From assembly GCF_003675855.1 (NCBI RefSeq), contig NZ_RCIH01000004.1, forward strand, positions 62,001-126,000: a stretch of 64,000 nucleotides of DNA. Reading direction: 5' to 3'. Origin of the DNA: Halostella salina (lineage in GTDB: Archaea > Halobacteriota > Halobacteria > Halobacteriales > Natronoarchaeaceae). A program made the position numbers and the translations under genes. The notes beneath the pieces were generated by a model. It was given only the letters and a program-made list of their open reading frames with translations. It was not told where the DNA came from and did no database searches. This document shows positions 1 to 64,000 of this stretch, one piece after another; within the stretch, counting starts at the first letter, position 1, and each line of letters begins with the position of its first letter.

Positions 1-750
1 GTCCTCCGCGACGACCACCGACCCGACGTTCCTCTCGGCCAGCGTGGCGACCACCGTCGCGACCGGCGTGTCCGGGTCGGCCGTGACGATGTCGTCGGTC
101 GCCAGCCGGTCGACGCCGACCGGCTGGATCGGGATGTTCCGCGCTGGCTGTGCAGCCGCGGGCTGGGACGTCTCGGGCGGCTGCCCGGGACCGGCCGACT
201 GCGCCCCCGGCTGCTGGCCGCCGGCCGCCCGTTCGCTGCCGTGCGGGTCCTGCCCGCCGCGTGACTGCCGGCCGCCGTGCGGTTCAGTCACGCCCTGACT
301 CGCACCGCCGGCTTGCTGTGTCCCGCCACGTCGGGTCCCCTGCTGTGCCCGTCCGGTGCCCTGTGATCCCCTGCCCGACTGCCGGCCGCCGCCTTCCGGT
401 TGCCGGTTGCTCCGCTCGGCCCCGCGGCCCCGGGACTGTCTGCCCTCCGTCCTCGCTGGTCCGGGCTGCGGCGACCCGAACTCGGACTGTCGGTTCGGTG
501 GGGGCGAGACGCTCTCGCCACCTCCGCGTTGTGGCGCGCCACTCCCCCGGCGGCCGCCCTGCTGCTGTCGGCCGGCGGCACCCTGCTGTCCGCCGGCACC
601 CCGTCGCTCGTCGACGTTCGGCGGTCGCTGGTTCGGCGGCTGTCCTCCCTGCTGTGGTGGCTGTTCGCCCCGGAACGACCGGCGGTCCGGGTCGGCTCGT
701 CGGTCCGGTTCTCCCGTCGGTCGGCGGTCCGGCGTGTTGGTGTCTCTCAT
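1..750 (-). CDS. CBS-domain protein with long disordered Q/G/R/P-rich N-terminus (C-terminus cut by window edge)
   Basis: The minus strand is open from an ATG at 750 to base 1 (250 codons visible, no stop), so the gene continues outside the window. Residues 1 to about 205 are low complexity, rich in Gln, Gly, Arg, Pro and Ser with recurring GGRQ/QQGG-type units. From about residue 210 the sequence becomes ordered (VDRLATDDIVTADPDTPVAT, then a VGSVVV stretch), which is the first half of a CBS domain. CBS pairs usually bind adenosyl ligands; no partner domain is visible here. An ATG two codons upstream (756) and a GTG just before it are alternative starts. The disordered region is unusually Arg-rich and acid-poor for a haloarchaeal protein. 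The CBS call is good; function is unknown. Confidence 0.75.
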   Translation of the reverse strand, partial: MRDTNTPDRRPTGEPDRRADPDRRSFRGEQPPQQGGQPPNQRPPNVDERRGAGGQQGAAGRQQQGGRRGSGAPQRGGGESVSPPPNRQSEFGSPQPGPARTEGRQSRGRGAERSNRQPEGGGRQSGRGSQGTGRAQQGTRRGGTQQAGGASQGVTEPHGGRQSRGGQDPHGSERAAGGQQPGAQSAGPGQPPETSQPAAAQPARNIPIQPVGVDRLATDDIVTADPDTPVATVVATLAERNVGSVVVAED

Positions 751-920
751 GAACATCACCGCTGGCCCAGGCGCGGGCAGCGACAGGCGGGGCCACGACT
801 CTCCCGCGAATAAACCCCGTCGACCGTTTCGGACCCGGCGGGACGAAACGGGTGGTAAGCACGCGTTAGCGAGCGGTAAGCGCGGCTATCGGGTGCGGAA
901 AGCGGAGAGAAGGTGCCACG

Positions 921-3110
921 TTAGAAGTAGTCGATCGACTCGGGCAGCTCCATCTTCATCCCCTTGCGCTCCCGGATCTCCATGATCTGGTCGCGCTGGA
1001 GGTTGTCGGCCATGACCTGGAACCCGGCGTTCTCGGTGTTCCAGGAGGCACGGCCCTCGGTGGCCGAGCGGATGTCGCTGGAGAAGCCGATCATCTCCTC
1101 GACGGGCGCGACGCCCTCGACGACCATCAGGTCGCCCTCCTGGTACATGTCGTCGACGCGGCCGCGGCGACCCTGGATCTCGCCGGAGGCCGAGCCCATG
1201 TACTCGTTGGGCACGTCGATGCGGACGTCCTGGATCGGTTCGAGCAGGCGGACCTCCGAGCGGATGAGCGCGCGGTGGACGGCCTCGCGGACCGCGGGGA
1301 TGACCTGCGCGGGACCGCGGTGGATGGTGTCCTCGTGGAGTCGGGCGTCGTGGAGGCGGATGAGCGACCCCTGGACCGGCTCGTTTGCCAGCGGGCCGTC
1401 GTCGAGTGCCTCCTCCAGCCCCTCGATGACGAGCTCCATCGTCTCGTTCAGGTGCTGGATACCCTTCGTGTCGTCGATGAGGATGTTCGTCCCGTGGATG
1501 TGCTCGACGTTCTGGGACGTGTCCTTGTCCATGCCGGCGTCCTGCAGGGCCTCGCGGCGCTCCTGCTCGGGCATGTTCATCGACACGTCGCCGAGCTGGA
1601 TCTTCTCGACGATCTCCTCGTTGAGCGGCTGGAGCGAGATGTAGAAGCGGTTGTGGCGGTTCGGCGAGATCCCCTCGACTTCCTGGGTCGGCTGCTGGGG
1701 CGCCTCGCGGAACACGACGATCGGTTCGCCGGTGTTGACCGGGATGCCCTGGTTGCGCTCGATGCGCTGGGTCTGGACTTCGAGGTGGAGTTCGCCCTGC
1801 CCGGAGATGAGGTGTTCGCCCGTGTCCTCGTTGATCTCGATCTGGATCGTCGGGTCCTCCTTGGACACCTGGCGGAGCGTCTCGATGAGCTTCGGCAGGT
1901 CGTCCATGTTCTTGGCCTCGATGGACTTCGTGATGACCGGCTCCGAGATGTGCTCGATGGACTCGAACGGCGTCATCTCGACGCTGGACACCGTCGAGCC
2001 GGCGATGGCGTCCTTCAGGCCGGTGACGGCGGCGATGTTGCCGGCGGGGACGCGCTCGACCTCCTCGCGCTCGCCGCCCATGTAGATCCCGACGCTCTGG
2101 ATGCGGTTCTTGCCGGCGGTGCCGGAGACGTACAGCTCCTGGCCCTTCTCCAGCGTGCCGGAGAAGACGCGGCCCGCGGCGATCTCGCCGGCGTGGGGGT
2201 CGACGCCGATGTCGGTGACCATCAGGACGACCTCGCCGTCCTCGTCGACCAGGCGCATCGTGTCGGCCAGCTCGGAGTCGGCGTCGCCGCGCCAGATGCG
2301 CGGGATACGACGGGGCTGGGCGTCGACGGGGTTCGGGAAGTGCTCACAGACCATGTCGAGCACGACGTCCGAGAGCGGCGTGCGCTCGTGGAGCTCCTGG
2401 CGCTTGTCCGAGCGCTCCAGCTCCATGATGTCGCCGAAGTCCATCCCGGTGCGCTGCATCGACGGGAACGAGACGCCCCACTTGTACAGCGCCGACCCGA
2501 AGCCGACGGTGCCGTCCTCGACGGAGACGGTCCAGTCCTCGTCGATGTCTTCCATCTCCTCGGTCATCCCGCGGATGAGGTCGTTGACCTCGCGGATGAC
2601 CGCGAGCAGGCGCTCCTGCATCTCCTCGGGACCTTCCTGCAGTTCGGAGATGAGGCGGTCGACCTTGTTGATGAACAGGGTCGGCTTGACGCCCTCGCGG
2701 AGCGCCTGCCGCAGCACCGTCTCCGTCTGGGGCATCGCGCCCTCGACGGCGTCGACCACCACGAGCGCGCCGTCGACGGCGCGCATCGCACGGGTCACGT
2801 CGCCGCCGAAGTCGACGTGGCCCGGCGTGTCGATGAGGTTGATGAGGTAGTCGTCGTCCTCGTACTCGTGGGTCATCGAGACGTTCGCGGCGTCGATGGT
2901 GATACCGCGCTCCTGCTCGTCCTCCTCCGTGTCCATGGCGAGCTGTTCGCCCGCCGTGTCGTCGGAGATCATGCCCGCGCCGGCGAGCAGGTTGTCCGTC
3001 AGCGTCGTCTTGCCGTGGTCGACGTGTGCGGCGATGGCGATGTTCCGGATCTGCTCCGGCTCGTCCATCAGCCGTTCACACTGTTCGACGATCTTCTTGC
3101 GTCGGCCCAT
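921..3110 (-). CDS. aef2: Translation elongation factor EF-2 (archaeal)
   Basis: This 729-residue GTPase drives ribosomal translocation. The G1 motif AHVDHGKTT lies near residue 30, G3 DTPGH near 95 and G4 NKVD near 150, followed by domains II to V at the full family length. The segment [12 protein letters not shown] near residue 597 carries the histidine that is converted to diphthamide in archaeal and eukaryotic EF-2. The start [14 protein letters not shown] matches the family N-terminus. In most archaea this gene directly follows rps12 and rps7. Here it is on the same strand but about 6.3 kb further on, separated by six unrelated genes, so it probably has its own promoter in the roughly 210 bp upstream. 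Confidence 0.98.
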
Positions 3111-3320
3111 TACGTTCCCATATCGCCAGCGGGGTCAAAAGGGTAGTGTTTCTCGCTCGCCGCATGTCACGGTGAAACACGCCGTCAGCGGGACGATATG
3201 ACGGGTTTCGGAGGCCCGGCGAGACGGGCCGTGCGCGGTCGACGACGACCGGCAGCGACCGCGACCGGAGCCACCGCTGCGCGACGCACAGTTTTGTGAA
3301 CGCCCGTCGTAGCCCCGAGC

Positions 3321-4400
3321 ATGGAAGGCACGCTGCTCGTCTACGGGTCGTACGGCTACACGGGGGAACTGATCGTCGACCGGGCGGTCGAACTCGGCCA
3401 CGACCCGACCGTCGCCGGCCGCGACGCCGCGAGCGTGGAGCGACAGGCGACCGAGCACGGCCTCGACCACCGGGTGTTCGGGCTGGAATACCCCGAAATC
3501 GTCCGGGACGCGGTCGCCGACGCCGACGCGGTCCTCAACTGCGCCGGGCCGTTCGCGGCGACGGCCGACCCGCTGGTCGAGGCCTGTCTGGCGACGGGCA
3601 CCGACTACCTCGACGTGACCGGGGAGATGGACGTGTTCGAGCGGATCGCCCAGCGCGACCGCGAGGCCGAGCAGGCCGGCGTCACGCTCGTTCCGGGCGT
3701 GGGGTTCGACGTGGCGGCGACCGACTGTCTGGCGGCGTATCTGGAGTCGCAACTGCGCTCGGCGGACCGGCTCACGCTGGCGCTTGCCGGGTTCGACCTG
3801 TACTCGCCCGGCACGGCGAAGACGGCGCTCCGGGCGCTGCCGCGTGGTGGGGCGGTGCGTCGGGACGGCGACATCGTCGACGTGCCGCCCGCGTGGCGGC
3901 AACGGGAGTTCGACTTCGGCGACGGCCCCGAGTCGGCCGTTACCGTCCCCTGGCCCGACGTGTCGTCGGCGTACTACTCGACGGGGATCCCGAACATCGA
4001 GGTGTACGCGACCGTCCCCGACTGGGCCGTCTCGGCGATGCGCCTGACTGCCCCGCTGGCACCCCTCTTCGGGCGCGCCCCGGTTCGGGCGGCGCTGACC
4101 CGACTCGTCGACGCCGTCGTCTCCGAACCGACCGAGCGGGAGCGCGCCCGCAACACCGTCCGGACCCACGGCGAGGTGGCGGACGACGCGGGCAACCGCG
4201 TCGCCGCGCGTCTGGACACGCCCGACCCGTACGACGTGACGGCGGCGACGGCCGTCGCGGCCGCCGAGCGCACCCTTGCCGGGGACGCGCCGGACGGCTT
4301 CGGGACGCCGGCCTCCGCGTTCGGGGCCGACTTCGTCCTCGACGTGGACGGGGTACGGCGGACCGTCACCGACGCGGAGCGGGCGACGGCAGTCCCGTAG
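3321..4400 (+). CDS. Saccharopine dehydrogenase-like NAD(P)-binding oxidoreductase
   Basis: A 359-residue protein with an N-terminal Rossmann fold (VYGSYGYTGELI, a GxxGxxG-like dinucleotide loop), followed by a D-rich second strand (AGRDAASVERQ) and the NCAGPF segment typical of saccharopine dehydrogenase NADP-binding domain proteins. The middle segment GTDYLDVTGEM near residue 95 is another family hallmark. Such stand-alone proteins are membrane-associated or trans-acting enoyl-reductase-like enzymes whose substrates are mostly unknown, so no reaction is assigned. It lies divergently from EF-2 and 43 bp before the next gene on the same strand. Confidence 0.85.
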   Translation: MEGTLLVYGSYGYTGELIVDRAVELGHDPTVAGRDAASVERQATEHGLDHRVFGLEYPEIVRDAVADADAVLNCAGPFAATADPLVEACLATGTDYLDVTGEMDVFERIAQRDREAEQAGVTLVPGVGFDVAATDCLAAYLESQLRSADRLTLALAGFDLYSPGTAKTALRALPRGGAVRRDGDIVDVPPAWRQREFDFGDGPESAVTVPWPDVSSAYYSTGIPNIEVYATVPDWAVSAMRLTAPLAPLFGRAPVRAALTRLVDAVVSEPTERERARNTVRTHGEVADDAGNRVAARLDTPDPYDVTAATAVAAAERTLAGDAPDGFGTPASAFGADFVLDVDGVRRTVTDAERATAVP

Positions 4401-4443
4401 CGGGGCAAGAGTCATACCCCTCGACCCCTTGGTACGCGTAGAC

Positions 4444-5202
4444 ATGGACGTTCGCGTGCAGGGACCGGGTCCGGCCGCGCCGTTTCTCGGCGCGCGGGAC
4501 CTGTTCGAGACGGAGTACGACCTGGACCGCCCGGTTCGCGTCCGCGTCCGCGAGGACCCGGACGAGCGGACCTGGACCGGCCACCACGACGACCACCACA
4601 CCCTGAACATCTCCCGGCAGGCGGCCACGAGCGCGATGGCCCGCGAGCTCGCGCTCCACGAGTACGCCCACATGCGCCGCCACGAGGCCGGCCACCCCTC
4701 GCACACCCAGTCGACGGAGGAGGCGCTGTTTCTCGCGCTGGCCGGCAAGTCCGTCGAGCGCCGCCGGCTCACGCAGTGCTACCAGATCGCCAACCACATG
4801 AAGGACATCTACGCCGACGACATCACCCTCTCGGTCGGCCCGCCGGACAAGCTCGTCGCCTTCCTCGAATCGAGCCTGGCCCGAGCCGTCGTCGACGCAC
4901 CGGGCAGGCCGCCGGGCGGCGTCGCCCATCCGGCCGACCCCGCCGCCGACCCGGAGATCACCGCCGTCAACGCCGCGTTCGCGCTGGCGATGGTCGAGCG
5001 CCACGACCTGGTCGATGGCGACCACCGCCTGTACGACCTGGCAGGGGCCGCCGCGGCCGACGCGCCCGGGATCGACGTCGACCGGTTCCGCCGGCGCTTC
5101 CGCTCGCTGGCGGACGACCCCGACGAGAGCGAGTACCGGAAGGCCCTCGTCGACGCGACCCGCGAGTACGCCGGCGGCGGTGGTGGACGGGCGGCCGACT
5201 GA
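4444..5202 (+). CDS. Haloarchaeal DUF5781-type protein with HExxH motif
   Basis: A 252-residue haloarchaeal conserved protein that I recognise as the DUF5781 family; the number is from memory. Residues 72-76 are HEYAH, an HExxH zincin signature, and a TEEALFLALAG segment about 15 residues later could supply a third zinc ligand. This arrangement suggests a soluble zinc-dependent peptidase, but no activity is established as far as I know. There is no signal peptide or membrane segment. The ATG at 4444 is chosen because conservation begins with MDVRVQGPGP. It follows the saccharopine-dehydrogenase-like gene on the same strand. Confidence 0.8.
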   Translation: MDVRVQGPGPAAPFLGARDLFETEYDLDRPVRVRVREDPDERTWTGHHDDHHTLNISRQAATSAMARELALHEYAHMRRHEAGHPSHTQSTEEALFLALAGKSVERRRLTQCYQIANHMKDIYADDITLSVGPPDKLVAFLESSLARAVVDAPGRPPGGVAHPADPAADPEITAVNAAFALAMVERHDLVDGDHRLYDLAGAAAADAPGIDVDRFRRRFRSLADDPDESEYRKALVDATREYAGGGGGRAAD

Positions 5203-5233
5203 CGGCGGGCCGGGAGTTCACTGGCACCCGCCG

Positions 5234-5638
5234 CTACAGCTCTGCCTCCACCGCCGACGCGATCCGCTCCGCCGTGTCCGCCCGGAGCGTCCGCCGCTCC
5301 AGCGCGATGTGGACCGGGTCGTCCTCGTACCGCGGGAGCAGGTGGACGTGCGCGTGGTCGACGCTGCCGACCAGCTTTCCGGACGTGTGAACGGTGCTGA
5401 ACCCCGCCGGGTCGAGCACCGCCTCTATCGCGGTCGAGACGCGCTGGACGGTTTCCCACACGCCGGTCGAGTCGTCGCCGACCAGCAGTTCCTCGCGGTG
5501 TCGCTTCGGCACGACCAGCGTGTGGCCCTCGACCGCCGGGTTCCGGTCGAGAAACGCGACCGTCCCGTCGTCCTCGTACAGCACGTGGGCCGTCTCGTCG
5601 TCCCGGACCACGCGGCAGAACTGACAGTCGTCGGTCAT
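5234..5638 (-). CDS. HIT family nucleotide-binding hydrolase
   Basis: A 134-residue histidine-triad protein. The signature H-A-H-V-H-L-L occurs at residues 95-101, with H97 the expected nucleophile that attacks the alpha-phosphate of AMP-linked substrates. The N-terminal CxxC (C5, C8) fits the zinc site of Hint/Fhit-like members. The ATG at 5638 is preferred over an upstream GTG at 5665 because homologous HIT proteins begin at MTDDCxFC. It is convergent with the gene ending at 5202 and divergent from the regulator starting at 5713. The cellular substrate cannot be read from the sequence. Confidence 0.93.
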   Translation of the reverse strand: MTDDCQFCRVVRDDETAHVLYEDDGTVAFLDRNPAVEGHTLVVPKRHREELLVGDDSTGVWETVQRVSTAIEAVLDPAGFSTVHTSGKLVGSVDHAHVHLLPRYEDDPVHIALERRTLRADTAERIASAVEAEL

Positions 5639-5712
5639 GCGACCGGACACGCGGCGAACCGTCAAATAACTGTCCCGTAAACGCTACGAGGGACCGCTCG
5701 CAAGTGGCGGCT

Positions 5713-6594
5713 ATGACCGACGACCCGGCGGACGACGCCGACGGCGTGGTCGAGCGCGTGTCGGCCGACGACGCCTTCGGCCTGCTCGGCGACGACACCC
5801 GACTCGGCGTCCTGCGTGCGCTCTCCGAGGCCGACGGGCCGCTCGGCTTCGCAGACCTCCGAGCCGCGGCCGGCGTCGAGGACAGTGGGCAGTTCAACTA
5901 CCACCTCGACCGGCTGGTCGGCCAGTTCGTCGCGAAGAACGAGGACGGGTACCTGCTGACGCCGGCCGGCAGGCGGGTGGTCGGCGCGGTCCTGGCCGGG
6001 CAGTACACCAAGGGGGTCGAGAGCGATCCCGTGGCGGTCGACGCCGCCTGCCCGCACTGCGACGGAACCCTCGCCGCCAACTTCGATGAGTGGAACGTCC
6101 GGATCGCCTGCGACGACTGTGACCGGAACGTGATCAGGCTCGGCGTGCCGCCCGGCGCGTTCGAGGAGTATCCGCGGCCGGAGTGGCCCCGGGTCGCGGA
6201 GCGCTGGACCCGGCGCGAGTTCGGCCGGTTCGTCGACGGCTTCTGCCCCAACTGCCACGGGCCGACCACGAGCACACTGGAGCGCTCCCCGGAGGGCGTC
6301 CTCGACACCTACCCCTTCGGCGTCCGCTACGTGTGTGACCGCTGTGGCACGGGCATGTTCGCCAACGTCGAAGCACACGTCCTCTTTCGTCCGGCGGTCG
6401 TCGCCTTCCACTACGAGCGGGGGATCGACGTGACGGAGACGCCGATCTGGGAGCTCGACTGGGCGGTCACGCCGCGGGCCGAGGCCGTCGCCGAAGACCC
6501 GCTCCGGGTCGAGGTGCCGGTGACGGTCGACGGCGACCGCCTCCGACTTACGCTCGACGCGGACGCGACCGTCGTCGAAACCCGCCGGGAGTGA
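5713..6594 (+). CDS. Winged-helix (ArsR-like) regulator with C-terminal zinc-ribbon region
   Basis: About 293 residues. Residues 20-90 form an ArsR-type winged helix (DDTRLGVLRAL, then FNYHLDRLVG and a wing TPAGRRVV). The rest carries three Cys pairs (CPHC/CDDC, CPNC, CDRC) that look like zinc ribbons, a layout common in a haloarchaeal regulator family. It probably acts as a DNA-binding transcription factor; its effector and targets are unknown. ATG 5713 is preferred over an in-frame GTG at 5704. It faces the sugar dehydrogenase gene, with only about 33 bp between their stop codons. Confidence 0.85.
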   Translation: MTDDPADDADGVVERVSADDAFGLLGDDTRLGVLRALSEADGPLGFADLRAAAGVEDSGQFNYHLDRLVGQFVAKNEDGYLLTPAGRRVVGAVLAGQYTKGVESDPVAVDAACPHCDGTLAANFDEWNVRIACDDCDRNVIRLGVPPGAFEEYPRPEWPRVAERWTRREFGRFVDGFCPNCHGPTTSTLERSPEGVLDTYPFGVRYVCDRCGTGMFANVEAHVLFRPAVVAFHYERGIDVTETPIWELDWAVTPRAEAVAEDPLRVEVPVTVDGDRLRLTLDADATVVETRRE

Positions 6595-6627
6595 GGCAGC
6601 GGCGAGCGAGGCGTCGGTCGACCGCGC

Positions 6628-7989
6628 TCACTCGCCGTCGACGGTGAACCTGACCAGCACGTCGTCGCGCTCGGTCGGGAACCCCTCGCGGGACCGACCG
6701 TCGCGGTTGGAGGTGATCGCGTACAGCTCGCCGTTCGGTCCCTGCTCGACGTGGCGGACGCGGCCGAGCACGTTCTCGAACGCCCGGTGCGACGTGGCGG
6801 TGTACGCGTCGTCGAAGTAGCCGGCGTCGAAGCGCGTGCCGTCCTCGGCGGGCGGTAGCTCCGCGCCTTCCGGCGTGAGCGTGACGACGTGGATGCGCTG
6901 GCCGGTCAGCGTGCCGATTATCATCCGGTTCGACCACTCCGGGACGGCGTCGCCCGTGTAGAACACCGACCCGCTCGGCGCGATGGAGCGGGGCGTGTTC
7001 ATCAGTGGCGGGTGGACGTCCTCGGCCGACTCGTACTCCTCGCGGGTGCGCACGTCCGGCCAGCCGTAGTCGTCGCCGGCCGCGAGCAGGTTCACCTCGT
7101 CGTGTGCCGCCGGGCCGTGCTCGTCGATCACCGTCGACGCGTCCGGGAGGAACGTGATCCCCTGGGGGTTGCGGTGGCCGTAGGTGTACACCCTCGGGTC
7201 GCCGACGTCGGGGTTGTCCGGCGCGGGGTCGCCCTCGGGCGTCAGCCGGAGGATCTTCCCGGCGAGGTTCTCCGGGTCCCCCGCCAGCGCCTTCTGCCCC
7301 GCGTCGCCCGTCCCGATCCAGAGGTAGTTCGACGGGCCGAACGTGATCCGGCCGCCGTTGTGGATGTTGTCGGCCGGGATGCCGTCGATGAGCGTCCCGG
7401 CGTGTCGGCTCGGGTCGTCGGCGCTCACGTCGAAGTAGGCGACCTTGTTGTACCGCTGGTCGCCGTCCTGATAGGTGTAGTAGGCGTACACGACCGGCGG
7501 GTCCGGGTAGTCGGGATGGGCGGCGACCCCGAGGGTGCCGCCCTCGCCGCCCTCGACCCACCAGGTCTGCTCCTCCTCGCCCGGTTCGACCGACTCCGCG
7601 TCGATGGCGTCGATCGGCGCGGTGACGTTCTGCACCTCGCCGTCGGCGAAGGACTTGATCCGCCCGACGCGCTCGGTGATGAACACCTCGCCGTTGTCAG
7701 TGAAGGAGAGGTCCCACGGGATCTCGAGGTTCTCGACGAGTATCTCCGTCCCGACGTCGCCGGTCAGCGGCGACGACGAGGGCGCCTCCCACTCGGGGTC
7801 GTACCGGGCCCACGACTCGGCGTCGTGGTCGGTCGAGAGGTCGTAATCCGGCGGCTGCGGCTCGGCTGTTGTCGTCGTTCCCGTGCCTGTCGTCGGAGTC
7901 GTGGTGGAGGGGTCCGACGAGCTACAACCGGCGAGGCCGGCGATCCCCGCGGCTGCGATGAACCTGCGACGGGACCAGCGGTCGTCCAT
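6628..7989 (-). CDS. Tat-exported lipoprotein, PQQ-type sugar (aldose) dehydrogenase
   Basis: A 453-residue protein that starts with a Tat signal (SRRRFIAAAG) and a lipobox LAGC with the lipidated Cys at residue 22, followed by a Thr-rich linker. The mature part is the GSDH-type six-bladed propeller: NLEIPWDLSFTDNGEVFITE near the start, then LGVAAHPDY, and a GHRNPQGI motif in the middle, which are hallmarks of soluble glucose/aldose sugar dehydrogenases of the YliI/GdhB family. It probably oxidises sugars at the outer face of the membrane. Whether PQQ is available in this organism cannot be judged here. ATG 7989 is chosen because it places the twin-arginine at the N-terminus. Confidence 0.9.
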   Translation of the reverse strand: MDDRWSRRRFIAAAGIAGLAGCSSSDPSTTTPTTGTGTTTTAEPQPPDYDLSTDHDAESWARYDPEWEAPSSSPLTGDVGTEILVENLEIPWDLSFTDNGEVFITERVGRIKSFADGEVQNVTAPIDAIDAESVEPGEEEQTWWVEGGEGGTLGVAAHPDYPDPPVVYAYYTYQDGDQRYNKVAYFDVSADDPSRHAGTLIDGIPADNIHNGGRITFGPSNYLWIGTGDAGQKALAGDPENLAGKILRLTPEGDPAPDNPDVGDPRVYTYGHRNPQGITFLPDASTVIDEHGPAAHDEVNLLAAGDDYGWPDVRTREEYESAEDVHPPLMNTPRSIAPSGSVFYTGDAVPEWSNRMIIGTLTGQRIHVVTLTPEGAELPPAEDGTRFDAGYFDDAYTATSHRAFENVLGRVRHVEQGPNGELYAITSNRDGRSREGFPTERDDVLVRFTVDGE

Positions 7990-8050
7990 GTTCCACGCGT
8001 AGGCCAGGGGCGTTAAATACTTTCCAGGCTCGTCCGCCGGCGGCGTCGTG

Positions 8051-9280
8051 CTACGTCCCCTCGGCGACGCCGGACGCCGAACCACCGACGACGGGCGACG
8101 CGAACCGCCCGAGCAGGACGCCGGCGACCAGGAAAACGCCCCCGAACCCGGCGACGGCCGTCAGCGGCCCGGCGGCGTCCGCGACGACGCCGCCGGCGAG
8201 GATAAGCGGCACCCGGAGGACGGCGTACGCCATCGACGCCGCCGACAGCACCGTCGCCCGGCCCGCGCCCGCGATCCGGTCGTTGAGGTAGCCGCTCGCC
8301 ATCGGCCGGAGCAGGGCGTCGGCGGCTCGCATGGCGAAAAACGCCGGCAGCGCGACGAGGGGCAGCGTCCGGGGCACGACGAGCGCGGCGGCGACGGCGA
8401 CCGGGACGAACAGCACCGCCCGGCGGAGCCCGAGCGCGTCCTCGACCGTCCCGGCGTGGTAGCTCGCGACGCCGGCGACGCCGGTGAAGCCGGCGTACAG
8501 CACGCCGAGCGTCGCCTCCTCCGGGATCCCGAACGCCGCGACGTGGGACTCCAGCACGTCGACGGTCACCGGCTGGACGTACGTGTTCGACGCCGAGACG
8601 ACCCCGAAGAAGAGGCCGACGTAGAGGAGGAACGTGCGGAGCGCCGGCCGGGTCAGCGCCCGCCGGACCACGTCCACGGCCTCGGCGGCGGTGAGCCTGT
8701 CGCCCGTCCCCTCCGCATACCCCTCGTTTCGCGGCATCGACAGTAACACCGGGACGCCGAGGGCGTTCAGCGCAGCGCCGGCGAGGAACGGGACCGTCGG
8801 CTCGACGACGTACAGCAGGCTGCCGGCGATCATCGTCACCACGCTCGCCCCGCGCCTGACTGACTGTCCGCGCCCCCGGATGCGGGTGAACGCCTCGGCG
8901 TCGCCCCGTCCGTCGAGCGTGTCGTACAGCCACGCGCTGTCGCTCCCGGAGGCGAACGTCAGCCCGACCGCCCACAGCGCGTACAGGACGACGAAGGCGG
9001 GGAACGACCGCGCCCACACGAACCCGACCAGCGACGCGACGAGCAGGAGCGTGCTCGCCACGAGGCTGTTCCGCCGACCGACCCGGTCGCCGACGTACCC
9101 CGTCGGGATCTCGCCGACGGTCACCAGCACCGCCACGACCGCCGACAGCGTCGCGATTTCGCTGTAGGACAGTCCCCGTGCGAGCATGAACAGGGTGAAG
9201 ATCGGGGTGATGAAGCCCGTCGACGACACCGCCTGGTAGGCGTAGTACTTCCGGACGGGCGGGGCGGCGTCACGCCACAC
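8051..9280 (-). CDS. Major facilitator superfamily transporter
   Basis: A 409-residue polytopic membrane protein with about 12 hydrophobic segments. The MFS loop 2-3 signature GDRVGRRNS follows the second helix (GEIPTGYVGD). It resembles bacterial and archaeal drug/solute MFS antiporters, but the substrate is unknown. It is transcribed in the same direction as the sugar dehydrogenase about 60 bp downstream, so the two may be co-transcribed. The ATG at 9280 gives a normal cytoplasmic N-terminus ahead of helix 1. Confidence 0.88.
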   Translation of the reverse strand: MWRDAAPPVRKYYAYQAVSSTGFITPIFTLFMLARGLSYSEIATLSAVVAVLVTVGEIPTGYVGDRVGRRNSLVASTLLLVASLVGFVWARSFPAFVVLYALWAVGLTFASGSDSAWLYDTLDGRGDAEAFTRIRGRGQSVRRGASVVTMIAGSLLYVVEPTVPFLAGAALNALGVPVLLSMPRNEGYAEGTGDRLTAAEAVDVVRRALTRPALRTFLLYVGLFFGVVSASNTYVQPVTVDVLESHVAAFGIPEEATLGVLYAGFTGVAGVASYHAGTVEDALGLRRAVLFVPVAVAAALVVPRTLPLVALPAFFAMRAADALLRPMASGYLNDRIAGAGRATVLSAASMAYAVLRVPLILAGGVVADAAGPLTAVAGFGGVFLVAGVLLGRFASPVVGGSASGVAEGT

Positions 9281-9426
9281 GACTGGTCACGGCCGGGACC
9301 TCTCACGGACGGGGAAAAAGCGTTCCCTGAACGCGGTTTTGGTAACGCATCGATCACGTTCAGGCGACGGGACCGCCGCTGGCGGCGCTCGAAGCGGGCG
9401 GAGAAACGATAAGAGAGACGACGCAG

Positions 9427-10041
9427 TTACCGCGCGGCGGCGGCGACGCGCTCCTTCTCCTCTTTCTGGTTGATCGCGTACGTCTGGACGTCGTAGTTGG
9501 CCGCGCCGAGCAGCTGGTCGGCCAGCGCGTCCTCGACGTCGGTCGGCGTCTTGAACGAGTCGCCGTAGACGCCCTCGGCGATGAACTTCAGCGCCTGGTC
9601 GACGCGGCGCTGGGGCGCGACGTCGACGGCTTTCGGGACGCTGATCCCGCCGTACTTCAGGCGGACGGTCTCCTCGCGAGGCGCGGCGTTCTCGACGGCG
9701 GTGACGAGCACCTGCACGGGGTTCTCGTCGGCCCGCTCCTCGATGGTCTCGAACGCGTCCCGCACGATGTTCAGCGCCTGGGTCTTCTTGCCCGTGTTCT
9801 CGTCGGTCTGCATCAGGCGGTTGATGAGTCGCTCGACGACCGAGATCTCCGACTTCTGGAACTGCTTCTGGGCGTGGCGGCCCATCGTGTGCGCGACGGG
9901 CGTCACCGTGATGTAGCGCTCGGTCGAGGGGTCGGCGTACTCGATGCCGGTGACCTCGTACTCGCCGAACAGCTTCGCGCCGACGCTCTCGTCGTCCGTG
10001 CCCGCCGGTTTGTCCGGCTCGGGCTGGTCTTCGGCCGCCAT
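9427..10041 (-). CDS. rps7: 30S ribosomal protein S7
   Basis: A 204-residue archaeal S7 that nucleates assembly of the 30S head on 16S rRNA. The acidic halophilic N-terminal extension (about 25 residues) is followed by the conserved core, including HTMGRHAQKQF, the VERLINRLMQ helix and the APREETVRLKYGGI loop. It lies 2 bp after the rps12 stop and is the last gene of the rpo-nusA-rps12-rps7 string. EF-2, the usual next gene, is displaced to 921-3110. Confidence 0.97.
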   Translation of the reverse strand: MAAEDQPEPDKPAGTDDESVGAKLFGEYEVTGIEYADPSTERYITVTPVAHTMGRHAQKQFQKSEISVVERLINRLMQTDENTGKKTQALNIVRDAFETIEERADENPVQVLVTAVENAAPREETVRLKYGGISVPKAVDVAPQRRVDQALKFIAEGVYGDSFKTPTDVEDALADQLLGAANYDVQTYAINQKEEKERVAAAAR

Positions 10042-10043
10042 GG

Positions 10044-10472
10044 TTATCGCACCGGCTTCTCGGCGTTACCGCGGACCAGTTCGATGAGCGAGACGCCGTT
10101 GACCTTCTCGACCTTGTAGTTCACGCCGCCGATGTCGCCCATCGCGCGACCCTTCGCGCCGCCGATGCCGGCGATGGTGACCTCGTCGTGCTCGTCGATG
10201 AAGGAGATAGCGCCGTCACCGGGACAGAACGCGGTGACCTGCTTCCCGTTCTTGATGAGCTGGACCCGGACGCACTTCCGGATCGCGGAGTTGGGCTGTT
10301 TCGCTTCGATGCCGATCTTTTCGAGGACGATGCCGCGGCCCTGGGGCGCGCCCTCGAGGGGGTCGGACTTCTCCTCGAGCCCGCGCTCACGACGGGCGTA
10401 CTCCGAGTCGGACCACCGTCGCTTCTGGCGGTCCCGCTTGAGCTTTCGCCCGGCGTACTTGCCGTTTGCCAT
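10044..10472 (-). CDS. rps12: 30S ribosomal protein S12
   Basis: A 142-residue archaeal S12, which contacts the decoding centre. It shows the family core [20 protein letters not shown] and the CPGDGAIxFIDEHD segment. The ATG at 10472 gives [15 protein letters not shown], the normal haloarchaeal N-terminus, so the longer open frame upstream to 10655 is discarded. It ends 2 bp before rps7 and lies about 222 bp downstream of nusA. Confidence 0.98.
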
Positions 10473-10694
10473 AGTACCAGCCCGTAGCTGACGAAGCCAC
10501 TTAAGCGTCCCCTTTCGCCGCGCGCCGTTACGCGCTGAGGGAGCGCGAACGGGGTCGATTACGGGATCTGAGGCGGTTTCGACGGTCCGACTGAGCCGTT
10601 CTGCGAGCGTTTCGGGAGAAAAGCGCCCGTTAGCCGTCGTCTGAGGAAGGCCCACCCCGTCGGCAGCGTCGGCCGGTGTCGCGTCCCGACCGCG
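10473..10694 (-). other. Gap between nusA and rps12, no supported gene
   Basis: These 222 bp contain open frames in both strands but none with a conserved product. The segment next to rps12 has AT-richer text (ccacttaagcgtcccctttc near 10497) that could be a secondary TATA element for an rps12-rps7 transcript. Elsewhere in the cluster genes overlap or nearly touch, so this is the one place where an internal promoter or processing site would fit. This is inference only. Confidence 0.4.
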
Positions 10695-11129
10695 CTACGC
10701 CAGCTGCACGTCGTCGATGTCGTAGTGCCGCTTCGCCAGCGTCCGCGCGACCGCGATGTTCTCGCCGTCCGCGCCGATCGCCGCACCGGTGTCCTCCTCG
10801 GCGACCTCGGCGTAGGCGACGGTGTCGTCGTCCTCGCTTATCGTCACGTTGTACACCGCGGCGGGCGACAGGGCGTTGGCGACGAACGCCTCGGCGGTGT
10901 CGGCGTCCTCGACGAGTTTCACGTCCCTGCCGACTGCCTCCTGCACCCGCCGGACGTGCTGCCCGCCGGGGCCGATCGCCTCGGCCATCTCGCCGGCCGT
11001 CACGAGGATGACGACCCGGTCGTCGCCGTCCCGTTCCTGCACCACGCAGTCACGGGCTGTCGCCTCCGTCTCGGTCTCGAAGGCGGCGATGTACTGGCGG
11101 GCCGCGTCGGTCAGGGTGCGCGTCGGCAT
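10695..11129 (-). CDS. nusA: NusA-like KH-domain transcription factor
   Basis: A 144-residue archaeal NusA, consisting of two KH domains without the bacterial N-terminal polymerase-binding and S1 domains. The first KH has a GPGGQHVRRVQ loop near residue 55 and the second GADGENIAVARTLA near residue 120. Archaeal NusA is thought to bind RNA during elongation or termination. Its ATG overlaps the rpoA'' stop by one base (TGATG), showing translational coupling with the polymerase operon. Confidence 0.95.
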   Translation of the reverse strand: MPTRTLTDAARQYIAAFETETEATARDCVVQERDGDDRVVILVTAGEMAEAIGPGGQHVRRVQEAVGRDVKLVEDADTAEAFVANALSPAAVYNVTISEDDDTVAYAEVAEEDTGAAIGADGENIAVARTLAKRHYDIDDVQLA

Positions 11130-12331
11130 CAGTCGGCCTGTTCGGACTGCCGGCTAAACGAGCCCATCTTCAGGTCCACGTCGCCGGTGCCCAGCTTGAT
11201 CGGCTTGCCGACGATGACGTTCTCCGTGACGCCGTTCAGGTCGTCGACCTCGCCGTGGATCGCCGCGTCGAGCAGGTGGTTGACCGTCACCTCGAACGCG
11301 GCGCGGGCCAGCACGGAGTCCTTCGAGCCGGAGATGCCGTGGCGGCCGATGGACTCGATGGTCCCCTCGTTGGTCATGATGTCCGCGACCAGCATCAGGT
11401 GCCGGATGTTCACGTCGTCGAGGCCCTGCTCCTCCAGCGTGTCCATCGTCTCCTCGATGATCGCCTCGCGGGCGGCCTCGACGCCGAGGTTCCGGTAGAT
11501 CTCGTGGATGTTGTTGCAGGTGGTCCGCGACGCGTCGACGCCCTCGATCGAGAGCACGTCGCCGAACGCCGACCCCTCGGTGTAGAGGATGAACTCCTCG
11601 CCGTCGTCGAGTTCCTCCTTGCGGATGACGACGCGGGAGACCTCCTCGATCCCCTTGAACGTGATGTCGCGCAGCTCCTCGACGAGCTGGAGCAGGTCGC
11701 GGTAGCTCGGCTCCTCGGGGCCGAACTCGACGTTCGTCCCCTGCTGGACCGTCTCCACGCCCAGCGAGTCCTCGATGATGCCGGCGATCTCGGTGGCGAT
11801 CTCGTTGGTGTCGTCGACCCGGGGCCACCGCTCCTGGAGCGTGTCCTGGTTGAGGTCGATCTGGACGCGCATGTCCGCAACGTTCGTCGAGATGTCGCCC
11901 AGCGCGAGGATCTTCGTCGCCTCGATCCCCCAGACGACCTCGTGGGCGCGCTCGCGGTTCTCCGCGAACTCGTCCTCCAGATACACCGTCATCATCGGCG
12001 TGTCCGGCGTCTTCCGCGCGTCGACGAGCTCGATGAGCCGCGGCAGGCCCTGGGTCACGTCGATCTCCGCGACGCCCGCGTAGTGGAAGGTGTTCATCGT
12101 CATCTGCGTCCCGGGTTCCCCGATGGACTGTGCGCTCACCGTACCGACGGGATCGAGCGGGTCGACACGGGTGTCGAGGTATCGGGTCTCGACCGCCTTC
12201 GCGATCTGGTCGGCCTGCTCGACGGTGACGCCGTCGCGCTCCTCGACCGTGCTGTACACCTGCTCTTTCAGCCGCTTGGGGAGGTCCGTGTCCTCCACGA
12301 CGGCCTCGATGTCGTCGGTTATCTCAGTCAT
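11129..12331 (-). CDS. rpoA2: DNA-directed RNA polymerase subunit A''
   Basis: A 400-residue C-terminal portion of the largest RNA polymerase subunit, split from A' as in all archaea. It carries the bridge-helix-distal and trigger-loop region ([20 protein letters not shown] near residue 65) and the C-terminal jaw/cleft segments. It overlaps the rpoA' stop by 8 bp and is followed by nusA with a one-base overlap. Length and motifs are normal for haloarchaea; no intein is present. Confidence 0.98.
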
Positions 12332-15281
12332 CGTTCACCTGGGGTTCCGCGGGGGCTGTCGGTTCGCTACGCTCCGGGACCTCGTCGGAGCGCCGGGCGT
12401 CGGCGTGCTCCGAGAGGTTCGTCGCCGGCCGCTTCTCGCCGAGGAACTCCTGGAGCGCCGCGTCGTCGTCGAACTCGGCCTCGATGACGCGGTCGGCGAT
12501 CTTGTCGACGTCGATGTCGTTCTCGTCGCCGGAGGACACCTTCACCGGGCTGGTGCCGTCCTCGCCGAACTCGAACTGGACGATGGTGTCGCTGGTGTCC
12601 CTGACGGTGCCGTCGTACTGCGTCTCCAGCTCGGAGAGCGCGTTGATGAGCCGGCGCTGGAGGTAGCCGGACTTCGACGTCCGGACCGCCGTGTCGACCA
12701 GCCCCTCGCGGCCGCCCATCGCGTGGAAGAAGAACTCCCGCGGCGTCAGGCCGTTCGTGTAGGAGTTCTGCACGAAGCCGTGGGCGTCGGCCGACAGGTC
12801 GTCGGGCTTGTAGTGGCTGAGGGTGCGGTCCTCGTAGCCGCGGTTGATGCGCTCGCCCCGAACCGCCTGCTGGCCGACACAGCCGGCCATCTGCGTGAGG
12901 TTCAGCAGCGAGCCGCGGGCCCCGGACTCGGCCATCACGACCGCCGGGTTGTCGTCGTCGAAGTGCTCCTCGGCGATGTCGCCCGCGTTGTCACGGGCCC
13001 GGCCGAGCGTCTGCATGATCTTCATCTCCAGCGTCTCGTCGACGGTGCGGCCCGGCAGGGATTCAAGGTCGCCGTTCTCGTACGTCTCGATCAGCTCCTC
13101 GACGCGGTCGTTCGCGTCGGTGATCGTCTCGTTGATGCGCTCCTCGGCGACCTCGGGGACGGTCTCGTCGTCGATCCCGATCGAGAAGCCGAAGTGCATG
13201 ATCGAGCGCATCGCCAGCGACGCGACCTCGTTGATGAACTGGCGGGCGCGGGTCTTGCCGTACACCTTCGCGATGGTGTCGACGACCTCGCCGCCGAACG
13301 CGCCGACGCCGCCCTCGTCGATGGTCCCGTCGGTGAGTTCGCCGTCCTCGATGACGACGGTGTCGCCGGCCTCGCTGGTGAACTCCAGGTTCAGGTCGTC
13401 CGGCAGCAGTTCCGAGAAGATGTCCCGGCCGGTCCAGTACGGCGTGCCGTCGTCCTCGGTGCCCGACGGCTCGGGCAGTTCGTCGATGCGGGTCGCGCGC
13501 AGCAGGTCGAGCGCCTGCGTCTCGTTGAACTGCGGGTTGGTGTGGGTGAGCAGGTACGTCCCGGAGATGTGGTCCTGGATCGCCCCGATGATGTTCTCGC
13601 CGAAGCGGGGACTGAGGATCTGCTCCTGCACGCGCATCAGCACGCGCGCTTCCGCGCGGGCCTCCTCGTTCTGGAGGGCGTGCATGTTCATCTCGTCGCC
13701 GTCGAAGTCGGCGTTGTACGGCGGGCAGACCGTCGTGTTCAGCCGGAACGTCTTGTACGGCATCACGACGACCTCGTGGGCCATGATCGACATCCGGTGC
13801 AGCGACGGTTGTCGGTTGAAGATGATGATGTCGCCGTCGATCATGTGGCGATTGACCTCCCAGCCGGGCTCGACCTTCTCGGCCAGCTCCTCGCAGTTCT
13901 TCTCGGTCACCTTCAGCCGGCGGCCGTCCGGCCGGCGCACGTAGTTCGCGCCCGGATGCGACTCCGGCCCGTTGGAGACGTAGCGGCGAGCGTCGGCGAG
14001 GTTCCGCTCGTTGACGTTCATCGTCTGGGTCATCTCCGTCGCCACGCGGTCGGGAACGCCGACCTCGTTCAGCGACAGCGTCGGGTCCGGCGAGATGACC
14101 GTCCGGGCCGAGAAGTTCACGCGCTTCCCGGACAGCGAGCCGCGGAAGCGACCTTCCTTGCCCTTGAGGCGCTGGGACAGCGTCTTCAGCGGGCGGCCCG
14201 ACCGGTGGCGGGCGGGCGGCGTGCCGCTGATCTCGTTGTCCATGAACGTCGTGACGTGGTACTGCAGCAGCTCCCAGAGGTCCTCGATGATGAGCTGGGG
14301 CGCGCCGGCCTCGCGGTTCTCCATGAACCGCTGGTTGATGCGGATGATGTCGACCAGCTTGTGGGTGAGGTCGTCCTCGCTGCGCTGGCCGTTGTCCAGC
14401 GTGATGGAGGGTCGCGCGGTCACCGGCGGCACCGGCAGCACGGTGAGGATCATCCACTCGGGGCGCGAGCGCTCGGGGTTGATGCCCAGCACCTCGATGT
14501 CCTCGTCCGGGATCGCCTCGAACCAGTCCCGGATGTCGCTGGGCATCAGCTTGTTCATGTCCTCCTCGGTGAGGTCGATGCCGAGCGCCTTCTCGATGGC
14601 CTTGCGGTCCTCCTTGCGCGGGCGGAACTCGCCCGAGAGGATCTCGCTGACGCGCGAGCGGTCGATGCCGGTCTCCTCGGCGAGGTCGCCGGGGTTCGAC
14701 GGCCCGTCGGCGTCCTCGTCCTGCATCGCGGCGGCGATCTTCTGGGGGTACTCGCTGGAGAGGACCTGCTGGACCTCGTAGTACGTGGTCGGCTTCTCGT
14801 GGTTGATGTCGAACTGGACCTCGCCGCAGTGCGGACAGCGGTCCTTCTTGCGGGCCTGCCGGATCGCCGACTTCGTCACGTCGTTGACGTCGTTGCCCAG
14901 GTCGATCGTCGTCTGGAGCTCGTCGCGGAACTCCGCCTTCTCGTCCTCGGTGAGCGCCAGCCGCGAGCACTCGCGGCAGGTGCCACGGAGGAGCCGGCGG
15001 ATGAGCTTCGTAAACCCGACGTGGATGACGGGCGCGGCCAGTTCGATGTGGCCGAAGTGGCCGTTACAGGAGCCCGAATGCTGGCCGCAGGTCTTGCACT
15101 CCAGGCCGGGGTCGATCACGCCGAGCCGCGGGTCCATCAGCCCCATGTCGATGGGGAACCCGTCGTCGTCGTAGGTGTCGGCGGTGATGATCTTCGTGGC
15201 GCTCATGTCGCGGTACTCCTCGGGGTCCATCAGCCCGAAGCTGATTTCGCCGATCTCCTTGGGTGAGTGGTTTCGTACCAT
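12324..15281 (-). CDS. rpoA1: DNA-directed RNA polymerase subunit A'
   Basis: A 985-residue largest-subunit N-terminal part. The catalytic Mg-binding motif NADFDGD is at about residues 523-529. The N-terminal zinc site CKTC...C...H is at 62-75 and a second CxxC pair CREC/CPHC at 102-152. Residues about 196-235 form an insertion that reads like a Cro/C1 helix-turn-helix ([20 protein letters not shown]), which I also recall from haloarchaeal homologues but not from other archaea. It begins 1 bp after the rpoB' stop and overlaps rpoA'' by 8 bp. Confidence 0.98.
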
Positions 15282-15282
15282 C

Positions 15283-17115
15283 TTAGACTGCGTCCTCCAG
15301 TTCCAGTCGGGGCGCGATGCCGAGCGCCTTCATCTCGTCGAGCAGGAGCTTGAACGCGTAGCTCATCTCGATCTCGTGGACGTCCGTCTCCTCGCCACAG
15401 TTCGGACAGTAGACGCGCTGTTGTTCGACGTTCTCGACCGCGCTCATCCCGCAGTTCCCGCAGACGTGGATGAACTCGCGGTCGGACTCGTCGAGTAGCC
15501 GCTCTTTCAGGGCCATCGCAGCGCCGTGCCCGATGAGCACGTCCCGTTCCATCTCGCCGACGCGGAGGCCGCCCTCGCGGGCGCGCCCCTCGGTCGGCTG
15601 GCGGGTGAGCACCTGCACCGGCCCGCGCGAGCGGGCGTGCAGCTTGTTCGAGACCATGTGGTACAGCTTCTGGTAGAAGATGGTCCCGACGAAGATCTCG
15701 GCCTCGATCTTCTCGCCGGTGACGCCGGAGTACATGATCTCCTTCCCGCTGGACTTGAACCCTTTCTCGGTGAGTGAGTCGCGGAGTTCGTCCTCGTCCT
15801 CGCCGGTGAAGGGCGTCCCGTCGACGCGGCGGCCCTCGAGCGAGCCGACCTTCCCGCCGATCATCTCCAGCACGTGGCCGACCGTCATCCGCGACGGCAG
15901 CGCGTGCGGGTTGAGGATGAGGTCCGGCACGACGCCGTCCTCGGTGAAGGGCATGTCCTCCTGGGGCGCGATGTGGCCGACGACGCCCTTCTGGCCGTGC
16001 CGGGAGGCGAACTTGTCGCCGAGTTCCGGGATGCGTTCGTCACGCACGGACACCTTCGAGAGCTTCGAGCCGTCCTCGCCCTCCATCAGCGTCACGGTGT
16101 CGACGACGCCGCTCTCGCCGGAGCGCATCGTCACGCTCGTCTCCCGGCGCTTCTGCGGGGAGAGGCCGCCCATGTCGTCCGGCTCCTCGAGGAACCGGGG
16201 CGGGCTGGTCTTCCCCAGCAGGACGCTGTTCTCGTCGACCTGCGTCTCGGGGTTGACGAGGCCGTCCTCGTCGAGGTGGGTGTACGCGTCCTCGCCGCGA
16301 GCGCCGCGGACGTCCTGGCTCGGGATCTCGAAGCGGTCCTCCTGACCGCCCGGGTAGCGACGCTCCTCGCCCTCGTAGGTGCGCAGGAAGTGCGAGCGGG
16401 CGAGCGCGCGGTCGACCGAGCCGCCGTTCATGACCAGCGCGTCCTCGATGTTGAACCCCTCGTAGGACATGACGGCGACGACGAAGTTCTGCGCGGCGGG
16501 CCGGTCGTCGTAGCCGATCTGCTCGGTGGTCTGGGTCTTGACCATCGAGAGCTGCGGGTAGTGCAGGAGGTGCTGGCGCGTGTCCGGCCGGATGCGGTAG
16601 TTCGCCGCCGGCAGCCCGAGCGACTGCTTGATCATCCCCGCGCCCATCGTAATGCGGGGGCTGGCGTTGTGCTCGGGGTACGGGATCATGCCCGACCCGA
16701 TGCTGAAGATGAGCTGCGGGTCGATCTCCAGATGCGTGTGGTCCGCGGTCAGGTCCTCGCGGTCGACCGCGACGTAGATGTCCTCCTCCTCCTCGGCGTC
16801 GATGAACTCGACGTAGCCGTGTTCGACGAGGTCGTCGAAGTCGAGGCTCCCCTCCTTGACGGCCTCGATCTCCTCGTCGGAGATGAGCGTCTCGCCGTCC
16901 TCGACGACGAGCAGCGGGCGGCGCGCCCGCCCCGCGTCGGCGTTGACGATGACCTCGCGCGTGCGGTCCTTCACCGACACGTTGACCATCTCGCTCACGT
17001 CGCCCCGTCGGCGCGCCTCGCGGATCTGTTCGGCGAGCTGGTGGGGGTCCGGATGCGTCCCGACCAGGCTCCCGTTGACGTACACCTTGGCCTCCCGCTG
17101 TTGTTGCTGGCTCAT
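15283..17115 (-). CDS. rpoB1: DNA-directed RNA polymerase subunit B'
   Basis: A 610-residue C-terminal half of the second-largest subunit, including the hybrid-binding region ([14 protein letters not shown] near residue 390), the wall/anchor segments and a C-terminal zinc ribbon (CGNCG...CPNCG). The start [15 protein letters not shown] at 17115 is chosen because upstream frame extensions overlap rpoB''. It lies 1 bp after the rpoB'' stop. The split into B'' and B' is typical of haloarchaea and many methanogens. Confidence 0.98.
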
Positions 17116-17116
17116 G

Positions 17117-18685
17117 TTAGTCTCCCTCCGCCCGTCGGCTGACGCCCTCGATGCCGGGGATCCCCTCGACACCCATCGACGCCAGTTCGCGTTTCAGCTC
17201 CTGTTCGTCGTCGACGTTCTGTGACAGCTCCATCGCCTGCGCGAAGTTCTTCACCAGGCCGCAGTTCGGCCCCTCGGGCGTCTCCGAGGGCCCGATGCGC
17301 CCCCACTGGGTCGCGTGCAGGTCCCGCGCCTCGAAGTGGGGCTGCGAGCGCGACAGCGGCGAACGCAGGCGGCGCAGGTGCGACAGGACGCCCATGAAGT
17401 TCGTCCGGTCGACCAGCTGCGAGACACCGGAGCGCCCGCCCACCCAGTTCCCCGTCGCGATCGGGTGTTCGAGCCGCTCGGTCAGCACGTCCGAGCGGAC
17501 GACCGTGTTGACCGAGAGCTGCCGGTTGCGCATGTTGGCGCGCTCCAGCTGGTACTTCACGTCCCGGGCGAGCTTGTTCAGCGCCGTCCGGAACAGGTCC
17601 TTCATCAGGTCGCCGCTGACCTTCAGCCGCTTGTTCGCGTAGTGGTCCTTGTCGTCGGGCTGGCGGCGCTCCAGCGCCAGCTCGAAGCAAGCCTCCGCCA
17701 TCCGGCAGAGGTAGTACGCCTTGTTGATCCGCACGTCCTCCTCGTCGACGCCCTCCTCGTGGAGGTGCGGCAGGAGGTAACGGTCGATGACGTAGTTGGC
17801 GCGTTTCAGCTGGTAGTTCTTCCCCTGGCCGCTGGCGACGCGCTTGCCGAGTTCCTCGATGGCCTCCTCCTCGGTCTGGACGTCGGCGGCCTCCAGGTTC
17901 TCCAGCATGAACTTCACGATCTCCGGGTCGTCGGAGACGCGGTGGACGATCTCCTCGTCGGATTCGAGGCCGAGCGCCCGGACGAGCGTGACGAAGTTGA
18001 TGCTCCCGGACACCGACGGGAACGACACCTCCAGCAGCCCGTCGCGGGTCCGCTCGGTCAGCACCAGCGCGCGGTACCCCCGGCGCTGGGAGAACGTCTT
18101 GGCGACCTGGATCTCGTCGCCGTACTTCGTGTCGTACTCCGCGAGGATCTTGTTCGGCGCGAGGTCCTCGCTGGTCATCAGCACGCGCTCGCTGCCGTTG
18201 ACGATGAAGTAGCCGCCGGGGTCTGCCGGGTCCTCGCCGATCTCGATCAGCTCCTCGTCGGAGAAGCCGGCGATGTTACACTTGTCGGAGCCGACCATGA
18301 CCGGCATCCGGCCGATCTTCGTCTCCGTGCTGTCGACCACGCGGTCCTCGCCCTCCTCGGGGTCGCCCTTCACGATGCTCATCTCCATGAACACCGGCGC
18401 GGCGTACGTGATGTTACGCAAGCGGGCCTCCTGTGGGTACAGCAGTTCCTCGCTGCCGTCGGCCTCCCGGACCCGCGGGGTCACGACGCGAACGTCGCCC
18501 AGTTCGACGTGGACCGGCTCCTCGCCCTCCTTGTCGCCGATGTCCGTGTCGATGGTCTCCTTCTCGTCGACGACCTCCTGCATCCCGCGACCCAGGAACG
18601 CGTTGAACGAGCGGTAGTGGTGTTCTGCGAGCCGTTCCTTGCCGAAATACTCCTTCGAGATCGCGCGTCTGTCTTCTCGTTCCAT
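17117..18685 (-). CDS. rpoB2: DNA-directed RNA polymerase subunit B''
   Basis: A 522-residue N-terminal half of the second-largest subunit (protrusion, lobe and fork regions). The fork-loop region [20 protein letters not shown] near residue 470 is the diagnostic motif that contacts the DNA/RNA hybrid. ATG 18685 gives [14 protein letters not shown], the family N-terminus; an ATG three codons upstream would overlap rpoH. It follows rpoH by 1 bp and precedes rpoB' by 1 bp. Confidence 0.98.
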
Positions 18686-18686
18686 G

Positions 18687-18914
18687 TTATTCAACGACGA
18701 GTCGGTATACGACGGCTTGGTCTGTCGTTCGTGAGTCCCGGACGACCTCGATCACGTCGCCGACCTCGGCCTCGTCGGGCAGCGCCGGGTCCGCGCGCTT
18801 GATCTTCGGCAGGTCCGTCCGGTCGATGTTATACTCCGCTAACACCTCGTCGACCGCGTCCTCGTCGACGACGGTGTGTTCGGGTACCAGGTTGTGTTGG
18901 CTTACGTCTACCAT
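18687..18914 (-). CDS. rpoH: DNA-directed RNA polymerase subunit H
   Basis: A 75-residue archaeal subunit H, homologous to the C-terminal domain of eukaryotic Rpb5, located at the polymerase jaw. The motif [19 protein letters not shown] and the later [11 protein letters not shown] segment are conserved. It is the first gene of the polymerase operon. A TATA-like element lies about 65 bp upstream on the same strand. Confidence 0.97.
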
Positions 18915-18976
18915 GTGTGTCTGACGGGGGGAGAAGCTGCTGTCACGAGATACTACAGCCTGTTACACACGGGGAG

Positions 18977-18985
18977 GATTTAAGG
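18977..18985 (-). promoter_or_regulatory. TATA-like box for the rpo operon
   Basis: On the minus strand the text reads CCTTAAATC, an archaeal TATA-box-like sequence about 63 bp before the rpoH ATG. Transcription would start about 25 bp downstream, giving a leader of roughly 35-40 nt. It is the most AT-rich spot in an otherwise GC-rich upstream region. Confidence 0.45.
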
Positions 18986-19170
18986 CTTGCCAACTCCATC
19001 GGAACCGACAGCTACCGGAGCGATGCGAACACGGCGCGGTCGGGGGCGGCGACGTTCCTGGTCAGTACCGAAACGGAGAACGTTGTCGTATAAATGGTTT
19101 GTGGGGACGTGCCACGGATCTAACCGACGGCGACGGTATGTGGCGGCCGTCGCCTCCGTCTTCTTTGGAA

Positions 19171-19180
19171 AGTCTTAAGG
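19171..19180 (+). promoter_or_regulatory. TATA-like box for tRNA-Asp copy 1
   Basis: The text agtcttaagg lies 34-43 bp before the tRNA 5' end, the usual archaeal TATA spacing. A comparable cccttaataa element stands at 20005-20014 before the second copy. The surrounding bases differ between copies, so the duplication did not include this promoter. Confidence 0.45.
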
Positions 19181-19213
19181 TTGCAACCGGGGAATGGTAG
19201 GACACGTTCGAAA

Positions 19214-19286
19214 GCCCGGGTGGTGTAGTGGCCCATCATACGACCCTGTCACGGTCGTGACGCGGGTTCAAATCCCGCCTCGGGCG
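19214..19286 (+). tRNA. tRNA-Asp (GTC), copy 1
   Basis: A 73-nt cloverleaf. The acceptor GCCCGGG pairs with CTCGGGC (one G-U), discriminator G73. The anticodon stem CGACC/GGTCG encloses loop CTGTCAC with anticodon GTC. The T-arm is GCGGG-TTCAAAT-CCCGC. No intron and no encoded CCA. It is identical to the copy at 20046. Confidence 0.97.
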
Positions 19287-19327
19287 CTTTTGCGGCGAAC
19301 GGACGTGAGGAGCGATGCGACTGTACT

Positions 19328-19387
19328 GCGGGATTTGAAGCAGGGAGCGGCTTCGCCGCGACCGGGGTTCAAATCCCGCCTCGGGCG
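19328..19387 (+). repeat. Pseudo-T-arm tail behind tRNA-Asp copy 1
   Basis: GCGGGATTTGAA (19328-19339) is the exact inverse of TTCAAATCCCGC (19368-19379), a 12-bp stem around a core containing a GCGGCTTCGCCGC mini-hairpin. Bases 19365-19387 repeat the last 23 nt of the tRNA gene exactly. The same design recurs behind other tRNAs in this window. Confidence 0.8.
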
Positions 19388-19522
19388 TTTTCTGCCGACG
19401 TTAACCGGCGTGCGAAGCGAACCGTAGCGTCAGCGAATCGGCCCGTGAGAGATCCCTCTTACGAACTCCCGTCTCAGCGACCGTCCCGTGGTTCAAATAT
19501 CAGGACGCGACAACGCCGTTCC

Positions 19523-19942
19523 GTGAACGCATCACGTCGCGGTGACGAAACTGAGGCGGTCCTTCTGCAGCGGTTCCTCGACAGCGGCCTCTCCGTTTCG
19601 GTGCCGTTCGGCGATAGCGACCGGTACGACCTCGTCGTCGACGAACACGGCGAACTCTACAGGATGCAGTGCAAAACCGGGAACTGGGTGAACGGGACGG
19701 TCCGGTTCAACCTGTATACGTCTACGGTGACCTCCAACGGCCGGATGCAACGGGAGTATACCCACGAGGAAATCGACGCGTATGCGGTCTACTCCCCGGA
19801 GACTGCGACAGCGTACTGGGTCCCAGTCGGCGACACCGGAACCGGTGAGATGCGTTTGCGCGTCGAGGACCCGCATCCGAAAGCGCCGGCGTCCGCGATC
19901 AACTGGGCGGACGAATATACGCTATCCGACCGTTTCGGTTAA
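19523..19942 (+). CDS. Small PD-(D/E)XK nuclease-like protein
   Basis: About 139 residues from a GTG at 19523; a longer frame opens at 19445 but the similarity begins with the RRGDETEAVLLQRFL helix. The core reads VPFGDSDRYDLVVDEHG, then a YRMQCKTG strand, which fits the D...(E/Q)xK arrangement of the PD-(D/E)XK fold, as in group I intron-associated endonucleases and Holliday-junction resolvase-like proteins. The later NGTVRFNL and DAYAVYSPE segments also match that family. It sits alone between two tRNA-Asp copies, suggesting a selfish nuclease. Family assignment is from memory and cleavage activity is unproven. Confidence 0.72.
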   Translation: MNASRRGDETEAVLLQRFLDSGLSVSVPFGDSDRYDLVVDEHGELYRMQCKTGNWVNGTVRFNLYTSTVTSNGRMQREYTHEEIDAYAVYSPETATAYWVPVGDTGTGEMRLRVEDPHPKAPASAINWADEYTLSDRFG

Positions 19943-20045
19943 ATTCCCGATGCCGTCTCCGATGTCCTACGGCAACGCCCACCATTGGCAGTCGAGATCG
20001 ACATCCCTTAATAACACCCGCAGCAACGTGGAGTTGCGTTCGAAA

Positions 20046-20118
20046 GCCCGGGTGGTGTAGTGGCCCATCATACGACCCTGTCACGGTCGTGACGCGGGTT
20101 CAAATCCCGCCTCGGGCG
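20046..20118 (+). tRNA. tRNA-Asp (GTC), copy 2
   Basis: A 73-nt gene identical to the copy at 19214, with anticodon GTC, acceptor GCCCGGG/CTCGGGC and discriminator G. It has its own upstream TATA-like element (20005-20014), so both copies may be expressed. Confidence 0.97.
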
Positions 20119-20159
20119 CTTTTGCGACGAACGGACGTGAGGAGCGATGCGACTGTACT

Positions 20160-20219
20160 GCGGGATTTGAAGCAGGGAGCGGCTTCGCCGCGACCGGGGT
20201 TCAAATCCCGCCTCGAGCG
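20160..20219 (+). repeat. Pseudo-T-arm tail behind tRNA-Asp copy 2
   Basis: Same structure as 19328-19387: inverted T-arm at 20160-20171, direct T-arm at 20200-20211, and a copy of the acceptor strand that has one change (ctcgagcg instead of ctcgggcg). The change would weaken acceptor-like pairing, so this tail is not under selection to act as a tRNA. Confidence 0.8.
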
Positions 20220-20296
20220 CTTTCTTCCGCATTCGCTTCGTAGCAGCGCGTCTTCTTCTCGATCGGCTGGTGCCGCCGGTTTGTTCGTCCCGCCGA

Positions 20297-21346
20297 CTAC
20301 GCATCCGGTTCGAGTGCAACGTCGCTCGCCCGCGGACTGGCACCGCCGTGTGGCGTGTCTCGCTCGCGGACCGTCACCGCGTGGACGGCCTCCGTCGCGT
20401 CGTCGACGAGCGTCACCTCGCCGGGGTCAGTCGGCGTCCGCTCGCCGAACGACGCGCCCATGTACGACGGCCGGGCGGCTTCGAGCGCGTCGCGGTCCGC
20501 GCGCGAGGTGAGCCGGTGGGCAACGACCAGGTCGGACTGTGAGACGGCGACCTCGGGGAGCGCGCTGGGGCGCTGTGTCGCGGCGACGAGGCTGACGCCG
20601 GGGTGGCGGCCGCGGGTCAGGAGCCGCCGGAGCGCCGGGCCGGCGACGCCGTCGAAGAAGGCGTGAGCCTCGTCGATCAGGAGCCAGGGCAGGCGCTCGA
20701 CATCGTTCGCGACTCGCGCGTCGTACAGCCCCGCCGCGACTGCGCGGACGACGGCGTTCATCGCCGCGGCGACGCGGCCGGAGACGTCCAGCACGGTCGC
20801 CTTGCCGTCGGCGAGGTCCGTTGCGGTCAGCCCGTCGGACGCGAAGACCCCCCACGAGTCGGCCAGGTCGAGGTGGTTCGCGGCCGCGCGACGGTGGGCA
20901 TCGGGGACGTCCACGTCACGGACCCGTTTTCGCATCGCGGCGAGGGACTCCGCCTCGGCCGCCGCGCGCCACACGAGCGCGCCGGGGCCGGACGACGGGT
21001 CGAGTCCGAGCATGTCGCACCACGCCCGCGGTGGGACCGCGTCGGCGGCGACTGCAGGGGACCGGTCGACCGTCGCGCTTACGTCGTCCGCGCCCGCCGT
21101 GAGGCCGTCGAACACGCCCATCGGGTCGACGACGACGGGTGCGACGCCGCTGGCGCGGGCGAGTTCCTCCGCGAGGACGCCCAGCGTATAGGACTTGCCG
21201 TAGCCGCGCTTGCCGACGACGAGCGCGGCGTGGGGGCCGTTCAGGTCGAGCCGGCAGGCCGCGCCGAGGCTCCCGTCGCGGGCGCGGAACGATCCCAGGT
21301 TCGCGGTCGGTCCGGCGTCCGCCGAGCGGCCGACGATGTCGGTCAC
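20297..21346 (-). CDS. HerA/DUF87-like ATPase
   Basis: A 349-residue P-loop ATPase that starts at a GTG. Walker A is GKRGYGKS near residue 45 and Walker B is LPWLLIDEAH near residue 225, with the sensor segment SLVAATQRPSALP after it. This is the FtsK-HerA branch, whose members pump or unwind DNA, often with the nuclease NurA. No nurA or mre11/rad50 lies beside it, and the usual HerA barrel domain is reduced. It resembles the stand-alone ATP-binding proteins common in haloarchaea; its role is unknown. Confidence 0.85.
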   Translation of the reverse strand: MTDIVGRSADAGPTANLGSFRARDGSLGAACRLDLNGPHAALVVGKRGYGKSYTLGVLAEELARASGVAPVVVDPMGVFDGLTAGADDVSATVDRSPAVAADAVPPRAWCDMLGLDPSSGPGALVWRAAAEAESLAAMRKRVRDVDVPDAHRRAAANHLDLADSWGVFASDGLTATDLADGKATVLDVSGRVAAAMNAVVRAVAAGLYDARVANDVERLPWLLIDEAHAFFDGVAGPALRRLLTRGRHPGVSLVAATQRPSALPEVAVSQSDLVVAHRLTSRADRDALEAARPSYMGASFGERTPTDPGEVTLVDDATEAVHAVTVRERDTPHGGASPRASDVALEPDA

Positions 21347-21421
21347 GGCGGGGCTGGTCGCGGCTTCCGTCTTGAACCCTCGGACGAGGGTTTATGAACG
21401 AACCCGGGACCAGACCGGTCC

Positions 21422-21868
21422 ATGCGAACGACACGGTTCGCGGACGACGAGCGTGCGATCGAGGGACTGCCGATCCGGCTGGTCATCGCTCTGGTCGTGG
21501 GCGTGGCGAGCCTGGGCGTGATGATGAACATGCTGTCCGGCGTCGGGAGCCTCGCGGTGAGCGAACTCGACGCGGAGCCGTCGCCGGACGTGGTGACGCC
21601 CGGCGAGGAGGAGGTGGAGGTACTCGTGGTCGACGCCGACGGCGACCCCGTGGCGGACGCGACGGTCGTCGTGCGCGGCGACACGGCGGAACTCGACGGG
21701 ACGAAGACGGCGACGACCGGCGGCGACGGGACGGCGACGGTGACCGTCGAACCGTCGCTCGGACCGAACCAGGAGGAGGGAACGCTCGAAGTCGACATCA
21801 AGCCGCCGTCGGGCGACGAGTACGTCGACCGCCGGGCGAACACGGCGATACTGGTGGTCGAAGAGTGA
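21422..21868 (+). CDS. Pilin-like membrane-anchored protein with Ig-like/carboxypeptidase-regulatory domain
   Basis: A 148-residue protein. Residues 1-15 are charged (TRFADDERAIEG), then a single hydrophobic segment runs from about 17 to 40 (PIRLVIALVVGVASLGVMMN). This layout is reminiscent of haloarchaeal type IV pilin-like N-termini. The remainder is an extracytoplasmic beta-sandwich (VEVLVVDADGDPVADATVVV), like carboxypeptidase-regulatory or Big-type domains. It is divergent from the HerA-like gene. Whether PibD cleaves it is not decided by the sequence. Confidence 0.75.
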   Translation: MRTTRFADDERAIEGLPIRLVIALVVGVASLGVMMNMLSGVGSLAVSELDAEPSPDVVTPGEEEVEVLVVDADGDPVADATVVVRGDTAELDGTKTATTGGDGTATVTVEPSLGPNQEEGTLEVDIKPPSGDEYVDRRANTAILVVEE

Positions 21869-21889
21869 GCGGCGGGGGGTCAGGCGGTG

Positions 21890-22621
21890 TCAGCCGTCCC
21901 AGTCGATCCAGTCCTGCTCCCACCCGGTGCGAGACTGGGCCTCCCGGCGGGCGCGCTCGCGGTCCTCGCGGGCGGTTCGGTTGCGCTCGATGGCGTCGGC
22001 CTGCTCGCCCTCGACGAGCAGGGGCGCGAACGCGACCGACCCGAGTTCGGTCCGTTCGCCGTCCTCGACGACGGTCAGGCTCTGCGTGTTCGTGCCGACG
22101 GGCATCACGAGGCGGCCGCCGTCGGCGAGCTGGGCGAGCAGTGCGTCGGGTGGACTAACTGCCGCCGCCTCCAGCAGGATCCGGTCGAACGGGGCGTACT
22201 CCGGCAGCCCCTCGGCACCGTCGCGGCAGTCGACCAGGACGCCCTCGTAGCCCGCATCTGCGAGGTTCCCGCGGGCGTCGTACACCACCCGGCGGGCGAT
22301 GTCGACCGCGTGGACGTTGGCCTCGCCGACGACTTCGGCCAGCACGGCGGCGGTGTAGCCGACGCCCGCGCCGACGACGAGCACGTCGTCGCCGGGGTCG
22401 GCGTCGAGGGCTTCCAGCAGGCGGGCGACGGTGCTCGGCGCGAGGACGCGCGTGCCGAGCCGGCGATGGGCGGTGTCGGCGTAGGCGCTGCGCTCGTCGC
22501 CGACGAACTCGTGGCGGGGAACTGCACGCATGGCAACGCTGAGGCGGTCGCTCCGAACGACCCCCTTGGCCTCGTGTTCGAGGCTGTCGACCATGTCGTC
22601 GCGCAGGACGACGGGCTCCAT
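21890..22621 (-). CDS. Protein-L-isoaspartate O-methyltransferase-like protein
   Basis: A 243-residue SAM-dependent methyltransferase of the PIMT family. It has the pre-motif AMRAVPRHEFV and motif I VLVVGAGVGYTAAVLAEVVG near residue 80. True PIMT enzymes repair isoaspartyl residues in aged proteins. It differs from the second PIMT at 23648: motif I begins GAG rather than GTG, and a basic/acidic tail of about 35 residues (RNRTAREDRERARRE) is added. It may be a diverged paralogue with another substrate. Confidence 0.85.
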   Translation of the reverse strand: MEPVVLRDDMVDSLEHEAKGVVRSDRLSVAMRAVPRHEFVGDERSAYADTAHRRLGTRVLAPSTVARLLEALDADPGDDVLVVGAGVGYTAAVLAEVVGEANVHAVDIARRVVYDARGNLADAGYEGVLVDCRDGAEGLPEYAPFDRILLEAAAVSPPDALLAQLADGGRLVMPVGTNTQSLTVVEDGERTELGSVAFAPLLVEGEQADAIERNRTAREDRERARREAQSRTGWEQDWIDWDG

Positions 22622-22672
22622 GGTCGACCTACCGGCTCGACGCTAATCAATCGCGCGCTCAGGCGCGGTCAC

Positions 22673-23602
22673 TCACCCGCTGGAGGGCGTCGCGGTCACG
22701 GCCTGCCGGTCGGTGCCGGGTACGTCGCGGACCGCGACGCCGTCGAACCCGGCGTCAGTGAGCCAGTCCCGGTAGTCGTCGGCGTCGTATGCGCCGCCGT
22801 CACCGGTCGCCAGCGCCTCGACCGCGACGCTCGTCGCGCGCGGTGACCGGTCCGCGAGCCGGTCGACGACGACCGCGACGCCGTCCGGGTCGAGCGCGTC
22901 GCGGACGGCGGCGAGGAGGCCCCGGAACTCGGCGGCGTGGATCCGTGGCGAGAGGTCTGGCAGGAAGGCGAGGTCCGCGTCCGGGAGGGAATCGGCGAAC
23001 TCGACGGCCCGGAGGTCGACGGATTCGTTCGCCAGAAACGGCCGCGTCACCTCGACGGCGTCCGGGCGGTCGGCGAGCGTGGTATCGTAGCCACGGGCCG
23101 CGAACTCGACCGCGAACGTCCCCGGCGCGCCACCCACGTCCAGCACGCGTTCGGCGTCGGGCCGTTCGCGGACCGCGGCGGTGACGCAGGCGCGGACGAC
23201 CGCCTCGTCCGTGGCCGCGACGGCTCCGAGCCGGTTCCGCGTCCAGTCGTCGGACCGCGCGGGCGGCTTGCCCGTCCGCATCGTCTTGGGGAGGGAAGCC
23301 AGCGCGTCGAACAGGTCGATCTCTCGCGAGAGACGGCCGATCGAGCGCACGTCGGTCTTCGCCAGAAAGCCCAGCGCCCGGTTCGTCGGCTCGTAGGCGT
23401 CGCCGACCCGGTCGAGAAACCCCTCCGCGGCGAGCGCGTCGACGGTGACTTCGGCCGCGCGCTCGGTGACGCCCGTCTCGGCGGCCACCTCGGTCGGTGT
23501 CCCGGCGCTGGTCATCAGCGCGTCGAGCACGCCCGTCTCGCGGGCGGCCCACAGCAGCGCGAGCGTCTCGACCGACGCACCGTCGCGGTCTCGTGTCGGC
23601 AT
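22673..23602 (-). CDS. Methyltransferase with N-terminal winged helix (O-methyltransferase type)
   Basis: A 309-residue protein. Residues 1-75 form a dimerisation/winged-helix domain (TPTEVAAETGVTERAAEVTV), as in plant- and bacterial-type O-methyltransferases. The SAM-binding Rossmann fold begins with RVLDVGGAPGTFAVEFAARG near residue 150. The substrate is unknown; such proteins methylate hydroxyls of small molecules. It lies between two PIMT genes on the same strand. Confidence 0.85.
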   Translation of the reverse strand: MPTRDRDGASVETLALLWAARETGVLDALMTSAGTPTEVAAETGVTERAAEVTVDALAAEGFLDRVGDAYEPTNRALGFLAKTDVRSIGRLSREIDLFDALASLPKTMRTGKPPARSDDWTRNRLGAVAATDEAVVRACVTAAVRERPDAERVLDVGGAPGTFAVEFAARGYDTTLADRPDAVEVTRPFLANESVDLRAVEFADSLPDADLAFLPDLSPRIHAAEFRGLLAAVRDALDPDGVAVVVDRLADRSPRATSVAVEALATGDGGAYDADDYRDWLTDAGFDGVAVRDVPGTDRQAVTATPSSG

Positions 23603-23647
23603 GCGACGGCGTTCGGCCGCGACCGGGAAAAAGCGTCCCGCTACGGC

Positions 23648-24289
23648 TCAGTCGTCGCCGCGGAGCGTGACAAAGCGCACGCCGCCGTGGTCCTCGCGCT
23701 CGACCCCGTCGGCGGTTTTGCGGAGCAGTTCGAGTCGCTGGCGCTCCGTCCCGACTGGCGCGAGGATCAGGCCGCCGTCCCGCACCTGTTCGACGACCGC
23801 ATCGGGCACCGACGGAACTGCACAGGTGAAGTAGGCCGCGTCGTACGGCGCGTGTTCGGGCCAGCCCTCGCGGCCGTCGCCGTGGCGGACCGACACGTCG
23901 CCGTACCCGAGGTCGGCGAGTGTCTCGCGGGCGCGCTCGGCGAGCGCCGCGCCGTACTCGACGCTGTACACGTGCTCCGCCCCGACCACCTCGGCGGTGA
24001 CGGCGGCGTGGTAGCCACAGCCCGTCCCGACCTCCAGCACCTCGTCGCCGGGGCCGAGGTCGAGCAGATCGGTCATGATGGCGACCATGTGGGGCGCACT
24101 GATCGTCTGGTCGTCGCCGATCGGCAGCGGGTGGTCCTCGTAGGCGCGGTCGCGGCGGGACTCGGGGACGAACTCGTGGCGCGGGACCGCCCGCAACGCC
24201 GCGAGCGTCGCTTCGTCGTCCACCCGCTTCGCGAGGCGGTCGACGAGCTTCCGGCGGCGCGCCGCGTAGTCGGGATCCCCCCCGAACAT
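23648..24289 (-). CDS. pcm: Protein-L-isoaspartate O-methyltransferase
   Basis: A 213-residue canonical PIMT: ALRAVPRHEFVP, a YEDHPLPIGDDQTISAPHMV segment that holds the isoaspartate-binding residues, and motif I VLEVGTGCGYHAAVTAEVVG. It converts L-isoaspartyl residues to methyl esters for repair. ATG 24289 is taken as start; a GTG at 24295 overlaps the stop of the zinc-finger gene upstream, so the two are translationally linked either way. Confidence 0.95.
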   Translation of the reverse strand: MFGGDPDYAARRRKLVDRLAKRVDDEATLAALRAVPRHEFVPESRRDRAYEDHPLPIGDDQTISAPHMVAIMTDLLDLGPGDEVLEVGTGCGYHAAVTAEVVGAEHVYSVEYGAALAERARETLADLGYGDVSVRHGDGREGWPEHAPYDAAYFTCAVPSVPDAVVEQVRDGGLILAPVGTERQRLELLRKTADGVEREDHGGVRFVTLRGDD

Positions 24290-24291
24290 CG

Positions 24292-24948
24292 TCACCAGGC
24301 CGACCAGGCGCTCGTGGTCCGGTCGCGGCCGTACAGCCGCTTGATGTCCTTCGCGATGGCGGTGTCGCCGTCGTAGTCGAGCTTGTCGAACTGGTACCCC
24401 TCGGCGTCGTCGCGGACGACGATCCCCTCTACGTCGAACGCCTCGTCGCCGTGCTCCTCGGCCTCGCCGACGACGAACTCGTAGTCGCCGGGGACGAACA
24501 GCTCGACGCTCCGGGTGTCCTCGCGGTTCCCGGTCCCCTCCTTCGGGTGGATCGTCGCGTTGACGCTCACGTTGTCGACGGCACGGGTCCAGAACGTCTC
24601 CACGTCCTCGGCGAGGGCCTCCTCGACCCGCTGCTGCTCGCCGAGTTCGAGGCTGGTGATCCGCACCGTCATGATCGCCTCCTCGGTGTCGAGGACGAAC
24701 TCCTCGCCGACCGCGACGGTCTCCTCGGGCGGCGCTTCGACGGTCGCAGTGAACGATTCGCCGTCCTGCGAGACGACCACGTCGCGGGTGACAGGCTCGT
24801 CCGCCTCGATCCTCGTCTTGTGGACGTGGTCACACTCGGTACACCGGACCGTGACCTGTCCGCCCGGCTTCAACACCTCGTGGACCGTCTCCACGTCGGG
24901 CGAGCAGGACGGGCACGTCGCCGGTACCCGTTCGGAAACGTCAGTCAT
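24292..24948 (-). CDS. HVO_0476-type zinc-finger protein
   Basis: A 218-residue haloarchaeal protein with an N-terminal zinc ribbon formed by CPSC (residues 12-15) and CTEC, followed by beta-rich domains (VTRDVVVSQDGESFTATVEA). I recognise it as the HVO_0476 family from haloarchaeal annotation; no function is known to me. It overlaps or touches pcm downstream and is likely co-transcribed with it. Confidence 0.85.
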   Translation of the reverse strand: MTDVSERVPATCPSCSPDVETVHEVLKPGGQVTVRCTECDHVHKTRIEADEPVTRDVVVSQDGESFTATVEAPPEETVAVGEEFVLDTEEAIMTVRITSLELGEQQRVEEALAEDVETFWTRAVDNVSVNATIHPKEGTGNREDTRSVELFVPGDYEFVVGEAEEHGDEAFDVEGIVVRDDAEGYQFDKLDYDGDTAIAKDIKRLYGRDRTTSAWSAW

Positions 24949-24996
24949 ACCCGGCCGTACTCCCCGTGAGCGTAAAAGGGATCGGAGTCGAGGGTC

Positions 24997-26145
24997 TCAG
25001 TCGGCCCCGGGATCGCCGGGATCGGTTCCACCGTCGGTGGCTGTAGTGGGGTCCCCGGCCGGGCGTTCCTCGGTCCCCGTCGTCGAGCTGTCGACGGTCG
25101 CCGTCCGGCCACGGAGCCAGTTGTCGAGCGCGAGCGGACCGCTCCCGGTGATGAACAGCATCGACGCGAGGCCAAACAGGGAGATGTGTGCGATCACCGG
25201 GTCGTCCGGCAGGCCAAAGAGCGTCGTCGTGAAGAGCAGGAACGCGACAGCCGCGCTCGCGCGGGTGAACAGGCCGAGGATGACGACGATCCCGAGCGCG
25301 ATCTCCGTGAGGCCGGCCCCGACGACCCACATCCCCGGCTCGACCGGGACGACGGCTGTCAGGTCGTACTTTTCGACGACCAGGAGCGCGCGGCCCGGGT
25401 TCAGCAGCTTCTCGACGAAGCCGAGGTAGACGAACGTGACGCCGAGCGCCACCCGCACCGCGGTCGCCGCGTAGTCCTCGTACGGCGAGACGACGGCGTC
25501 GAACCGCTTCGACAGTCCGCGGAAGGGGTCGACCTTCGAGTACAGGGTCCGGTCGTCGTCGGCGACTTCCTTGAACATCTGGTCCGCGCTGGGCCGGCCG
25601 CTCCCGACGAGGACGATGCCGACGAGCGCGCCCACGTACTCGACCGCGAGCAGCAGCTGCGGTTCCACGGCGAGCCGGGCAAGGTACGCGGCCAGCGCGA
25701 CGGCGGCGACGAACCGGGTGGCGAGTCCGAACAGGAGGAAGAAGCCGACGACCACCTGGAACAGCCGCGTCGTCGCCGGCACCGCGGGGCTGAAGAAGTA
25801 GCCCGCGAACCCCGCGCCGACGAGCGGGAGGCCGACGCTCAGCCGGAGCATCCACGGGACGAGGTCGACGTACTCGGCGAGTGTCCGCCGGAGGACGGCC
25901 AGGTCGTACGCCGCCGGACGGAAGCGGAGGTAGCCGGCGGCCGCGGTCGCGACGAGCAGGCCGCCGCCGAGAAACAGCGCCGCGTGCAGCGGCACGGCGA
26001 GCACGTCGACGACGAACCGGACGGCGTCGACTGGGTCGCCCGACCCCTCGGTGACGTATCTGACGTGGGCTCGCGCCCGTCCGGTGGCCAGCAAGAGGGT
26101 CGCGGCGAGGGCGACCGGCAGGGCGGCGGCGCGTCTGTGGGACAT
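24997..26145 (-). CDS. DoxX-like polytopic membrane protein
   Basis: A 382-residue protein with an N-terminal signal/TM segment (ALPVALAATLLLATG) and about eight more helices. The C-terminal half contains the DoxX pattern: VRVALGVTFVYLGFVEKLLNPGR near residue 220, then GLTEIALGIVVILGLFTRASA. The N-terminal half has a second, weaker helix bundle of similar size. DoxX proteins are quinone- or thiol-linked membrane proteins. The tail is a soluble Thr/Asp/Gly-rich stretch. ATG 26145 is chosen because the upstream open frame overlaps no homology. Confidence 0.8.
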   Translation of the reverse strand: MSHRRAAALPVALAATLLLATGRARAHVRYVTEGSGDPVDAVRFVVDVLAVPLHAALFLGGGLLVATAAAGYLRFRPAAYDLAVLRRTLAEYVDLVPWMLRLSVGLPLVGAGFAGYFFSPAVPATTRLFQVVVGFFLLFGLATRFVAAVALAAYLARLAVEPQLLLAVEYVGALVGIVLVGSGRPSADQMFKEVADDDRTLYSKVDPFRGLSKRFDAVVSPYEDYAATAVRVALGVTFVYLGFVEKLLNPGRALLVVEKYDLTAVVPVEPGMWVVGAGLTEIALGIVVILGLFTRASAAVAFLLFTTTLFGLPDDPVIAHISLFGLASMLFITGSGPLALDNWLRGRTATVDSSTTGTEERPAGDPTTATDGGTDPGDPGAD

Positions 26146-26183
26146 GGCTGCGGCTAGGGCCGGCGCGAGGGAAAAACCCGCGG

Positions 26184-27137
26184 TCAGACGCCCTCGGGCA
26201 GTTCGATCCGCTCGCCGTCGACGTACACCGTCGGGTCGCGAATGATCCCGTCGAGGTGGATCGGCGCGTCGGTGTCGCCGCCGATGCCGGCGTCGTCGCC
26301 GAGCGCGACGTGGACGGTGCCCGCCGCCTTCTCGTCCAGCAGGACGGAACCGACGAGTTCGGTGACGGCGACGTTCGTCCCGATGCCGAGTTCCGCGAGG
26401 TTGTACGCCGCATCGCCGACTTCCTCGGCGGCCGTCTCGACCTGCTCGCGGATGTCGTCGTCGCTGATCGACGTGACGAAGCCGTCCTCGACCTCGAACG
26501 TCAGCGTCTCGCCGTTGTCGAGCAGCCCGTGGGGCATCATCGTCCCGTCGACGACGTACGTTCCCTCGGCCGTCTCGGGGCTGACGAACACCTCGCCGGC
26601 GGGCAGGTTCGAGAACGACCCCGGCTCGCGGATCATCCCGTGGTCGTCGCGCCACTCGCGGTCGCCCGGGTAGACGGTGAAGTCCGTGCCGAGGTCGGTC
26701 GTGACCCGCACCTCGTCGGCGTCGGCGACCTTCGCCAGCATCGCGTCGCACTCCTCGCGGATGTTCTCGTAGTCGGCGTCAAGCCCCGTCAGGAACACCT
26801 CCTCGGTGATCCCGGGGAGCGTCGCGCCGCGCGCGCCGGCCTCGCAGGCGTCGCCGCGGGCGCGTGTGTGACTGATACTTTTCGTCGTCGGCGCGAGGAA
26901 GGCGTCGGCGTCCCGCATCGCCGCGGCGATGGGGGCGGGCGGCTCCTCGCCGTGCTGGTCGCCCGGCGGATAGCGCAGCAGCACCGCGTCGTCGGTGACC
27001 GCGCTCGCCGCCTCGTACAGCGCCTCGCCGATGGGCAGGCGCTTGTCGTCGGTGACGACCGCGCAGGACTCGTCCGTCTGGAGGTCGAGGCACTGTTCGA
27101 CGGCGGTCTCGGCCGGTCCGCGGAACTCCTCGTTCAT
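26184..27137 (-). CDS. Aminopeptidase (M29-like metallopeptidase)
   Basis: A 317-residue protein resembling the thermophilic aminopeptidase/leucyl aminopeptidase M29 group. The central VRVTTDLGTDFTVYPGDREW strand pattern, the NLPAGEVFVSPETAEGTYVV block and the C-terminal AELGIGTN segment are the family landmarks; E and H residues in those blocks would coordinate metal. It should be a cytoplasmic peptidase acting on short peptides. ATG 27137 gives MNEEFRGPAETAVEQCL; longer upstream frame is out of register with known homologues. Confidence 0.82.
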   Translation of the reverse strand: MNEEFRGPAETAVEQCLDLQTDESCAVVTDDKRLPIGEALYEAASAVTDDAVLLRYPPGDQHGEEPPAPIAAAMRDADAFLAPTTKSISHTRARGDACEAGARGATLPGITEEVFLTGLDADYENIREECDAMLAKVADADEVRVTTDLGTDFTVYPGDREWRDDHGMIREPGSFSNLPAGEVFVSPETAEGTYVVDGTMMPHGLLDNGETLTFEVEDGFVTSISDDDIREQVETAAEEVGDAAYNLAELGIGTNVAVTELVGSVLLDEKAAGTVHVALGDDAGIGGDTDAPIHLDGIIRDPTVYVDGERIELPEGV

Positions 27138-27214
27138 GCCCGCGACTCCGGCCGGGGAGGGAATGATACTGACGGTTGCGCCCGCGGGCAGGGGAGTTGC
27201 CCTCGGGCCACCCC

Positions 27215-27709
27215 CTATGCTTCCTCTATCTGTTCGAACTCTACACTTCCCGCCTCGGTGTCGAGCACCGCGACGTGGAGCGGTTCGGGCGCGGGCGGGA
27301 TGGCGATCCCGCCGGGGTTGATCCGGACGGTGTCGCCCTCGTCGTGGCGGCGCTGATGGGTGTGGCCGTGACACACGTAGTCGTACGCGCCGCAGTCGAC
27401 CAGCGCCTCCACGATGGGGATGCTGGTGCCGTGGTACACCGCTATCTCAGCCCCGTCGAGCGTCAGCTCCGCGAGTTCGCCGTGGTACGTGCCGAACTCG
27501 TCGACCGTCGACGCGAGATTCCACTCGCCGTCGTTGTTGCCCCGGACGGCGTGGAACGCCCACGGGCAGTCGAACGGCGTCGCCGAGAACGGCGCGACGA
27601 AGTCGCCGCAGTGGACGACTGTCTCGACGCCCTCGCGCTCGAAGTGTTCGACCGCCCGCTCGACCAGTTCGACGTTGTCGTGGGTGTCCGAGACGATGCC
27701 GACTCGCAT
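27215..27709 (-). CDS. Calcineurin-like metallophosphoesterase (YfcE/MJ0936 type)
   Basis: A 164-residue minimal phosphoesterase. The metal ligands are visible: D8 and H10 in IVSDTH, D36 in HCGDF, N59 in RGNND, and the GHTH motif near residue 115. The family hydrolyses phosphodiesters in vitro; the natural substrate is unknown. It is a stand-alone gene between the aminopeptidase and the DUF2270 protein. Confidence 0.93.
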   Translation of the reverse strand: MRVGIVSDTHDNVELVERAVEHFEREGVETVVHCGDFVAPFSATPFDCPWAFHAVRGNNDGEWNLASTVDEFGTYHGELAELTLDGAEIAVYHGTSIPIVEALVDCGAYDYVCHGHTHQRRHDEGDTVRINPGGIAIPPAPEPLHVAVLDTEAGSVEFEQIEEA

Positions 27710-27769
27710 GGGCGGCGGTACGGCGACGGACGGGAAAAGCGTGGGCGGTCGGGGCGACTCGCTCGACGG

Positions 27770-28480
27770 TCACCCGTTTTTCCACTTCCCGGGTTCCTCG
27801 TCGTGGACCTCGCCTTTCGCCTCGCGGCCGCCCGGCCACGCGGCGACGGCGACGACGGCGAGGTAGAACGCGCCGAGCGCCCCCGCGACGGCGACGCCGG
27901 GGACGCCGGGGAGCGCCGCCGCCTCGGTCCATCGGGCCTCGGGCGTGAACAGCGTGACCTTCGCCGCCCACGCGACGCCGAGCACCGCGAACAGGTGCCC
28001 GTAGACGCGCCGGACGCGCCGCGAGAGCGCCTCTCGCGTCGTCACCTTGAACGTGGGGTTGCGGAGGTCGTCGCTCAGCTCCGCGCGCCAGTCGGCGTGT
28101 TCCGCGCCGACCGGCTCCAGCGCGTTCGCGAAGACGTTCTCCTCGACGAACCGGACCCGCGCCCGGTACAGGTCGTAGAAGCGGTAGCGCCGAACCTCGT
28201 AGGAGAGAAACACCGCGAGGATGACGACGCCCACCAGCAGCAGGTACGCCGGCATCGCCGGGCGGGCGAAGACGACGGAGAGCAGCGCCGCGAGCACCGT
28301 GATCGCCCAGTTCGTCGTCCCGTCGATCCGCGTCTGACTGTTGTTGGCCTGGCTGACGCCGCCGCGGTAGTAGCTGGAGAGGAGCACGAGCAGCGAGTCG
28401 GTCTCGTCGGCTATCTCGGCGGCGACCTCCTGATCCTCCCCGTCGAGCGGGCCGTCCCGTCGCTGGTGGTCGTCCGACAT
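27770..28480 (-). CDS. DUF2270 membrane protein
   Basis: A 236-residue protein with about four hydrophobic segments: a pair near 58-92 (WAITVLAALLSVVFARP, then LLLVGVVILAVFL) and a second pair near 165-215. The charged loop between them contains the conserved YRARVRFVEENVF. I recognise this as DUF2270, known from haloarchaea and some bacteria, with no established role. It starts with a soluble acidic N-terminus of about 45 residues. Confidence 0.85.
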   Translation of the reverse strand: MSDDHQRRDGPLDGEDQEVAAEIADETDSLLVLLSSYYRGGVSQANNSQTRIDGTTNWAITVLAALLSVVFARPAMPAYLLLVGVVILAVFLSYEVRRYRFYDLYRARVRFVEENVFANALEPVGAEHADWRAELSDDLRNPTFKVTTREALSRRVRRVYGHLFAVLGVAWAAKVTLFTPEARWTEAAALPGVPGVAVAGALGAFYLAVVAVAAWPGGREAKGEVHDEEPGKWKNG

Positions 28481-28548
28481 GGCGGACGTTCTCCGGCGAC
28501 GTGCATAGTCGTCGGGGGCGGCGGAACGACGGCCGCTGCGTCCGGCGC

Positions 28549-29760
28549 TCAGTCCTGCTTCAGCGCCTCGACGGCGGCCAGCGGTTCGCCGGTGAGCGCA
28601 CGGAGGTACGCGCCGCCGGCGATCGAGAGGTGGTCGAAGTTCTCGCGGCCCAGGTCGTACAGCTCGACGGTGCGGGAGGTGTCGCCGCCGCCGACCACGG
28701 AGAAGCAGTCGGTCTCGGCGACCGCACGGAGCACCTCGACGGTGCCGTAGCTAAAGCGTTCGTCCTCGAAGACGCCGAGTGCGCCCTTCACGAGGACGGC
28801 CTCGCTCTCCTCGACGTGCGGGACGTACTTTTCGACGGTGTCGTGTCCCACGTCCATGTACGACACCGACTTCTCGTCGATGGCGTCCACGTCGTGCTCC
28901 GCGCGCTCGCCGTCGTCGGCCTCGTAGGCCATGTCAGCGGCCAGCGCGATCCGGTCGCCGTACTCCTCCAGCACGCGCTCGATGGTCTCGGCGTTCTTCT
29001 CGTAGTTCTCGTCGTAGAGGTCCGGGCCGTCCGGCAGGTCGTACCCGACGGGGTAGCCCGCGGCGCGGAGGAACAGCTCGCCGACGACGCCGCCGAGCAG
29101 GAACTGGTCGACCTTCTCGTCTAAGTGCTCCATGGCGGCGATCACGTCCTCGGCCTTCGTGCCGCCGAGCGCCATCGTCACCTTGCCGTCGAACTCGCGG
29201 CGCTCGACGCCCGTGTTGTACTCGTACTCGTCGACCATCACGCGGCCGGCGTAGGCGTCCATGACCTCGGGGAAGCCGACGATGGAGGCGTGGGCGCGGT
29301 GGGCCGCGGAGTAGGCGTCGTTGACGTAGGCGTCGAACGCCGGCGCGAGCGTTTGCACGAAGTCGCTCTCCGCGTGCTCGGCGGGCGAGCGGTCGCCAAG
29401 CTCCTCGTCCTCGAGGAACCGGACGTTCTCCAGCAGGAGCGCCTCGCCGCCCGCGGTGTCCTCGATGGCGGCCAGCGCGTCGTCGCCGTACACGTCGTCG
29501 ACGAACGCCACGTCGCGGTCCAGATGCGAGGCGAGCACCTCGGCGTGGCTCTCCAGCGAGACGAAGGAGTCGCGGCCGGGGCGGCCCTGGTGGGCCATCA
29601 TGACGACCGCGTGGCCGTCGTCGAGCAGCTCCTGGACGGTCTCGGCGTGGCGCTCGAACCGGCGGTTGTCCCGGGCGCGGCCGTCCTCGATTGGGGCGTT
29701 CAGGTCGAGCCGCACCAGCAGTCGCTGCTCGGGGGCGAGGTCGTCGAGAGTCTGAAACAT
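28549..29760 (-). CDS. pgk: Phosphoglycerate kinase
   Basis: A 403-residue glycolytic/gluconeogenic kinase that interconverts 1,3-bisphosphoglycerate and 3-phosphoglycerate with ADP/ATP. The N-terminal RLDLNAPI segment and HQGRPG loop bind phosphoglycerate; the VVGGGDTSRTVEL segment near residue 370 is the nucleotide-side glycine loop. It starts 5 bp after the type I GAPDH stop, so gap and pgk form an operon with consecutive reactions. Confidence 0.97.
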   Translation of the reverse strand: MFQTLDDLAPEQRLLVRLDLNAPIEDGRARDNRRFERHAETVQELLDDGHAVVMMAHQGRPGRDSFVSLESHAEVLASHLDRDVAFVDDVYGDDALAAIEDTAGGEALLLENVRFLEDEELGDRSPAEHAESDFVQTLAPAFDAYVNDAYSAAHRAHASIVGFPEVMDAYAGRVMVDEYEYNTGVERREFDGKVTMALGGTKAEDVIAAMEHLDEKVDQFLLGGVVGELFLRAAGYPVGYDLPDGPDLYDENYEKNAETIERVLEEYGDRIALAADMAYEADDGERAEHDVDAIDEKSVSYMDVGHDTVEKYVPHVEESEAVLVKGALGVFEDERFSYGTVEVLRAVAETDCFSVVGGGDTSRTVELYDLGRENFDHLSIAGGAYLRALTGEPLAAVEALKQD

Positions 29761-29765
29761 GTGTG

Positions 29766-30842
29766 TTAGGCCGAGGGTTCGACCTCGGTGGGCTCCGTCT
29801 CGGCGACGAGACCGGCGACGTCGAGCATGCGGTTGGCGAAGCCGTACTCGTTGTCGTACCAGGCCAGCACCTTGACCAGGCCGTCGTCCTGTTCGACCTC
29901 CATCGTGGACTGGAGGTCGACCATCGAGGAGAAGGGGACGCCGACGATGTCACGCGACACGACCTCGTCCTCGGTGTAGCCGAGCACGCCTTCGAGTTCG
30001 CCGTCGGCGGCGGCCTTGAACGCCTCGTTGACCTCCTCGGCGGAGACGTCCTCCTGCAGGTCGACCGTGAAGTCGGTGATCGAGCCGTCGGGGACGGGGA
30101 CGCGCATCGCCATGCCGTCGAGCTTCCCCTTCAGCTGAGGGAGGACCTCGGTCGTCGCCTGCGCCGCGCCCGTCGAGGTCGGCACGATGTTCTCGGCGGC
30201 GGCGCGGCCGCGGCGGGTCTTGGCCTTCGGCCCGTCGATGAGGTTCTGCGAGCCGGTGTAGGCGTGGACGGTCGTCAGCATGCCTGACTCGATGCCGAAC
30301 TCCTCGTCTAACACCTTGGCGACGGGCGAGATGGAGTTCGTCGTACAGGAGGCGTTCGAGACCACGTCCTCGCCGTCGTACTCGTCGTGGTTGACGCCGT
30401 AGACGATCGTCTTGACCTCCTTCTCGCCTTTCGGCGGGGCGGAGATGACCGCCTTGTCGGCACCGGCCTCGACGTGCTTGTGGGCGTCGTCGTAGTTGCG
30501 GAACAGGCCGGTACATTCGAACGCGACGTCGACGTCGTGCTCGTCCCAGGGGAGTTCGGCCGGGTTCTTCTCAGAGAAGATGGGGATCGTGTGGTCGCCG
30601 ACGGCGAGGTGCCCGCCGTCGAGGGAGACGCCGTCGGTGCTGCCGTGGACGCTGTCGTACTCGAACAGGTACGCCATGTCCTCGGCGTCCATCACGTCGT
30701 TGATCCCGACGACCTCGACGCCCGCCGTGTCCAGCGACGCGCGGAGCACGTTCCGCCCGATGCGACCGAACCCGTTCAGCCCGACGCGGATCGGGTCGGA
30801 CTCGTCCGCCACTGCGCTCGCTGCACCTGAATCTTTACTCAT
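29766..30842 (-). CDS. gapA: Type I glyceraldehyde-3-phosphate dehydrogenase
   Basis: A 358-residue NAD(P)-dependent GAPDH of the bacterial/eukaryotic class. The Rossmann motif is GLNGFGRIGRNVLRA (residues 21-35) and the active-site segment is SNASCTTNS with C166. A 17-residue acidic extension precedes the core. In Haloferax the type I enzyme works in glycolysis, whereas the type II enzyme is gluconeogenic; that assignment is applied here by homology. It is divergent from type II GAPDH at 31137 and leads the operon with pgk. Confidence 0.96.
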   Translation of the reverse strand: MSKDSGAASAVADESDPIRVGLNGFGRIGRNVLRASLDTAGVEVVGINDVMDAEDMAYLFEYDSVHGSTDGVSLDGGHLAVGDHTIPIFSEKNPAELPWDEHDVDVAFECTGLFRNYDDAHKHVEAGADKAVISAPPKGEKEVKTIVYGVNHDEYDGEDVVSNASCTTNSISPVAKVLDEEFGIESGMLTTVHAYTGSQNLIDGPKAKTRRGRAAAENIVPTSTGAAQATTEVLPQLKGKLDGMAMRVPVPDGSITDFTVDLQEDVSAEEVNEAFKAAADGELEGVLGYTEDEVVSRDIVGVPFSSMVDLQSTMEVEQDDGLVKVLAWYDNEYGFANRMLDVAGLVAETEPTEVEPSA

Positions 30843-30870
30843 GTATGAATGATCGCCCTCCCTGGGTAAA

Positions 30871-30885
30871 GTATTTATCCAAAAA
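30871..30885 (-). promoter_or_regulatory. TATA-like box for gapA-pgk
   Basis: Minus-strand text TTTTTGGATAAATAC lies about 30-43 bp before the ATG at 30842, implying a nearly leaderless transcript, as is common in haloarchaea. Confidence 0.55.
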
Positions 30886-31064
30886 GCCGCTCATGTTGAG
30901 AACTATTTAATTTACCGAAAGATAATGGGCTTCATCACAACGTTCGTTCTCCGTGGCCCGTCGCCTGACGGCGCGACAGCCCATAATTATAAAAAATATT
31001 TCATAGTGGTTTGTTCACACAGAACCGTCGGATCGACGTTCCGTTGGTCGATTCTATCTCCAAC

Positions 31065-31080
31065 TACTCGATTTCGAGTT
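31065..31080 (+). promoter_or_regulatory. TrmB-like operator upstream of type II GAPDH
   Basis: The text TACTCGATTTCGAGTT matches the Halobacterium TrmB motif TACT-N7/8-GAGTA except for the final base, and its centre ACTCGA-TT-TCGAGT is a perfect palindrome. It lies 20 bp upstream of the TATA-like element, the position from which TrmB is reported to activate gluconeogenic genes when glucose is absent. Binding is inferred, not shown. Confidence 0.55.
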
Positions 31081-31100
31081 AACATCTATCAATTGAACGC

Positions 31101-31113
31101 GAAAAGGTTATCC
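31101..31113 (+). promoter_or_regulatory. TATA-like box for gapB
   Basis: The text gaaaaggttatcc sits 24-36 bp before the ATG at 31137, consistent with a leaderless or very short-leader transcript. Confidence 0.5.
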
Positions 31114-31136
31114 CGATCAACGTGGGAGAGAGAGAT

Positions 31137-32150
31137 ATGCTCCATGTGGGCATCAACGGCTACGGCACTATCGGCAAGCGCGTCGCGGACGCGGTCCGCG
31201 AGCAGCCCGACATGACGGTCCACGGGGTCGCCAAGACCTCGCCGGACCACGTCGCCGAGAGTGCCGTCGCCGCCGGCTACCCGCTGTACGTGGCCGGCGG
31301 CAGCGGAGTGGGGGAGTTCGAGACCGCGGGGATCGCGGTCGAGGGGACCGTCGACGACATGGTCGCCGAGAGCGACGTGGTCGTCGACGCCACGCCGGGG
31401 GGCGTAGGGGAGCAAAACCGGCCGCTGTACGAGGACCACGACACGCCGGCGCTGTTCCAGGGGGCCGAGGACGCGAGCGTCGCCGAGACCAGCTTCAACG
31501 CCCGAGCAAACTACGCCGAGGCGATCGGCGAGGAGTACGTCCGCGTCGTCTCCTGCAACACGACCGGTCTCTCCCGCCTGCTCGCGCCGCTGTACGAGAC
31601 GTACGGCGTGGAGCGAGCGCGGGCCACGCTGGTCCGGCGTGGCGGCGACCCCGACCAGTACTGTCGGGGACCGATAAACGACATCCTGCCGGACCCGGTC
31701 TCGCTCCCCTCGCACCACGGTCCCGACGTGCAGACGGTGTTTCCGGACCTGTCGATCCACACGGCGGGCCTGAAGGTGCCGGCGACGCTGATGCACGTCC
31801 ACAGCCTGAACATCAGCCTGCAGGGGGACCCCACCACCGAGGCGGTTCGTGACCTGCTGGCCGACGAGGACCGGATCTTCCTGGTGCCGGAGGGGCTCGG
31901 ACTCGACGGGCCCGGGGCGCTGAAGGAGTTCGCCCGCGACGCCGGCCGCCCGCGGGGCGACATCTGGGAGAACTGCGTCTGGGCGGAGTCGATCCACGTC
32001 GAGGACGGCGAGCTGTCGCTGTTCCAGGGGATCCACCAGGAGAGCGACGTGGTCCCGGAGAACGTCGACGCGCTCCGGGCGGTGGCCGAACTGGCCGACG
32101 CCGAGGAGAGCATGGCGACGACGAACGAGACGCTCGGCATGGGGATCTGA
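31137..32150 (+). CDS. gapB: Type II (archaeal) glyceraldehyde-3-phosphate dehydrogenase
   Basis: A 337-residue archaeal-class GAPDH. The dinucleotide loop [16 protein letters not shown] is at residues 5-20 and the catalytic cysteine is C140 in [10 protein letters not shown]. The HAGLKVPAT-like segment ([15 protein letters not shown]) is also typical. In Haloferax this type serves gluconeogenesis. It stands opposite the type I enzyme, so both isoforms share one intergenic control region. ATG 31137 is preferred over an upstream start at 31122 because the conserved N-terminus begins at residue 2. Confidence 0.96.
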
Positions 32151-32223
32151 CGCCGCCGGGGCGGACCCCGCCCGCGATGCCGCCGACAGAAGGCTTTTGC
32201 CCGCGCTGACCCTACCCGAGCGT

Positions 32224-32616
32224 ATGCGACGGGACGACCGCGACGAACCCTTCGACGACATTTTCCGGGAGATAGAGCGGATGATGAACGAGATGATGGG
32301 CGCAGACGGGACGGACATGCGGTTCGAGGGATCGGCCGGGTTCGGGAGCGACACCCACGTCGACATCCACGAGACCGACGACGAGGTCCGCGTCGTCGCC
32401 GACCTGCCGGGCGTGGCCAAGGAGGACATCGAACTCCAGTGCGACGGGAAGGTGCTGACGGTCAGCGCGGCCAGCGAGCGCCGGGAGTACGACGAGCGCG
32501 TCTCGCTGCCGACCCGCGTGGACGAGCACTCCGCGTCGGCCACCTACAACAACGGCGTCCTCGAAGTCGTGTTCGAGCGCGCCGCCGACGGCTCCGCCGA
32601 CATCGACGTCAGCTGA
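32224..32616 (+). CDS. Hsp20/alpha-crystallin small heat-shock protein
   Basis: A 130-residue small heat-shock protein. The alpha-crystallin domain starts at about residue 40 (DTHVDIHETDDEVRVVADLP) with the GVAKEDIELQCDGKVLTV strand pair and ends with the NNGVLEVVFER strand, corresponding to the A-x-x-x-n-G-v-L motif. The N-terminus is a short amphipathic helix (FDDIFREIERMMNEMM). It should act as an ATP-independent holdase. It overlaps the convergent ATP-grasp gene by 8 bp at their 3' ends. Confidence 0.95.
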   Translation: MRRDDRDEPFDDIFREIERMMNEMMGADGTDMRFEGSAGFGSDTHVDIHETDDEVRVVADLPGVAKEDIELQCDGKVLTVSAASERREYDERVSLPTRVDEHSASATYNNGVLEVVFERAADGSADIDVS

Positions 32617-33466
32617 GGTCCCGTATCGCGGCCGCCAGCCGGTCGTAGAAGCCCGGCCGGTACTTCGTCGCCGCGTCTATTGTCGGCCGCGCGTTCGTCT
32701 CGTTGACGACCGTCCGCTCCTCGGACACCAGCAGGTCGACGCCGAGAAAGCGGATCCCGAGCGTCGCCGCGGTCTCCGCCGCCAGCTCCCGTAGCTCCGG
32801 CGGGAGGTCGACGCCCTCCGCGACCGCGCCGCGGTGGACGTTGTGTTTCCAGCCGCCGGCGGCCAGTTTCTCGTCGGGCAGGCGGCGCTCGACCGCGCCG
32901 ACGTACTCGCCGTCGACGACCATCGCCCGGTAGTCGGTCGCACCGGTGAGGAACTCCTGCACGAGGAAGGACTTGTCGCCGGTCGCGCGGTAGTCGTGGA
33001 CCAGGTCGAGGTAGTCGACGACGCCGAGGAAGGAGTCCAGGTCGGTCACCTTCGCGACGCCGACGCCGCGCGTCGCGGAGTTGGGTTTCACCACGACGGG
33101 CGGGTCGAACCGCTCATACGCCGCGACCAGTTCGTCCTCGTCGCAGGGGTTCGACACCATCACGGTGTCGGGCACCGGCAGACCAGCGCTGCCGAGTTCG
33201 GCGATCACGCCGCCCTTGTTCCGCGAGGTCAGCACGTCGTCGCGGTCGTTGAGCCACGGCACGTCGAGCAGCGCGTCGACCGCCGCGCCCTCCATCGTCC
33301 GGCCGGGAAAGACGAACCCCGCGTCGACATCCGGCAGGTCCTCGCCGGACAGGTCGATCGCCCGCTCCCGGACCGGGACGTGGACGACCTCGACCCCGCG
33401 CTCCGCGAGTGGGTCGGCCATCCGCTCGAACGTCTCCTCGCGGTTGACCACCGCCAGTCTGCGCAT
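32609..33466 (-). CDS. RimK-like ATP-grasp ligase
   Basis: A 285-residue ATP-grasp protein. The N-terminal domain ends near residue 80 (TSRNKGG), followed by the ATP-grasp core VVVKPNSATRGVGVAKV, the FLVQEFLTGATDYRAMVVDG segment, and the Mg-binding VNETNARPTID near residue 260. These are carboxylate-amine ligases such as RimK or LysX; the acceptor is unknown and no lysine/glutamate carrier gene is nearby. ATG 33466 is used because the longer frame begins in a repeat-rich hairpin region. Confidence 0.88.
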   Translation of the reverse strand: MRRLAVVNREETFERMADPLAERGVEVVHVPVRERAIDLSGEDLPDVDAGFVFPGRTMEGAAVDALLDVPWLNDRDDVLTSRNKGGVIAELGSAGLPVPDTVMVSNPCDEDELVAAYERFDPPVVVKPNSATRGVGVAKVTDLDSFLGVVDYLDLVHDYRATGDKSFLVQEFLTGATDYRAMVVDGEYVGAVERRLPDEKLAAGGWKHNVHRGAVAEGVDLPPELRELAAETAATLGIRFLGVDLLVSEERTVVNETNARPTIDAATKYRPGFYDRLAAAIRDLS

Positions 33467-33551
33467 ACCGCTACCTGCGACTCTCGGAGCAAAAAGCCGC
33501 CGGAAACTGCGGCGGCTGACAGCAGTCAGGCTGTGCGGTAGCAGAAAGTAT

Positions 33552-33647
33552 ACGCCGCCGAAGGCGGCGTTTCCCCGCGAGCGCCGACGGCGCTCGCGGC
33601 CTTTTTCATCGAAGTTTTTGCGCTGAGCGGTGCGCCGCTGGCGCACC
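33552..33647. terminator. Three tandem perfect hairpins downstream of rpl10e
   Basis: Three strong inverted repeats are packed together: 33552-33570 (8-bp stem, loop GAA), 33575-33599 (11-bp stem CCGCGAGCGCC, loop GAC) and 33629-33647 (8-bp stem GGTGCGCC, loop GCT). A CTTTTT run follows the second on the plus strand and T-runs follow on the minus strand too. They probably end the rpl10e transcript (minus strand), but archaeal termination does not normally need hairpins. Confidence 0.5.
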
Positions 33648-33665
33648 CGAAGCGGAAAAAGTTCG

Positions 33666-34196
33666 TTAGGAGACGAGCAGCTCCTCGCCGCGCTCGACGA
33701 CGACGCGGCACGGCGGCGAGATCTTGTTGTAGGCGCGGCGGAACGCCTCCTTGGCCTCGTCGGCGTCCTCGACGGAACACCACACCGTGAACAGGCGCTC
33801 GTTGGTCTGGATCCGGGCGGCCGTGCCGACGACCTTCCCGAACGCCTGGCGCATCCCGTCGGAGACGCGGTCCGCGCCCGCGCCGGTCGCCTGCTTGTTC
33901 TCCCGGATGACGTGGTGGGGGAACTTCCGGAGGATCATCTTGTAGTTCTCCTGACCGACCTCCTTGAGCATGTGGCGGTTGGCCGACAGGCGCGACGCTT
34001 CGAGCGCGCCGTGGCGGAGCTGGCACTCCTCCTCCAGTTCGAGGCTGATCTGGACGGGGTAGTCGTCGGGCTCGGTGTCGACGTTGCCCATCTTGTGCTG
34101 TGCGATCTTCGAGCCGGGGATGCCGGTGATGTACTCGCGTCGGGTGTACGGCGGCTTGCTGATCTCCCGGTACATCGAGGCAGGTTTGTCTGACAT
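33666..34196 (-). CDS. rpl10e: 50S ribosomal protein L10e (L16 family)
   Basis: A 176-residue archaeal L10e/L16, placed near the peptidyl-transferase and tRNA-binding region of the large subunit. It shows [21 protein letters not shown] at the start, [13 protein letters not shown] and the [26 protein letters not shown] region, all highly conserved. ATG 34196 gives [11 protein letters not shown]. It is a single-gene transcript ending in a hairpin-rich region. Confidence 0.97.
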
Positions 34197-34368
34197 GGTT
34201 ATTACAGGGGACTGAGGCCGACCGCGCGAATAAACCCTTCGAAGCACGGACGGAGACACCGACGAGACGGCCGCTGGCGGCGCGTCGGCTGGGCGGCGTC
34301 GAACGAACGGAAAACGGCGCGGCGGCGTCGGCAGCAACAGGTCGTCGGTCGTGCGGCAGGGCCGGGGC

Positions 34369-34599
34369 TCAGGCCGCGGCGACGGTGTCGCCGCGACGCT
34401 CGACGAAGCCCTGGGACGCCAGCGTGTCGAGGACGCCGAACAGCGTCATCTTCCGGAGGTTGAGCGCCGACTGGACGTCGTCGACGGTGGTCTCGCCGGC
34501 GTCGGAGAGGTAGAGGTAGACGAGTTTGGCGCGCGGCGATTCGAGTTCGGTCGGCAGGGAACGGGTGGTCGACTGCTGGATGGCCTGTTGCGTGCTCAT
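34369..34599 (-). CDS. Small winged-helix DNA-binding protein (MarR/TrmB-like)
   Basis: A 76-residue protein, essentially a single winged-helix domain: [20 protein letters not shown] (helix 1 and turn), [23 protein letters not shown] (helices 2 and 3) and a short wing [10 protein letters not shown]. Small haloarchaeal regulators of this type are common, and some are annotated MarR family. ATG 34599 is chosen over a longer frame containing RRFRRRDN. Confidence 0.82.
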
Positions 34600-34813
34600 G
34601 TTGTCTCGTCTTCGAAAACGGCGTTCCCACATAAGAATCTATGCTGAATGGAAATAATACACCACAGATTGACCCCATGTCATTATATGTCTCGAAGGAG
34701 GGTACCACACGACCCCACTGTGGAAGGAAATATCATAAATACGATACGGGTTTCCGAGCGTTTCCTCGCCCTGACGCGACGCGCCTTTACGCGACGCTCG
34801 GCTACAGCGAGGT
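34600..34813. promoter_or_regulatory. AT-rich divergent intergenic region
   Basis: About 214 bp between the small winged-helix gene and the divergent hypothetical gene. It is visibly AT-rich (tctatgctgaatggaaataatac, atatcataaatacgatacgg), without a conserved frame. TATA-like words near 34630 (minus direction) and 34737 (plus direction) could serve both genes; I see no clear operator. Confidence 0.4.
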
Positions 34814-35401
34814 ATGCAACCGACGACGAGCGGGACGTTCCGCGTGCTCGCGGGCACCCGCGACGCCGCCGAGTGGGTGTTCCTCGACGTCGACACCGCG
34901 GACCCGACGTACGTCCCGAGGGAAGCGGTCGACGCCGGGGACGACGAACTCCGGCCGGGCTACCGCGTCGACGCCACCGTCGAGTGGGACGACGGCGAAC
35001 CGCAGGCGACGAGCGTCGACGTGCTGGACCGGACGCTGCTGGAGTTCGTCGACGGGACCGACACCGTCTTCGAGGCCGCCGAGGAGACGTGGCGGTCGGC
35101 CCGCGCGGACGGCGCGGCGATGAACGCCGACGTGACCTACGGCACGGACGGCGATGCCAACGGCGTCGTCTACACGTTCGCGGAGCAGCCGGGCGAGCAG
35201 GACCTGTTCACCGAGTTCCGGGACGGCGTCCGGCCGCTCGAACCCCTGCTCGACCGGCTGGCGGAGAACGAGGACCCGCCGTTCGAGGCCTTCGTCATCC
35301 GACCGACGGACGAGCCGTTCCTCATCGTCACCCTCGCCATCGAGAAGGGCGGGCTGTTCGCGGACACCGTCCGCGACACGTACGACTGCCCGCGCGAGTG
35401 A
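34814..35401 (+). CDS. Conserved haloarchaeal protein (DUF6663-like)
   Basis: A 195-residue acidic soluble protein. It begins with TSGTFRVLAGTRDAAEWVFLDV and a C-terminal half TFAEQPGEQDLFTEFRDGVRPLEPLLDRL that looks alpha-helical. I recall this pattern as DUF6663 in haloarchaea; the number is not certain and no function is known. It is followed after 2 bp by a CHY zinc-finger gene, so the pair forms an operon. Confidence 0.75.
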   Translation: MQPTTSGTFRVLAGTRDAAEWVFLDVDTADPTYVPREAVDAGDDELRPGYRVDATVEWDDGEPQATSVDVLDRTLLEFVDGTDTVFEAAEETWRSARADGAAMNADVTYGTDGDANGVVYTFAEQPGEQDLFTEFRDGVRPLEPLLDRLAENEDPPFEAFVIRPTDEPFLIVTLAIEKGGLFADTVRDTYDCPRE

Positions 35402-35403
35402 CG

Positions 35404-35766
35404 ATGGCGGAGGACTCCGACCGGACGACGGTCGACGTGGCCGGCCACGCGGTTCGCGGTGTCGGTGTGGGACCCGAGACCCGCTGCGCCCACTACGACG
35501 GGGCGCGGGACGTGGTGGCGATCCGCTTTGCGTGCTGTGACGCGTACTACCCCTGTTTCCGCTGTCACGCCGCCGTCGCGGACCACGACGCCGAACGGAT
35601 CCCGCGGGCGGCGTTCGACGCCGACGGCGTGCTCTGTGGCGTCTGCGGGAGCGCGCTGTCGGTCCGGACGTTCGTCGAGGGCGACCACGCCTGTCCGGAC
35701 TGCGGCGCGGCGTTCAACCCCGGCTGTGCGAACCACTACGACCGGTACTTCGAGATGGACGGGTAG
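35404..35766 (+). CDS. CHY-type zinc-finger protein
   Basis: A 120-residue protein. The pattern CAHYDGxxD, then CCDxYYPCFRCH, CGVCG and a C-terminal CPDCGAxFNPGCxNHYxxYF is the CHY zinc finger, which binds three zinc ions. In eukaryotes the domain occurs in ubiquitin ligases such as PIRH2; in archaea stand-alone versions have no known role. It starts 2 bp after the preceding gene. Confidence 0.92.
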   Translation: MAEDSDRTTVDVAGHAVRGVGVGPETRCAHYDGARDVVAIRFACCDAYYPCFRCHAAVADHDAERIPRAAFDADGVLCGVCGSALSVRTFVEGDHACPDCGAAFNPGCANHYDRYFEMDG

Positions 35767-35770
35767 CCGG

Positions 35771-36181
35771 TCACTCCTCGGGGTCGAACTCCAGCGACGC
35801 GGAGTTGACGCAGTAGCGCTTGCCGGTCGGCTCCGGGCCGTCGTCGAACACGTGGCCGAGGTGGCCGCCACAGCGGGCACACAGGATCTCGGTGCGCGTC
35901 ATCCCGAGGCTGGTGTCCCGTTCGGTCTCGATCCGGTCGTCGTCGACGGCGTCCCAGAAGCTCGGCCACCCCGAGCCGGAGTCGTACTTCGTCTCCGAGT
36001 CGAACAGCTCGGCCCCGCAGCCGGCACAGGCGTACGTGCCGTCGGCCTTCTGGTTCAGATACTCGCCGCTCCCGCGCGGCTCGGTGTCGCCCTCGCGGAG
36101 CATCCGGTACTCCCGCTCGCTCAGCCGTTCGCGCCACTCGGCCTCGGTCTCCGGCAGGTCGTCGGCGGTGTCCTGTGACAT
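35771..36181 (-). CDS. msrB: Peptide-methionine (R)-S-oxide reductase MsrB
   Basis: A 136-residue MsrB that reduces methionine-R-sulfoxide in proteins. Four zinc cysteines are present (CAGC and CARC), and the catalytic motif GKRYCVNSASLEF near the C-terminus contains the nucleophilic Cys. The GSGWPSFW segment forms the substrate pocket. The partner MsrA is not in the window. It is convergent with the CHY gene. Confidence 0.97.
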   Translation of the reverse strand: MSQDTADDLPETEAEWRERLSEREYRMLREGDTEPRGSGEYLNQKADGTYACAGCGAELFDSETKYDSGSGWPSFWDAVDDDRIETERDTSLGMTRTEILCARCGGHLGHVFDDGPEPTGKRYCVNSASLEFDPEE

Positions 36182-36285
36182 GGGCAGTCGTAGGGGCGCG
36201 AGGGGGATGGGCGTTCCGCCCGGAGGGAGGCGGACGGCGCGAGGCGTCGGAAACGCTTTTGCGGCGCTCGGGCGGATCCTCCCCC

Positions 36286-36885
36286 ATGCCCCCGTCCGAC
36301 GACGCCGTCGACCTGCTCGCCCTCCTCGACGAACTGCGCGTCATCGCGGCGAACGGGCTGGAGTACGCCGACGACCCGTACGACCGGGAGCGCTACGAGC
36401 GCATCGAGGCGCTCGTCGCGGAGTACTACGGCCGGACGCTCGACCTGCCGACCGACGACGTGCGGGAGCGGCTGGCGGACGAACTCGGCCACGTCACCCC
36501 GAAGGTCGGCGCGACGGGCGCGGTGGTCGACGACGAGGCCCGCCTCCTCACGATGCAGCGGCCGGTCGGAGAGTGGTGTCTCCCCGGCGGTCACGCCGAC
36601 CCCGGCGAGGGGCCGGCGGAGACGGTCGTTCGGGAGGTCCGCGAGGAGACCGGACTCGACGTGCGCCCCGTCGAACTCGTCGACGCGTACGAACTGCCGG
36701 CGGGTGCCGGCTACGACCCCCACGGCGCGGTGACGCTGCTCTACCTGTGCGAGCGGGTCGGCGGCGACCTCGAACTCTCACACGAAGGCCTCGATCTGGC
36801 GTGGCAGCGCGTCGACGCGGTCGACGGCTGGTTCTCCGACCACGAGCGCTACGCCCGGGACGCCCTGGCGGCGGCCGTCGGGTGA
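36286..36885 (+). CDS. NUDIX hydrolase with N-terminal helical domain
   Basis: A 199-residue protein. Residues 1-60 form the helical NUDIX_N-like region (LLDELRVIAANGLEYADDPYDRERYERI). The Nudix box GHADPGEGPAETVVREVREETG follows from about residue 100 with the Gx5Ex7REVREE pattern intact, so Mg2+-dependent pyrophosphohydrolase activity is expected. The substrate class (NADH, ADP-ribose, nucleotide) cannot be told. It is divergent from msrB. Confidence 0.92.
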   Translation: MPPSDDAVDLLALLDELRVIAANGLEYADDPYDRERYERIEALVAEYYGRTLDLPTDDVRERLADELGHVTPKVGATGAVVDDEARLLTMQRPVGEWCLPGGHADPGEGPAETVVREVREETGLDVRPVELVDAYELPAGAGYDPHGAVTLLYLCERVGGDLELSHEGLDLAWQRVDAVDGWFSDHERYARDALAAAVG

Positions 36886-37122
36886 GTGCTGGGTCGAGTC
36901 GGGACCGGTCCGGTCGGCCCGGGAGAGGTCACCGACGCTGTCGAGTACCCCCGCACCGTGCCGACGGCGCTGTTCGCGACGGATTCGGCCTTCCTCACCG
37001 GGAGCCGCTGCGGTCGCCGCCGAGAAAGCGCGTTCGGTGCCAGTCCGAAACCCCTGCGTAGTCGCCGTATACCGTCGGTTCGGCCGGGAATAACAATGTA
37101 TCCGCCGTATCAACCGGGTAAT

Positions 37123-38193
37123 ATGCCGACACCGACGACGCTCAACCGACGCGAACTGCTATCGGCCGTCGCCGGCGCGGCCGCGCTCTCGGCACTCCCG
37201 ACCGCGACCGCCTCGGCGTCCGCCGCGAACGACCGCTACGCCGTCCAGCAGGGCGGGACCTGTGCGTCCGTCGTCCCCCTGTCCGGCGACCGACCGGTCG
37301 AGGAGCTGTACGGCCTCCGCATCCCCGACCGGTTCGAGGGGGATAACGGCGCGAGCGACCCCGGAACGGGACCATACTACGGCTCGGTCGGCACCCGCGA
37401 CCTCCAGCGGGTCGACACCACGATCACCTTCCTGTACGACGGACCGAACGGGCTCAGCCTCGTCGTCGTCCACGGGTCCTTCACCAGCGGTGGGTCGGTC
37501 TCGTGGACGGTCGCGGGCGTCCCGGCGGGCGCGACGTGGGCCGTGAAGGACGACCGCTATCTCGACCCCGAGACGGGCGACCCGGCGGCGACAAATTACG
37601 ACCGCTGGGACGTGGACGGGAGCACCCACCGGATCGACTGGACCTGGGGCCAGGCCGGCACGGACGGCGGCGCGCTCCGCGGTATCGGCGATGGATTCTC
37701 GCTGCTGATCGACCCCGCGTTCAACGAGTCGGCGGCGCTCTACGGCGAGTACTACGAGGGCACCCTCACCGACTGGCAGTTCCTCTCGTTCCCGGACGGC
37801 CGGGAGTCGCCCCGGCGGATCCCCCTCGAACTGGACGCCGAACTCGTCGTCCGCACCGGCGCGTGCGACGACGGGAAGGACGGGGACGGAGACGACGAGG
37901 GGGGCGAGGAGGACGGGAAGGACGAAGACCGCGACGAGGAGGACGAGAACGGAAGCGGGGACCGCGGACGCGGCAGGGGGAAGGGACGACGCGGCAACGG
38001 CGGTGGCAACCGCGGGAGGGGGGACGAAGGCCGAGGGAAGGGCAACCGGGGCCGTGGGCGGAGCGACGACAACCGGGGAAGAGGAAACGACAGAGACGAC
38101 CGTGGACGCGGGAACGACAAAGGCGACCGGGGAAAGGGCGGTCGGGGACGCGGGCGGGGCAACTCCCGCGGCCGCGGGGGACGCGGCGGCTGA
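37123..38193 (+). CDS. Tat-exported protein with acidic then RG-rich C-terminal tail
   Basis: A 356-residue protein. The N-terminus is a Tat signal (LNRRELLSAVAGAAAL) with a likely cleavage after ATASASA. Residues 40-245 form a compact beta-rich domain (LYDGPNGLSLVVVHGSF, SWTVAGVPAGATWAVKDD), similar to haloarchaeal secreted proteins of unknown role. A linker of about 27 residues made almost only of D/E/G/K follows (DDGKDGDGDDEGGEEDGK), then some 85 residues of RG/RGG/GNRGRG repeats to the end. An alternative ATG lies at 37096. The polybasic tail is striking for a protein exported into high salt. Confidence 0.8.
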   Translation: MPTPTTLNRRELLSAVAGAAALSALPTATASASAANDRYAVQQGGTCASVVPLSGDRPVEELYGLRIPDRFEGDNGASDPGTGPYYGSVGTRDLQRVDTTITFLYDGPNGLSLVVVHGSFTSGGSVSWTVAGVPAGATWAVKDDRYLDPETGDPAATNYDRWDVDGSTHRIDWTWGQAGTDGGALRGIGDGFSLLIDPAFNESAALYGEYYEGTLTDWQFLSFPDGRESPRRIPLELDAELVVRTGACDDGKDGDGDDEGGEEDGKDEDRDEEDENGSGDRGRGRGKGRRGNGGGNRGRGDEGRGKGNRGRGRSDDNRGRGNDRDDRGRGNDKGDRGKGGRGRGRGNSRGRGGRGG

Positions 38194-38207
38194 CCGGCCG
38201 CGGGCCG

Positions 38208-38429
38208 TCAGCGTCCGAACGGCCGGTCCGCCAGCGAGTAGGCCACGACGCCGCCGAACACGACCGCGTAGTACGGCAGGACCGGCCACTCCATCGCCCG
38301 GAACGCGACCGAGGCGGCGAGGACCCACACGGCGACGACGAGCAGGTCGACCAGCAGCGAGCGCCACGGGAGCGACTCGGTCACGCCGCGAAGCGAGTCG
38401 GTGAGTCGCGAGGGATCTGCCGACCGCAT
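38208..38429 (-). CDS. Small two-helix membrane protein
   Basis: A 73-residue protein with an N-terminal soluble part (SADPSRLTDSLRGVTESL) and two hydrophobic segments (SLLVDLLVVAVWVLAASVAF and LPYYAVVFGGVVAYSLA). It resembles small haloarchaeal membrane proteins of unknown function. The ATG at 38429 is taken because the longer frame is Arg-rich shadow coding. Confidence 0.6.
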   Translation of the reverse strand: MRSADPSRLTDSLRGVTESLPWRSLLVDLLVVAVWVLAASVAFRAMEWPVLPYYAVVFGGVVAYSLADRPFGR

Positions 38430-38476
38430 GGGCGTCCTGTCCACGCGATGCAGGGTAAAGCTGTGCCGTCGCGTGG

Positions 38477-39664
38477 TCAGAAGTGGAACCCGTACTCGTC
38501 GAGCAGGTGGTGGGCGGCCGTCCCCCACGAGAAATCGGCCCTGGGCCACCAGGTCCGGGCGTTGTTGAGGCCGCCGACGAGCACGCCCTCGTCCGGGTGC
38601 TCCGGGTCGACGTGGAAGTTCACCGATCCGCTGTCGCCGTCGACGATGTCGTTCTGTCCGCCCCACTTGAGCTGGCCGAGCTTGCAGCTCGTCCCCGTGT
38701 AGCAGGTGACGCCGTTTATTCCCTCGACGCGCCCCGTCGTGCGGTCGGACACCGACCCCACCTTCGTCAGCGGCTCGCCGCGCGCCATCAGGTCCGCCAG
38801 GCCGAACTTCGTGTACTGTCCGACCACGCGCCGCGGGGAGGCTCGTTCGACCGCGGACTGGGGCCGGAACCCGTCGTCCGGGGCGACGCGAACGAGGTCC
38901 GCGGTCGGATACCCCCGCGCGACGGACCCGACGGCACGCGGTCCGTCCGCATGGAGGACCGCGAGCGGCTCCCCGCGGTGCTCCGTCGTCATCGTTCCGC
39001 CGCCGCCGAACACGTGGTTCGAGGTGCCGAAGAACCGCGCGCCGTCCGCGTCGTACAGCGCCGGCGTCAGCGTCCCGACCCCCGCGTCCGTCTCGCAGGC
39101 GACTCCGCCGGGGACCCGCCCGTCGGGCAGGTCCGGGACCTGATACACGTCCGAGCGGTCGAACGTCCCCTCGGGTTCCGCCGGGAGTTCGTCGACGAGG
39201 TTCATCGCGATCGGTACCTCCCCGGTCAGGTCAGCCAGCGTGTCCGCGACGCTCTCGTCGGTCGCATCCACGGCGAGCGTCGCCGCAGGGCTGTCGTAGC
39301 TGCCCGGCACGACGAACGACCCCACCAGCGACTGCGCGCCCGTTTGCTTGATCCGCTCCTGCGCTTCGAACGCGAGCCGGAGCCCCTCGTGCCACGCGAC
39401 CGGGACCTCCTTCGTTCGCGGTTCGAGCGTCGCCGATCCGGGGCCGGGGCGAGCCATCGCGTACGTGATCGTGTCGAGGTCCCGCGACGCGACGTAGTCC
39501 GCGCCGAACCCGGCGACTATCGCCGCGCTCGCGCCGAGATTGACCCCCGTCCGAAGGAGTCGCCGGCGTCGCACGCTGACCCCCGATTTCTCACCCCTGT
39601 CCGCCGACTCCGGCTCCGCCTCGTCAGTCACCGCTTTCCCCTGCTGTTCGCCTAGCACGTGCAT
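38477..39664 (-). CDS. Tat-exported trypsin-like (S1-type) serine protease
   Basis: A 395-residue protein. A twin-arginine signal RRRRLLRTG is at about residues 32-40 with a hydrophobic core to 54. The catalytic triad is recognisable: H217 in SNHVFG, D256 in TADLVRV and S345 in VDGDSGSV, the chymotrypsin-family GDSG motif. The trypsin fold sits in the C-terminal half, preceded by a 130-residue N-terminal domain (VPVAWHEGLRLAFEAQERIKQ). It should act outside the cell. Activity is not proven, but all three residues are present. Confidence 0.82.
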   Translation of the reverse strand: MHVLGEQQGKAVTDEAEPESADRGEKSGVSVRRRRLLRTGVNLGASAAIVAGFGADYVASRDLDTITYAMARPGPGSATLEPRTKEVPVAWHEGLRLAFEAQERIKQTGAQSLVGSFVVPGSYDSPAATLAVDATDESVADTLADLTGEVPIAMNLVDELPAEPEGTFDRSDVYQVPDLPDGRVPGGVACETDAGVGTLTPALYDADGARFFGTSNHVFGGGGTMTTEHRGEPLAVLHADGPRAVGSVARGYPTADLVRVAPDDGFRPQSAVERASPRRVVGQYTKFGLADLMARGEPLTKVGSVSDRTTGRVEGINGVTCYTGTSCKLGQLKWGGQNDIVDGDSGSVNFHVDPEHPDEGVLVGGLNNARTWWPRADFSWGTAAHHLLDEYGFHF

Positions 39665-39806
39665 CCGTAATTGCTTACGCCCGGGTCGGGCCCGCTCGGG
39701 GCGGAGTCCGAAGGGTACGTGTCAACAAAAAGCATACCAGACACCGCCCCGAAACGGATCGCATGGACCGCGACAGCGACCGGGCGCGTCACGGCGCGGG
39801 TCGCCG

Positions 39807-40490
39807 ATGGTGGTAGACCCGAGCGCGGACGCGACCGCCTTCGTCGCCGTGCTGGGCGTTCACGTCCTCGCGGGCGTCGCCGCACTCGGCGGCGGGGCGG
39901 GCGCGATCGTGACGCGGAAGGGCGGCAGGCGGCACAACGCCGCCGGCAAGCTGTACGTGCTGTCGATGGCCGTCGTCGTCGCGACCGCGGTTCCGCTGTC
40001 GGTGTGGACCACTGACCCGTTCCTGCTCGCGATCGCCGTGTTCAGCGGCTATCTGGTGTTCGGCGGCTACCGGGTCGTCGCCCGGCGTCGCGCCGGCCAG
40101 ACCGCTCCGACGGCCGTCGACTACGCCGGCCACGGGACGATGGCCCTCGTCGGAACCGGCATGGTCGCGTGGGGCGGCTGGCGGACGGTGGCCGGTCCGG
40201 CCGGCCTCGCGCCGGCCCTCGTCGTGTTCGGCGGGATCGGCGTGGGGTTCGCCGCGCTGTCGCTCCGCACTCTCCGTGCGCCGCCCGCCGCCCGTCCGCC
40301 GTGGGTCACGATGCACATCGGCTACATGGGCGGCGGGTTCATCGCGACGGTGACCGCCGCCGTGACCGTCAACCTCACATTCCTGCCGCCGCTGCTCCGG
40401 TGGCTCGGGCCGACCGCCGTCGGCGTTCCCCTCATCGTGTACGCCGTCGGCGCGTACGAACAGCGATTCGGGACGGCGAAGCGGACCTGA
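39807..40490 (+). CDS. DUF2306-like membrane protein
   Basis: A 227-residue protein with about seven hydrophobic segments (FVAVLGVHVLAGVAALGGGAG, VLSMAVVVATAVPLSV and later). The GRRHNAAGKLYVLSM segment after helix 1 is typical of DUF2306 proteins (putative haem-transport-like membrane proteins). The ATG at 39807 gives MVVDPSADATAFVAVLG. Function is unknown; the next gene downstream on the same strand is the H-NOX sensor after 141 bp. Confidence 0.75.
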   Translation: MVVDPSADATAFVAVLGVHVLAGVAALGGGAGAIVTRKGGRRHNAAGKLYVLSMAVVVATAVPLSVWTTDPFLLAIAVFSGYLVFGGYRVVARRRAGQTAPTAVDYAGHGTMALVGTGMVAWGGWRTVAGPAGLAPALVVFGGIGVGFAALSLRTLRAPPAARPPWVTMHIGYMGGGFIATVTAAVTVNLTFLPPLLRWLGPTAVGVPLIVYAVGAYEQRFGTAKRT

Positions 40491-40631
40491 CCGCTCGGCC
40501 ACACATTTTATACGTCTATCCGACAATACAGGATTCGAAATGCTTCTTACGACGATGCTGGTCCGGAGAACGTCCATACGCTCGGCAGCCACCGTTTGGA
40601 ACCGGCGGCCCGAACGCGGGGACTCGTACTG

Positions 40632-41207
40632 ATGCACGGGATCATCCTGAAGACGCTCAAGGACTACGTCGTCGAGCAACACGACATCGAGACGTGGGAG
40701 ACGGTACAGGAGGAGGCCGGCCGCGAGGGCGAGATGTACGTCGCCGTGACGACCTACGACGAGGAGGTCACTGTCGACCTGCTGGAGGCGACCCTCGACG
40801 TCACCGACACCTCGATGGAGTCGTTCATGTACGACTGGGGGGTGTGGATCATCGAACCCATCATCGACGTGTACGGGAGCGCGTACGTCGAACCGGACTG
40901 GGACGGGCTCGACCTGCTGTCGCAGATCGAGGCGATCCACACCCAGCTGCGCCAGCGCCGGATGGGCGAGATGACGCCGCCCGTCCTTCGGATCGAGGAG
41001 ATCGACGACGAGACGCTGAAGATCGTGTACGGCTCGAAGCGGCAGTGGTGTCAGTGGATCCCGGGGCTGATCACCGGCGTCGGCGACTACTACGACGAGG
41101 AGTACCGCTACAAGGAACACACCTGCATGCTGGAGGGCGACGACCGATGCACGTTCAGCGTCCAGCGGGTGTCGAAATCGACGACCACCGGGAGCGTGGG
41201 TGACTGA
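40632..41207 (+). CDS. H-NOX (HNOB) haem-binding gas sensor
   Basis: A 191-residue haem NO/O2-binding domain. The N-terminus MHGIILKTLKDYVVEQHDIE matches H-NOX proteins. The proximal haem ligand is H103 (IHTQLRQRRMGEMTPP) and the propionate-binding YxSxR is Y133-S135-R137 in IVYGSKR. A CxxxxxxxxC pattern near the C-terminus (C165, C173) could be a disulfide or metal site. Such proteins bind NO (and some O2) and signal to a partner. The MCP gene starts 1 bp after the stop, so the sensor and transducer are co-translated. Ligand preference cannot be read off. Confidence 0.93.
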   Translation: MHGIILKTLKDYVVEQHDIETWETVQEEAGREGEMYVAVTTYDEEVTVDLLEATLDVTDTSMESFMYDWGVWIIEPIIDVYGSAYVEPDWDGLDLLSQIEAIHTQLRQRRMGEMTPPVLRIEEIDDETLKIVYGSKRQWCQWIPGLITGVGDYYDEEYRYKEHTCMLEGDDRCTFSVQRVSKSTTTGSVGD

Positions 41208-41208
41208 G

Positions 41209-42732
41209 ATGGCGGGCGAACAGGAGGCGTCCGGCGGAGCAGGGCGCGCGGCGGCCGGCGTCGGGGTCGCGACGCTGCTCGTCGGCGGGGCCGTGCTGGG
41301 CGGCGCGCTCGTCGCGACCGAGAACACCGGCACCACGGTCCTCGCGGCCGGCGGGGCCGGCGTCCTCGCGAGCGCCGTCGTCGGGGCTGCGGTGACCGCG
41401 TTCCAGTCCGGCACACGGGCGGACGAAGCCGACGCGTTCCGGTCGGCGCTGGCGGACCGAACGGTCGGGACCCCCGTCGACGACGAGTGGGACCGCCCCG
41501 AACTCGAACTGGCGGCGACCGAACTGAACGACGAAGCAGCCCACGTCGGCGAGCTTCGCTCGCAGGTCGACGACCTGGAGGACGAACTGGCCGTGATGCG
41601 GCGTCGGTCGGAGGCGTACGAGAGCCTCGCGGACGACATCGACCGGTGTGTCGACCGGGCGGTGGAGGCGGACGACTACACCGTTCGCCTCGACGAGGAC
41701 CGCCCCGACGAGGCGGCCCGCGCGACGGCCGCCTCGGTCAACGCCCTGCTCGACGAAACCTCCGACCTGCTCGCGGACATCCGCGGGTTCGCCGACGAGG
41801 TCGCCGCCTACAGCCACGAGGTGACGCTCTCGACCCAGGAGGTCAGCGAGGGTGCGGACCGCGTCCGCGTCATGCTCAACGAGATCTCCGAGGAGTCGAA
41901 CACGCAGGCCGAGGAGCTCGAAGCGGCCACCGAGGAAGTCGGTGAGCTCTCGGCGACCGTCAAGGAGATGTCTATCTCGACGGCCGAGGTCGCCGACCTC
42001 GCCGAACAGACCGCGGAGGTCGGCCGCGAGGGTCGCGACGCCGCGAACGACGCGATCGACGGCATGGGCGAGATCCAGTCCGAGTCGGCCGAGACCGTCG
42101 AGGCGATCGAGCAGCTCGAAGCCGAGGTGAACCAGATCGACGAGCTGGTCGACGCGATCCGCGAGATCGCCGAGGAGACGAACATGCTCGCGCTGAACGC
42201 CAACATCGAGGCGTCCCGCACCGGCGAGGAGGAGGGCTTCGCCGTGGTCGCCACCCAGATCAAGGAGCTGGCCGAACACTCAAAGGAGGCGGCCGACGAG
42301 GTCGAGGAACGGCTCGACCACATCCGGAGCCAGACCGAGCGCACCGTCGCCGAGGCCGAACAGACCAGCGAGCGGATCGCCCAGCAGGCGGATTCGGTTC
42401 AGGACGCGGTCGACTCCCTGGAGTCCGTCGCACGGGCCGCCCAGCAGACCAACGCCGGCGTTCAGGCGATCAACGAGACGACCGAACAGCAGACCGAGTC
42501 GATCGACGAGGTGCTCGACTCCGTCGAGCACGCGACCGCAGTCTCGAAGGAGACGAAGACGGAAGCTGAGCGCGCGGCGACCTCCGCCGAGTCACAGTCC
42601 GCCGCGCTCTCCCGCGTCAACGAGAGCATCGACCGGCTCGCCGACCAGGCCGACGAGCTCAGCGAGCGGCTGGAGTCCGTCACCGTCGACGCCGCCGACG
42701 AGGAGGCGACGACGCCGACCGACGCGGCCTGA
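41209..42732 (+). CDS. Methyl-accepting chemotaxis transducer lacking its own sensor domain
   Basis: A 507-residue transducer. Two N-terminal transmembrane segments (about 18-40 and 44-66) are separated by only a few residues, so there is no extracytoplasmic sensor domain. A cytoplasmic helical linker follows, then long coiled coils with the MCP hairpin tip (EETNMLALNANIEASRTGEE near residue 325) that binds CheA/CheW. It is preceded after 1 bp by the H-NOX gene and probably receives the gas signal from it. A GTG at 41200 is an alternative start overlapping H-NOX. Confidence 0.93.
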   Translation: MAGEQEASGGAGRAAAGVGVATLLVGGAVLGGALVATENTGTTVLAAGGAGVLASAVVGAAVTAFQSGTRADEADAFRSALADRTVGTPVDDEWDRPELELAATELNDEAAHVGELRSQVDDLEDELAVMRRRSEAYESLADDIDRCVDRAVEADDYTVRLDEDRPDEAARATAASVNALLDETSDLLADIRGFADEVAAYSHEVTLSTQEVSEGADRVRVMLNEISEESNTQAEELEAATEEVGELSATVKEMSISTAEVADLAEQTAEVGREGRDAANDAIDGMGEIQSESAETVEAIEQLEAEVNQIDELVDAIREIAEETNMLALNANIEASRTGEEEGFAVVATQIKELAEHSKEAADEVEERLDHIRSQTERTVAEAEQTSERIAQQADSVQDAVDSLESVARAAQQTNAGVQAINETTEQQTESIDEVLDSVEHATAVSKETKTEAERAATSAESQSAALSRVNESIDRLADQADELSERLESVTVDAADEEATTPTDAA

Positions 42733-42789
42733 GGGGCGGATCTCCTGTTTTCGCCGGGTTTGACGCCGGCCGGCCCTTGCGGTTTCCCG

Positions 42790-44022
42790 TCAGTTCCCGA
42801 CACTCGGAAGGAACTGACCGGTCTCCCGTCGGACGCCGACCAGAAGGATCGCGGCCGCGACGAGCGGCATGACCGCACAGCTGAGATACACGGGCCAGAA
42901 GCCGACGCTCTCGACGACCGGGAGCGTCACAATGGGTCCGAACCCGCCGCCGACGTCCCCGAACACGTTGTTCGTCCCCACGGCGCGGCCCATCTCGCCG
43001 TCGGCGACGAGGTCGCCCAGCAGCGCCATCAGGGGCCCGCTCGTGCCGCCCTGTCCCAGCCCGATGCACAGGCAGGCGATAGCCAGCGTCAGGACCGAAT
43101 CCGCGAGCGCGAGCAGGACGAACCCGACGGACGTGACGCCCAGAAACGCGAGCAAAATTGGGACCCGCGACTGGTTCCGGTCGCTGACGTACCCGCCGAG
43201 GTACATCGACAGCCCTGCCGCCACGACGGTGAGGCCCATGAACAGGCCCGAGGTGCCCTGTGCGTCGAAGCCGAGGAGGCTGAGCCGGTTCCGGTCGAGG
43301 AACACGACCAGTGTCGCGAACAGCGCACCGATGTAGACGAACAACACGGCGAAGTTCACCAGTCCGACCGTGATGGCGGGGAGGCCCGTGTTGATGTCCC
43401 ACGGTTTGACCGACTGGTTCGCCCCGCTCTCGACGTGCGTTTCGGGCACGGTCAGGTACGCGACGGCGCTGGCGAAGAACGCGAAGCCGGTCGCGACGGT
43501 GAAAGCGACGACGTTGCCGGCGAGTTCGCTGACGAGCCCGCCGAGGACCACGCCCGCCGGGAACCCGAAGAGGACCCCGCCCCTGATGAGACCCATGTTC
43601 GACCCCCGCGACCCGCCGTCGCTGATGTCGTCGGCGATCGTGTACGCGGTCGCGAAGACGAGCGCACTCCCGACGCCCCAGAGGACGCGAGCGCCCATGA
43701 ACCACGCTTCCGGGATCGGCGCGACCATCGCGACGACGTACCCCGACGTGGCGATCCCCTGAACGAACATCCCGACGACGAACGGCTTTCGCGTTCCGTA
43801 CCGGTCCACGAGCCCCCCGGCCGGCGCGTTCGCGAACAGCCGCGAGAACCGGTTCGCACTCAGGATGACGCCGACCAGAAACGGGGAGATCCCGAGAACT
43901 GCGCCGAGGTTCGGCAGGATCGGGAAGATCACGCCGCCCCCGAAGCCGATGAAAAACGTACTGACGATGACCGCTCCGAGAACGAGCCGCCCTTCCTTCG
44001 CTCCGCGGAGCCGGTCTTTCAC
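42790..44022 (-). CDS. MFS transporter
   Basis: A 410-residue 12-helix MFS protein. The loop 2-3 motif GGLVDRYGTRKP and the RVLWGVGSALVFA helix 4 are characteristic of the drug:H+ antiporter/sugar-efflux type. Its GTG start overlaps the stop of the upstream membrane protein gene (GTGA), so the two are translationally coupled. Substrate unknown. It converges with the MCP gene. Confidence 0.9.
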   Translation of the reverse strand: MKDRLRGAKEGRLVLGAVIVSTFFIGFGGGVIFPILPNLGAVLGISPFLVGVILSANRFSRLFANAPAGGLVDRYGTRKPFVVGMFVQGIATSGYVVAMVAPIPEAWFMGARVLWGVGSALVFATAYTIADDISDGGSRGSNMGLIRGGVLFGFPAGVVLGGLVSELAGNVVAFTVATGFAFFASAVAYLTVPETHVESGANQSVKPWDINTGLPAITVGLVNFAVLFVYIGALFATLVVFLDRNRLSLLGFDAQGTSGLFMGLTVVAAGLSMYLGGYVSDRNQSRVPILLAFLGVTSVGFVLLALADSVLTLAIACLCIGLGQGGTSGPLMALLGDLVADGEMGRAVGTNNVFGDVGGGFGPIVTLPVVESVGFWPVYLSCAVMPLVAAAILLVGVRRETGQFLPSVGN

Positions 44023-44510
44023 GTTCGAAACGAGCGGTCCTGACCTGTTTGAGCGTTTCTATACCGGACTCCGCTCGCTGATTCTCTATTCACTTCCCGT
44101 GTCTGGTCGGATACCGGGCCTGTGACGAGACGGTGATCTCCAGCCCAAGGGGAATGGCTGGTTGCCGATCTGGCGTGCGTGGAACTACCACCTGTCGCCC
44201 GGTTTCGTGGGGTCGGTGTCCGTCCCTTCCAGTCCATGCCGGTCCGGCTCAGCAGCCAGAGTGCGGTCAGAAGCCCGACCCCGAGGCCGTAGACGATCGG
44301 CGAGTTCTCAAGCCCCGGCGGCAGCCCGACCGCCCCGAGGAGACCGAACGTCGGCGTCGGGAGTCCGATGGTGGCCTGCAGTCCGTACAGTGCGACCGTC
44401 GCGAGTGCACCGAGCACTATCGTCGGTATCCCAACGGTGACGAGGAGCATCGGAACGAGCAGGAGGTACGCGACGATGCCGGCGGTCGGCTCGTCGTCTC
44501 CGTTTACCAT
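44019..44510 (-). CDS. Small membrane protein coupled to the MFS gene
   Basis: A 163-residue protein whose first 90 residues contain three hydrophobic helices (YLLLVPMLLVTVGIPTIVLG, LATVALYGLQATIGLP, VYGLGVGLLTALWLLS). The last 70 residues are polar and low in predicted structure, rich in Arg, Ser and Thr, unlike the front; a frameshift near residue 90 is possible. The stop overlaps the MFS GTG start by 3 bases, which supports the full reading frame. No family recognised. Confidence 0.6.
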   Translation of the reverse strand: MVNGDDEPTAGIVAYLLLVPMLLVTVGIPTIVLGALATVALYGLQATIGLPTPTFGLLGAVGLPPGLENSPIVYGLGVGLLTALWLLSRTGMDWKGRTPTPRNRATGGSSTHARSATSHSPWAGDHRLVTGPVSDQTREVNRESASGVRYRNAQTGQDRSFRT

Positions 44511-44599
44511 TGGTGCTCAGTCTGTCATGATTGATAAAATACATTTTGGCGAGCCGGTCGAGCGTGAGGGCTCTTCGAAGAGAACCCGCGTAGAATCGG

Positions 44600-44733
44600 G
44601 ATGCAACCTCCCGGGTTGTGAACCGAGGCAAGCCGTTCCGGGTCGCTCGCTCCGTACGCTTCCCGGGCGTGCGACTCGCCGGGTGTGAATCGCAGTCGGG
44701 GCGTTTTCACTGCTCACTTCGTTCGCAGGAAAA
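44600..44733 (-). repeat. Decayed pseudo-T-arm tail behind tRNA-Phe
   Basis: On the minus strand, downstream of tRNA-Phe, bases 44600-44630 resemble the tRNA-Phe T-arm and acceptor 3' strand with several mismatches (cctcccgg and tgaaccg shared). Between them, text around 44670-44693 (gcgactcgccgggtgtgaatcgc) is placed like the inverted T-arm of the other tails and shares gcgactcg with the tRNA-Arg tail. The pattern is eroded. Confidence 0.5.
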
Positions 44734-44807
44734 TGCCGCCTCCCGGATTTGAACCGGGGACAGCTCGATCTTCAGTCGAGTGCTCTCCCAGTCTGAGCTA
44801 AGGCGGC
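44734..44807 (-). tRNA. tRNA-Phe (GAA)
   Basis: A 74-nt cloverleaf. Acceptor GCCGCCT pairs with AGGCGGC, discriminator A. Anticodon stem CTCGA/TCGAG encloses loop CTGAAGA, anticodon GAA. T-arm CCCGG-TTCAAAT-CCGGG. No encoded CCA, no intron. Confidence 0.97.
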
Positions 44808-44874
44808 GCGCACCACATGCTCGGTCGATGCAGGCAAAAAGGATTTCGAAACACGGCGGGCGGACGGCCGCCGC

Positions 44875-45369
44875 TCAGACGGAGCCGCGAAACACCCGTT
44901 CGGTGCACGTCTCGCCGCCGAGTTCGGCGGTTCTGGAGTCGACGCAGTCGTAGCCGCGCGCCCGGTAGAACCGGACCCCCACGTCGTTCTCGGCGAGTAC
45001 GAGCACGCGCACCGCGTCGATTCCGCGGTCGGCGAGGGCCGACTCGACGGCGTCTAACAGTTCGGTCCCCACGCCCTCTCCCCAGCGGTCGGGGTGGACG
45101 TAGATGCTTGACAGGCGGCCGAGGTCCTCGCCGCCGTCGGTGTCGCCGCTGGCGTACCCCACCACGCCGTCGTCGTCCGCGACGAAGTAGCTCACGTCAG
45201 GGTCAGTCACCGCGCGCTCGACGACAGTTGGAGCGTACCACTCGGCAAGGCACTGCTTGCGGGTCGACGCGGACAGCACGCCCTCGTACGCAGCATTCCA
45301 TCCCGCGTGGGCCACGCGGCGGATCCCCGGCACGTCCGCCGGCGTCGCCGGCCGAACCTCGACGCTCAT
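44875..45369 (-). CDS. GNAT family N-acetyltransferase
   Basis: A 164-residue GNAT. The acetyl-CoA-binding motif A is RLSSIYVHPDRWGEGVGTEL near residue 85, followed by motif B NDVGVRFYRARGYDCVDS. The N-terminal VRPATPADVPGIRRVAHAGW is the usual first strand and helix. It probably acetylates an amine of a small molecule or protein; the acceptor is unknown. ATG 45369 gives the family start MSVEVRPAT. Confidence 0.92.
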   Translation of the reverse strand: MSVEVRPATPADVPGIRRVAHAGWNAAYEGVLSASTRKQCLAEWYAPTVVERAVTDPDVSYFVADDDGVVGYASGDTDGGEDLGRLSSIYVHPDRWGEGVGTELLDAVESALADRGIDAVRVLVLAENDVGVRFYRARGYDCVDSRTAELGGETCTERVFRGSV

Positions 45370-45449
45370 GGGACGAGGTTCGACGCCCCGGCGCAAAACA
45401 CACAGGGGTCGGCGCAGGCGTTTTGTCGGAGGCCGTGCGAGATGGAACC

Positions 45450-45572
45450 ATGGGCGATCCGGCGTGCTACCGCGACTTCTGTCCGGAGTGCGACGCACAG
45501 GTGACCATCGTCGACGGCGAGTGCCGGGACTGCGGTGCGGAGCTGGAAACTGAATCTGACTCTTTGAAGTAA
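45450..45572 (+). CDS. Very small CPxC-type zinc protein
   Basis: A 40-residue protein with two zinc-binding pairs, CPEC at residues 11-14 and CRDC at 25-28, separated by a VTIVDGE beta-hairpin. Such single zinc ribbons of 40-60 residues are frequent in haloarchaea. Its last eight codons are AT-rich and run into the AT-rich island starting near 45545, so the native C-terminus may have been replaced by an insertion. Confidence 0.65.
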   Translation: MGDPACYRDFCPECDAQVTIVDGECRDCGAELETESDSLK

Positions 45573-46270
45573 CTCCAACAAATATACAACCTAAACGGTC
45601 GTGTATTGAACAGAGGACTGATCAGCCTGATATGGTTTTTGTTGAATGCGGTCATTGCGGACAGGAGTATGATATCAAACCCTCGAAAGCCGAATCCTCA
45701 TCGTATTGTAGTCGCGAATGCCATACGGCGAGTCAAAGGAACCAAGTACAACTCGACTGCAAGCACTGCGAAGACGAATACGAAGTGAAAGCATCGAAAG
45801 CTACTTCTTCAGAGTTTTGCAGTCGAGAGTGCAAAGATGCATGGAAACGGCAAGGACAAAATACCCACGTAACTCGGGCGTGTGAGAACTGTGGTGACCG
45901 AGTGAAACGAACCCCATATAATGCAAAGAGAGCGGACAAACACTTCTGTAATAGCCGGTGTAGAGGAGCATGGATCAGTCGAAACCAGCGCGAAGAAAAC
46001 AATCCAAACTGGAAACCGGACGCAACGCATGAGTTTGGCGACAACTGGAAGGCTTTGCGTGAACAAGTGATCGACCGGGATGTCGTATGTCAGTATTGCG
46101 GCGCTGACGGGAAAAACTCCCTACTCGATGTTCACCACATCGTTCCAAGATGTGCCTTCGATCCCATCGAACGCGCAAATACGCTTCTCAATCTAGTTTT
46201 GCTCTGTCGAAGTTGTCACAAGCAGGCAGAGCACGGGAATATCGTCTGTCCGATCCCGGCGTTGGAGTAG
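45545..46270 (+). mobile_element. AT-rich island with HNH gene ending exactly at tRNA-Val
   Basis: Base composition changes abruptly near 45545 from GC-rich to near-balanced text and returns to normal at the tRNA-Val 3' end (46271). The island holds one gene, an HNH endonuclease, whose stop codon (46268-46270) touches the tRNA. No integrase and no second copy of the tRNA-Val 3' end were seen at the far edge. It is likely a transferred nuclease cassette. Confidence 0.6.
45632..46270 (+). CDS. HNH endonuclease with three N-terminal zinc fingers
   Basis: A 212-residue nuclease. Three short Cys-rich fingers lead (CGHCGQEYDI...YCSREC; CKHCEDEYEV...FCSREC; CENCGDRVKR...FCNSRC), the first two being internal repeats of each other. 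The C-terminal HNH domain reads CQYCG, VHHIVPR, NLVLLCRSCHK with the catalytic His pair, Asn and zinc cysteines intact. The codon usage is AT-rich, unlike its neighbours, and the stop abuts the tRNA-Val 3' end, so it looks like a free-standing homing-type endonuclease of foreign origin. Confidence 0.92.
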   Translation: MVFVECGHCGQEYDIKPSKAESSSYCSRECHTASQRNQVQLDCKHCEDEYEVKASKATSSEFCSRECKDAWKRQGQNTHVTRACENCGDRVKRTPYNAKRADKHFCNSRCRGAWISRNQREENNPNWKPDATHEFGDNWKALREQVIDRDVVCQYCGADGKNSLLDVHHIVPRCAFDPIERANTLLNLVLLCRSCHKQAEHGNIVCPIPALE

Positions 46271-46344
46271 TGGGCTTGAGCGGGGTCGAACCGCTGATCT
46301 CGGCCTTGTAAAGGCCGCGTCATAACCAACTAGACCACAAGCCC
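46271..46344 (-). tRNA. tRNA-Val (TAC)
   Basis: A 74-nt cloverleaf. Acceptor GGGCTTG/CAAGCCC, discriminator A. Anticodon stem CGGCC/GGCCG around loop TTTACAA, anticodon TAC. T-arm GCGG-TTCGACC-CCGC. The 3' end lies directly against the HNH gene stop on the other strand, so no tail of the kind seen at other tRNAs exists here. Confidence 0.96.
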
Positions 46345-46427
46345 GCATTTGGCGGAAGTCCCTCCCGAGGAATAACGCTTTCTCTCCGCGGCGGAACCCA
46401 TTTTGCCGGCGAGGTCGAGTATCGACC

Positions 46428-47030
46428 ATGGAGCGCTGGAAGGTGCTGAACGCCGCGGGCGTCGTGCTCGTCGTCGCGTTGCTGGGTGGGGCCGCGGTGC
46501 AGACCGGACTGCTGGCGAACCCCTTCGCCGACGGCCCCGAGAACGCGACCGTGACGGTGACCGACGAGAACGGCGAGCCGCTGGCCGTCGTCGACGCCGA
46601 GGTCGCCAGCACCGCCAACGAGCGGTACACGGGGCTGAGCGAGCACGAGTCGCTGGCGAACGGGTCGGGGATGCTGTTCGTCCACGACAGCGAGGAGGGG
46701 CGGACGTACGTGATGCGCGAGATGGACTTCGGGATCGACATCGTGTTCGTCGGGGCCGACCGGACGATCACGACGATCCACGAGGCGCCCGAGCCGGGGC
46801 CGAACGAGGACGGCGAGGAACAGCAGTACAGCGGCCGCGCGAAGTGGGTGCTGGAGGTGCCGAAGGGGTACACCGACGCGCAGGGGATCGAGGCGGGCGA
46901 CACCATCGCGATCGAGTACGGTAACGGGACGGCTTCGACCAGCGAGAACGCGACGGTGACCGTCGAGAACGCGACGGCCGCACTGCACTCGCAACAGCTA
47001 CCGGCGTGGCGACACAAGGGGCGGCCATGA
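46428..47030 (+). CDS. DUF192 family membrane-anchored protein
   Basis: A 200-residue protein with an N-terminal membrane anchor (VVLVVALLGGAAVQTGLL, residues 13-30) and an extracytoplasmic DUF192 domain: ANERYTGLSEHESLANGSGMLF, then REMDFGIDIVFVGADRTI. DUF192 proteins are exported and widespread, with no settled biochemical role. Its ATGA overlaps the start of the next gene, so the two are co-translated. Confidence 0.9.
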   Translation: MERWKVLNAAGVVLVVALLGGAAVQTGLLANPFADGPENATVTVTDENGEPLAVVDAEVASTANERYTGLSEHESLANGSGMLFVHDSEEGRTYVMREMDFGIDIVFVGADRTITTIHEAPEPGPNEDGEEQQYSGRAKWVLEVPKGYTDAQGIEAGDTIAIEYGNGTASTSENATVTVENATAALHSQQLPAWRHKGRP

Positions 47031-47296
47031 GCGAGCAGGTGGCTGCGCTGGCCGAGCGCGACGGCTGGCGCGCCGAGGGCTTTGCGGCGCGGGTCCACTA
47101 CGAGGGGGCCGGCGACCGCTACAGCGTCGAGTACTACGCGCCGAGCGACTGCGTCCTCTACTGGAAGGTGAAAGGGGACGGCGAGACCGCGGTGCCGGTC
47201 GCCCGCGACGCGGTCCCGGACCCGCTGCGCGAACGCATCCGGCAGGACCTGACCGAAGCCGGGATCGACCCCGAGGTTGAGGGGCGATCGCTGTAG
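47027..47296 (+). CDS. Small conserved haloarchaeal protein
   Basis: An 89-residue soluble acidic protein beginning MSEQVAALAERDGWRAEGFA, with a beta-rich middle (DRYSVEYYAPSDCVLYWKVKGDG) and a C-terminal helix (PDPLRERIRQDLTEAGIDPE). I do not recognise a named function. The ATG overlaps the DUF192 stop (ATGA), which supports this start. Confidence 0.75.
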   Translation: MSEQVAALAERDGWRAEGFAARVHYEGAGDRYSVEYYAPSDCVLYWKVKGDGETAVPVARDAVPDPLRERIRQDLTEAGIDPEVEGRSL

Positions 47297-47348
47297 TGTT
47301 TCGGTTCGAAACAACGATTTTTTACCGTGGAGGACCCGATAACGGTCG

Positions 47349-49280
47349 ATGGGTATTCACGCCGAGGACGACGACCCCTTCGAGGAACAGCGTGAGAGCG
47401 CCGAGAACCCCATGCGGAGGCTGTTCGGGGAGTACGGACGGGAGAACTCCGTCCAGTTTCTCGTCGGGCTCGTCGCCAGCGTGTTCGCGCGGTTGCTGGA
47501 CCTGCTGCCGCCGGTGCTGCTCGGGTTCGCGCTCGACGCGATCTTCCGGGACGACAAACCGTTCACGGCGCTGTGGCTGGTGCCGGACGCGTGGCTCCCG
47601 GCGGACGCGCAGGGCCAGCTCTGGGTCACCGTCGGGCTGATCGGGGGGGCCTTTACTTTCGGCGCGGCGTTTCACTGGGTGCGCAACTGGGGATGGAACT
47701 CCTTCGCGCAGAACATCCAGCACTCCGTGCGGACCGACACGTACGACAAGATGCAGCGGCTGAACATGGACTTCTTCGCCGACAAGCAGACCGGGGAGAT
47801 GATGTCGATCCTGTCGAACGACGTGAACCGCCTTGAGCGGTTCCTGAACGACGGGATGAACTCCCTGTTTCGCCTGTCGGTGATGGTGCTCGGCATCGCC
47901 GCCATCCTGTTCTACTACAACTGGCAGCTCGCGCTCGTCGCGCTGGTCGCGGTGCCCGCGATCGCCGTGTTCACCTGGAAGTTCATCGAGATCATCCAGC
48001 CGAAGTACGCCGACGTGCGCTCCAGCGTCGGCACGGTCAACTCCCGGCTGGAGAACAACCTCGGCGGCATCCAGGTGATCAAGACGAGCAACACCGAGGG
48101 GTACGAGTCCGACCGCGTCGAGGACGTCTCCCAGGACTACTTCGACGCCAACTGGAGCGCCATCTCGACGCGGATCAAGTTCTTCCCCGGCCTGCGCCTG
48201 CTGGCCGGGATGTCGTTCGTCGCCACGTTCCTCGTCGGCGGGCTGTGGGTGCTGATGCCTCCGGAAGCCGGCGGTCCCGGACCGCTGACAGGGACGCTCA
48301 GCGCGGGCGAGTTCGTCACGTTCATCCTGCTCACCCAGCGGTTCATCTGGCCGATGGCGCAGTTCGGGCAGATCATCAACATGTACCAGCGCGCTCGCGC
48401 CTCCAGCGAGCGCATCTTCGGGCTGATGGACGAGCCGAGCCGGATCGAGGAGGACCCCGCCGCCGAGGAACTCGTCGTCGACGAGGGCGAAGTGGTGTAC
48501 GAGGACGTGAGCTTCGGCTACGACGACGAGACGATCATCGACGACGTGTCGTTCGACGTCGAGGGCGGCGACACGCTCGCACTCGTCGGCCCCACGGGGG
48601 CCGGCAAGTCGACGGTGTTGAAGTTGCTCCTCCGGATGTACGACGTGGACGACGGCGCGATCCGGATCGACGGGACCGACCTCCGGGACGTGACGATCCC
48701 GAGCCTCCGGCGGTCGATCGGCTACGTCAGCCAGGAGACGTTCCTGTTCTACGGCACCGTCAAGGAGAACATCACGTACGGGACGTTCGACGCCGACGAG
48801 GACGAGATAGTCGAGGCCGCGAAGATGGCCGAGGCTCACGAGTTCATCACCAACCTCCCGGACGGCTACGACACCGAGATCGGCGAGCGCGGCGTGAAGC
48901 TGTCGGGCGGCCAGCGCCAGCGCATCTCCATCGCCCGGGCGATCCTCAAGGACCCCGAGATCCTCATCTTAGACGAGGCGACGAGCGACGTGGACACGGA
49001 GACGGAGATGCTGATCCAGCGCAGCCTCGACGAACTCACCGCCGACCGCACCACGTTCGCCATCGCACACCGGCTCTCGACGATCAAGGACGCCGACAAG
49101 ATCGTCGTGCTTGAGGACGGGAAGATCGTCGAAGACGGCAGTCACGAGGACCTGCTCGACGACGACGGGCTGTACGCCCACCTCTGGGGCGTGCAGGCCG
49201 GGGAGATCGACGAACTCCCCGAGGAGTTCATCGAGCGCGCCGCGGAGCGACAGGCCCGCACCGAAGCCGGCGACGACTGA
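47349..49280 (+). CDS. ABC exporter, fused membrane and ATPase domains
   Basis: A 643-residue half-transporter. The first 340 residues hold six transmembrane helices of the type I exporter fold. The ATPase has Walker A GPTGAGKST near residue 415, signature LSGGQRQRIS near 520, and Walker B ILILDEATSD. An acidic C-terminal tail of about 25 residues follows. It is related to multidrug/lipid exporters such as MsbA; as a single gene it should act as a homodimer. Substrate unknown. It begins about 52 bp after the small protein gene. Confidence 0.94.
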   Translation: MGIHAEDDDPFEEQRESAENPMRRLFGEYGRENSVQFLVGLVASVFARLLDLLPPVLLGFALDAIFRDDKPFTALWLVPDAWLPADAQGQLWVTVGLIGGAFTFGAAFHWVRNWGWNSFAQNIQHSVRTDTYDKMQRLNMDFFADKQTGEMMSILSNDVNRLERFLNDGMNSLFRLSVMVLGIAAILFYYNWQLALVALVAVPAIAVFTWKFIEIIQPKYADVRSSVGTVNSRLENNLGGIQVIKTSNTEGYESDRVEDVSQDYFDANWSAISTRIKFFPGLRLLAGMSFVATFLVGGLWVLMPPEAGGPGPLTGTLSAGEFVTFILLTQRFIWPMAQFGQIINMYQRARASSERIFGLMDEPSRIEEDPAAEELVVDEGEVVYEDVSFGYDDETIIDDVSFDVEGGDTLALVGPTGAGKSTVLKLLLRMYDVDDGAIRIDGTDLRDVTIPSLRRSIGYVSQETFLFYGTVKENITYGTFDADEDEIVEAAKMAEAHEFITNLPDGYDTEIGERGVKLSGGQRQRISIARAILKDPEILILDEATSDVDTETEMLIQRSLDELTADRTTFAIAHRLSTIKDADKIVVLEDGKIVEDGSHEDLLDDDGLYAHLWGVQAGEIDELPEEFIERAAERQARTEAGDD

Positions 49281-49290
49281 TCAGCCGACC

Positions 49291-50139
49291 TCACCCCTCC
49301 ACGGCCGCCGACGCCGCGATCCGCTCGAACAGCGTTCTGACCGCCGGCACGTCCGCGACCCGGTAGTCCGCCGCCGTCTCCCCGTCCCCGACCTTCACGC
49401 CGACACCGCCTTCGGGGAGCGCTCGGAACGCCGCCTCGTCGGTCGTGTCGTCGCCGACGTAGACGGCCGTGGGCGTACCGCCCTCGGGACCCCGACGGTC
49501 GAGCAACCACTCGACGGCCCGGCCCTTGTCCCAGTCGGTGTCGGGGCGAAGCTCCAGCACCGCCTTCCCGGTCGTGAGTTCGAGCCCGGCATCCGCGGCA
49601 GCGGCCCGGACGCGCTCCCGGACCTGCGGCACCGCGTTCTCGTCGGCCATCCGGTAGTGGACCGTCGCCGTCGCGCCCTTGTCCTCGACGACGACGCCCG
49701 GGACGTCGAGCGACTCGCGGATCCGCTCGCAGACGTCGGTCAGCGCGTCGCGGGCGTCCGCAGCAGCCGGGTGAACCGTCGTCTCGCCGTCGGCGCGGAG
49801 TTCCAGCCCGTGGTTGCCGGCGTACGCGAGGCCGTCGACGCCGACGCGCTCGCGCAGGTCGTCGATCGCTCGCCCGCTGACGACGGCGGTCGTGACCGCC
49901 GGCGCGTCCCGGAACGAGCGAAGCAGGTCGGCCAGCCCGTCGGCCATGGCGGCCTCGTCCGGCCGCTCGACGATCGGCGCGAGGGTGCCGTCGAAATCCG
50001 AGAACAGCGCGACCCCGTCGCGTTCGGCGGCGCGGTCGGCTATCTCTGCGGCCACGTCGGCGGGGTCGCTCCGCGACGGCTCCCCCGCCGCGTCCCTGCG
50101 GTCGGAGACGTCGTCGGCCGCCCGATCGCTCCCCGTCAC
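49291..50139 (-). CDS. otsB: Trehalose-6-phosphate phosphatase
   Basis: A 282-residue HAD phosphatase that releases trehalose from trehalose-6-phosphate. The nucleophile motif is LFSDFDGTLAPI near residue 45, with the SGRAIDDL motif II and the VGDDTTDEAAFRAL motif IV near residue 235. The GTG start at 50139 overlaps the otsA stop (GTGA), so synthase and phosphatase are translationally coupled. A much longer open frame upstream is antisense shadow. Confidence 0.93.
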   Translation of the reverse strand: MTGSDRAADDVSDRRDAAGEPSRSDPADVAAEIADRAAERDGVALFSDFDGTLAPIVERPDEAAMADGLADLLRSFRDAPAVTTAVVSGRAIDDLRERVGVDGLAYAGNHGLELRADGETTVHPAAADARDALTDVCERIRESLDVPGVVVEDKGATATVHYRMADENAVPQVRERVRAAAADAGLELTTGKAVLELRPDTDWDKGRAVEWLLDRRGPEGGTPTAVYVGDDTTDEAAFRALPEGGVGVKVGDGETAADYRVADVPAVRTLFERIAASAAVEG

Positions 50140-51689
50140 TGTGACTGCCGGCCCCGGCTGGCCGCGTACCGCTTGCCCTGCTGTACCGATCGAGCGGTCC
50201 TGAACTGGCGGGCGATCCAGGCGTACACGTCGTTCTCGTGCACCTGCTCGCCGAGCGTCGCCGCGCGGCGCTCCCGCTCGGTCCCGGGCGACCGGAGGCC
50301 CCATTCGACGGCGTCGGCGACCGCGTCCACGTCGTAGGGGTTGACGACCTCGGCCCCTTCCTCTAGCTCGGCGGCCGCGCCGGCGAACTCGCTCAGGACG
50401 AGCACGCCGGGGTCGTCGACCTGCGCGGCGGCGAACTCCTTGGCGACGAGATTCATGCCGTCCCGGACCGGCGTGACGAGCGCCAGGTCCGCGCCGCGAT
50501 ACAGCCCCGCGAGCTGCTTCTCGGGGAGCATCGCGGTCGTGAAGACGACCGGCTGCCAGTCCTCGGTGCCGAAGCGCTCGTTGATCCCCGCGATCCGGTC
50601 TGCGACGCGGTCCTGCAGGCGGGCGTACGCCGGGATCGAACTCCGGCTCTCGGTCCCCTTCTGGACGAACGTCAGGCGGCCGCGCCACTCCGGTGAGCGC
50701 TCCCAGAGCCGCTCCAGCGCGTCGAGCCGACGCTCGATCCCCTTCGTGTAGTCGAGGCGGTCGACGCCGACCGCGACGGCTCGGTGCTCGCCGATGCCGT
50801 GCTCGGCCCGAAACTCGTCCCAGAAATCGGCGGCCGCTTGCGACTCGGCGCGGTCCCGGACCGCGTCCGCGTCGATGCCGAGCCGGAACGGTCGCACCGT
50901 CGTCGACCCGCCGCGGTAGCGGACGATGCCGTTCTCGTGGTCGACCGCCGCGTCCAGCGCCCGCTCCGCACACTCGAGGAAGTTCCGGCAGTAGTTGGGC
51001 GTGTGAAACCCGAGCAGGTCGTTGGCGAGCAGGCCGTCAAGCACGGCTACCGCCCGCGGGCAGACGCGGAACACGTCCCACGCGGGCCACGGCAGGTGCC
51101 AGAAGTGCATCGCGAACGCGTCGGGCAGGAGCCGTTCGCGCAGGACCCGCGGCGCGAGCGCGAGGTGGTAGTCCTGAAACCAGACCGCCGGGGCGGTGCC
51201 GTCCGCGGCGGCGGTCACGGCCGACGCGAACTCGCGGTTGACCTCGCGGTAGCGTTCCCAGTCGTCGGTCGCGAAGTGGACGCGGGCCGTGTCGGAGTGA
51301 CAGAGCGGCCACAGCGTCCGGTTGCTGATCCCGCGGTAGTAGCCGTCGACCTGCTCGTCGTCGAGCCACACCCGGTGGAGGTCGTACGACGGGTCGTCCG
51401 GCGGCACGCTGACGACGCCGTCGTCGCTGGCCTCGCGGTCGGCGTCGCCGTCGCCCCACGCCACCCACGACCCCTCGACCGTCTGCATCACGGGGTCGAG
51501 CGCGGCGGTCAGCCCCCCGGCGGGGCGGTCGACGGTGACCTCGCAGTCGTCGTCGTACCCGTGGCTGTACGGCTGGCGGTTCGAGACGACGACGGGCGAG
51601 CCGTCGCAGTCGATCGATTCGACCGCCGCGACCGCGTCGGACACGCTGTCGCGCGCCCGGCCGTCGTCACCGGTTGCCACGTCGACCAC
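50136..51689 (-). CDS. otsA: Trehalose-6-phosphate synthase (GT20)
   Basis: A 517-residue glycosyltransferase that joins UDP- (or ADP-/GDP-) glucose to glucose-6-phosphate. The GT20 marks include [11 protein letters not shown] near the start, [14 protein letters not shown] and [18 protein letters not shown] in the middle, [12 protein letters not shown] and [15 protein letters not shown] near the end. The start is a GTG at 51689. Together with otsB it should make trehalose, a compatible solute or stress protectant, in a cell that otherwise relies on KCl. Confidence 0.95.
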
Positions 51690-51913
51690 CCCCGTCGCCG
51701 GTGCGGGCGGCGGTGTGGACGGTGCTGGCGGTCGAGTGGTCGGTCCGGACCCGGTGCCGTCTACGACTCTCGCGTACCATGTTCGGTGTCAGATGCTACC
51801 CAGAGCGACCGGATAAGCCACCGACACTGTTCAGTTCGCTTCGCCGAGAAACAGCCGGCTACGTCCCGGTAAGGACGGCCTACGCCGCCGAAACCGACGG
51901 TTACACGCCGCCC

Positions 51914-52258
51914 TCAGAACGACTGCTGGTCGTCGGACACGTCCTGTCCCGGCGCGCCCTCCGCCTGCCGGTCCTCGCCCGGCGCGGGCGGCGTCCGGTC
52001 GCTGTAGTTCTTGCGTCCGATGGCCTCGTCGTCGACCATCGTGAGCAGCGCCTGCCGCACGTCCTGTTCGTCGTCGAACTCCTGGTTCCCCATGGGCTCG
52101 ACCAGTTCGCGGAACGTCGCCTCCCCGTCGGAGAAGGTGAGCTGCTCGTCGCCGTACGCGTCGACGAGTTCCCCGGTGTCCGCGGGGTAGTCGTGACTCG
52201 CCAGTTTGCCGCTGAGGTCGCCGAAGTCCACACCCATCTCTCTGTCGTCGTCTGTCAT
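51914..52258 (-). CDS. DUF5789-like small acidic protein
   Basis: A 114-residue, very acidic haloarchaeal protein (MTDDDREMGVDFGDLSGKLA, then SDGEATFRELVEPMGNQEFD). I recognise it as the DUF5789 family from haloarchaeal annotations; its role is unknown. No membrane segment or metal site. It is a single gene divergent from the creatininase-family enzyme. Confidence 0.82.
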   Translation of the reverse strand: MTDDDREMGVDFGDLSGKLASHDYPADTGELVDAYGDEQLTFSDGEATFRELVEPMGNQEFDDEQDVRQALLTMVDDEAIGRKNYSDRTPPAPGEDRQAEGAPGQDVSDDQQSF

Positions 52259-52329
52259 GCTGTGTTCCCCCTACCCGTCGGGACGGGAACCGCGGGGAAA
52301 CCGTTTGCCCCACGTATAAGCCCGCCGAG

Positions 52330-53082
52330 ATGCAGAGTCCGAACGTGCACCTGACCGACGCCACGTGGACGGACGCCGCGGCCGTCGAGACGGACCTCGC
52401 GGTGGTTCCCGTCGGCAGTACCGAGCAGCACGGCCCCCACGCGCCGCTTGGCACCGACGCGATCACGGCCGAGACAGTGGCCGAAGCCGGGGTCGACGCG
52501 TACGACGGCGAGGCCGTCGTCGCGCCGCCGGTGTCGGTCGGCGTCGCCGCCGAACACCGTCAGTTCCCCGGCACGCTGTGGGTGAGCGAGGACACGTTCC
52601 GCGACTACGTCCGCGAGACGGTCGCCAGCCTCGCCCACCACGGCTGGGACCGGGTCGTGCTGGTCAACGGCCACGGCGGCAACGTCGCCGCACTCCGGGA
52701 GGTCGCCGGGCGGATCACCCGTGAGGACGACGCCTACGCCGTCCCGTTCACCTGGTTCGAGGCGGTCGGCGACCACGCCGACGACATGGGCCACGGCGGG
52801 CCGCTGGAGACCGCGCTCCTCCGGCACGTTCGCCCGGACCTCGTCCGCGAGGACCGGGTCGACGAGGCTCGCGAGGGAGCCAGCGACGGCTGGGGGGAGT
52901 GGGTGAGCGGGACGAACCTCGCGTTCGACTCCGCGGAGTTCACCGAGAACGGCGTCGTCGGGGACCCCGGCGAGGGCGACGCCGAGCGCGGCGAGGAACT
53001 GCTGGAGCTGGCGGCCGGGTCGCTCGCGGCCCTGCTCTCGGCGGTCGAGTCGAGGGACGTGTGCCGGCCCCCGGACCGGTAG
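52330..53082 (+). CDS. arfB: Creatininase-family amidohydrolase, probably ArfB
   Basis: A 250-residue protein with the family metal-binding motifs: VPVGSTEQHGPHAPLGTDA (E, H and D ligands near residue 30), VNGHGGN near 115 and GHGGPLETALLRH near 155. In archaea the member called ArfB deformylates the GTP-cyclohydrolase III product in riboflavin and F420 synthesis, and this subgroup fits best by length and context, with a dihydroneopterin-aldolase-like gene nearby. A creatininase-type amidohydrolase of other specificity is possible. Confidence 0.8.
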   Translation: MQSPNVHLTDATWTDAAAVETDLAVVPVGSTEQHGPHAPLGTDAITAETVAEAGVDAYDGEAVVAPPVSVGVAAEHRQFPGTLWVSEDTFRDYVRETVASLAHHGWDRVVLVNGHGGNVAALREVAGRITREDDAYAVPFTWFEAVGDHADDMGHGGPLETALLRHVRPDLVREDRVDEAREGASDGWGEWVSGTNLAFDSAEFTENGVVGDPGEGDAERGEELLELAAGSLAALLSAVESRDVCRPPDR

Positions 53083-53505
53083 CTACTCCTCGTCTTCCTC
53101 GGCGTCCTCGTCGTCGCCGGCGGCGTCGTCCAGCGCGCTCCGAAGCTCCGGCACCGTCGACGTGAGGTCGCCCACCTGCTCGCCCGCCGCTTCGATGTCG
53201 GCGATCAGCTCCTCCAGATCGGCGATGGCCGCCTCCAGGTCGTCGGCGTCGTCGAACGCGTCGGCGCGCTGGCCCATCGTGAACCACTTCTTCGCGTCGC
53301 GGAGGTGGTCCTCGGCCTCGCCGACGTCCAGCGCCGACCGGAGCCCGTTCAGCACGCCGAGCACGTTGTCGGCGTCGGTCTCCCAGACGGCGTCGCTCTC
53401 GGGGAGCTCCGCCCGCGCGGCGTCGAGCGACTCCTCCACGTCCGACCGCATCTCCGAGGCCGCCTCGCCGAACAGCTCGTCGTCGTCCAGGGTGGACTGA
53501 CTCAT
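53083..53505 (-). CDS. Small acidic haloarchaeal protein (DUF5790-like)
   Basis: A 140-residue helical acidic protein beginning MSQSTLDDDELFGEAASEMR, with a long predicted helix (ADDLEAAIADLEELIADIEAA) and a DE-only tail. I recall a match to DUF5790. No function known. Its stop is adjacent to the arfB stop on the opposite strand. Confidence 0.78.
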   Translation of the reverse strand: MSQSTLDDDELFGEAASEMRSDVEESLDAARAELPESDAVWETDADNVLGVLNGLRSALDVGEAEDHLRDAKKWFTMGQRADAFDDADDLEAAIADLEELIADIEAAGEQVGDLTSTVPELRSALDDAAGDDEDAEEDEE

Positions 53506-53660
53506 GTGCTGACGTTTCACGCGGTCGGGTTTAAAAGGTTGCCCGAAAGCGGAAGTGAAACCCGGCGACGGAGCGCCCGAGCGGGCCGGACGGCGGGGAC
53601 GGCTGGCAGAGGCCGAGCGGGACCGGCCGCGCCGGTCGACCGACGGGTTGTCCGTCGTGC

Positions 53661-54008
53661 TCACCCCTCCACGTCGACGACTTCCATCAGCGGGTAGTCG
53701 CCGTCCATCGCCATCCGCGTCCGGACGGTCGTCCCCTCGTAGGCGATCCGCATCTCGACTTCGATGAACCGGCCGGTGAGTTCGGCGTAGTCGGCCGACT
53801 GCTCGGCCAGTTCCGCCGCGAGTGTCTCCTCCAGCACGTCGACCGTCACCGACTCGCAGAACGGCTGGTTCTCGATCGCTTCGGCCATGGCTCGCTCCAG
53901 ACTGGCGGCGCTGTCGGGGCTGACCGGCGTCCCGGCGAACTGGTGGTACAGCGTCCCGAACTTGATGCCGGCCTCGAAGCAGGCCGCCTCGCGGTCCGTT
54001 GGGTCCAT
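53661..54008 (-). CDS. mptD: Archaeal dihydroneopterin aldolase-like protein
   Basis: A 115-residue protein whose N-terminus DREAACFEAGIKFGTLYHQF followed by AGTPVSP is the pattern of archaeal MptD (DHNA family), which cleaves dihydroneopterin to 6-hydroxymethyl-dihydropterin in pterin/folate synthesis. The middle is ENQPFCESVTVDV and the C-terminus forms beta strands (RFIEVEMRIAYEG). ATG 54008 is used. It is divergent from azf. Confidence 0.85.
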   Translation of the reverse strand: MDPTDREAACFEAGIKFGTLYHQFAGTPVSPDSAASLERAMAEAIENQPFCESVTVDVLEETLAAELAEQSADYAELTGRFIEVEMRIAYEGTTVRTRMAMDGDYPLMEVVDVEG

Positions 54009-54127
54009 GGCCGGCGGGAGGGCGGCGGCGGGCAAGTGCGTTCGGGTCGTGGACGGCCGACCGTGCAACCCGCACGACCGGCCCGGATCGCACGTTACTT
54101 ATTCCGGTACGCTCTGGAAACGGACGA

Positions 54128-54871
54128 ATGGACGACCCTGTCTTGCTCACGGGCGCGGAAGGCCGTGTCGGGCAGGCGATCCTCGCCGGACTGGCCGACG
54201 AGTACGACTGGCGGCTCCTCGACAGGGACCCGCCGACCGGCGACCCGCCCGGGGAGTTCGTCGTCACCGACGTGACCGACGAGGAAGCGGTTCGCGAGGC
54301 GATGGACGGGGTCGGCGCGGTGATCCACCTCGCCGGCGACCCCCGTCCGGAAGCGCCCTGGGACAGCGTCCTCACGAACAACATCGACGGGACCAAGATC
54401 GTGTACGAGGCCGCCGTCGACGCCGGGGTCGACCGCGTCGTCTTCGCCTCGTCGAACCACGCCGTCGGGGCCTACGAGACCGACGACCGCACGCCCGAGA
54501 TGTACCGTCCGGAGGGCGACGTGCTGCTCGACGGGACGGAACTGCCCCGCCCGAGCAACCTCTACGGCGTGTCGAAGGCGGCCGGCGAGACGCTCGGCCG
54601 GTACTACCACGACCACCACGACCTCTCGGTCTGCTGTGTCCGTATCGGCAACCTGACGAAGGACCACCCGCCGATCGACTACGAGCGCGGACAGGCGATG
54701 TGGCTCTCCCACCGCGACTGCGCCCACCTGTTCGACCGGGCGCTGCGCGCCGACTACGGCTACGAGATCGTGTACGGCATCTCCGACAACGACCGCAAGT
54801 ACTACTCGCTGGACCGCGCCCGCGAGGCGCTGGGGTACGAGCCGCGGGACAACTCGGCCGAGCACGACTGA
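54128..54871 (+). CDS. azf: NAD-dependent glucose-6-phosphate dehydrogenase (Azf-like, SDR family)
   Basis: A 247-residue extended SDR. The NAD loop LLTGAEGRVGQAI is at residues 6-18 with acidic D33 following strand 2, which points to NAD rather than NADP. The catalytic YGVSK (Y...K) is near residue 150, and the SSNHAVG segment near 120 supplies the serine. It closely matches the Haloferax archaeal zwischenferment Azf as I recall it, the first enzyme of a haloarchaeal oxidative pentose phosphate route. A UDP-sugar epimerase-like role is the alternative. Confidence 0.85.
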   Translation: MDDPVLLTGAEGRVGQAILAGLADEYDWRLLDRDPPTGDPPGEFVVTDVTDEEAVREAMDGVGAVIHLAGDPRPEAPWDSVLTNNIDGTKIVYEAAVDAGVDRVVFASSNHAVGAYETDDRTPEMYRPEGDVLLDGTELPRPSNLYGVSKAAGETLGRYYHDHHDLSVCCVRIGNLTKDHPPIDYERGQAMWLSHRDCAHLFDRALRADYGYEIVYGISDNDRKYYSLDRAREALGYEPRDNSAEHD

Positions 54872-54896
54872 CCGCGGGCCACGCCCCGCCGCTCGG

Positions 54897-55517
54897 TCAG
54901 TCGAACAGCCCCGCCACGTCGTCCTCCCGCCGCTGCCGTCGCTCGACGTGGGCGGCGAGCCGCCGGTAGACGATGTCGCGGTGCTCCGGGTCCCGCGCGA
55001 AGTCGAGGACGAACGTGACGAACTCGCTGGTCGACTGCCCCGCCTCGATGTCCTCGCGCCCGTAGCGCGCCGCCCGCTCCAGCACCGACTCGTCGAACCG
55101 CTCGCACTCGTCCGCGATGACCGCCGCGGCGACCGCACCCGCGTCGAACGCCAGGTCGTCGGGCGTGACGGCCGTCCCCTCGTGGGCGAGCCGCGGCGGC
55201 CGCCCGCGTTCGACGCGCTCGGGGTCCGCGCCGAGTGCCGCGAGATGCCGCCGCACCGCCGCTACGTCGACGCCGCGGTACTCGTCGGGTAGGTCGGCGA
55301 GATACTCGCTCGCGCTCTCGACCAGCCCGGCGACGCCGTCCCAGTTGCGCCCCCGGGCGTGGTGGACCGCCGCCGTGAACTGGATCAACCCGTGCAGGAA
55401 CCGCTCGTCGTCGCTCCCCCGCTCCAGGTCGAGCCAGCGGTCCTCCCAGGCGTCGTGGGCGGCGTGGTACTCACCCGCGTTGTACACTGCGATCCCCGCC
55501 CGGAGGTGGTCGCGCAT
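54897..55517 (-). CDS. DUF309 family protein
   Basis: A 206-residue helical protein. The family segment YNAGEYHAAHDAWEDRWLDL is at residues 12-31, followed by FLHGLIQFTAAVHHARGRNW, which are the two conserved DUF309 helices. The C-terminal 100 residues are an extension typical of haloarchaea. No biochemical function is established. It ends close to the convergent azf gene. Confidence 0.88.
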   Translation of the reverse strand: MRDHLRAGIAVYNAGEYHAAHDAWEDRWLDLERGSDDERFLHGLIQFTAAVHHARGRNWDGVAGLVESASEYLADLPDEYRGVDVAAVRRHLAALGADPERVERGRPPRLAHEGTAVTPDDLAFDAGAVAAAVIADECERFDESVLERAARYGREDIEAGQSTSEFVTFVLDFARDPEHRDIVYRRLAAHVERRQRREDDVAGLFD

Positions 55518-55733
55518 GGCCGTCGGTTCGCCCCCTCGGCGGAAACGGGTTTCGCCCGAACGAGCCAGCCGGGCCGGCGTTCCAGCGCTTGTGCGAGCCG
55601 TCGACATTCCGTTCGGCAGTCGGCAGAGCGCGAACCGACCGGTACAGCACCCTACCGTGGCCGCAGTAGTTGGTCGCCCGCTCCGAGCGTCCCTGTGGCA
55701 ATATCCATATGTTGTGAGCGAATGGCCGTACCT

Positions 55734-57926
55734 ATGGGATCGCCGTTAGCGACCAGTGGAGTCCGTGACAAGCTGGATAAGTTAAATCAGCAGCGGCCTC
55801 TGACGGTACTCCACGTCGATGACGAATCGGCGTTTGCGGACCTTGTCTCCGTCTATCTCGAACGCGAAGGCGACGGGATCGAGGTGATAACCGAAACCAG
55901 CCCCGAGGCTGGACTGGAACGGCTCGAAACGGAGGATATCGACTGTATCGTCAGCGACTACGATATGCCGGTGACGAACGGGCTGGAGTTTCTGGAGGCC
56001 GTGCGGGAGGCGTATCCCGACCTTCCGTTCATCCTCTTCACCGGTAAAGGGAGCGAGGAAATAGCCAGCGAGGCGATCTCAGCGGGTGTTACGGATTATC
56101 TACAGAAGGAAGGGGGAACCGACCAGTACACGGTGCTCGCTAACCGTATCGAAAACGCCGTCCAACAGTACCACGCCACACAGGAGATCGAGCGGGGGTT
56201 TTCCGCTATCGAAACGGCGCGTGAAGGCATCGCGTTTCTCGACGACGAAGGGCTGTTTCTCTACACCAATCCGGCTTACGCGGAGGTGTACGGGTACGAC
56301 CGCGAGGAGATGATCGGCGAACACTGGGAGCTACTCTATCCCGACGAGTACGTGAGGCAAGCGCATCACGAAATCCTCCCCGCCGTTCCCGAGGACGGCA
56401 CCTGGTCCGGGGAAAACATCCATCACCGGAAGGACGGGACGCGGATAATCGTGAGCCACGCGCTCACCTACAGTCGCGACGGCACGCTCCTCTGTCTCAT
56501 CCGCGATATCACCGCGGAGAAGGAGACGGAGCAAACGCTGGAACGGGAGCGCCAGCGGTTCGAGAAGTTCGTCGACGCGGTCGAGGACTACGCCATCTTC
56601 GCTCTGGACCCCGACGGGTACATCACCAGCTGGAACAGGGGGGCAAAACAACTGAAAGGATACGACGAGGACGAGATCCTCGGCGAACACTTCTCGACGT
56701 TCTACCCCGAAGAAAAAACCGAGGAGGGGTATCCTGCAGAGCTGTTGGAGACGGCGCTGGACGCAGGCTCGGTCGAAGATACGGGGTGGCGCGTTCGAAA
56801 GGACGGGCCGGAGTTCTGGGCAAACGTCGTCATTACGGCGGTTTTCAACGACGATGGGCAACATCAGGGGTTCCTCAAGGTCACGCGCGATATGACCCAT
56901 CAGCGAACGGCGCACCAGGCGCTTGCGGCCGAAAACGACTTTCTCGACCGTGCACTCGACGTGCTTGAGGACGTCTTCTATGCGCTTGATAGCGAGGGGA
57001 ACATCGTCCGTGTGACGGACCGTGCAGTAGAGATAACGGGCTATTCCCGCGATGAACTCCTGTCGATGGCTCCCGCGGACCTGTTTTCGCCCGAGGACCG
57101 CCCCCGAATCCAGGACGACATCGACGGAGCGCTCGAAACCGGGTCGGCGACGACCGAAGCGGAGCTGCTCACGAAAGACGGGCGCACTATCCCGTTCGAG
57201 TTCCGCAAGCGTCGACTTACTGATTCCGATGGGAACGCCCGTCTCGTCGGGATCGGCCGGGATGTCAGCGACCTCAAGCGCCGAGAACGGCAGTTGGAAC
57301 GCCAGCTGGACCAGTTCGAGCACTTCGGGAGCGTCCTCTCGCACGACTTCCGGACCCCACTCAACACGGCGTACGGTCGGTTGGAACTGGCACAGGAGAC
57401 CGGCGATGACGAACATCTCACACAGGCCGAGAAGCCACTCGACCGACTCGACGAACTCATCGAGGACTTGGCAAACGTCATGCGCGAGGGCGAACTCGTC
57501 GGGGACGTAACCGCGGTCGCGATGGAGCCGTGTGTCCGGTCCGTGTGGGAGTCGCTTGAGACGGCCGACGCAACGCTGACGGTGGAGACGGAGGGCTCGA
57601 TTCACGCGGACGAAAAGGGACTCAAGCGACTGCTGGAGAACCTGTTCAAGAACGCCCTGGAACACGCCGGCGACGGCGTCCACGTGACTGTCGGCTCCCT
57701 TCCCGACGGGTTCTACATCGCGGATGACGGACCGGGGGTTCCCGACGACGACCGTGAGCGCGTCTTCGAAGCCGGCTACTCCACGAAGGAGAACGGCAGC
57801 GGGTTCGGGATGGCGAGTGTCCGTCAACTGGTCATCGCTCACGGCTGGGAGATCACCGCAACCGAGGGAGATGACGGAGGCGCTCGCTTCGAGATAACCG
57901 ACGTCGAGACTTCCGTCGGTCGCTGA
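55734..57926 (+). CDS. Hybrid sensor histidine kinase: REC-PAS-PAS-PAS-HisKA-HATPase
   Basis: A 730-residue cytoplasmic kinase without transmembrane segments. Receiver domain residues 20-140: VLHVDDE, SDYDMP with phospho-acceptor D near 70, FTGKG and DYLQKEG. Three PAS domains follow: FSAIETAREGIAFLDDEGLF, FEKFVDAVEDYAIFALDPDG and DRALDVLEDVFYALDSEGNI. The H-box is VLSHDFRTPLNTAYG near residue 540, and the ATPase N-box NLFKNALEHAG and G-box DDGPGVPDDDRERVF are near 640-670. An in-frame ATG at 55722 is an alternative start. The ligand is unknown. Confidence 0.94.
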   Translation: MGSPLATSGVRDKLDKLNQQRPLTVLHVDDESAFADLVSVYLEREGDGIEVITETSPEAGLERLETEDIDCIVSDYDMPVTNGLEFLEAVREAYPDLPFILFTGKGSEEIASEAISAGVTDYLQKEGGTDQYTVLANRIENAVQQYHATQEIERGFSAIETAREGIAFLDDEGLFLYTNPAYAEVYGYDREEMIGEHWELLYPDEYVRQAHHEILPAVPEDGTWSGENIHHRKDGTRIIVSHALTYSRDGTLLCLIRDITAEKETEQTLERERQRFEKFVDAVEDYAIFALDPDGYITSWNRGAKQLKGYDEDEILGEHFSTFYPEEKTEEGYPAELLETALDAGSVEDTGWRVRKDGPEFWANVVITAVFNDDGQHQGFLKVTRDMTHQRTAHQALAAENDFLDRALDVLEDVFYALDSEGNIVRVTDRAVEITGYSRDELLSMAPADLFSPEDRPRIQDDIDGALETGSATTEAELLTKDGRTIPFEFRKRRLTDSDGNARLVGIGRDVSDLKRRERQLERQLDQFEHFGSVLSHDFRTPLNTAYGRLELAQETGDDEHLTQAEKPLDRLDELIEDLANVMREGELVGDVTAVAMEPCVRSVWESLETADATLTVETEGSIHADEKGLKRLLENLFKNALEHAGDGVHVTVGSLPDGFYIADDGPGVPDDDRERVFEAGYSTKENGSGFGMASVRQLVIAHGWEITATEGDDGGARFEITDVETSVGR

Positions 57927-57962
57927 GCGGACTGCGACTTCGCTGCACAAATCTCTTTGGCG

Positions 57963-58016
57963 TTTTCCGAAGCACGGACTCCTCGCTGTCGCTCGTCGTC
58001 GTTGTGCTTCGGAAAA
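57963..58016. terminator. Long hairpin after the histidine kinase
   Basis: ttttccgaagcac (57963-57975) is perfectly inverted at 58004-58016 (gtgcttcggaaaa), a 13-bp stem with a 28-nt loop. It lies between the kinase stop and the tRNA-Arg tail, and could terminate either transcript, as both converge here. Confidence 0.5.
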
Positions 58017-58017
58017 G

Positions 58018-58113
58018 CGTCCGGACGGCGATTTGAACGTGCCGAGACGGTCCGGGCCTGCGGCCTCGCTCCGCTCGGCCGGTCCGGACTGCGACTCGTC
58101 TGTTCAAATGCCG
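58018..58113 (-). repeat. Pseudo-T-arm tail behind tRNA-Arg
   Basis: Bases 58018-58039 are an exact 22-nt copy of the 3' end of tRNA-Arg (58172-58193). Bases 58102-58113 hold the inverted T-arm (gttcaaatgccg, one base short of perfect). The order on the tRNA strand is tRNA, inverted T-arm, core, direct T-arm plus acceptor, as for tRNA-Asp and the CAT tRNA. The stretch from 57927 to 58398 contains no protein gene. Confidence 0.75.
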
Positions 58114-58171
58114 CTGCCGTTTCCGGTCGCTTGGGCCGCTCGCTACGCTCGCGGCGAAGCGACCGAGAGAA

Positions 58172-58244
58172 CGTCCGGACGGCGATTTGAACGCCGGTCC
58201 CTGGCTCCGCAAGCCAAGAGGATAGTCCACTACCCTATCCGGAC
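58172..58244 (-). tRNA. tRNA-Arg (GCG)
   Basis: A 73-nt cloverleaf. Acceptor GTCCGGA/TCCGGAC, discriminator G. Anticodon stem TTGGC/GCCAG around TTGCGGA, anticodon GCG reading CGC/CGT. T-arm CGGCG-TTCAAAT-CGCCG. No intron or encoded CCA. It is convergent to the kinase gene. Confidence 0.95.
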
Positions 58245-58398
58245 TTACCTCTACGTATTCGGGATGTACGTAAAGCGGTTACGATGTGGGGCCGGCATGG
58301 AGACCGATGACACGGCGCGGGGGCGTCCGCACCGGGTCGGTTAAAGGGTCGTTTGACCGTCCACAAGGGATTTTTACACGCCCTTCGATCCGGCAGAT

Positions 58399-58977
58399 AT
58401 GGAACGACGCGACGTGCTTCGCGGGATGGGTGCGGCGCTCGGGGGTGGGGCCTTCGCCGGGTGTCTGTCGAGCGACGGCGGCTCCCCCGACGGCGAGAGC
58501 GGCGAAGACACGACGGACGACACCGACACGACCGACGGGTCCGGCGGGCTGGGGGGTTGCGACGAGGCGACCGACACCGCCGCCGACGATACGGGCAACC
58601 AGCAGTCGACAGACGAAAAGACGACCGACGGCAACGGGAACGCCGGCGACCACTCGATCGCGACGACCGAAGCAGACTGCCGGTCCGAGGACGACGCCGA
58701 CGCCGCCAGCGTGACGGTCGCCGAGGATACGGTCGAGGTACGCGGCACCGTCGTCGTCTCGGACCCGTGCCACGCGGCGGCGTTCGGGACGGTCGAGCGC
58801 CGCGACGGCGACCTCACGGTGGTCGTCGCGCCGGAGGCGACCGACGAGGTCTGTATGGAGTGCGTGGGCGTGGTCGGGTACACCGCGACCCTCGCTGTCG
58901 ACGGGGCACCCGAAACGGTGACGGTGAAACACCGGAGCCGGGGGCGAACCCGCACCGTCGAAACCACGTCAGCGTAG
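58399..58977 (+). CDS. Tat lipoprotein with acidic linker and small beta domain
   Basis: A 192-residue protein with a Tat signal (MERRDVLRGMG) and a lipobox FAGC at residues 19-22, lipidated Cys 22. A highly acidic, Thr/Gly/Asp-rich linker runs to about residue 95. The mature domain is small and contains four cysteines (C98-like, C129, C156, C159) that could form disulfides or bind metal (EVCMEC). It should sit on the outer face of the membrane. No family recognised. Confidence 0.8.
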   Translation: MERRDVLRGMGAALGGGAFAGCLSSDGGSPDGESGEDTTDDTDTTDGSGGLGGCDEATDTAADDTGNQQSTDEKTTDGNGNAGDHSIATTEADCRSEDDADAASVTVAEDTVEVRGTVVVSDPCHAAAFGTVERRDGDLTVVVAPEATDEVCMECVGVVGYTATLAVDGAPETVTVKHRSRGRTRTVETTSA

Positions 58978-59115
58978 CGAGCGTTTATCCCGGATCGGGC
59001 GGCAACCCCGTGGCGTGATGGTCGACGGCGACCCCGGAAAACCGGGCGACTGCGGTTGGCAGGATCGGCAAGGACAACGCTTAAGCGCGGGCCAACCCTG
59101 CCCCTCGGTATATTC

Positions 59116-60594
59116 ATGGGCGAGATAGAGGACGTCTACGCGGACCTCGACGCCGACGTCTCGGAGGAGGAGTTCCGGGAGGCCGTCGAGGAGAAGGTCG
59201 AGCAGATGGGTGGGCTCGCCGACGAGGAGACCGCAGCGATGCTCATCGCCCACGAGCTCGACGAGAGCGAGGTCAGCGGCGTCGCCGACGTCGAGCCGGG
59301 GATGGAGGACGTGGAGTTCACCGCGAAGGTGACGTCGGTCGGGGAGCTGCGGACGTTCGAGCGCGACGGCGACGACGAGGACGAGGGGCGCGTCGTCAAC
59401 GTCGACCTGGCCGACGAAACCGGGTCGATCCGTGTCACGTTCTGGGACCAGCTCGCCGAGGGCGCGACCGAGGAGCTGTCGGTCGGCGACGTGATAGCGA
59501 TCAAGGGCCGGCCGAAGGAGGGGTACAACGGCGTCGAGGTCAACGTCAGCGACGTGGACCCCGACGCCGACGCGGAGGTCGACGTGCAGGTGCAGGACAC
59601 CTATCGCGTCGAGGACCTCTCGCTCGGCCTCTCGAACGTGAACCTCGCCGGCAAAATCTTAGATACCGACGAGGTGCGCACGTTCGACCGCGACGACGGC
59701 AGCGAGGGCAAGGTGTCGAACCTGACGCTCGGCGACCCGACCGGGAAGGTCCGCGTGACGATGTGGGACGGGATGGCCGACCGCGCCGAGGAGCTGTCGG
59801 ACGGCGTCTCCGTCGAGGTGGTCGACGGCTACGTCCGCGAGCGCGACGGAGCGCTCGAACTCCACGTCGGCGAGCGCGGTGCCGTCGAGGCGATCGACGA
59901 CGAGATCGAGTACTCCCCGGAGAGCACGCCGATCGAGACCCTGGAGATCGGCCAGACGGTCGACATCAGCGGCGTCGTGCGCTCGGCCGACCCGAAGCGG
60001 ACGTTCGACCGCGACGACGGCAGCGAGGGGCAGGTCCGCAACGTCCGCGTCCAGGACGACACCGGCGACGTGCGCGTGGCGCTGTGGGGCCCGAAGGCCG
60101 ACAAGGAGATCGCGCCCGGCGACGAGGTCGCGCTCGCCGACGTGGAGATCCAGGACGGCTGGCAGGACGACATCGAGGCCTCCGCCGGCTGGCAGGCGAC
60201 GGTGACGGTGCTGGACGAGGGTGACGGTGCGCCCGACACCGGTAGCGCCGCAGGAGGCGACTCGGGCGGCGACGACGAGAACGTCGGCCTCGGCGCGTTC
60301 GGCGGCGACGGGAGCGACGACGGCGACGCCGTAAGTACGAGCGAGGACGCGTCAGCCTCGACGGGCGGCGAGACGGCGGCCTCGGCGGACGGCGGCGCGG
60401 CCGCGGCGGTCGCCGCCGACGGCGAGGAGACGGAGTTCACCGGCACCGTCGTCCAGGCGGGCGACCCCGTCGTGCTGGACGACGGCGAGGAGACCGTCAG
60501 CGTCGACACCGACGCCGACGTGCGACTGGGGCAGGAGGTGACCGTCCGCGGCGAACTGTCGGACGGCCGGATCGACGCCGACGACGTGTTCTGA
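59116..60594 (+). CDS. rpa2: Single-stranded DNA-binding protein RPA (RPA2 type)
   Basis: A 492-residue RPA with an N-terminal helical domain (EEFREAVEEKVEQMGGLADE), three successive OB folds from about 70 to 375, each with an RTFxRDxGxEG loop and RVxxWD strand (VRVTMWDGMAD in the second), then a Gly/Ala/Ser/Asp linker and a fourth, degenerate OB fold at the C-terminus. It coats ssDNA in replication and repair. Haloferax Rpa2 stands beside the histone gene in the same way. There is no rpap partner gene here, as expected for Rpa2. Confidence 0.93.
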   Translation: MGEIEDVYADLDADVSEEEFREAVEEKVEQMGGLADEETAAMLIAHELDESEVSGVADVEPGMEDVEFTAKVTSVGELRTFERDGDDEDEGRVVNVDLADETGSIRVTFWDQLAEGATEELSVGDVIAIKGRPKEGYNGVEVNVSDVDPDADAEVDVQVQDTYRVEDLSLGLSNVNLAGKILDTDEVRTFDRDDGSEGKVSNLTLGDPTGKVRVTMWDGMADRAEELSDGVSVEVVDGYVRERDGALELHVGERGAVEAIDDEIEYSPESTPIETLEIGQTVDISGVVRSADPKRTFDRDDGSEGQVRNVRVQDDTGDVRVALWGPKADKEIAPGDEVALADVEIQDGWQDDIEASAGWQATVTVLDEGDGAPDTGSAAGGDSGGDDENVGLGAFGGDGSDDGDAVSTSEDASASTGGETAASADGGAAAAVAADGEETEFTGTVVQAGDPVVLDDGEETVSVDTDADVRLGQEVTVRGELSDGRIDADDVF

Positions 60595-60700
60595 GACGGA
60601 CTCCCGTTCCGGGACGCCGGTCGTTGCGGACCACCCGGACGGCTCAACCGAGCGGAACGACGGTTCGAGACGAGCGCAGACCGTCGAAACGCCGCTACGA

Positions 60701-60713
60701 AAAAGGTTAAGGG
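60701..60713 (+). promoter_or_regulatory. TATA-like box for the histone-deacetylase operon
   Basis: The text aaaaggttaaggg lies 23-35 bp before the histone ATG, implying a nearly leaderless transcript. It is the only AT-rich word in the rpa2-histone gap. Confidence 0.5.
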
Positions 60714-60735
60714 TGCGACCCACCCGCGTTTTGGT

Positions 60736-61167
60736 ATGAGCGTTGAGTTACCGTTCGCCCCCGTCGACACGGTCATCCGTCGCAACGCGGGCGACCTGCG
60801 GGTGAGCGCGGACGCCGCCGAGGAGTTGGCTCGCCGGATCCAGACCCACGGCGCGTCGCTGGCGGTCGACGCCGCCGGACAGGCGACCGAGGACGGCCGG
60901 AAGACGCTGATGGCCGCGGACTTCGGCGTCGGCCAGGTCGTCGACAAGGAGGGGCTGACGCTGCCGGTCGCCCCCGTCGACCGCATCGCGCGCCAGGACA
61001 TCGACGACAGCTACCGCGTCTCGATGGATGCGCGGGTCGCGCTCGCTGACATTCTGGAGGACTACGCAGACAACGTTGCCGCGGCGGCGGCGACGCTCGC
61101 GCGACACGCCGACCGGCGAACCGTTAAGGCCGAGGACATCGAGACGTACTTCAAGCTCTTCGATTAG
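60736..61167 (+). CDS. hstA: Doublet archaeal histone
   Basis: A 143-residue protein of two fused histone folds, as in other haloarchaea: residues 1-70 (LPFAPVDTVIRRNAGDLRVS then ADAAEELARRI) and 71-143 (LPVAPVDRIARQDID, SYRVSMDARVAL). The C-terminal RRTVKAEDIETYFKLF is typical of the family end. In halophiles this histone seems to act more as a transcription regulator than as a bulk packager. It is followed with no gap by a deacetylase-family gene. Confidence 0.95.
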   Translation: MSVELPFAPVDTVIRRNAGDLRVSADAAEELARRIQTHGASLAVDAAGQATEDGRKTLMAADFGVGQVVDKEGLTLPVAPVDRIARQDIDDSYRVSMDARVALADILEDYADNVAAAAATLARHADRRTVKAEDIETYFKLFD

Positions 61168-62178
61168 ATGAAGTTCGGCTACAGCGAGGTCTGCCTCGAC
61201 CACGACACGGGCGCGCGGCACCCGGAGACGCCGGACCGTCTCCGCGCGATCCGGGAGCGGCTGAAGCGCGAGCACGGCGTCGAGTACGTCGACGCCGCGC
61301 CCGCCGACCCGGCCGCCGTCAAGGCCGTCCACGACCCGGACTACGTCGCGGAGTTCCGCGAGTTCTGCGACGACGGCGGCGGCAACTGGGACCCCGACAC
61401 CGTCGCCGTCGAGCGCACGTGGGACGCCGCGCTCAAGAGCGCGGGCCTCGCACGGTGGGCCGCCGAAACCGCCCTCGACGGCGCGGACGGGCGGGGGACG
61501 CCGTTCGCGCTCGGTCGACCGCCCGGCCACCACGCCGAGACGGACGACGCGATGGGGTTTTGCTTCGTCAACAACGTCGCCGTCGCCGCGGGAGCGGCGC
61601 TCGACGGCGATGCCGACCGCGTCGCGGTCCTCGACTGGGACGTCCACCACGGCAACGGCACCCAGGAGATATTCTACGACCGCGACGACGTGTTCTTCGC
61701 CTCGCTCCACGAGGACGGGATCTACCCCGGCACCGGCGCGGTCGACGAGACCGGGACGGGCGACGGGGCCGGCTACACGCTGAACGCGCCGCTACCGGCC
61801 GGGTCCGGCGACGCCGACTACGCCGCCGTGGTTGAGGACGCGGTCGCGCCGGCGCTCGACGTGTTCGACCCCGACCTCCTGCTCGTGAGCGCCGGGTTCG
61901 ACGCCCACCGCCACGACCCGATCTCACGGATGCGGGTGTCGACGGAGGGGTACGGCGTCCTCACCGACCGGGTCCGCGACATCGCCGCGGACACCGACGC
62001 CGCGCTCGGGTTCGTCCTCGAAGGCGGCTACGGGCTGGACGTGCTGGCCGACGGCATCGCGATGGTACACGACGTGTTCGACGGCCGGCAGCCGATGGAG
62101 CCGGACGACGACGTCGACGACGGCGTCGAGTCGCTGATCGACGATATCCGACGGACTCACGGACTGGGCGAGAAGTAA
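61168..62178 (+). CDS. hdaI: Histone deacetylase-family enzyme
   Basis: A 336-residue arginase/HDAC-fold hydrolase. The zinc/charge-relay marks are visible: RPPGHHAE near residue 112, DWDVHHGNGTQ near 155 and GFDAHRHDP near 245. Homologues deacetylate lysine or polyamine substrates. The ATG follows the histone stop codon directly (TAG-ATG), giving an operon of histone and putative deacetylase. Its 3' end overlaps the convergent cca gene by 22 bp. Lysine deacetylation of the histone is inferred from context only. Confidence 0.93.
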   Translation: MKFGYSEVCLDHDTGARHPETPDRLRAIRERLKREHGVEYVDAAPADPAAVKAVHDPDYVAEFREFCDDGGGNWDPDTVAVERTWDAALKSAGLARWAAETALDGADGRGTPFALGRPPGHHAETDDAMGFCFVNNVAVAAGAALDGDADRVAVLDWDVHHGNGTQEIFYDRDDVFFASLHEDGIYPGTGAVDETGTGDGAGYTLNAPLPAGSGDADYAAVVEDAVAPALDVFDPDLLLVSAGFDAHRHDPISRMRVSTEGYGVLTDRVRDIAADTDAALGFVLEGGYGLDVLADGIAMVHDVFDGRQPMEPDDDVDDGVESLIDDIRRTHGLGEK

Positions 62179-63515
62179 CGCGCGAGCTCCCGCCCGTAGG
62201 CGTCGGCCAGCTCGGCCACCTCGTCGCCGACGAGCACGTCGTAGCCCGCCGATAGCTCGTCCTCGACGGCCGCGCCCAGCGCCACGTCGAACAGCGCGTC
62301 GCTCCGGAGGAACGCCGCGGCCGTCCGGTGGTTGCGCTCGCGCTCGACGACGTACCGGTCGCCGTCGACGAACGGCCCGTACGCCGCGCCCTCGGCGTAC
62401 TTGTCGTAGAACCCGGCGGCGTGGTCGCGGACGTGGACCGGCGGCCCCTCGTGGCGCTCGACGGACGGGCGCTCGGCGACGGCGAGTTCGGCGAACAGGA
62501 CGGCGTCGTCGGCGGCGAAGGCCGCGGAGCGGAGCACGTCGAACCCGCGGCGGTCGAGTTCGTCGGTCACGCCGGCGAGCGACTTGCGGAGCTGCGGGTA
62601 GAGCTGGTCCTCGACCACGTCCGGCGCGTCGAACCGTACCGCGACGGGCGTCGTCCCGCGGCGCTCGACGTGCTCGCGGACCGCGTCGGCCGAGAGCGAC
62701 TCCGGCGGATCGGGGAAGAACAGGTCGGTCCGGGGGTCGGCCAGCAGTTCCCGGGCGTAGTGCTGGACGCGGGCGACGTTGTCCTGCGAGAGCACCGCCG
62801 CGACGTTGCGCTCGGGGTCCGTCGGGTCGATCACGACGAGCGGGTCGCCGAACGTTGCCGTCCCGTGGTCCTCGGGGTCCAGCCGGACCGGCGGGTGCCA
62901 GTCGGCCGCCGCCTCGACGAACTCGCGGAAACCGCCGTACTCCAGTACGAGGAGTTCCGTGAGGTAGCCGCTGAACCCGCGAGTTCGGAGGTCGCTCCCG
63001 TACGCGTCGACCCCCTTCAGGAACTGCTTGGCGAGGCGGACGTCCGCGGTGCTGTCGTCGTCCAGTCGCTCGCGCAGGTACTCGGTGTGGAACGGCGTCC
63101 GGTCGACCGCGGACTGGATCTCGGTCGCCGATTCCACGTCGAAGCAGGGGACCAGATCCACGTCGAACCCGCGGAACTCGCCGGTGACGTAGGGGTGTTC
63201 GGCGTACTCCTCGTGGCCGTCGGGGAGGACCTCGTTCCCGACGCGGAGGCCGTACTCCTCGAGGGTCTCGCGGTCGAGGTCGGCCGGGAACCGGACGAAC
63301 ACGTCGATGTCGCGGTCGCCGCTGATCCAGGTGCCCCGCGCCGTGCTCCCGACGAGCAGGGCGTCGGCGTCGACGCCGATGTCCGCGACGGCCGCCTCGC
63401 TGCGCTCGACGAGTTCGTCCGCCGCCGCGGCAAGCCGCTCGCGTTCCTCGGGGTCGGGGTCTATCTCCTCGCGGACCGCCCGCGTCACCGTGCGGAACGC
63501 GTCGTCGTCGGTCAT
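62157..63515 (-). CDS. cca: CCA tRNA nucleotidyltransferase (archaeal class I)
   Basis: A 452-residue enzyme that adds CCA to tRNA 3' ends. The nucleotidyltransferase motif GSTARGTWISGDRDIDVFVR near residue 55 holds the two catalytic Asp residues, and FDVDLVPCFDV near 115 the third. All tRNA genes in the window lack encoded CCA, so this enzyme is needed. It lies next to tRNA-Asn and overlaps hdaI at the 3' ends. Confidence 0.96.
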   Translation of the reverse strand: MTDDDAFRTVTRAVREEIDPDPEERERLAAAADELVERSEAAVADIGVDADALLVGSTARGTWISGDRDIDVFVRFPADLDRETLEEYGLRVGNEVLPDGHEEYAEHPYVTGEFRGFDVDLVPCFDVESATEIQSAVDRTPFHTEYLRERLDDDSTADVRLAKQFLKGVDAYGSDLRTRGFSGYLTELLVLEYGGFREFVEAAADWHPPVRLDPEDHGTATFGDPLVVIDPTDPERNVAAVLSQDNVARVQHYARELLADPRTDLFFPDPPESLSADAVREHVERRGTTPVAVRFDAPDVVEDQLYPQLRKSLAGVTDELDRRGFDVLRSAAFAADDAVLFAELAVAERPSVERHEGPPVHVRDHAAGFYDKYAEGAAYGPFVDGDRYVVERERNHRTAAAFLRSDALFDVALGAAVEDELSAGYDVLVGDEVAELADAYGRELARYFSPSP

Positions 63516-63624
63516 CGGCCGCCGGTACTCGCCGTCGCGCCGAAAGCGTGTCGGTGCCCCGCGCCCTGCGGCGAAAACGAAAGCCCTATCAAATGCCCCG
63601 GCGCTACGAGAGAGTGACGACGGA

Positions 63625-63697
63625 GCCGCCGTAGCTCAGCTGGTAGAGCACCTGGTTGTTACCCAGGTTGTCACAGGTTCGAGCCCTGTCGGCGGCG
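63625..63697 (+). tRNA. tRNA-Asn (GTT)
   Basis: A 73-nt cloverleaf. Acceptor GCCGCCG/CGGCGGC, discriminator G. Anticodon stem CCTGG/CCAGG around TTGTTAC, anticodon GTT. T-arm ACAGG-TTCGAGC-CCTGT. No pseudo-T-arm tail is seen; instead a GCCGGCG-ctac-CGCCGGC hairpin lies at 63735-63752. Confidence 0.96.
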
Positions 63698-63734
63698 CTC
63701 CCGTTTCTTCCGCGACCGCTTCCATAGCCCGCCA

Positions 63735-63752
63735 GCCGGCGCTACCGCCGGC
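63735..63752. terminator. GC hairpin downstream of tRNA-Asn
   Basis: GCCGGCG at 63735-63741 pairs with CGCCGGC at 63746-63752 over a 4-nt loop. It may affect 3' processing or termination of the tRNA-Asn transcript. No T-run follows immediately. Confidence 0.35.
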
Positions 63753-63801
63753 CTGCGGAAACGATAGGCTGAAATGGACCGCCGGGGAACACGCGACTGT
63801 C

Positions 63802-63876
63802 GGGCCCTTAGCTCAGCCTGGTTAGAGCGCTCGGCTCATAACCGAGTGGTCGGTGGTTCGAATCCGCCAGGGCCCA
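63802..63876 (+). tRNA. tRNA with CAT anticodon (elongator Met or Ile2)
   Basis: A 75-nt cloverleaf. Acceptor GGGCCCT/AGGGCCC, discriminator A. Anticodon stem CTCGG/CCGAG around CTCATAA, anticodon CAT. T-arm GGTGG-TTCGAAT-CCGCC. Archaea have initiator, elongator Met and agmatidine-modified Ile2 tRNAs with this anticodon; the lack of an initiator-type terminal mismatch excludes the initiator, but Met and Ile2 cannot be separated with certainty here. Confidence 0.93.
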
Positions 63877-63916
63877 TCGAACCGCACCGCGGAGCGGTGC
63901 GTGTGAGATGTCGCGT

Positions 63917-63983
63917 GCGGATTCGAAGCAGGGAACGGAGCGCAGCGGAGTGACCGAGGTTCGAATCCGCCAGGGCCCATCGA
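63917..63983 (+). repeat. Pseudo-T-arm tail behind the CAT tRNA
   Basis: GCGGATTCGAA (63917-63927) is inverted perfectly at 63960-63970. Bases 63958-63983 repeat the last 22 nt of the tRNA plus 4 nt of flank (63855-63880) exactly, 26 bp in all. The core begins gaagcaggga, the same word found in the tRNA-Asp tails. Confidence 0.8.
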
Positions 63984-64000
63984 TTCTGCGACGAACGAAC

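Follow-up and report, generated by a model that had tools for sequence, protein, structure and literature searches.

Hairpin tail units with copies of the tRNA 3' end as candidate tRNA-anchored mini-cassettes in haloarchaea

Integrases of the SNJ2, pR1SE, and HSTV2 families are confined to Halobacteria, as set out in a review of archaeal tyrosine recombinases (PMC8371274), and small mobile repeats (SMR-A) of ~110 bp enter palindromes in Haloquadratum (PMC3119063). In addition, an account of Haloferax gibbonsii mentions partial tRNAs adjoining full copies (PMC7921747). The tail units described here, which lie behind haloarchaeal tRNA genes, are probably the same objects as these partial copies; however, the portion of that account dealing with partial tRNAs is silent on inverted arm, core, arrays, and distribution. 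The sequence-only reading of this DNA knew of no named description. For the unit as a whole, none was found in the open-access literature searched, which makes its novelty provisional, but the partial copies of Haloferax gibbonsii qualify that claim.

Tails within the window

The window (the whole 64,000-nt stretch of DNA analysed, G000:C4:62001-126000) contains near its end a tRNA-Met(CAT) gene at 63802..63876 (+ strand; ARAGORN; Rfam RF00005, 68.9 bits), whose nt 54-73 occupy 63857-63876. Its 3' end is abutted by a first hairpin segment, H1 (63877..63916, +; unit segmentation and hairpin fold), which is followed by an inverted T-arm, GCGGATTCGAA (63917..63927, +), complementary to the T-loop and 3' T-stem of this tRNA, by a class I core hairpin consisting of GCAGGGA, a variable stem, and GACCGAGG (63928..63959, +), and by a direct copy of nt 54-73 (63960..63979, +). 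The core was assigned by segmentation, class I covariation, and a match to R1, one of two covariance models of the hairpin (R1 for class I, R2 for class II); this match reached 70.0 bits at G000:C4:125916-125972, corresponding to 63915-63971 of the window. The 11-bp core of the inverted arm is the perfect complement of 63960-63970, and from 63917 onwards the 14-nt arms are 93% complementary to 63854-63867. An exact direct repeat of 26 bp links the tRNA end to the tail (63855-63880 = 63958-63983). The 11-bp inverted copy and the 26-bp direct copy thus lie where the sequence-only reading had placed them. This tail is the first unit of a tandem pair, of which the second starts at 63980 (first part 63980..64000, +) and runs beyond the window, with a class II core at G000:C4:126025-126098. 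An Rfam scan of 63500-64000 returned only two tRNAs above the gathering threshold, and no family for the tail.

The same order had been claimed for the tails of both tRNA-Asp genes and of tRNA-Arg(GCG), and it is indeed present in all three. The first tRNA-Asp(GTC) copy (19214..19287, +; nt 54-73 = 19267-19286) is followed by an inverted T-arm (19328..19339, +), a class I core (19340..19367, +; segmentation and R1 scan), and a direct copy of Asp nt 54-73 (19368..19387, +). The second copy (20046..20119, +) has a tail of its own, with the inverted arm at 20160-20171 and a direct copy bearing one mismatch at 20200-20219. Behind tRNA-Arg(GCG) (58172..58244, -; nt 54-73 = 58191-58172), the tail at 58018..58113 (-) comprises an inverted arm (58112-58103), a class II core, and a direct copy (58037-58018), with an R2 match of 57.5 bits at 58027-58113. 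A further case, absent from the earlier list, is a degraded class II tail of tRNA-Phe(GAA) (tRNA at 44734-44807; tail at 44612..44694, -), which was identified from its sequence and an R2 match of 74.7 bits. The tRNA-Asn and tRNA-Val(TAC) genes of the window are without tails. Between the two tailed tRNA-Asp genes, which are also neighbours in the congeners, an ORF at 19445-19942 encodes a 165-aa PD-(D/E)XK endonuclease (PDDEXK_5, E=4.7e-34).

Unit anatomy and agreement with the host tRNA

Segmentation of 35 candidate units in this genome, and of 194 candidate units overall, gave a single layout: the tRNA is followed by hairpin H1, frequently beginning with TTTCTGCG, then by the inverted T-arm (the complement of nt 54-63, consensus NNGGATTYGAA), the core hairpin, and finally the direct copy of nt 54-73. 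Cores fall into class I, with GCAGGGA, a stem, and GACCGNGG, and class II, with AGACGAGTCGCAG, a stem, and GACCGTCTCGGC. An ordinary unit measures 80-200 bp and is too short to hold an integrase gene. The boundaries of the exact repeat are sharp, with T54 on the left and the tRNA 3' end (N73) on the right. In 71 of 130 cases the right end and the tRNA 3' end were no more than 1 nt apart, and the modal repeat length was 22-23; a 2-nt leftward extension was common (76/130) and reads GG, which are also the terminal letters of cores. Pairing of the inverted arm with the direct copy gives one long, imperfect hairpin that covaries, the class I score being 0.269 against 0.143 after shuffling (reached by 0/500 shuffles). 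By eye, the apical loops are suggestive of a preference for GNA triloops of the DNA type, though counts on the longest stems are mixed (21 GNA versus 32 other three-base loops), so no weight is placed on it. The tRNA flanks L041, L010, L307, and L325 show tails of a third type, in which a different hairpin, GACTGGCTCCACGCTCGCTC...GCGTGGATCCCGCC, precedes a copy of no more than the final 13-14 nt of the tRNA; this type may be a separate family.

The sequence-only reading also held that each tail matches its own tRNA. We examined this in 117 units whose inverted arm was located by the pattern GATTYGA alone, without reference to the host tRNA. The results showed that base 57 agreed with the host in 96% of the units compared with 50% by permutation, base 63 in 88% compared with 42%, and base 64 in 62% compared with 29%, and none of 5000 permutations gave values as high; the claim is therefore borne out. 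A match to the own tRNA was also found at base 62. Since the agreement weakens beyond base 64, the inverted arm is matched to its host over about nt 54-63. On the other hand, only 18 of 36 units in the three congeneric genomes have a nine-base exact match between the inverted arm and their own tRNA, which counts against the explanation that we favour below.

Distribution, turnover, and shared cores

To count tails, we took the flanking sequence of each of the 44 tRNA genes found in this 3.74-Mb genome and the tRNA flanks of two congeners (G127 and G052), and called a tRNA tailed when a direct copy of nt 54-73 (≥16/20) and an inverted copy of nt 54-63 (≥9/10) lay within 300 bp downstream. Tails were found behind 20/43 tRNAs in this genome and 10/42 and 8/44 in the two congeners, as opposed to 0/31 in an archaeon from a different class within the phylum, and the 300 bp upstream of tRNAs contained no direct copy in any genome counted. 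A chance origin of the pattern is thereby excluded. R1 matched 139 of the 145 genomes of the haloarchaeal class and 55 of its 58 genera; two of the R1-negative genomes were checked with R2, giving seven matches in G141 and none in G128. In a phylum-wide sample, all 22 genomes matched by R1 belong to one order and every genome outside that order was negative, with the proviso that a model trained on haloarchaeal units could miss remote relatives elsewhere. Among the listed matches of the 15-mer GATTYGAAGCAGGGA, nearly all of them haloarchaeal, at least 16 have a tRNA nearby, and all of these are tails behind their own tRNA. The tails thus occur far above chance and recur across the 145 haloarchaeal genomes, rather than being the chance similarities or single-strain event that the sequence-only reading had named as grounds for dismissing them.

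At G134:C1:1679771-1679973, overlapping class I core matches with ~48-bp spacing apparently form a short tandem array of cores. In this genome, a solo class II core match of 45.7 bits (G000:C5:232979-233051, L359), with neither T-arm copies nor a nearby tRNA, directly follows a gene whose product, judged by eye, is an aspartyl-tRNA synthetase.

Orthologous tRNAs differ in their units even among congeners, the closest genomes compared. Lys(CTT) is followed by two units in this genome and none in either congener, Arg(GCG) by one here and none found in G127 or G052, and Pro(TGG) by none here and one in each congener, while Ser(CGA) has 1, 0, and 1 units over the three genomes. When seven congeneric alignments were inspected for empty sites, Pro(TGG) and Ser(CGA) were clean, with homologous downstream DNA resuming after the unit, and the other five were too diverged 3' of the tRNA. 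It should be considered that precise loss through recombination between repeats would look like gain. The units of Thr(CGT), Met, and Gly(CCC), shared by this genome and G127, are clearly inherited vertically.

These comparisons bear on the idea that the tail is maintained by the host, either as a decoy att site that keeps integrating elements out of the tRNA or as a hairpin acting in transcription or processing, with gene conversion and palindrome correction preserving the match to the tRNA. Such a role would suit the near-universal presence in the clade, the conserved hairpin pairing, the mobile elements lying between tRNA and tail in two cases, and the higher conservation between this genome and G127 of the direct copy (mean 0.94) than of the core (0.78) or H1 (0.69). 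However, half or more of the tRNAs are untailed in each genome examined, the set of tailed tRNAs is not fixed, orthologous tRNAs vary in both presence and copy number of units, and the growth and distal decay of arrays suggest turnover. Because gain and loss are so patchy, an essential regulatory or processing role, one of the two options of the sequence-only reading, is unlikely, and a host role as decoy or processing signal is the less likely reading, to which we give little weight.

Tails also form tandem arrays of up to four or more copies, as in the tRNA-Lys of G037, where four identical 111-bp units stand in one array. In the 37 arrays containing two or more good copies, the tRNA-proximal copy was the better one in 13 and the distal copy in 2 (p=0.007, at a strict threshold). 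Behind tRNA-Tyr (L358, G000:C4:324000-328500), a 349-aa luciferase-like gene (PF00296) in the opposite orientation is flanked by Tyr-type units, lying between a partial unit and a further unit at +1.7 kb; it is possibly a gene-carrying cassette, the one such case seen.

An identical 25-nt core occurs behind Pro, Val(CAC), Val(TAC), Arg(CCT), and Gly(GCC) in several genomes, and identical cores and H1 sequences are common to unrelated tRNAs of different genera. This bears directly on local template switching at replication, which might create the direct-inverted-direct pattern anew at each tRNA: the order is typical of that process and the T-arm is a natural palindrome, but local copying of a tRNA cannot yield core and H1 sequences common to unrelated tRNAs across genera. 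We therefore reject this route, which we regard as highly improbable. Homogenisation of cores within a genome was unsupported, with cores of the same genome being 0.57 alike compared with 0.61 for cores of the same tRNA in other genomes. In the Pro(TGG) unit of G127, the inverted arm CCGGATTCGAA complements the Pro T-arm of other haloarchaea and not its own, while the direct copy equals the own tRNA, a combination that fits a cassette of outside origin whose repeat was copied from the target.

The other option of the sequence-only reading was a miniature element whose insertion copies the 3' end of the tRNA; presence and absence among congeners, the sharp ends at T54 and N73, distal decay, and identical cores behind different tRNAs support this option well. 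On balance, we consider it somewhat probable that the units are non-autonomous, presumably selfish mini-cassettes, which insert at the tRNA 3' end, duplicate nt 54-73, and are moved by an enzyme acting in trans. Insertion would keep the tRNA intact and leave a second copy of nt 54-73 on the far side, and newcomers entering beside the tRNA would shift older units outward, giving tandem arrays with distal decay; recombination between the 20-bp repeats could then remove units. The inverted T-arm, complementary to nt 54-63, might guide a folded, single-stranded cassette to tRNAs with a fitting T-arm, and the cassettes, which carry no enzyme, would have to be moved in trans. A repeat made from the target would always be the host's own, whereas H1, inverted arm, and core can be foreign. 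Insertion of a shared cassette with a target-made duplicate of nt 54-73 is thus the simplest reading that fits all the data, although direct copies could owe their identity with the tRNA to gene conversion instead of youth. Integrases were found near tails only where a separate element had inserted, no mobilising enzyme came to light, and free forms of the units were likewise not observed; both results count against the cassette reading.

Integrative elements and other known systems

Integrative elements enter some of the tailed tRNAs. In this genome, Arg(TCG) is occupied by an element of ~22.6 kb (G000:C5:32432 to about 55150; L495, L488) whose IntSNJ2-type integrase lies 130 bp away from the tRNA; just past the far end (attR) stands a tail unit. 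In G104, a 74-kb element (G104:C3:197012-271467; L498/L499) occupies Val(CAC), with a normal tail beyond it; at its integrase-side end, a class II-like core abuts T54 but lacks an outer inverted arm. A similar core without an inverted arm lies beside another integrase at C1:577.8 kb (L494). The element integrase is kin to those of SNJ2, HRPV9, HHPV4, and pHK2.

The units might accordingly be products of integrase attachment sites, that is, cargo-less or collapsed elements left by a tyrosine recombinase crossing over at the T-loop, with attP restoring nt 54-73. For a T-loop-type integrase, attB and attP would have in common the stretch that runs from the T-loop to the 3' terminus of the tRNA; at the two loci just described, IntSNJ2-type elements have indeed entered tailed tRNAs; and the hairpin is loosely like that of integron attC (GTTCRAAY compared with the attC core motif GTTRRRY). 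Against this, four att sites of the IntSNJ2 family (Humcor2, Harhisp1, Halfgib1, and pHK2) show identity confined to about the final 12-15 nt of a tRNA, compared with nt 54-73 in the tails, and have no inverted arm or core alongside; the att sites of known haloviruses, with too short a block and no hairpin, were rejected as the parent of the tails. The class I pattern gave no tail in viral contigs (the class II pattern gave 44 unfiltered matches), and a DNA similarity search of plasmids with one tail array found no match. Crossover at T54 fits the duplicated block equally well, but integration would swap the host's nt 54-73 for the donor's, so a core could not switch tRNAs without breaking them, which conflicts with the cores common to different tRNAs. 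Overall, we regard this origin as conceivable but rather unlikely; the tails share their target with IntSNJ2-type elements, and the cores at two element ends leave an origin as remnants possible.

The mini-cassette reading, which we prefer, has a bolder form. Here, folded single-stranded hairpin cassettes would pair through the inverted arm with the target T-arm, and a haloarchaeal recombinase would add them in sequence behind the tRNA, duplicating nt 54-73. The cassettes would occasionally carry genes, and as many as half of the tRNA genes would head arrays in a system unlike any named one. This form is speculative, and we advance it with considerable doubt. If the mini-cassette reading, which can be tested directly in model haloarchaea, is right, nearly every haloarchaeon has in its genome an unnamed family of tRNA-aimed mobile DNA, often in ten or more copies and with a copy number that varies between species, and the scattered annotations of "partial tRNA" would be accounted for. 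It would also offer a natural guide-pairing insertion system to dissect, and would have implications for the way in which the tRNA loci of haloarchaea turned into hotspots for proviruses and plasmids.

Among known systems, the tails resemble in location the IntSNJ2-type (XerC/D-like) elements (SNJ2, HRPV9, HHPV4, pHK2, and Humcor2), which likewise target the tRNA 3' end, duplicate part of the tRNA, and are restricted to a clade (PMC8371274). Such elements were also found inserted between a tRNA and its tail; unlike the tails, however, they carry an integrase, and the four att sites compared cover 12-15 nt of the acceptor end without inverted T-arm or core. SMR-A resemble the tails in being ~110 bp long and non-coding, with inverted repeats and no known mobilising enzyme, and their strong preference for palindromic targets is counted as a further likeness (PMC3119063). 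By description they are nevertheless set apart, as they enter IS605/PATE palindromes with no target duplication and no tRNA link described, whereas the tail units lie behind tRNA genes and are accompanied by a 20-nt duplicate. A MITE, which has terminal inverted repeats in common with a transposon and a short target duplication, differs in its pairing, since the inverted arm of the tail pairs with the duplicated tRNA block and not with the other end of the unit. Integron cassette arrays with attC share with the tails tandem growth from one anchor, hairpin sites with an unpaired spacer, and a core beginning with GTT; the tails differ in their tRNA anchor, mostly gene-free units, 20-bp host-specific repeats, and lack of an integron integrase, the PF00589 genes of this genome lying away from tails save where a separate element is inside. 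Finally, anchor-proximal insertion with duplication of the anchor block, of the kind made by a Cas1-family integrase in CRISPR arrays and casposons, would give a layout like that of the tails, in which the anchor is duplicated; the tail units, however, share a core instead of being unique spacers.
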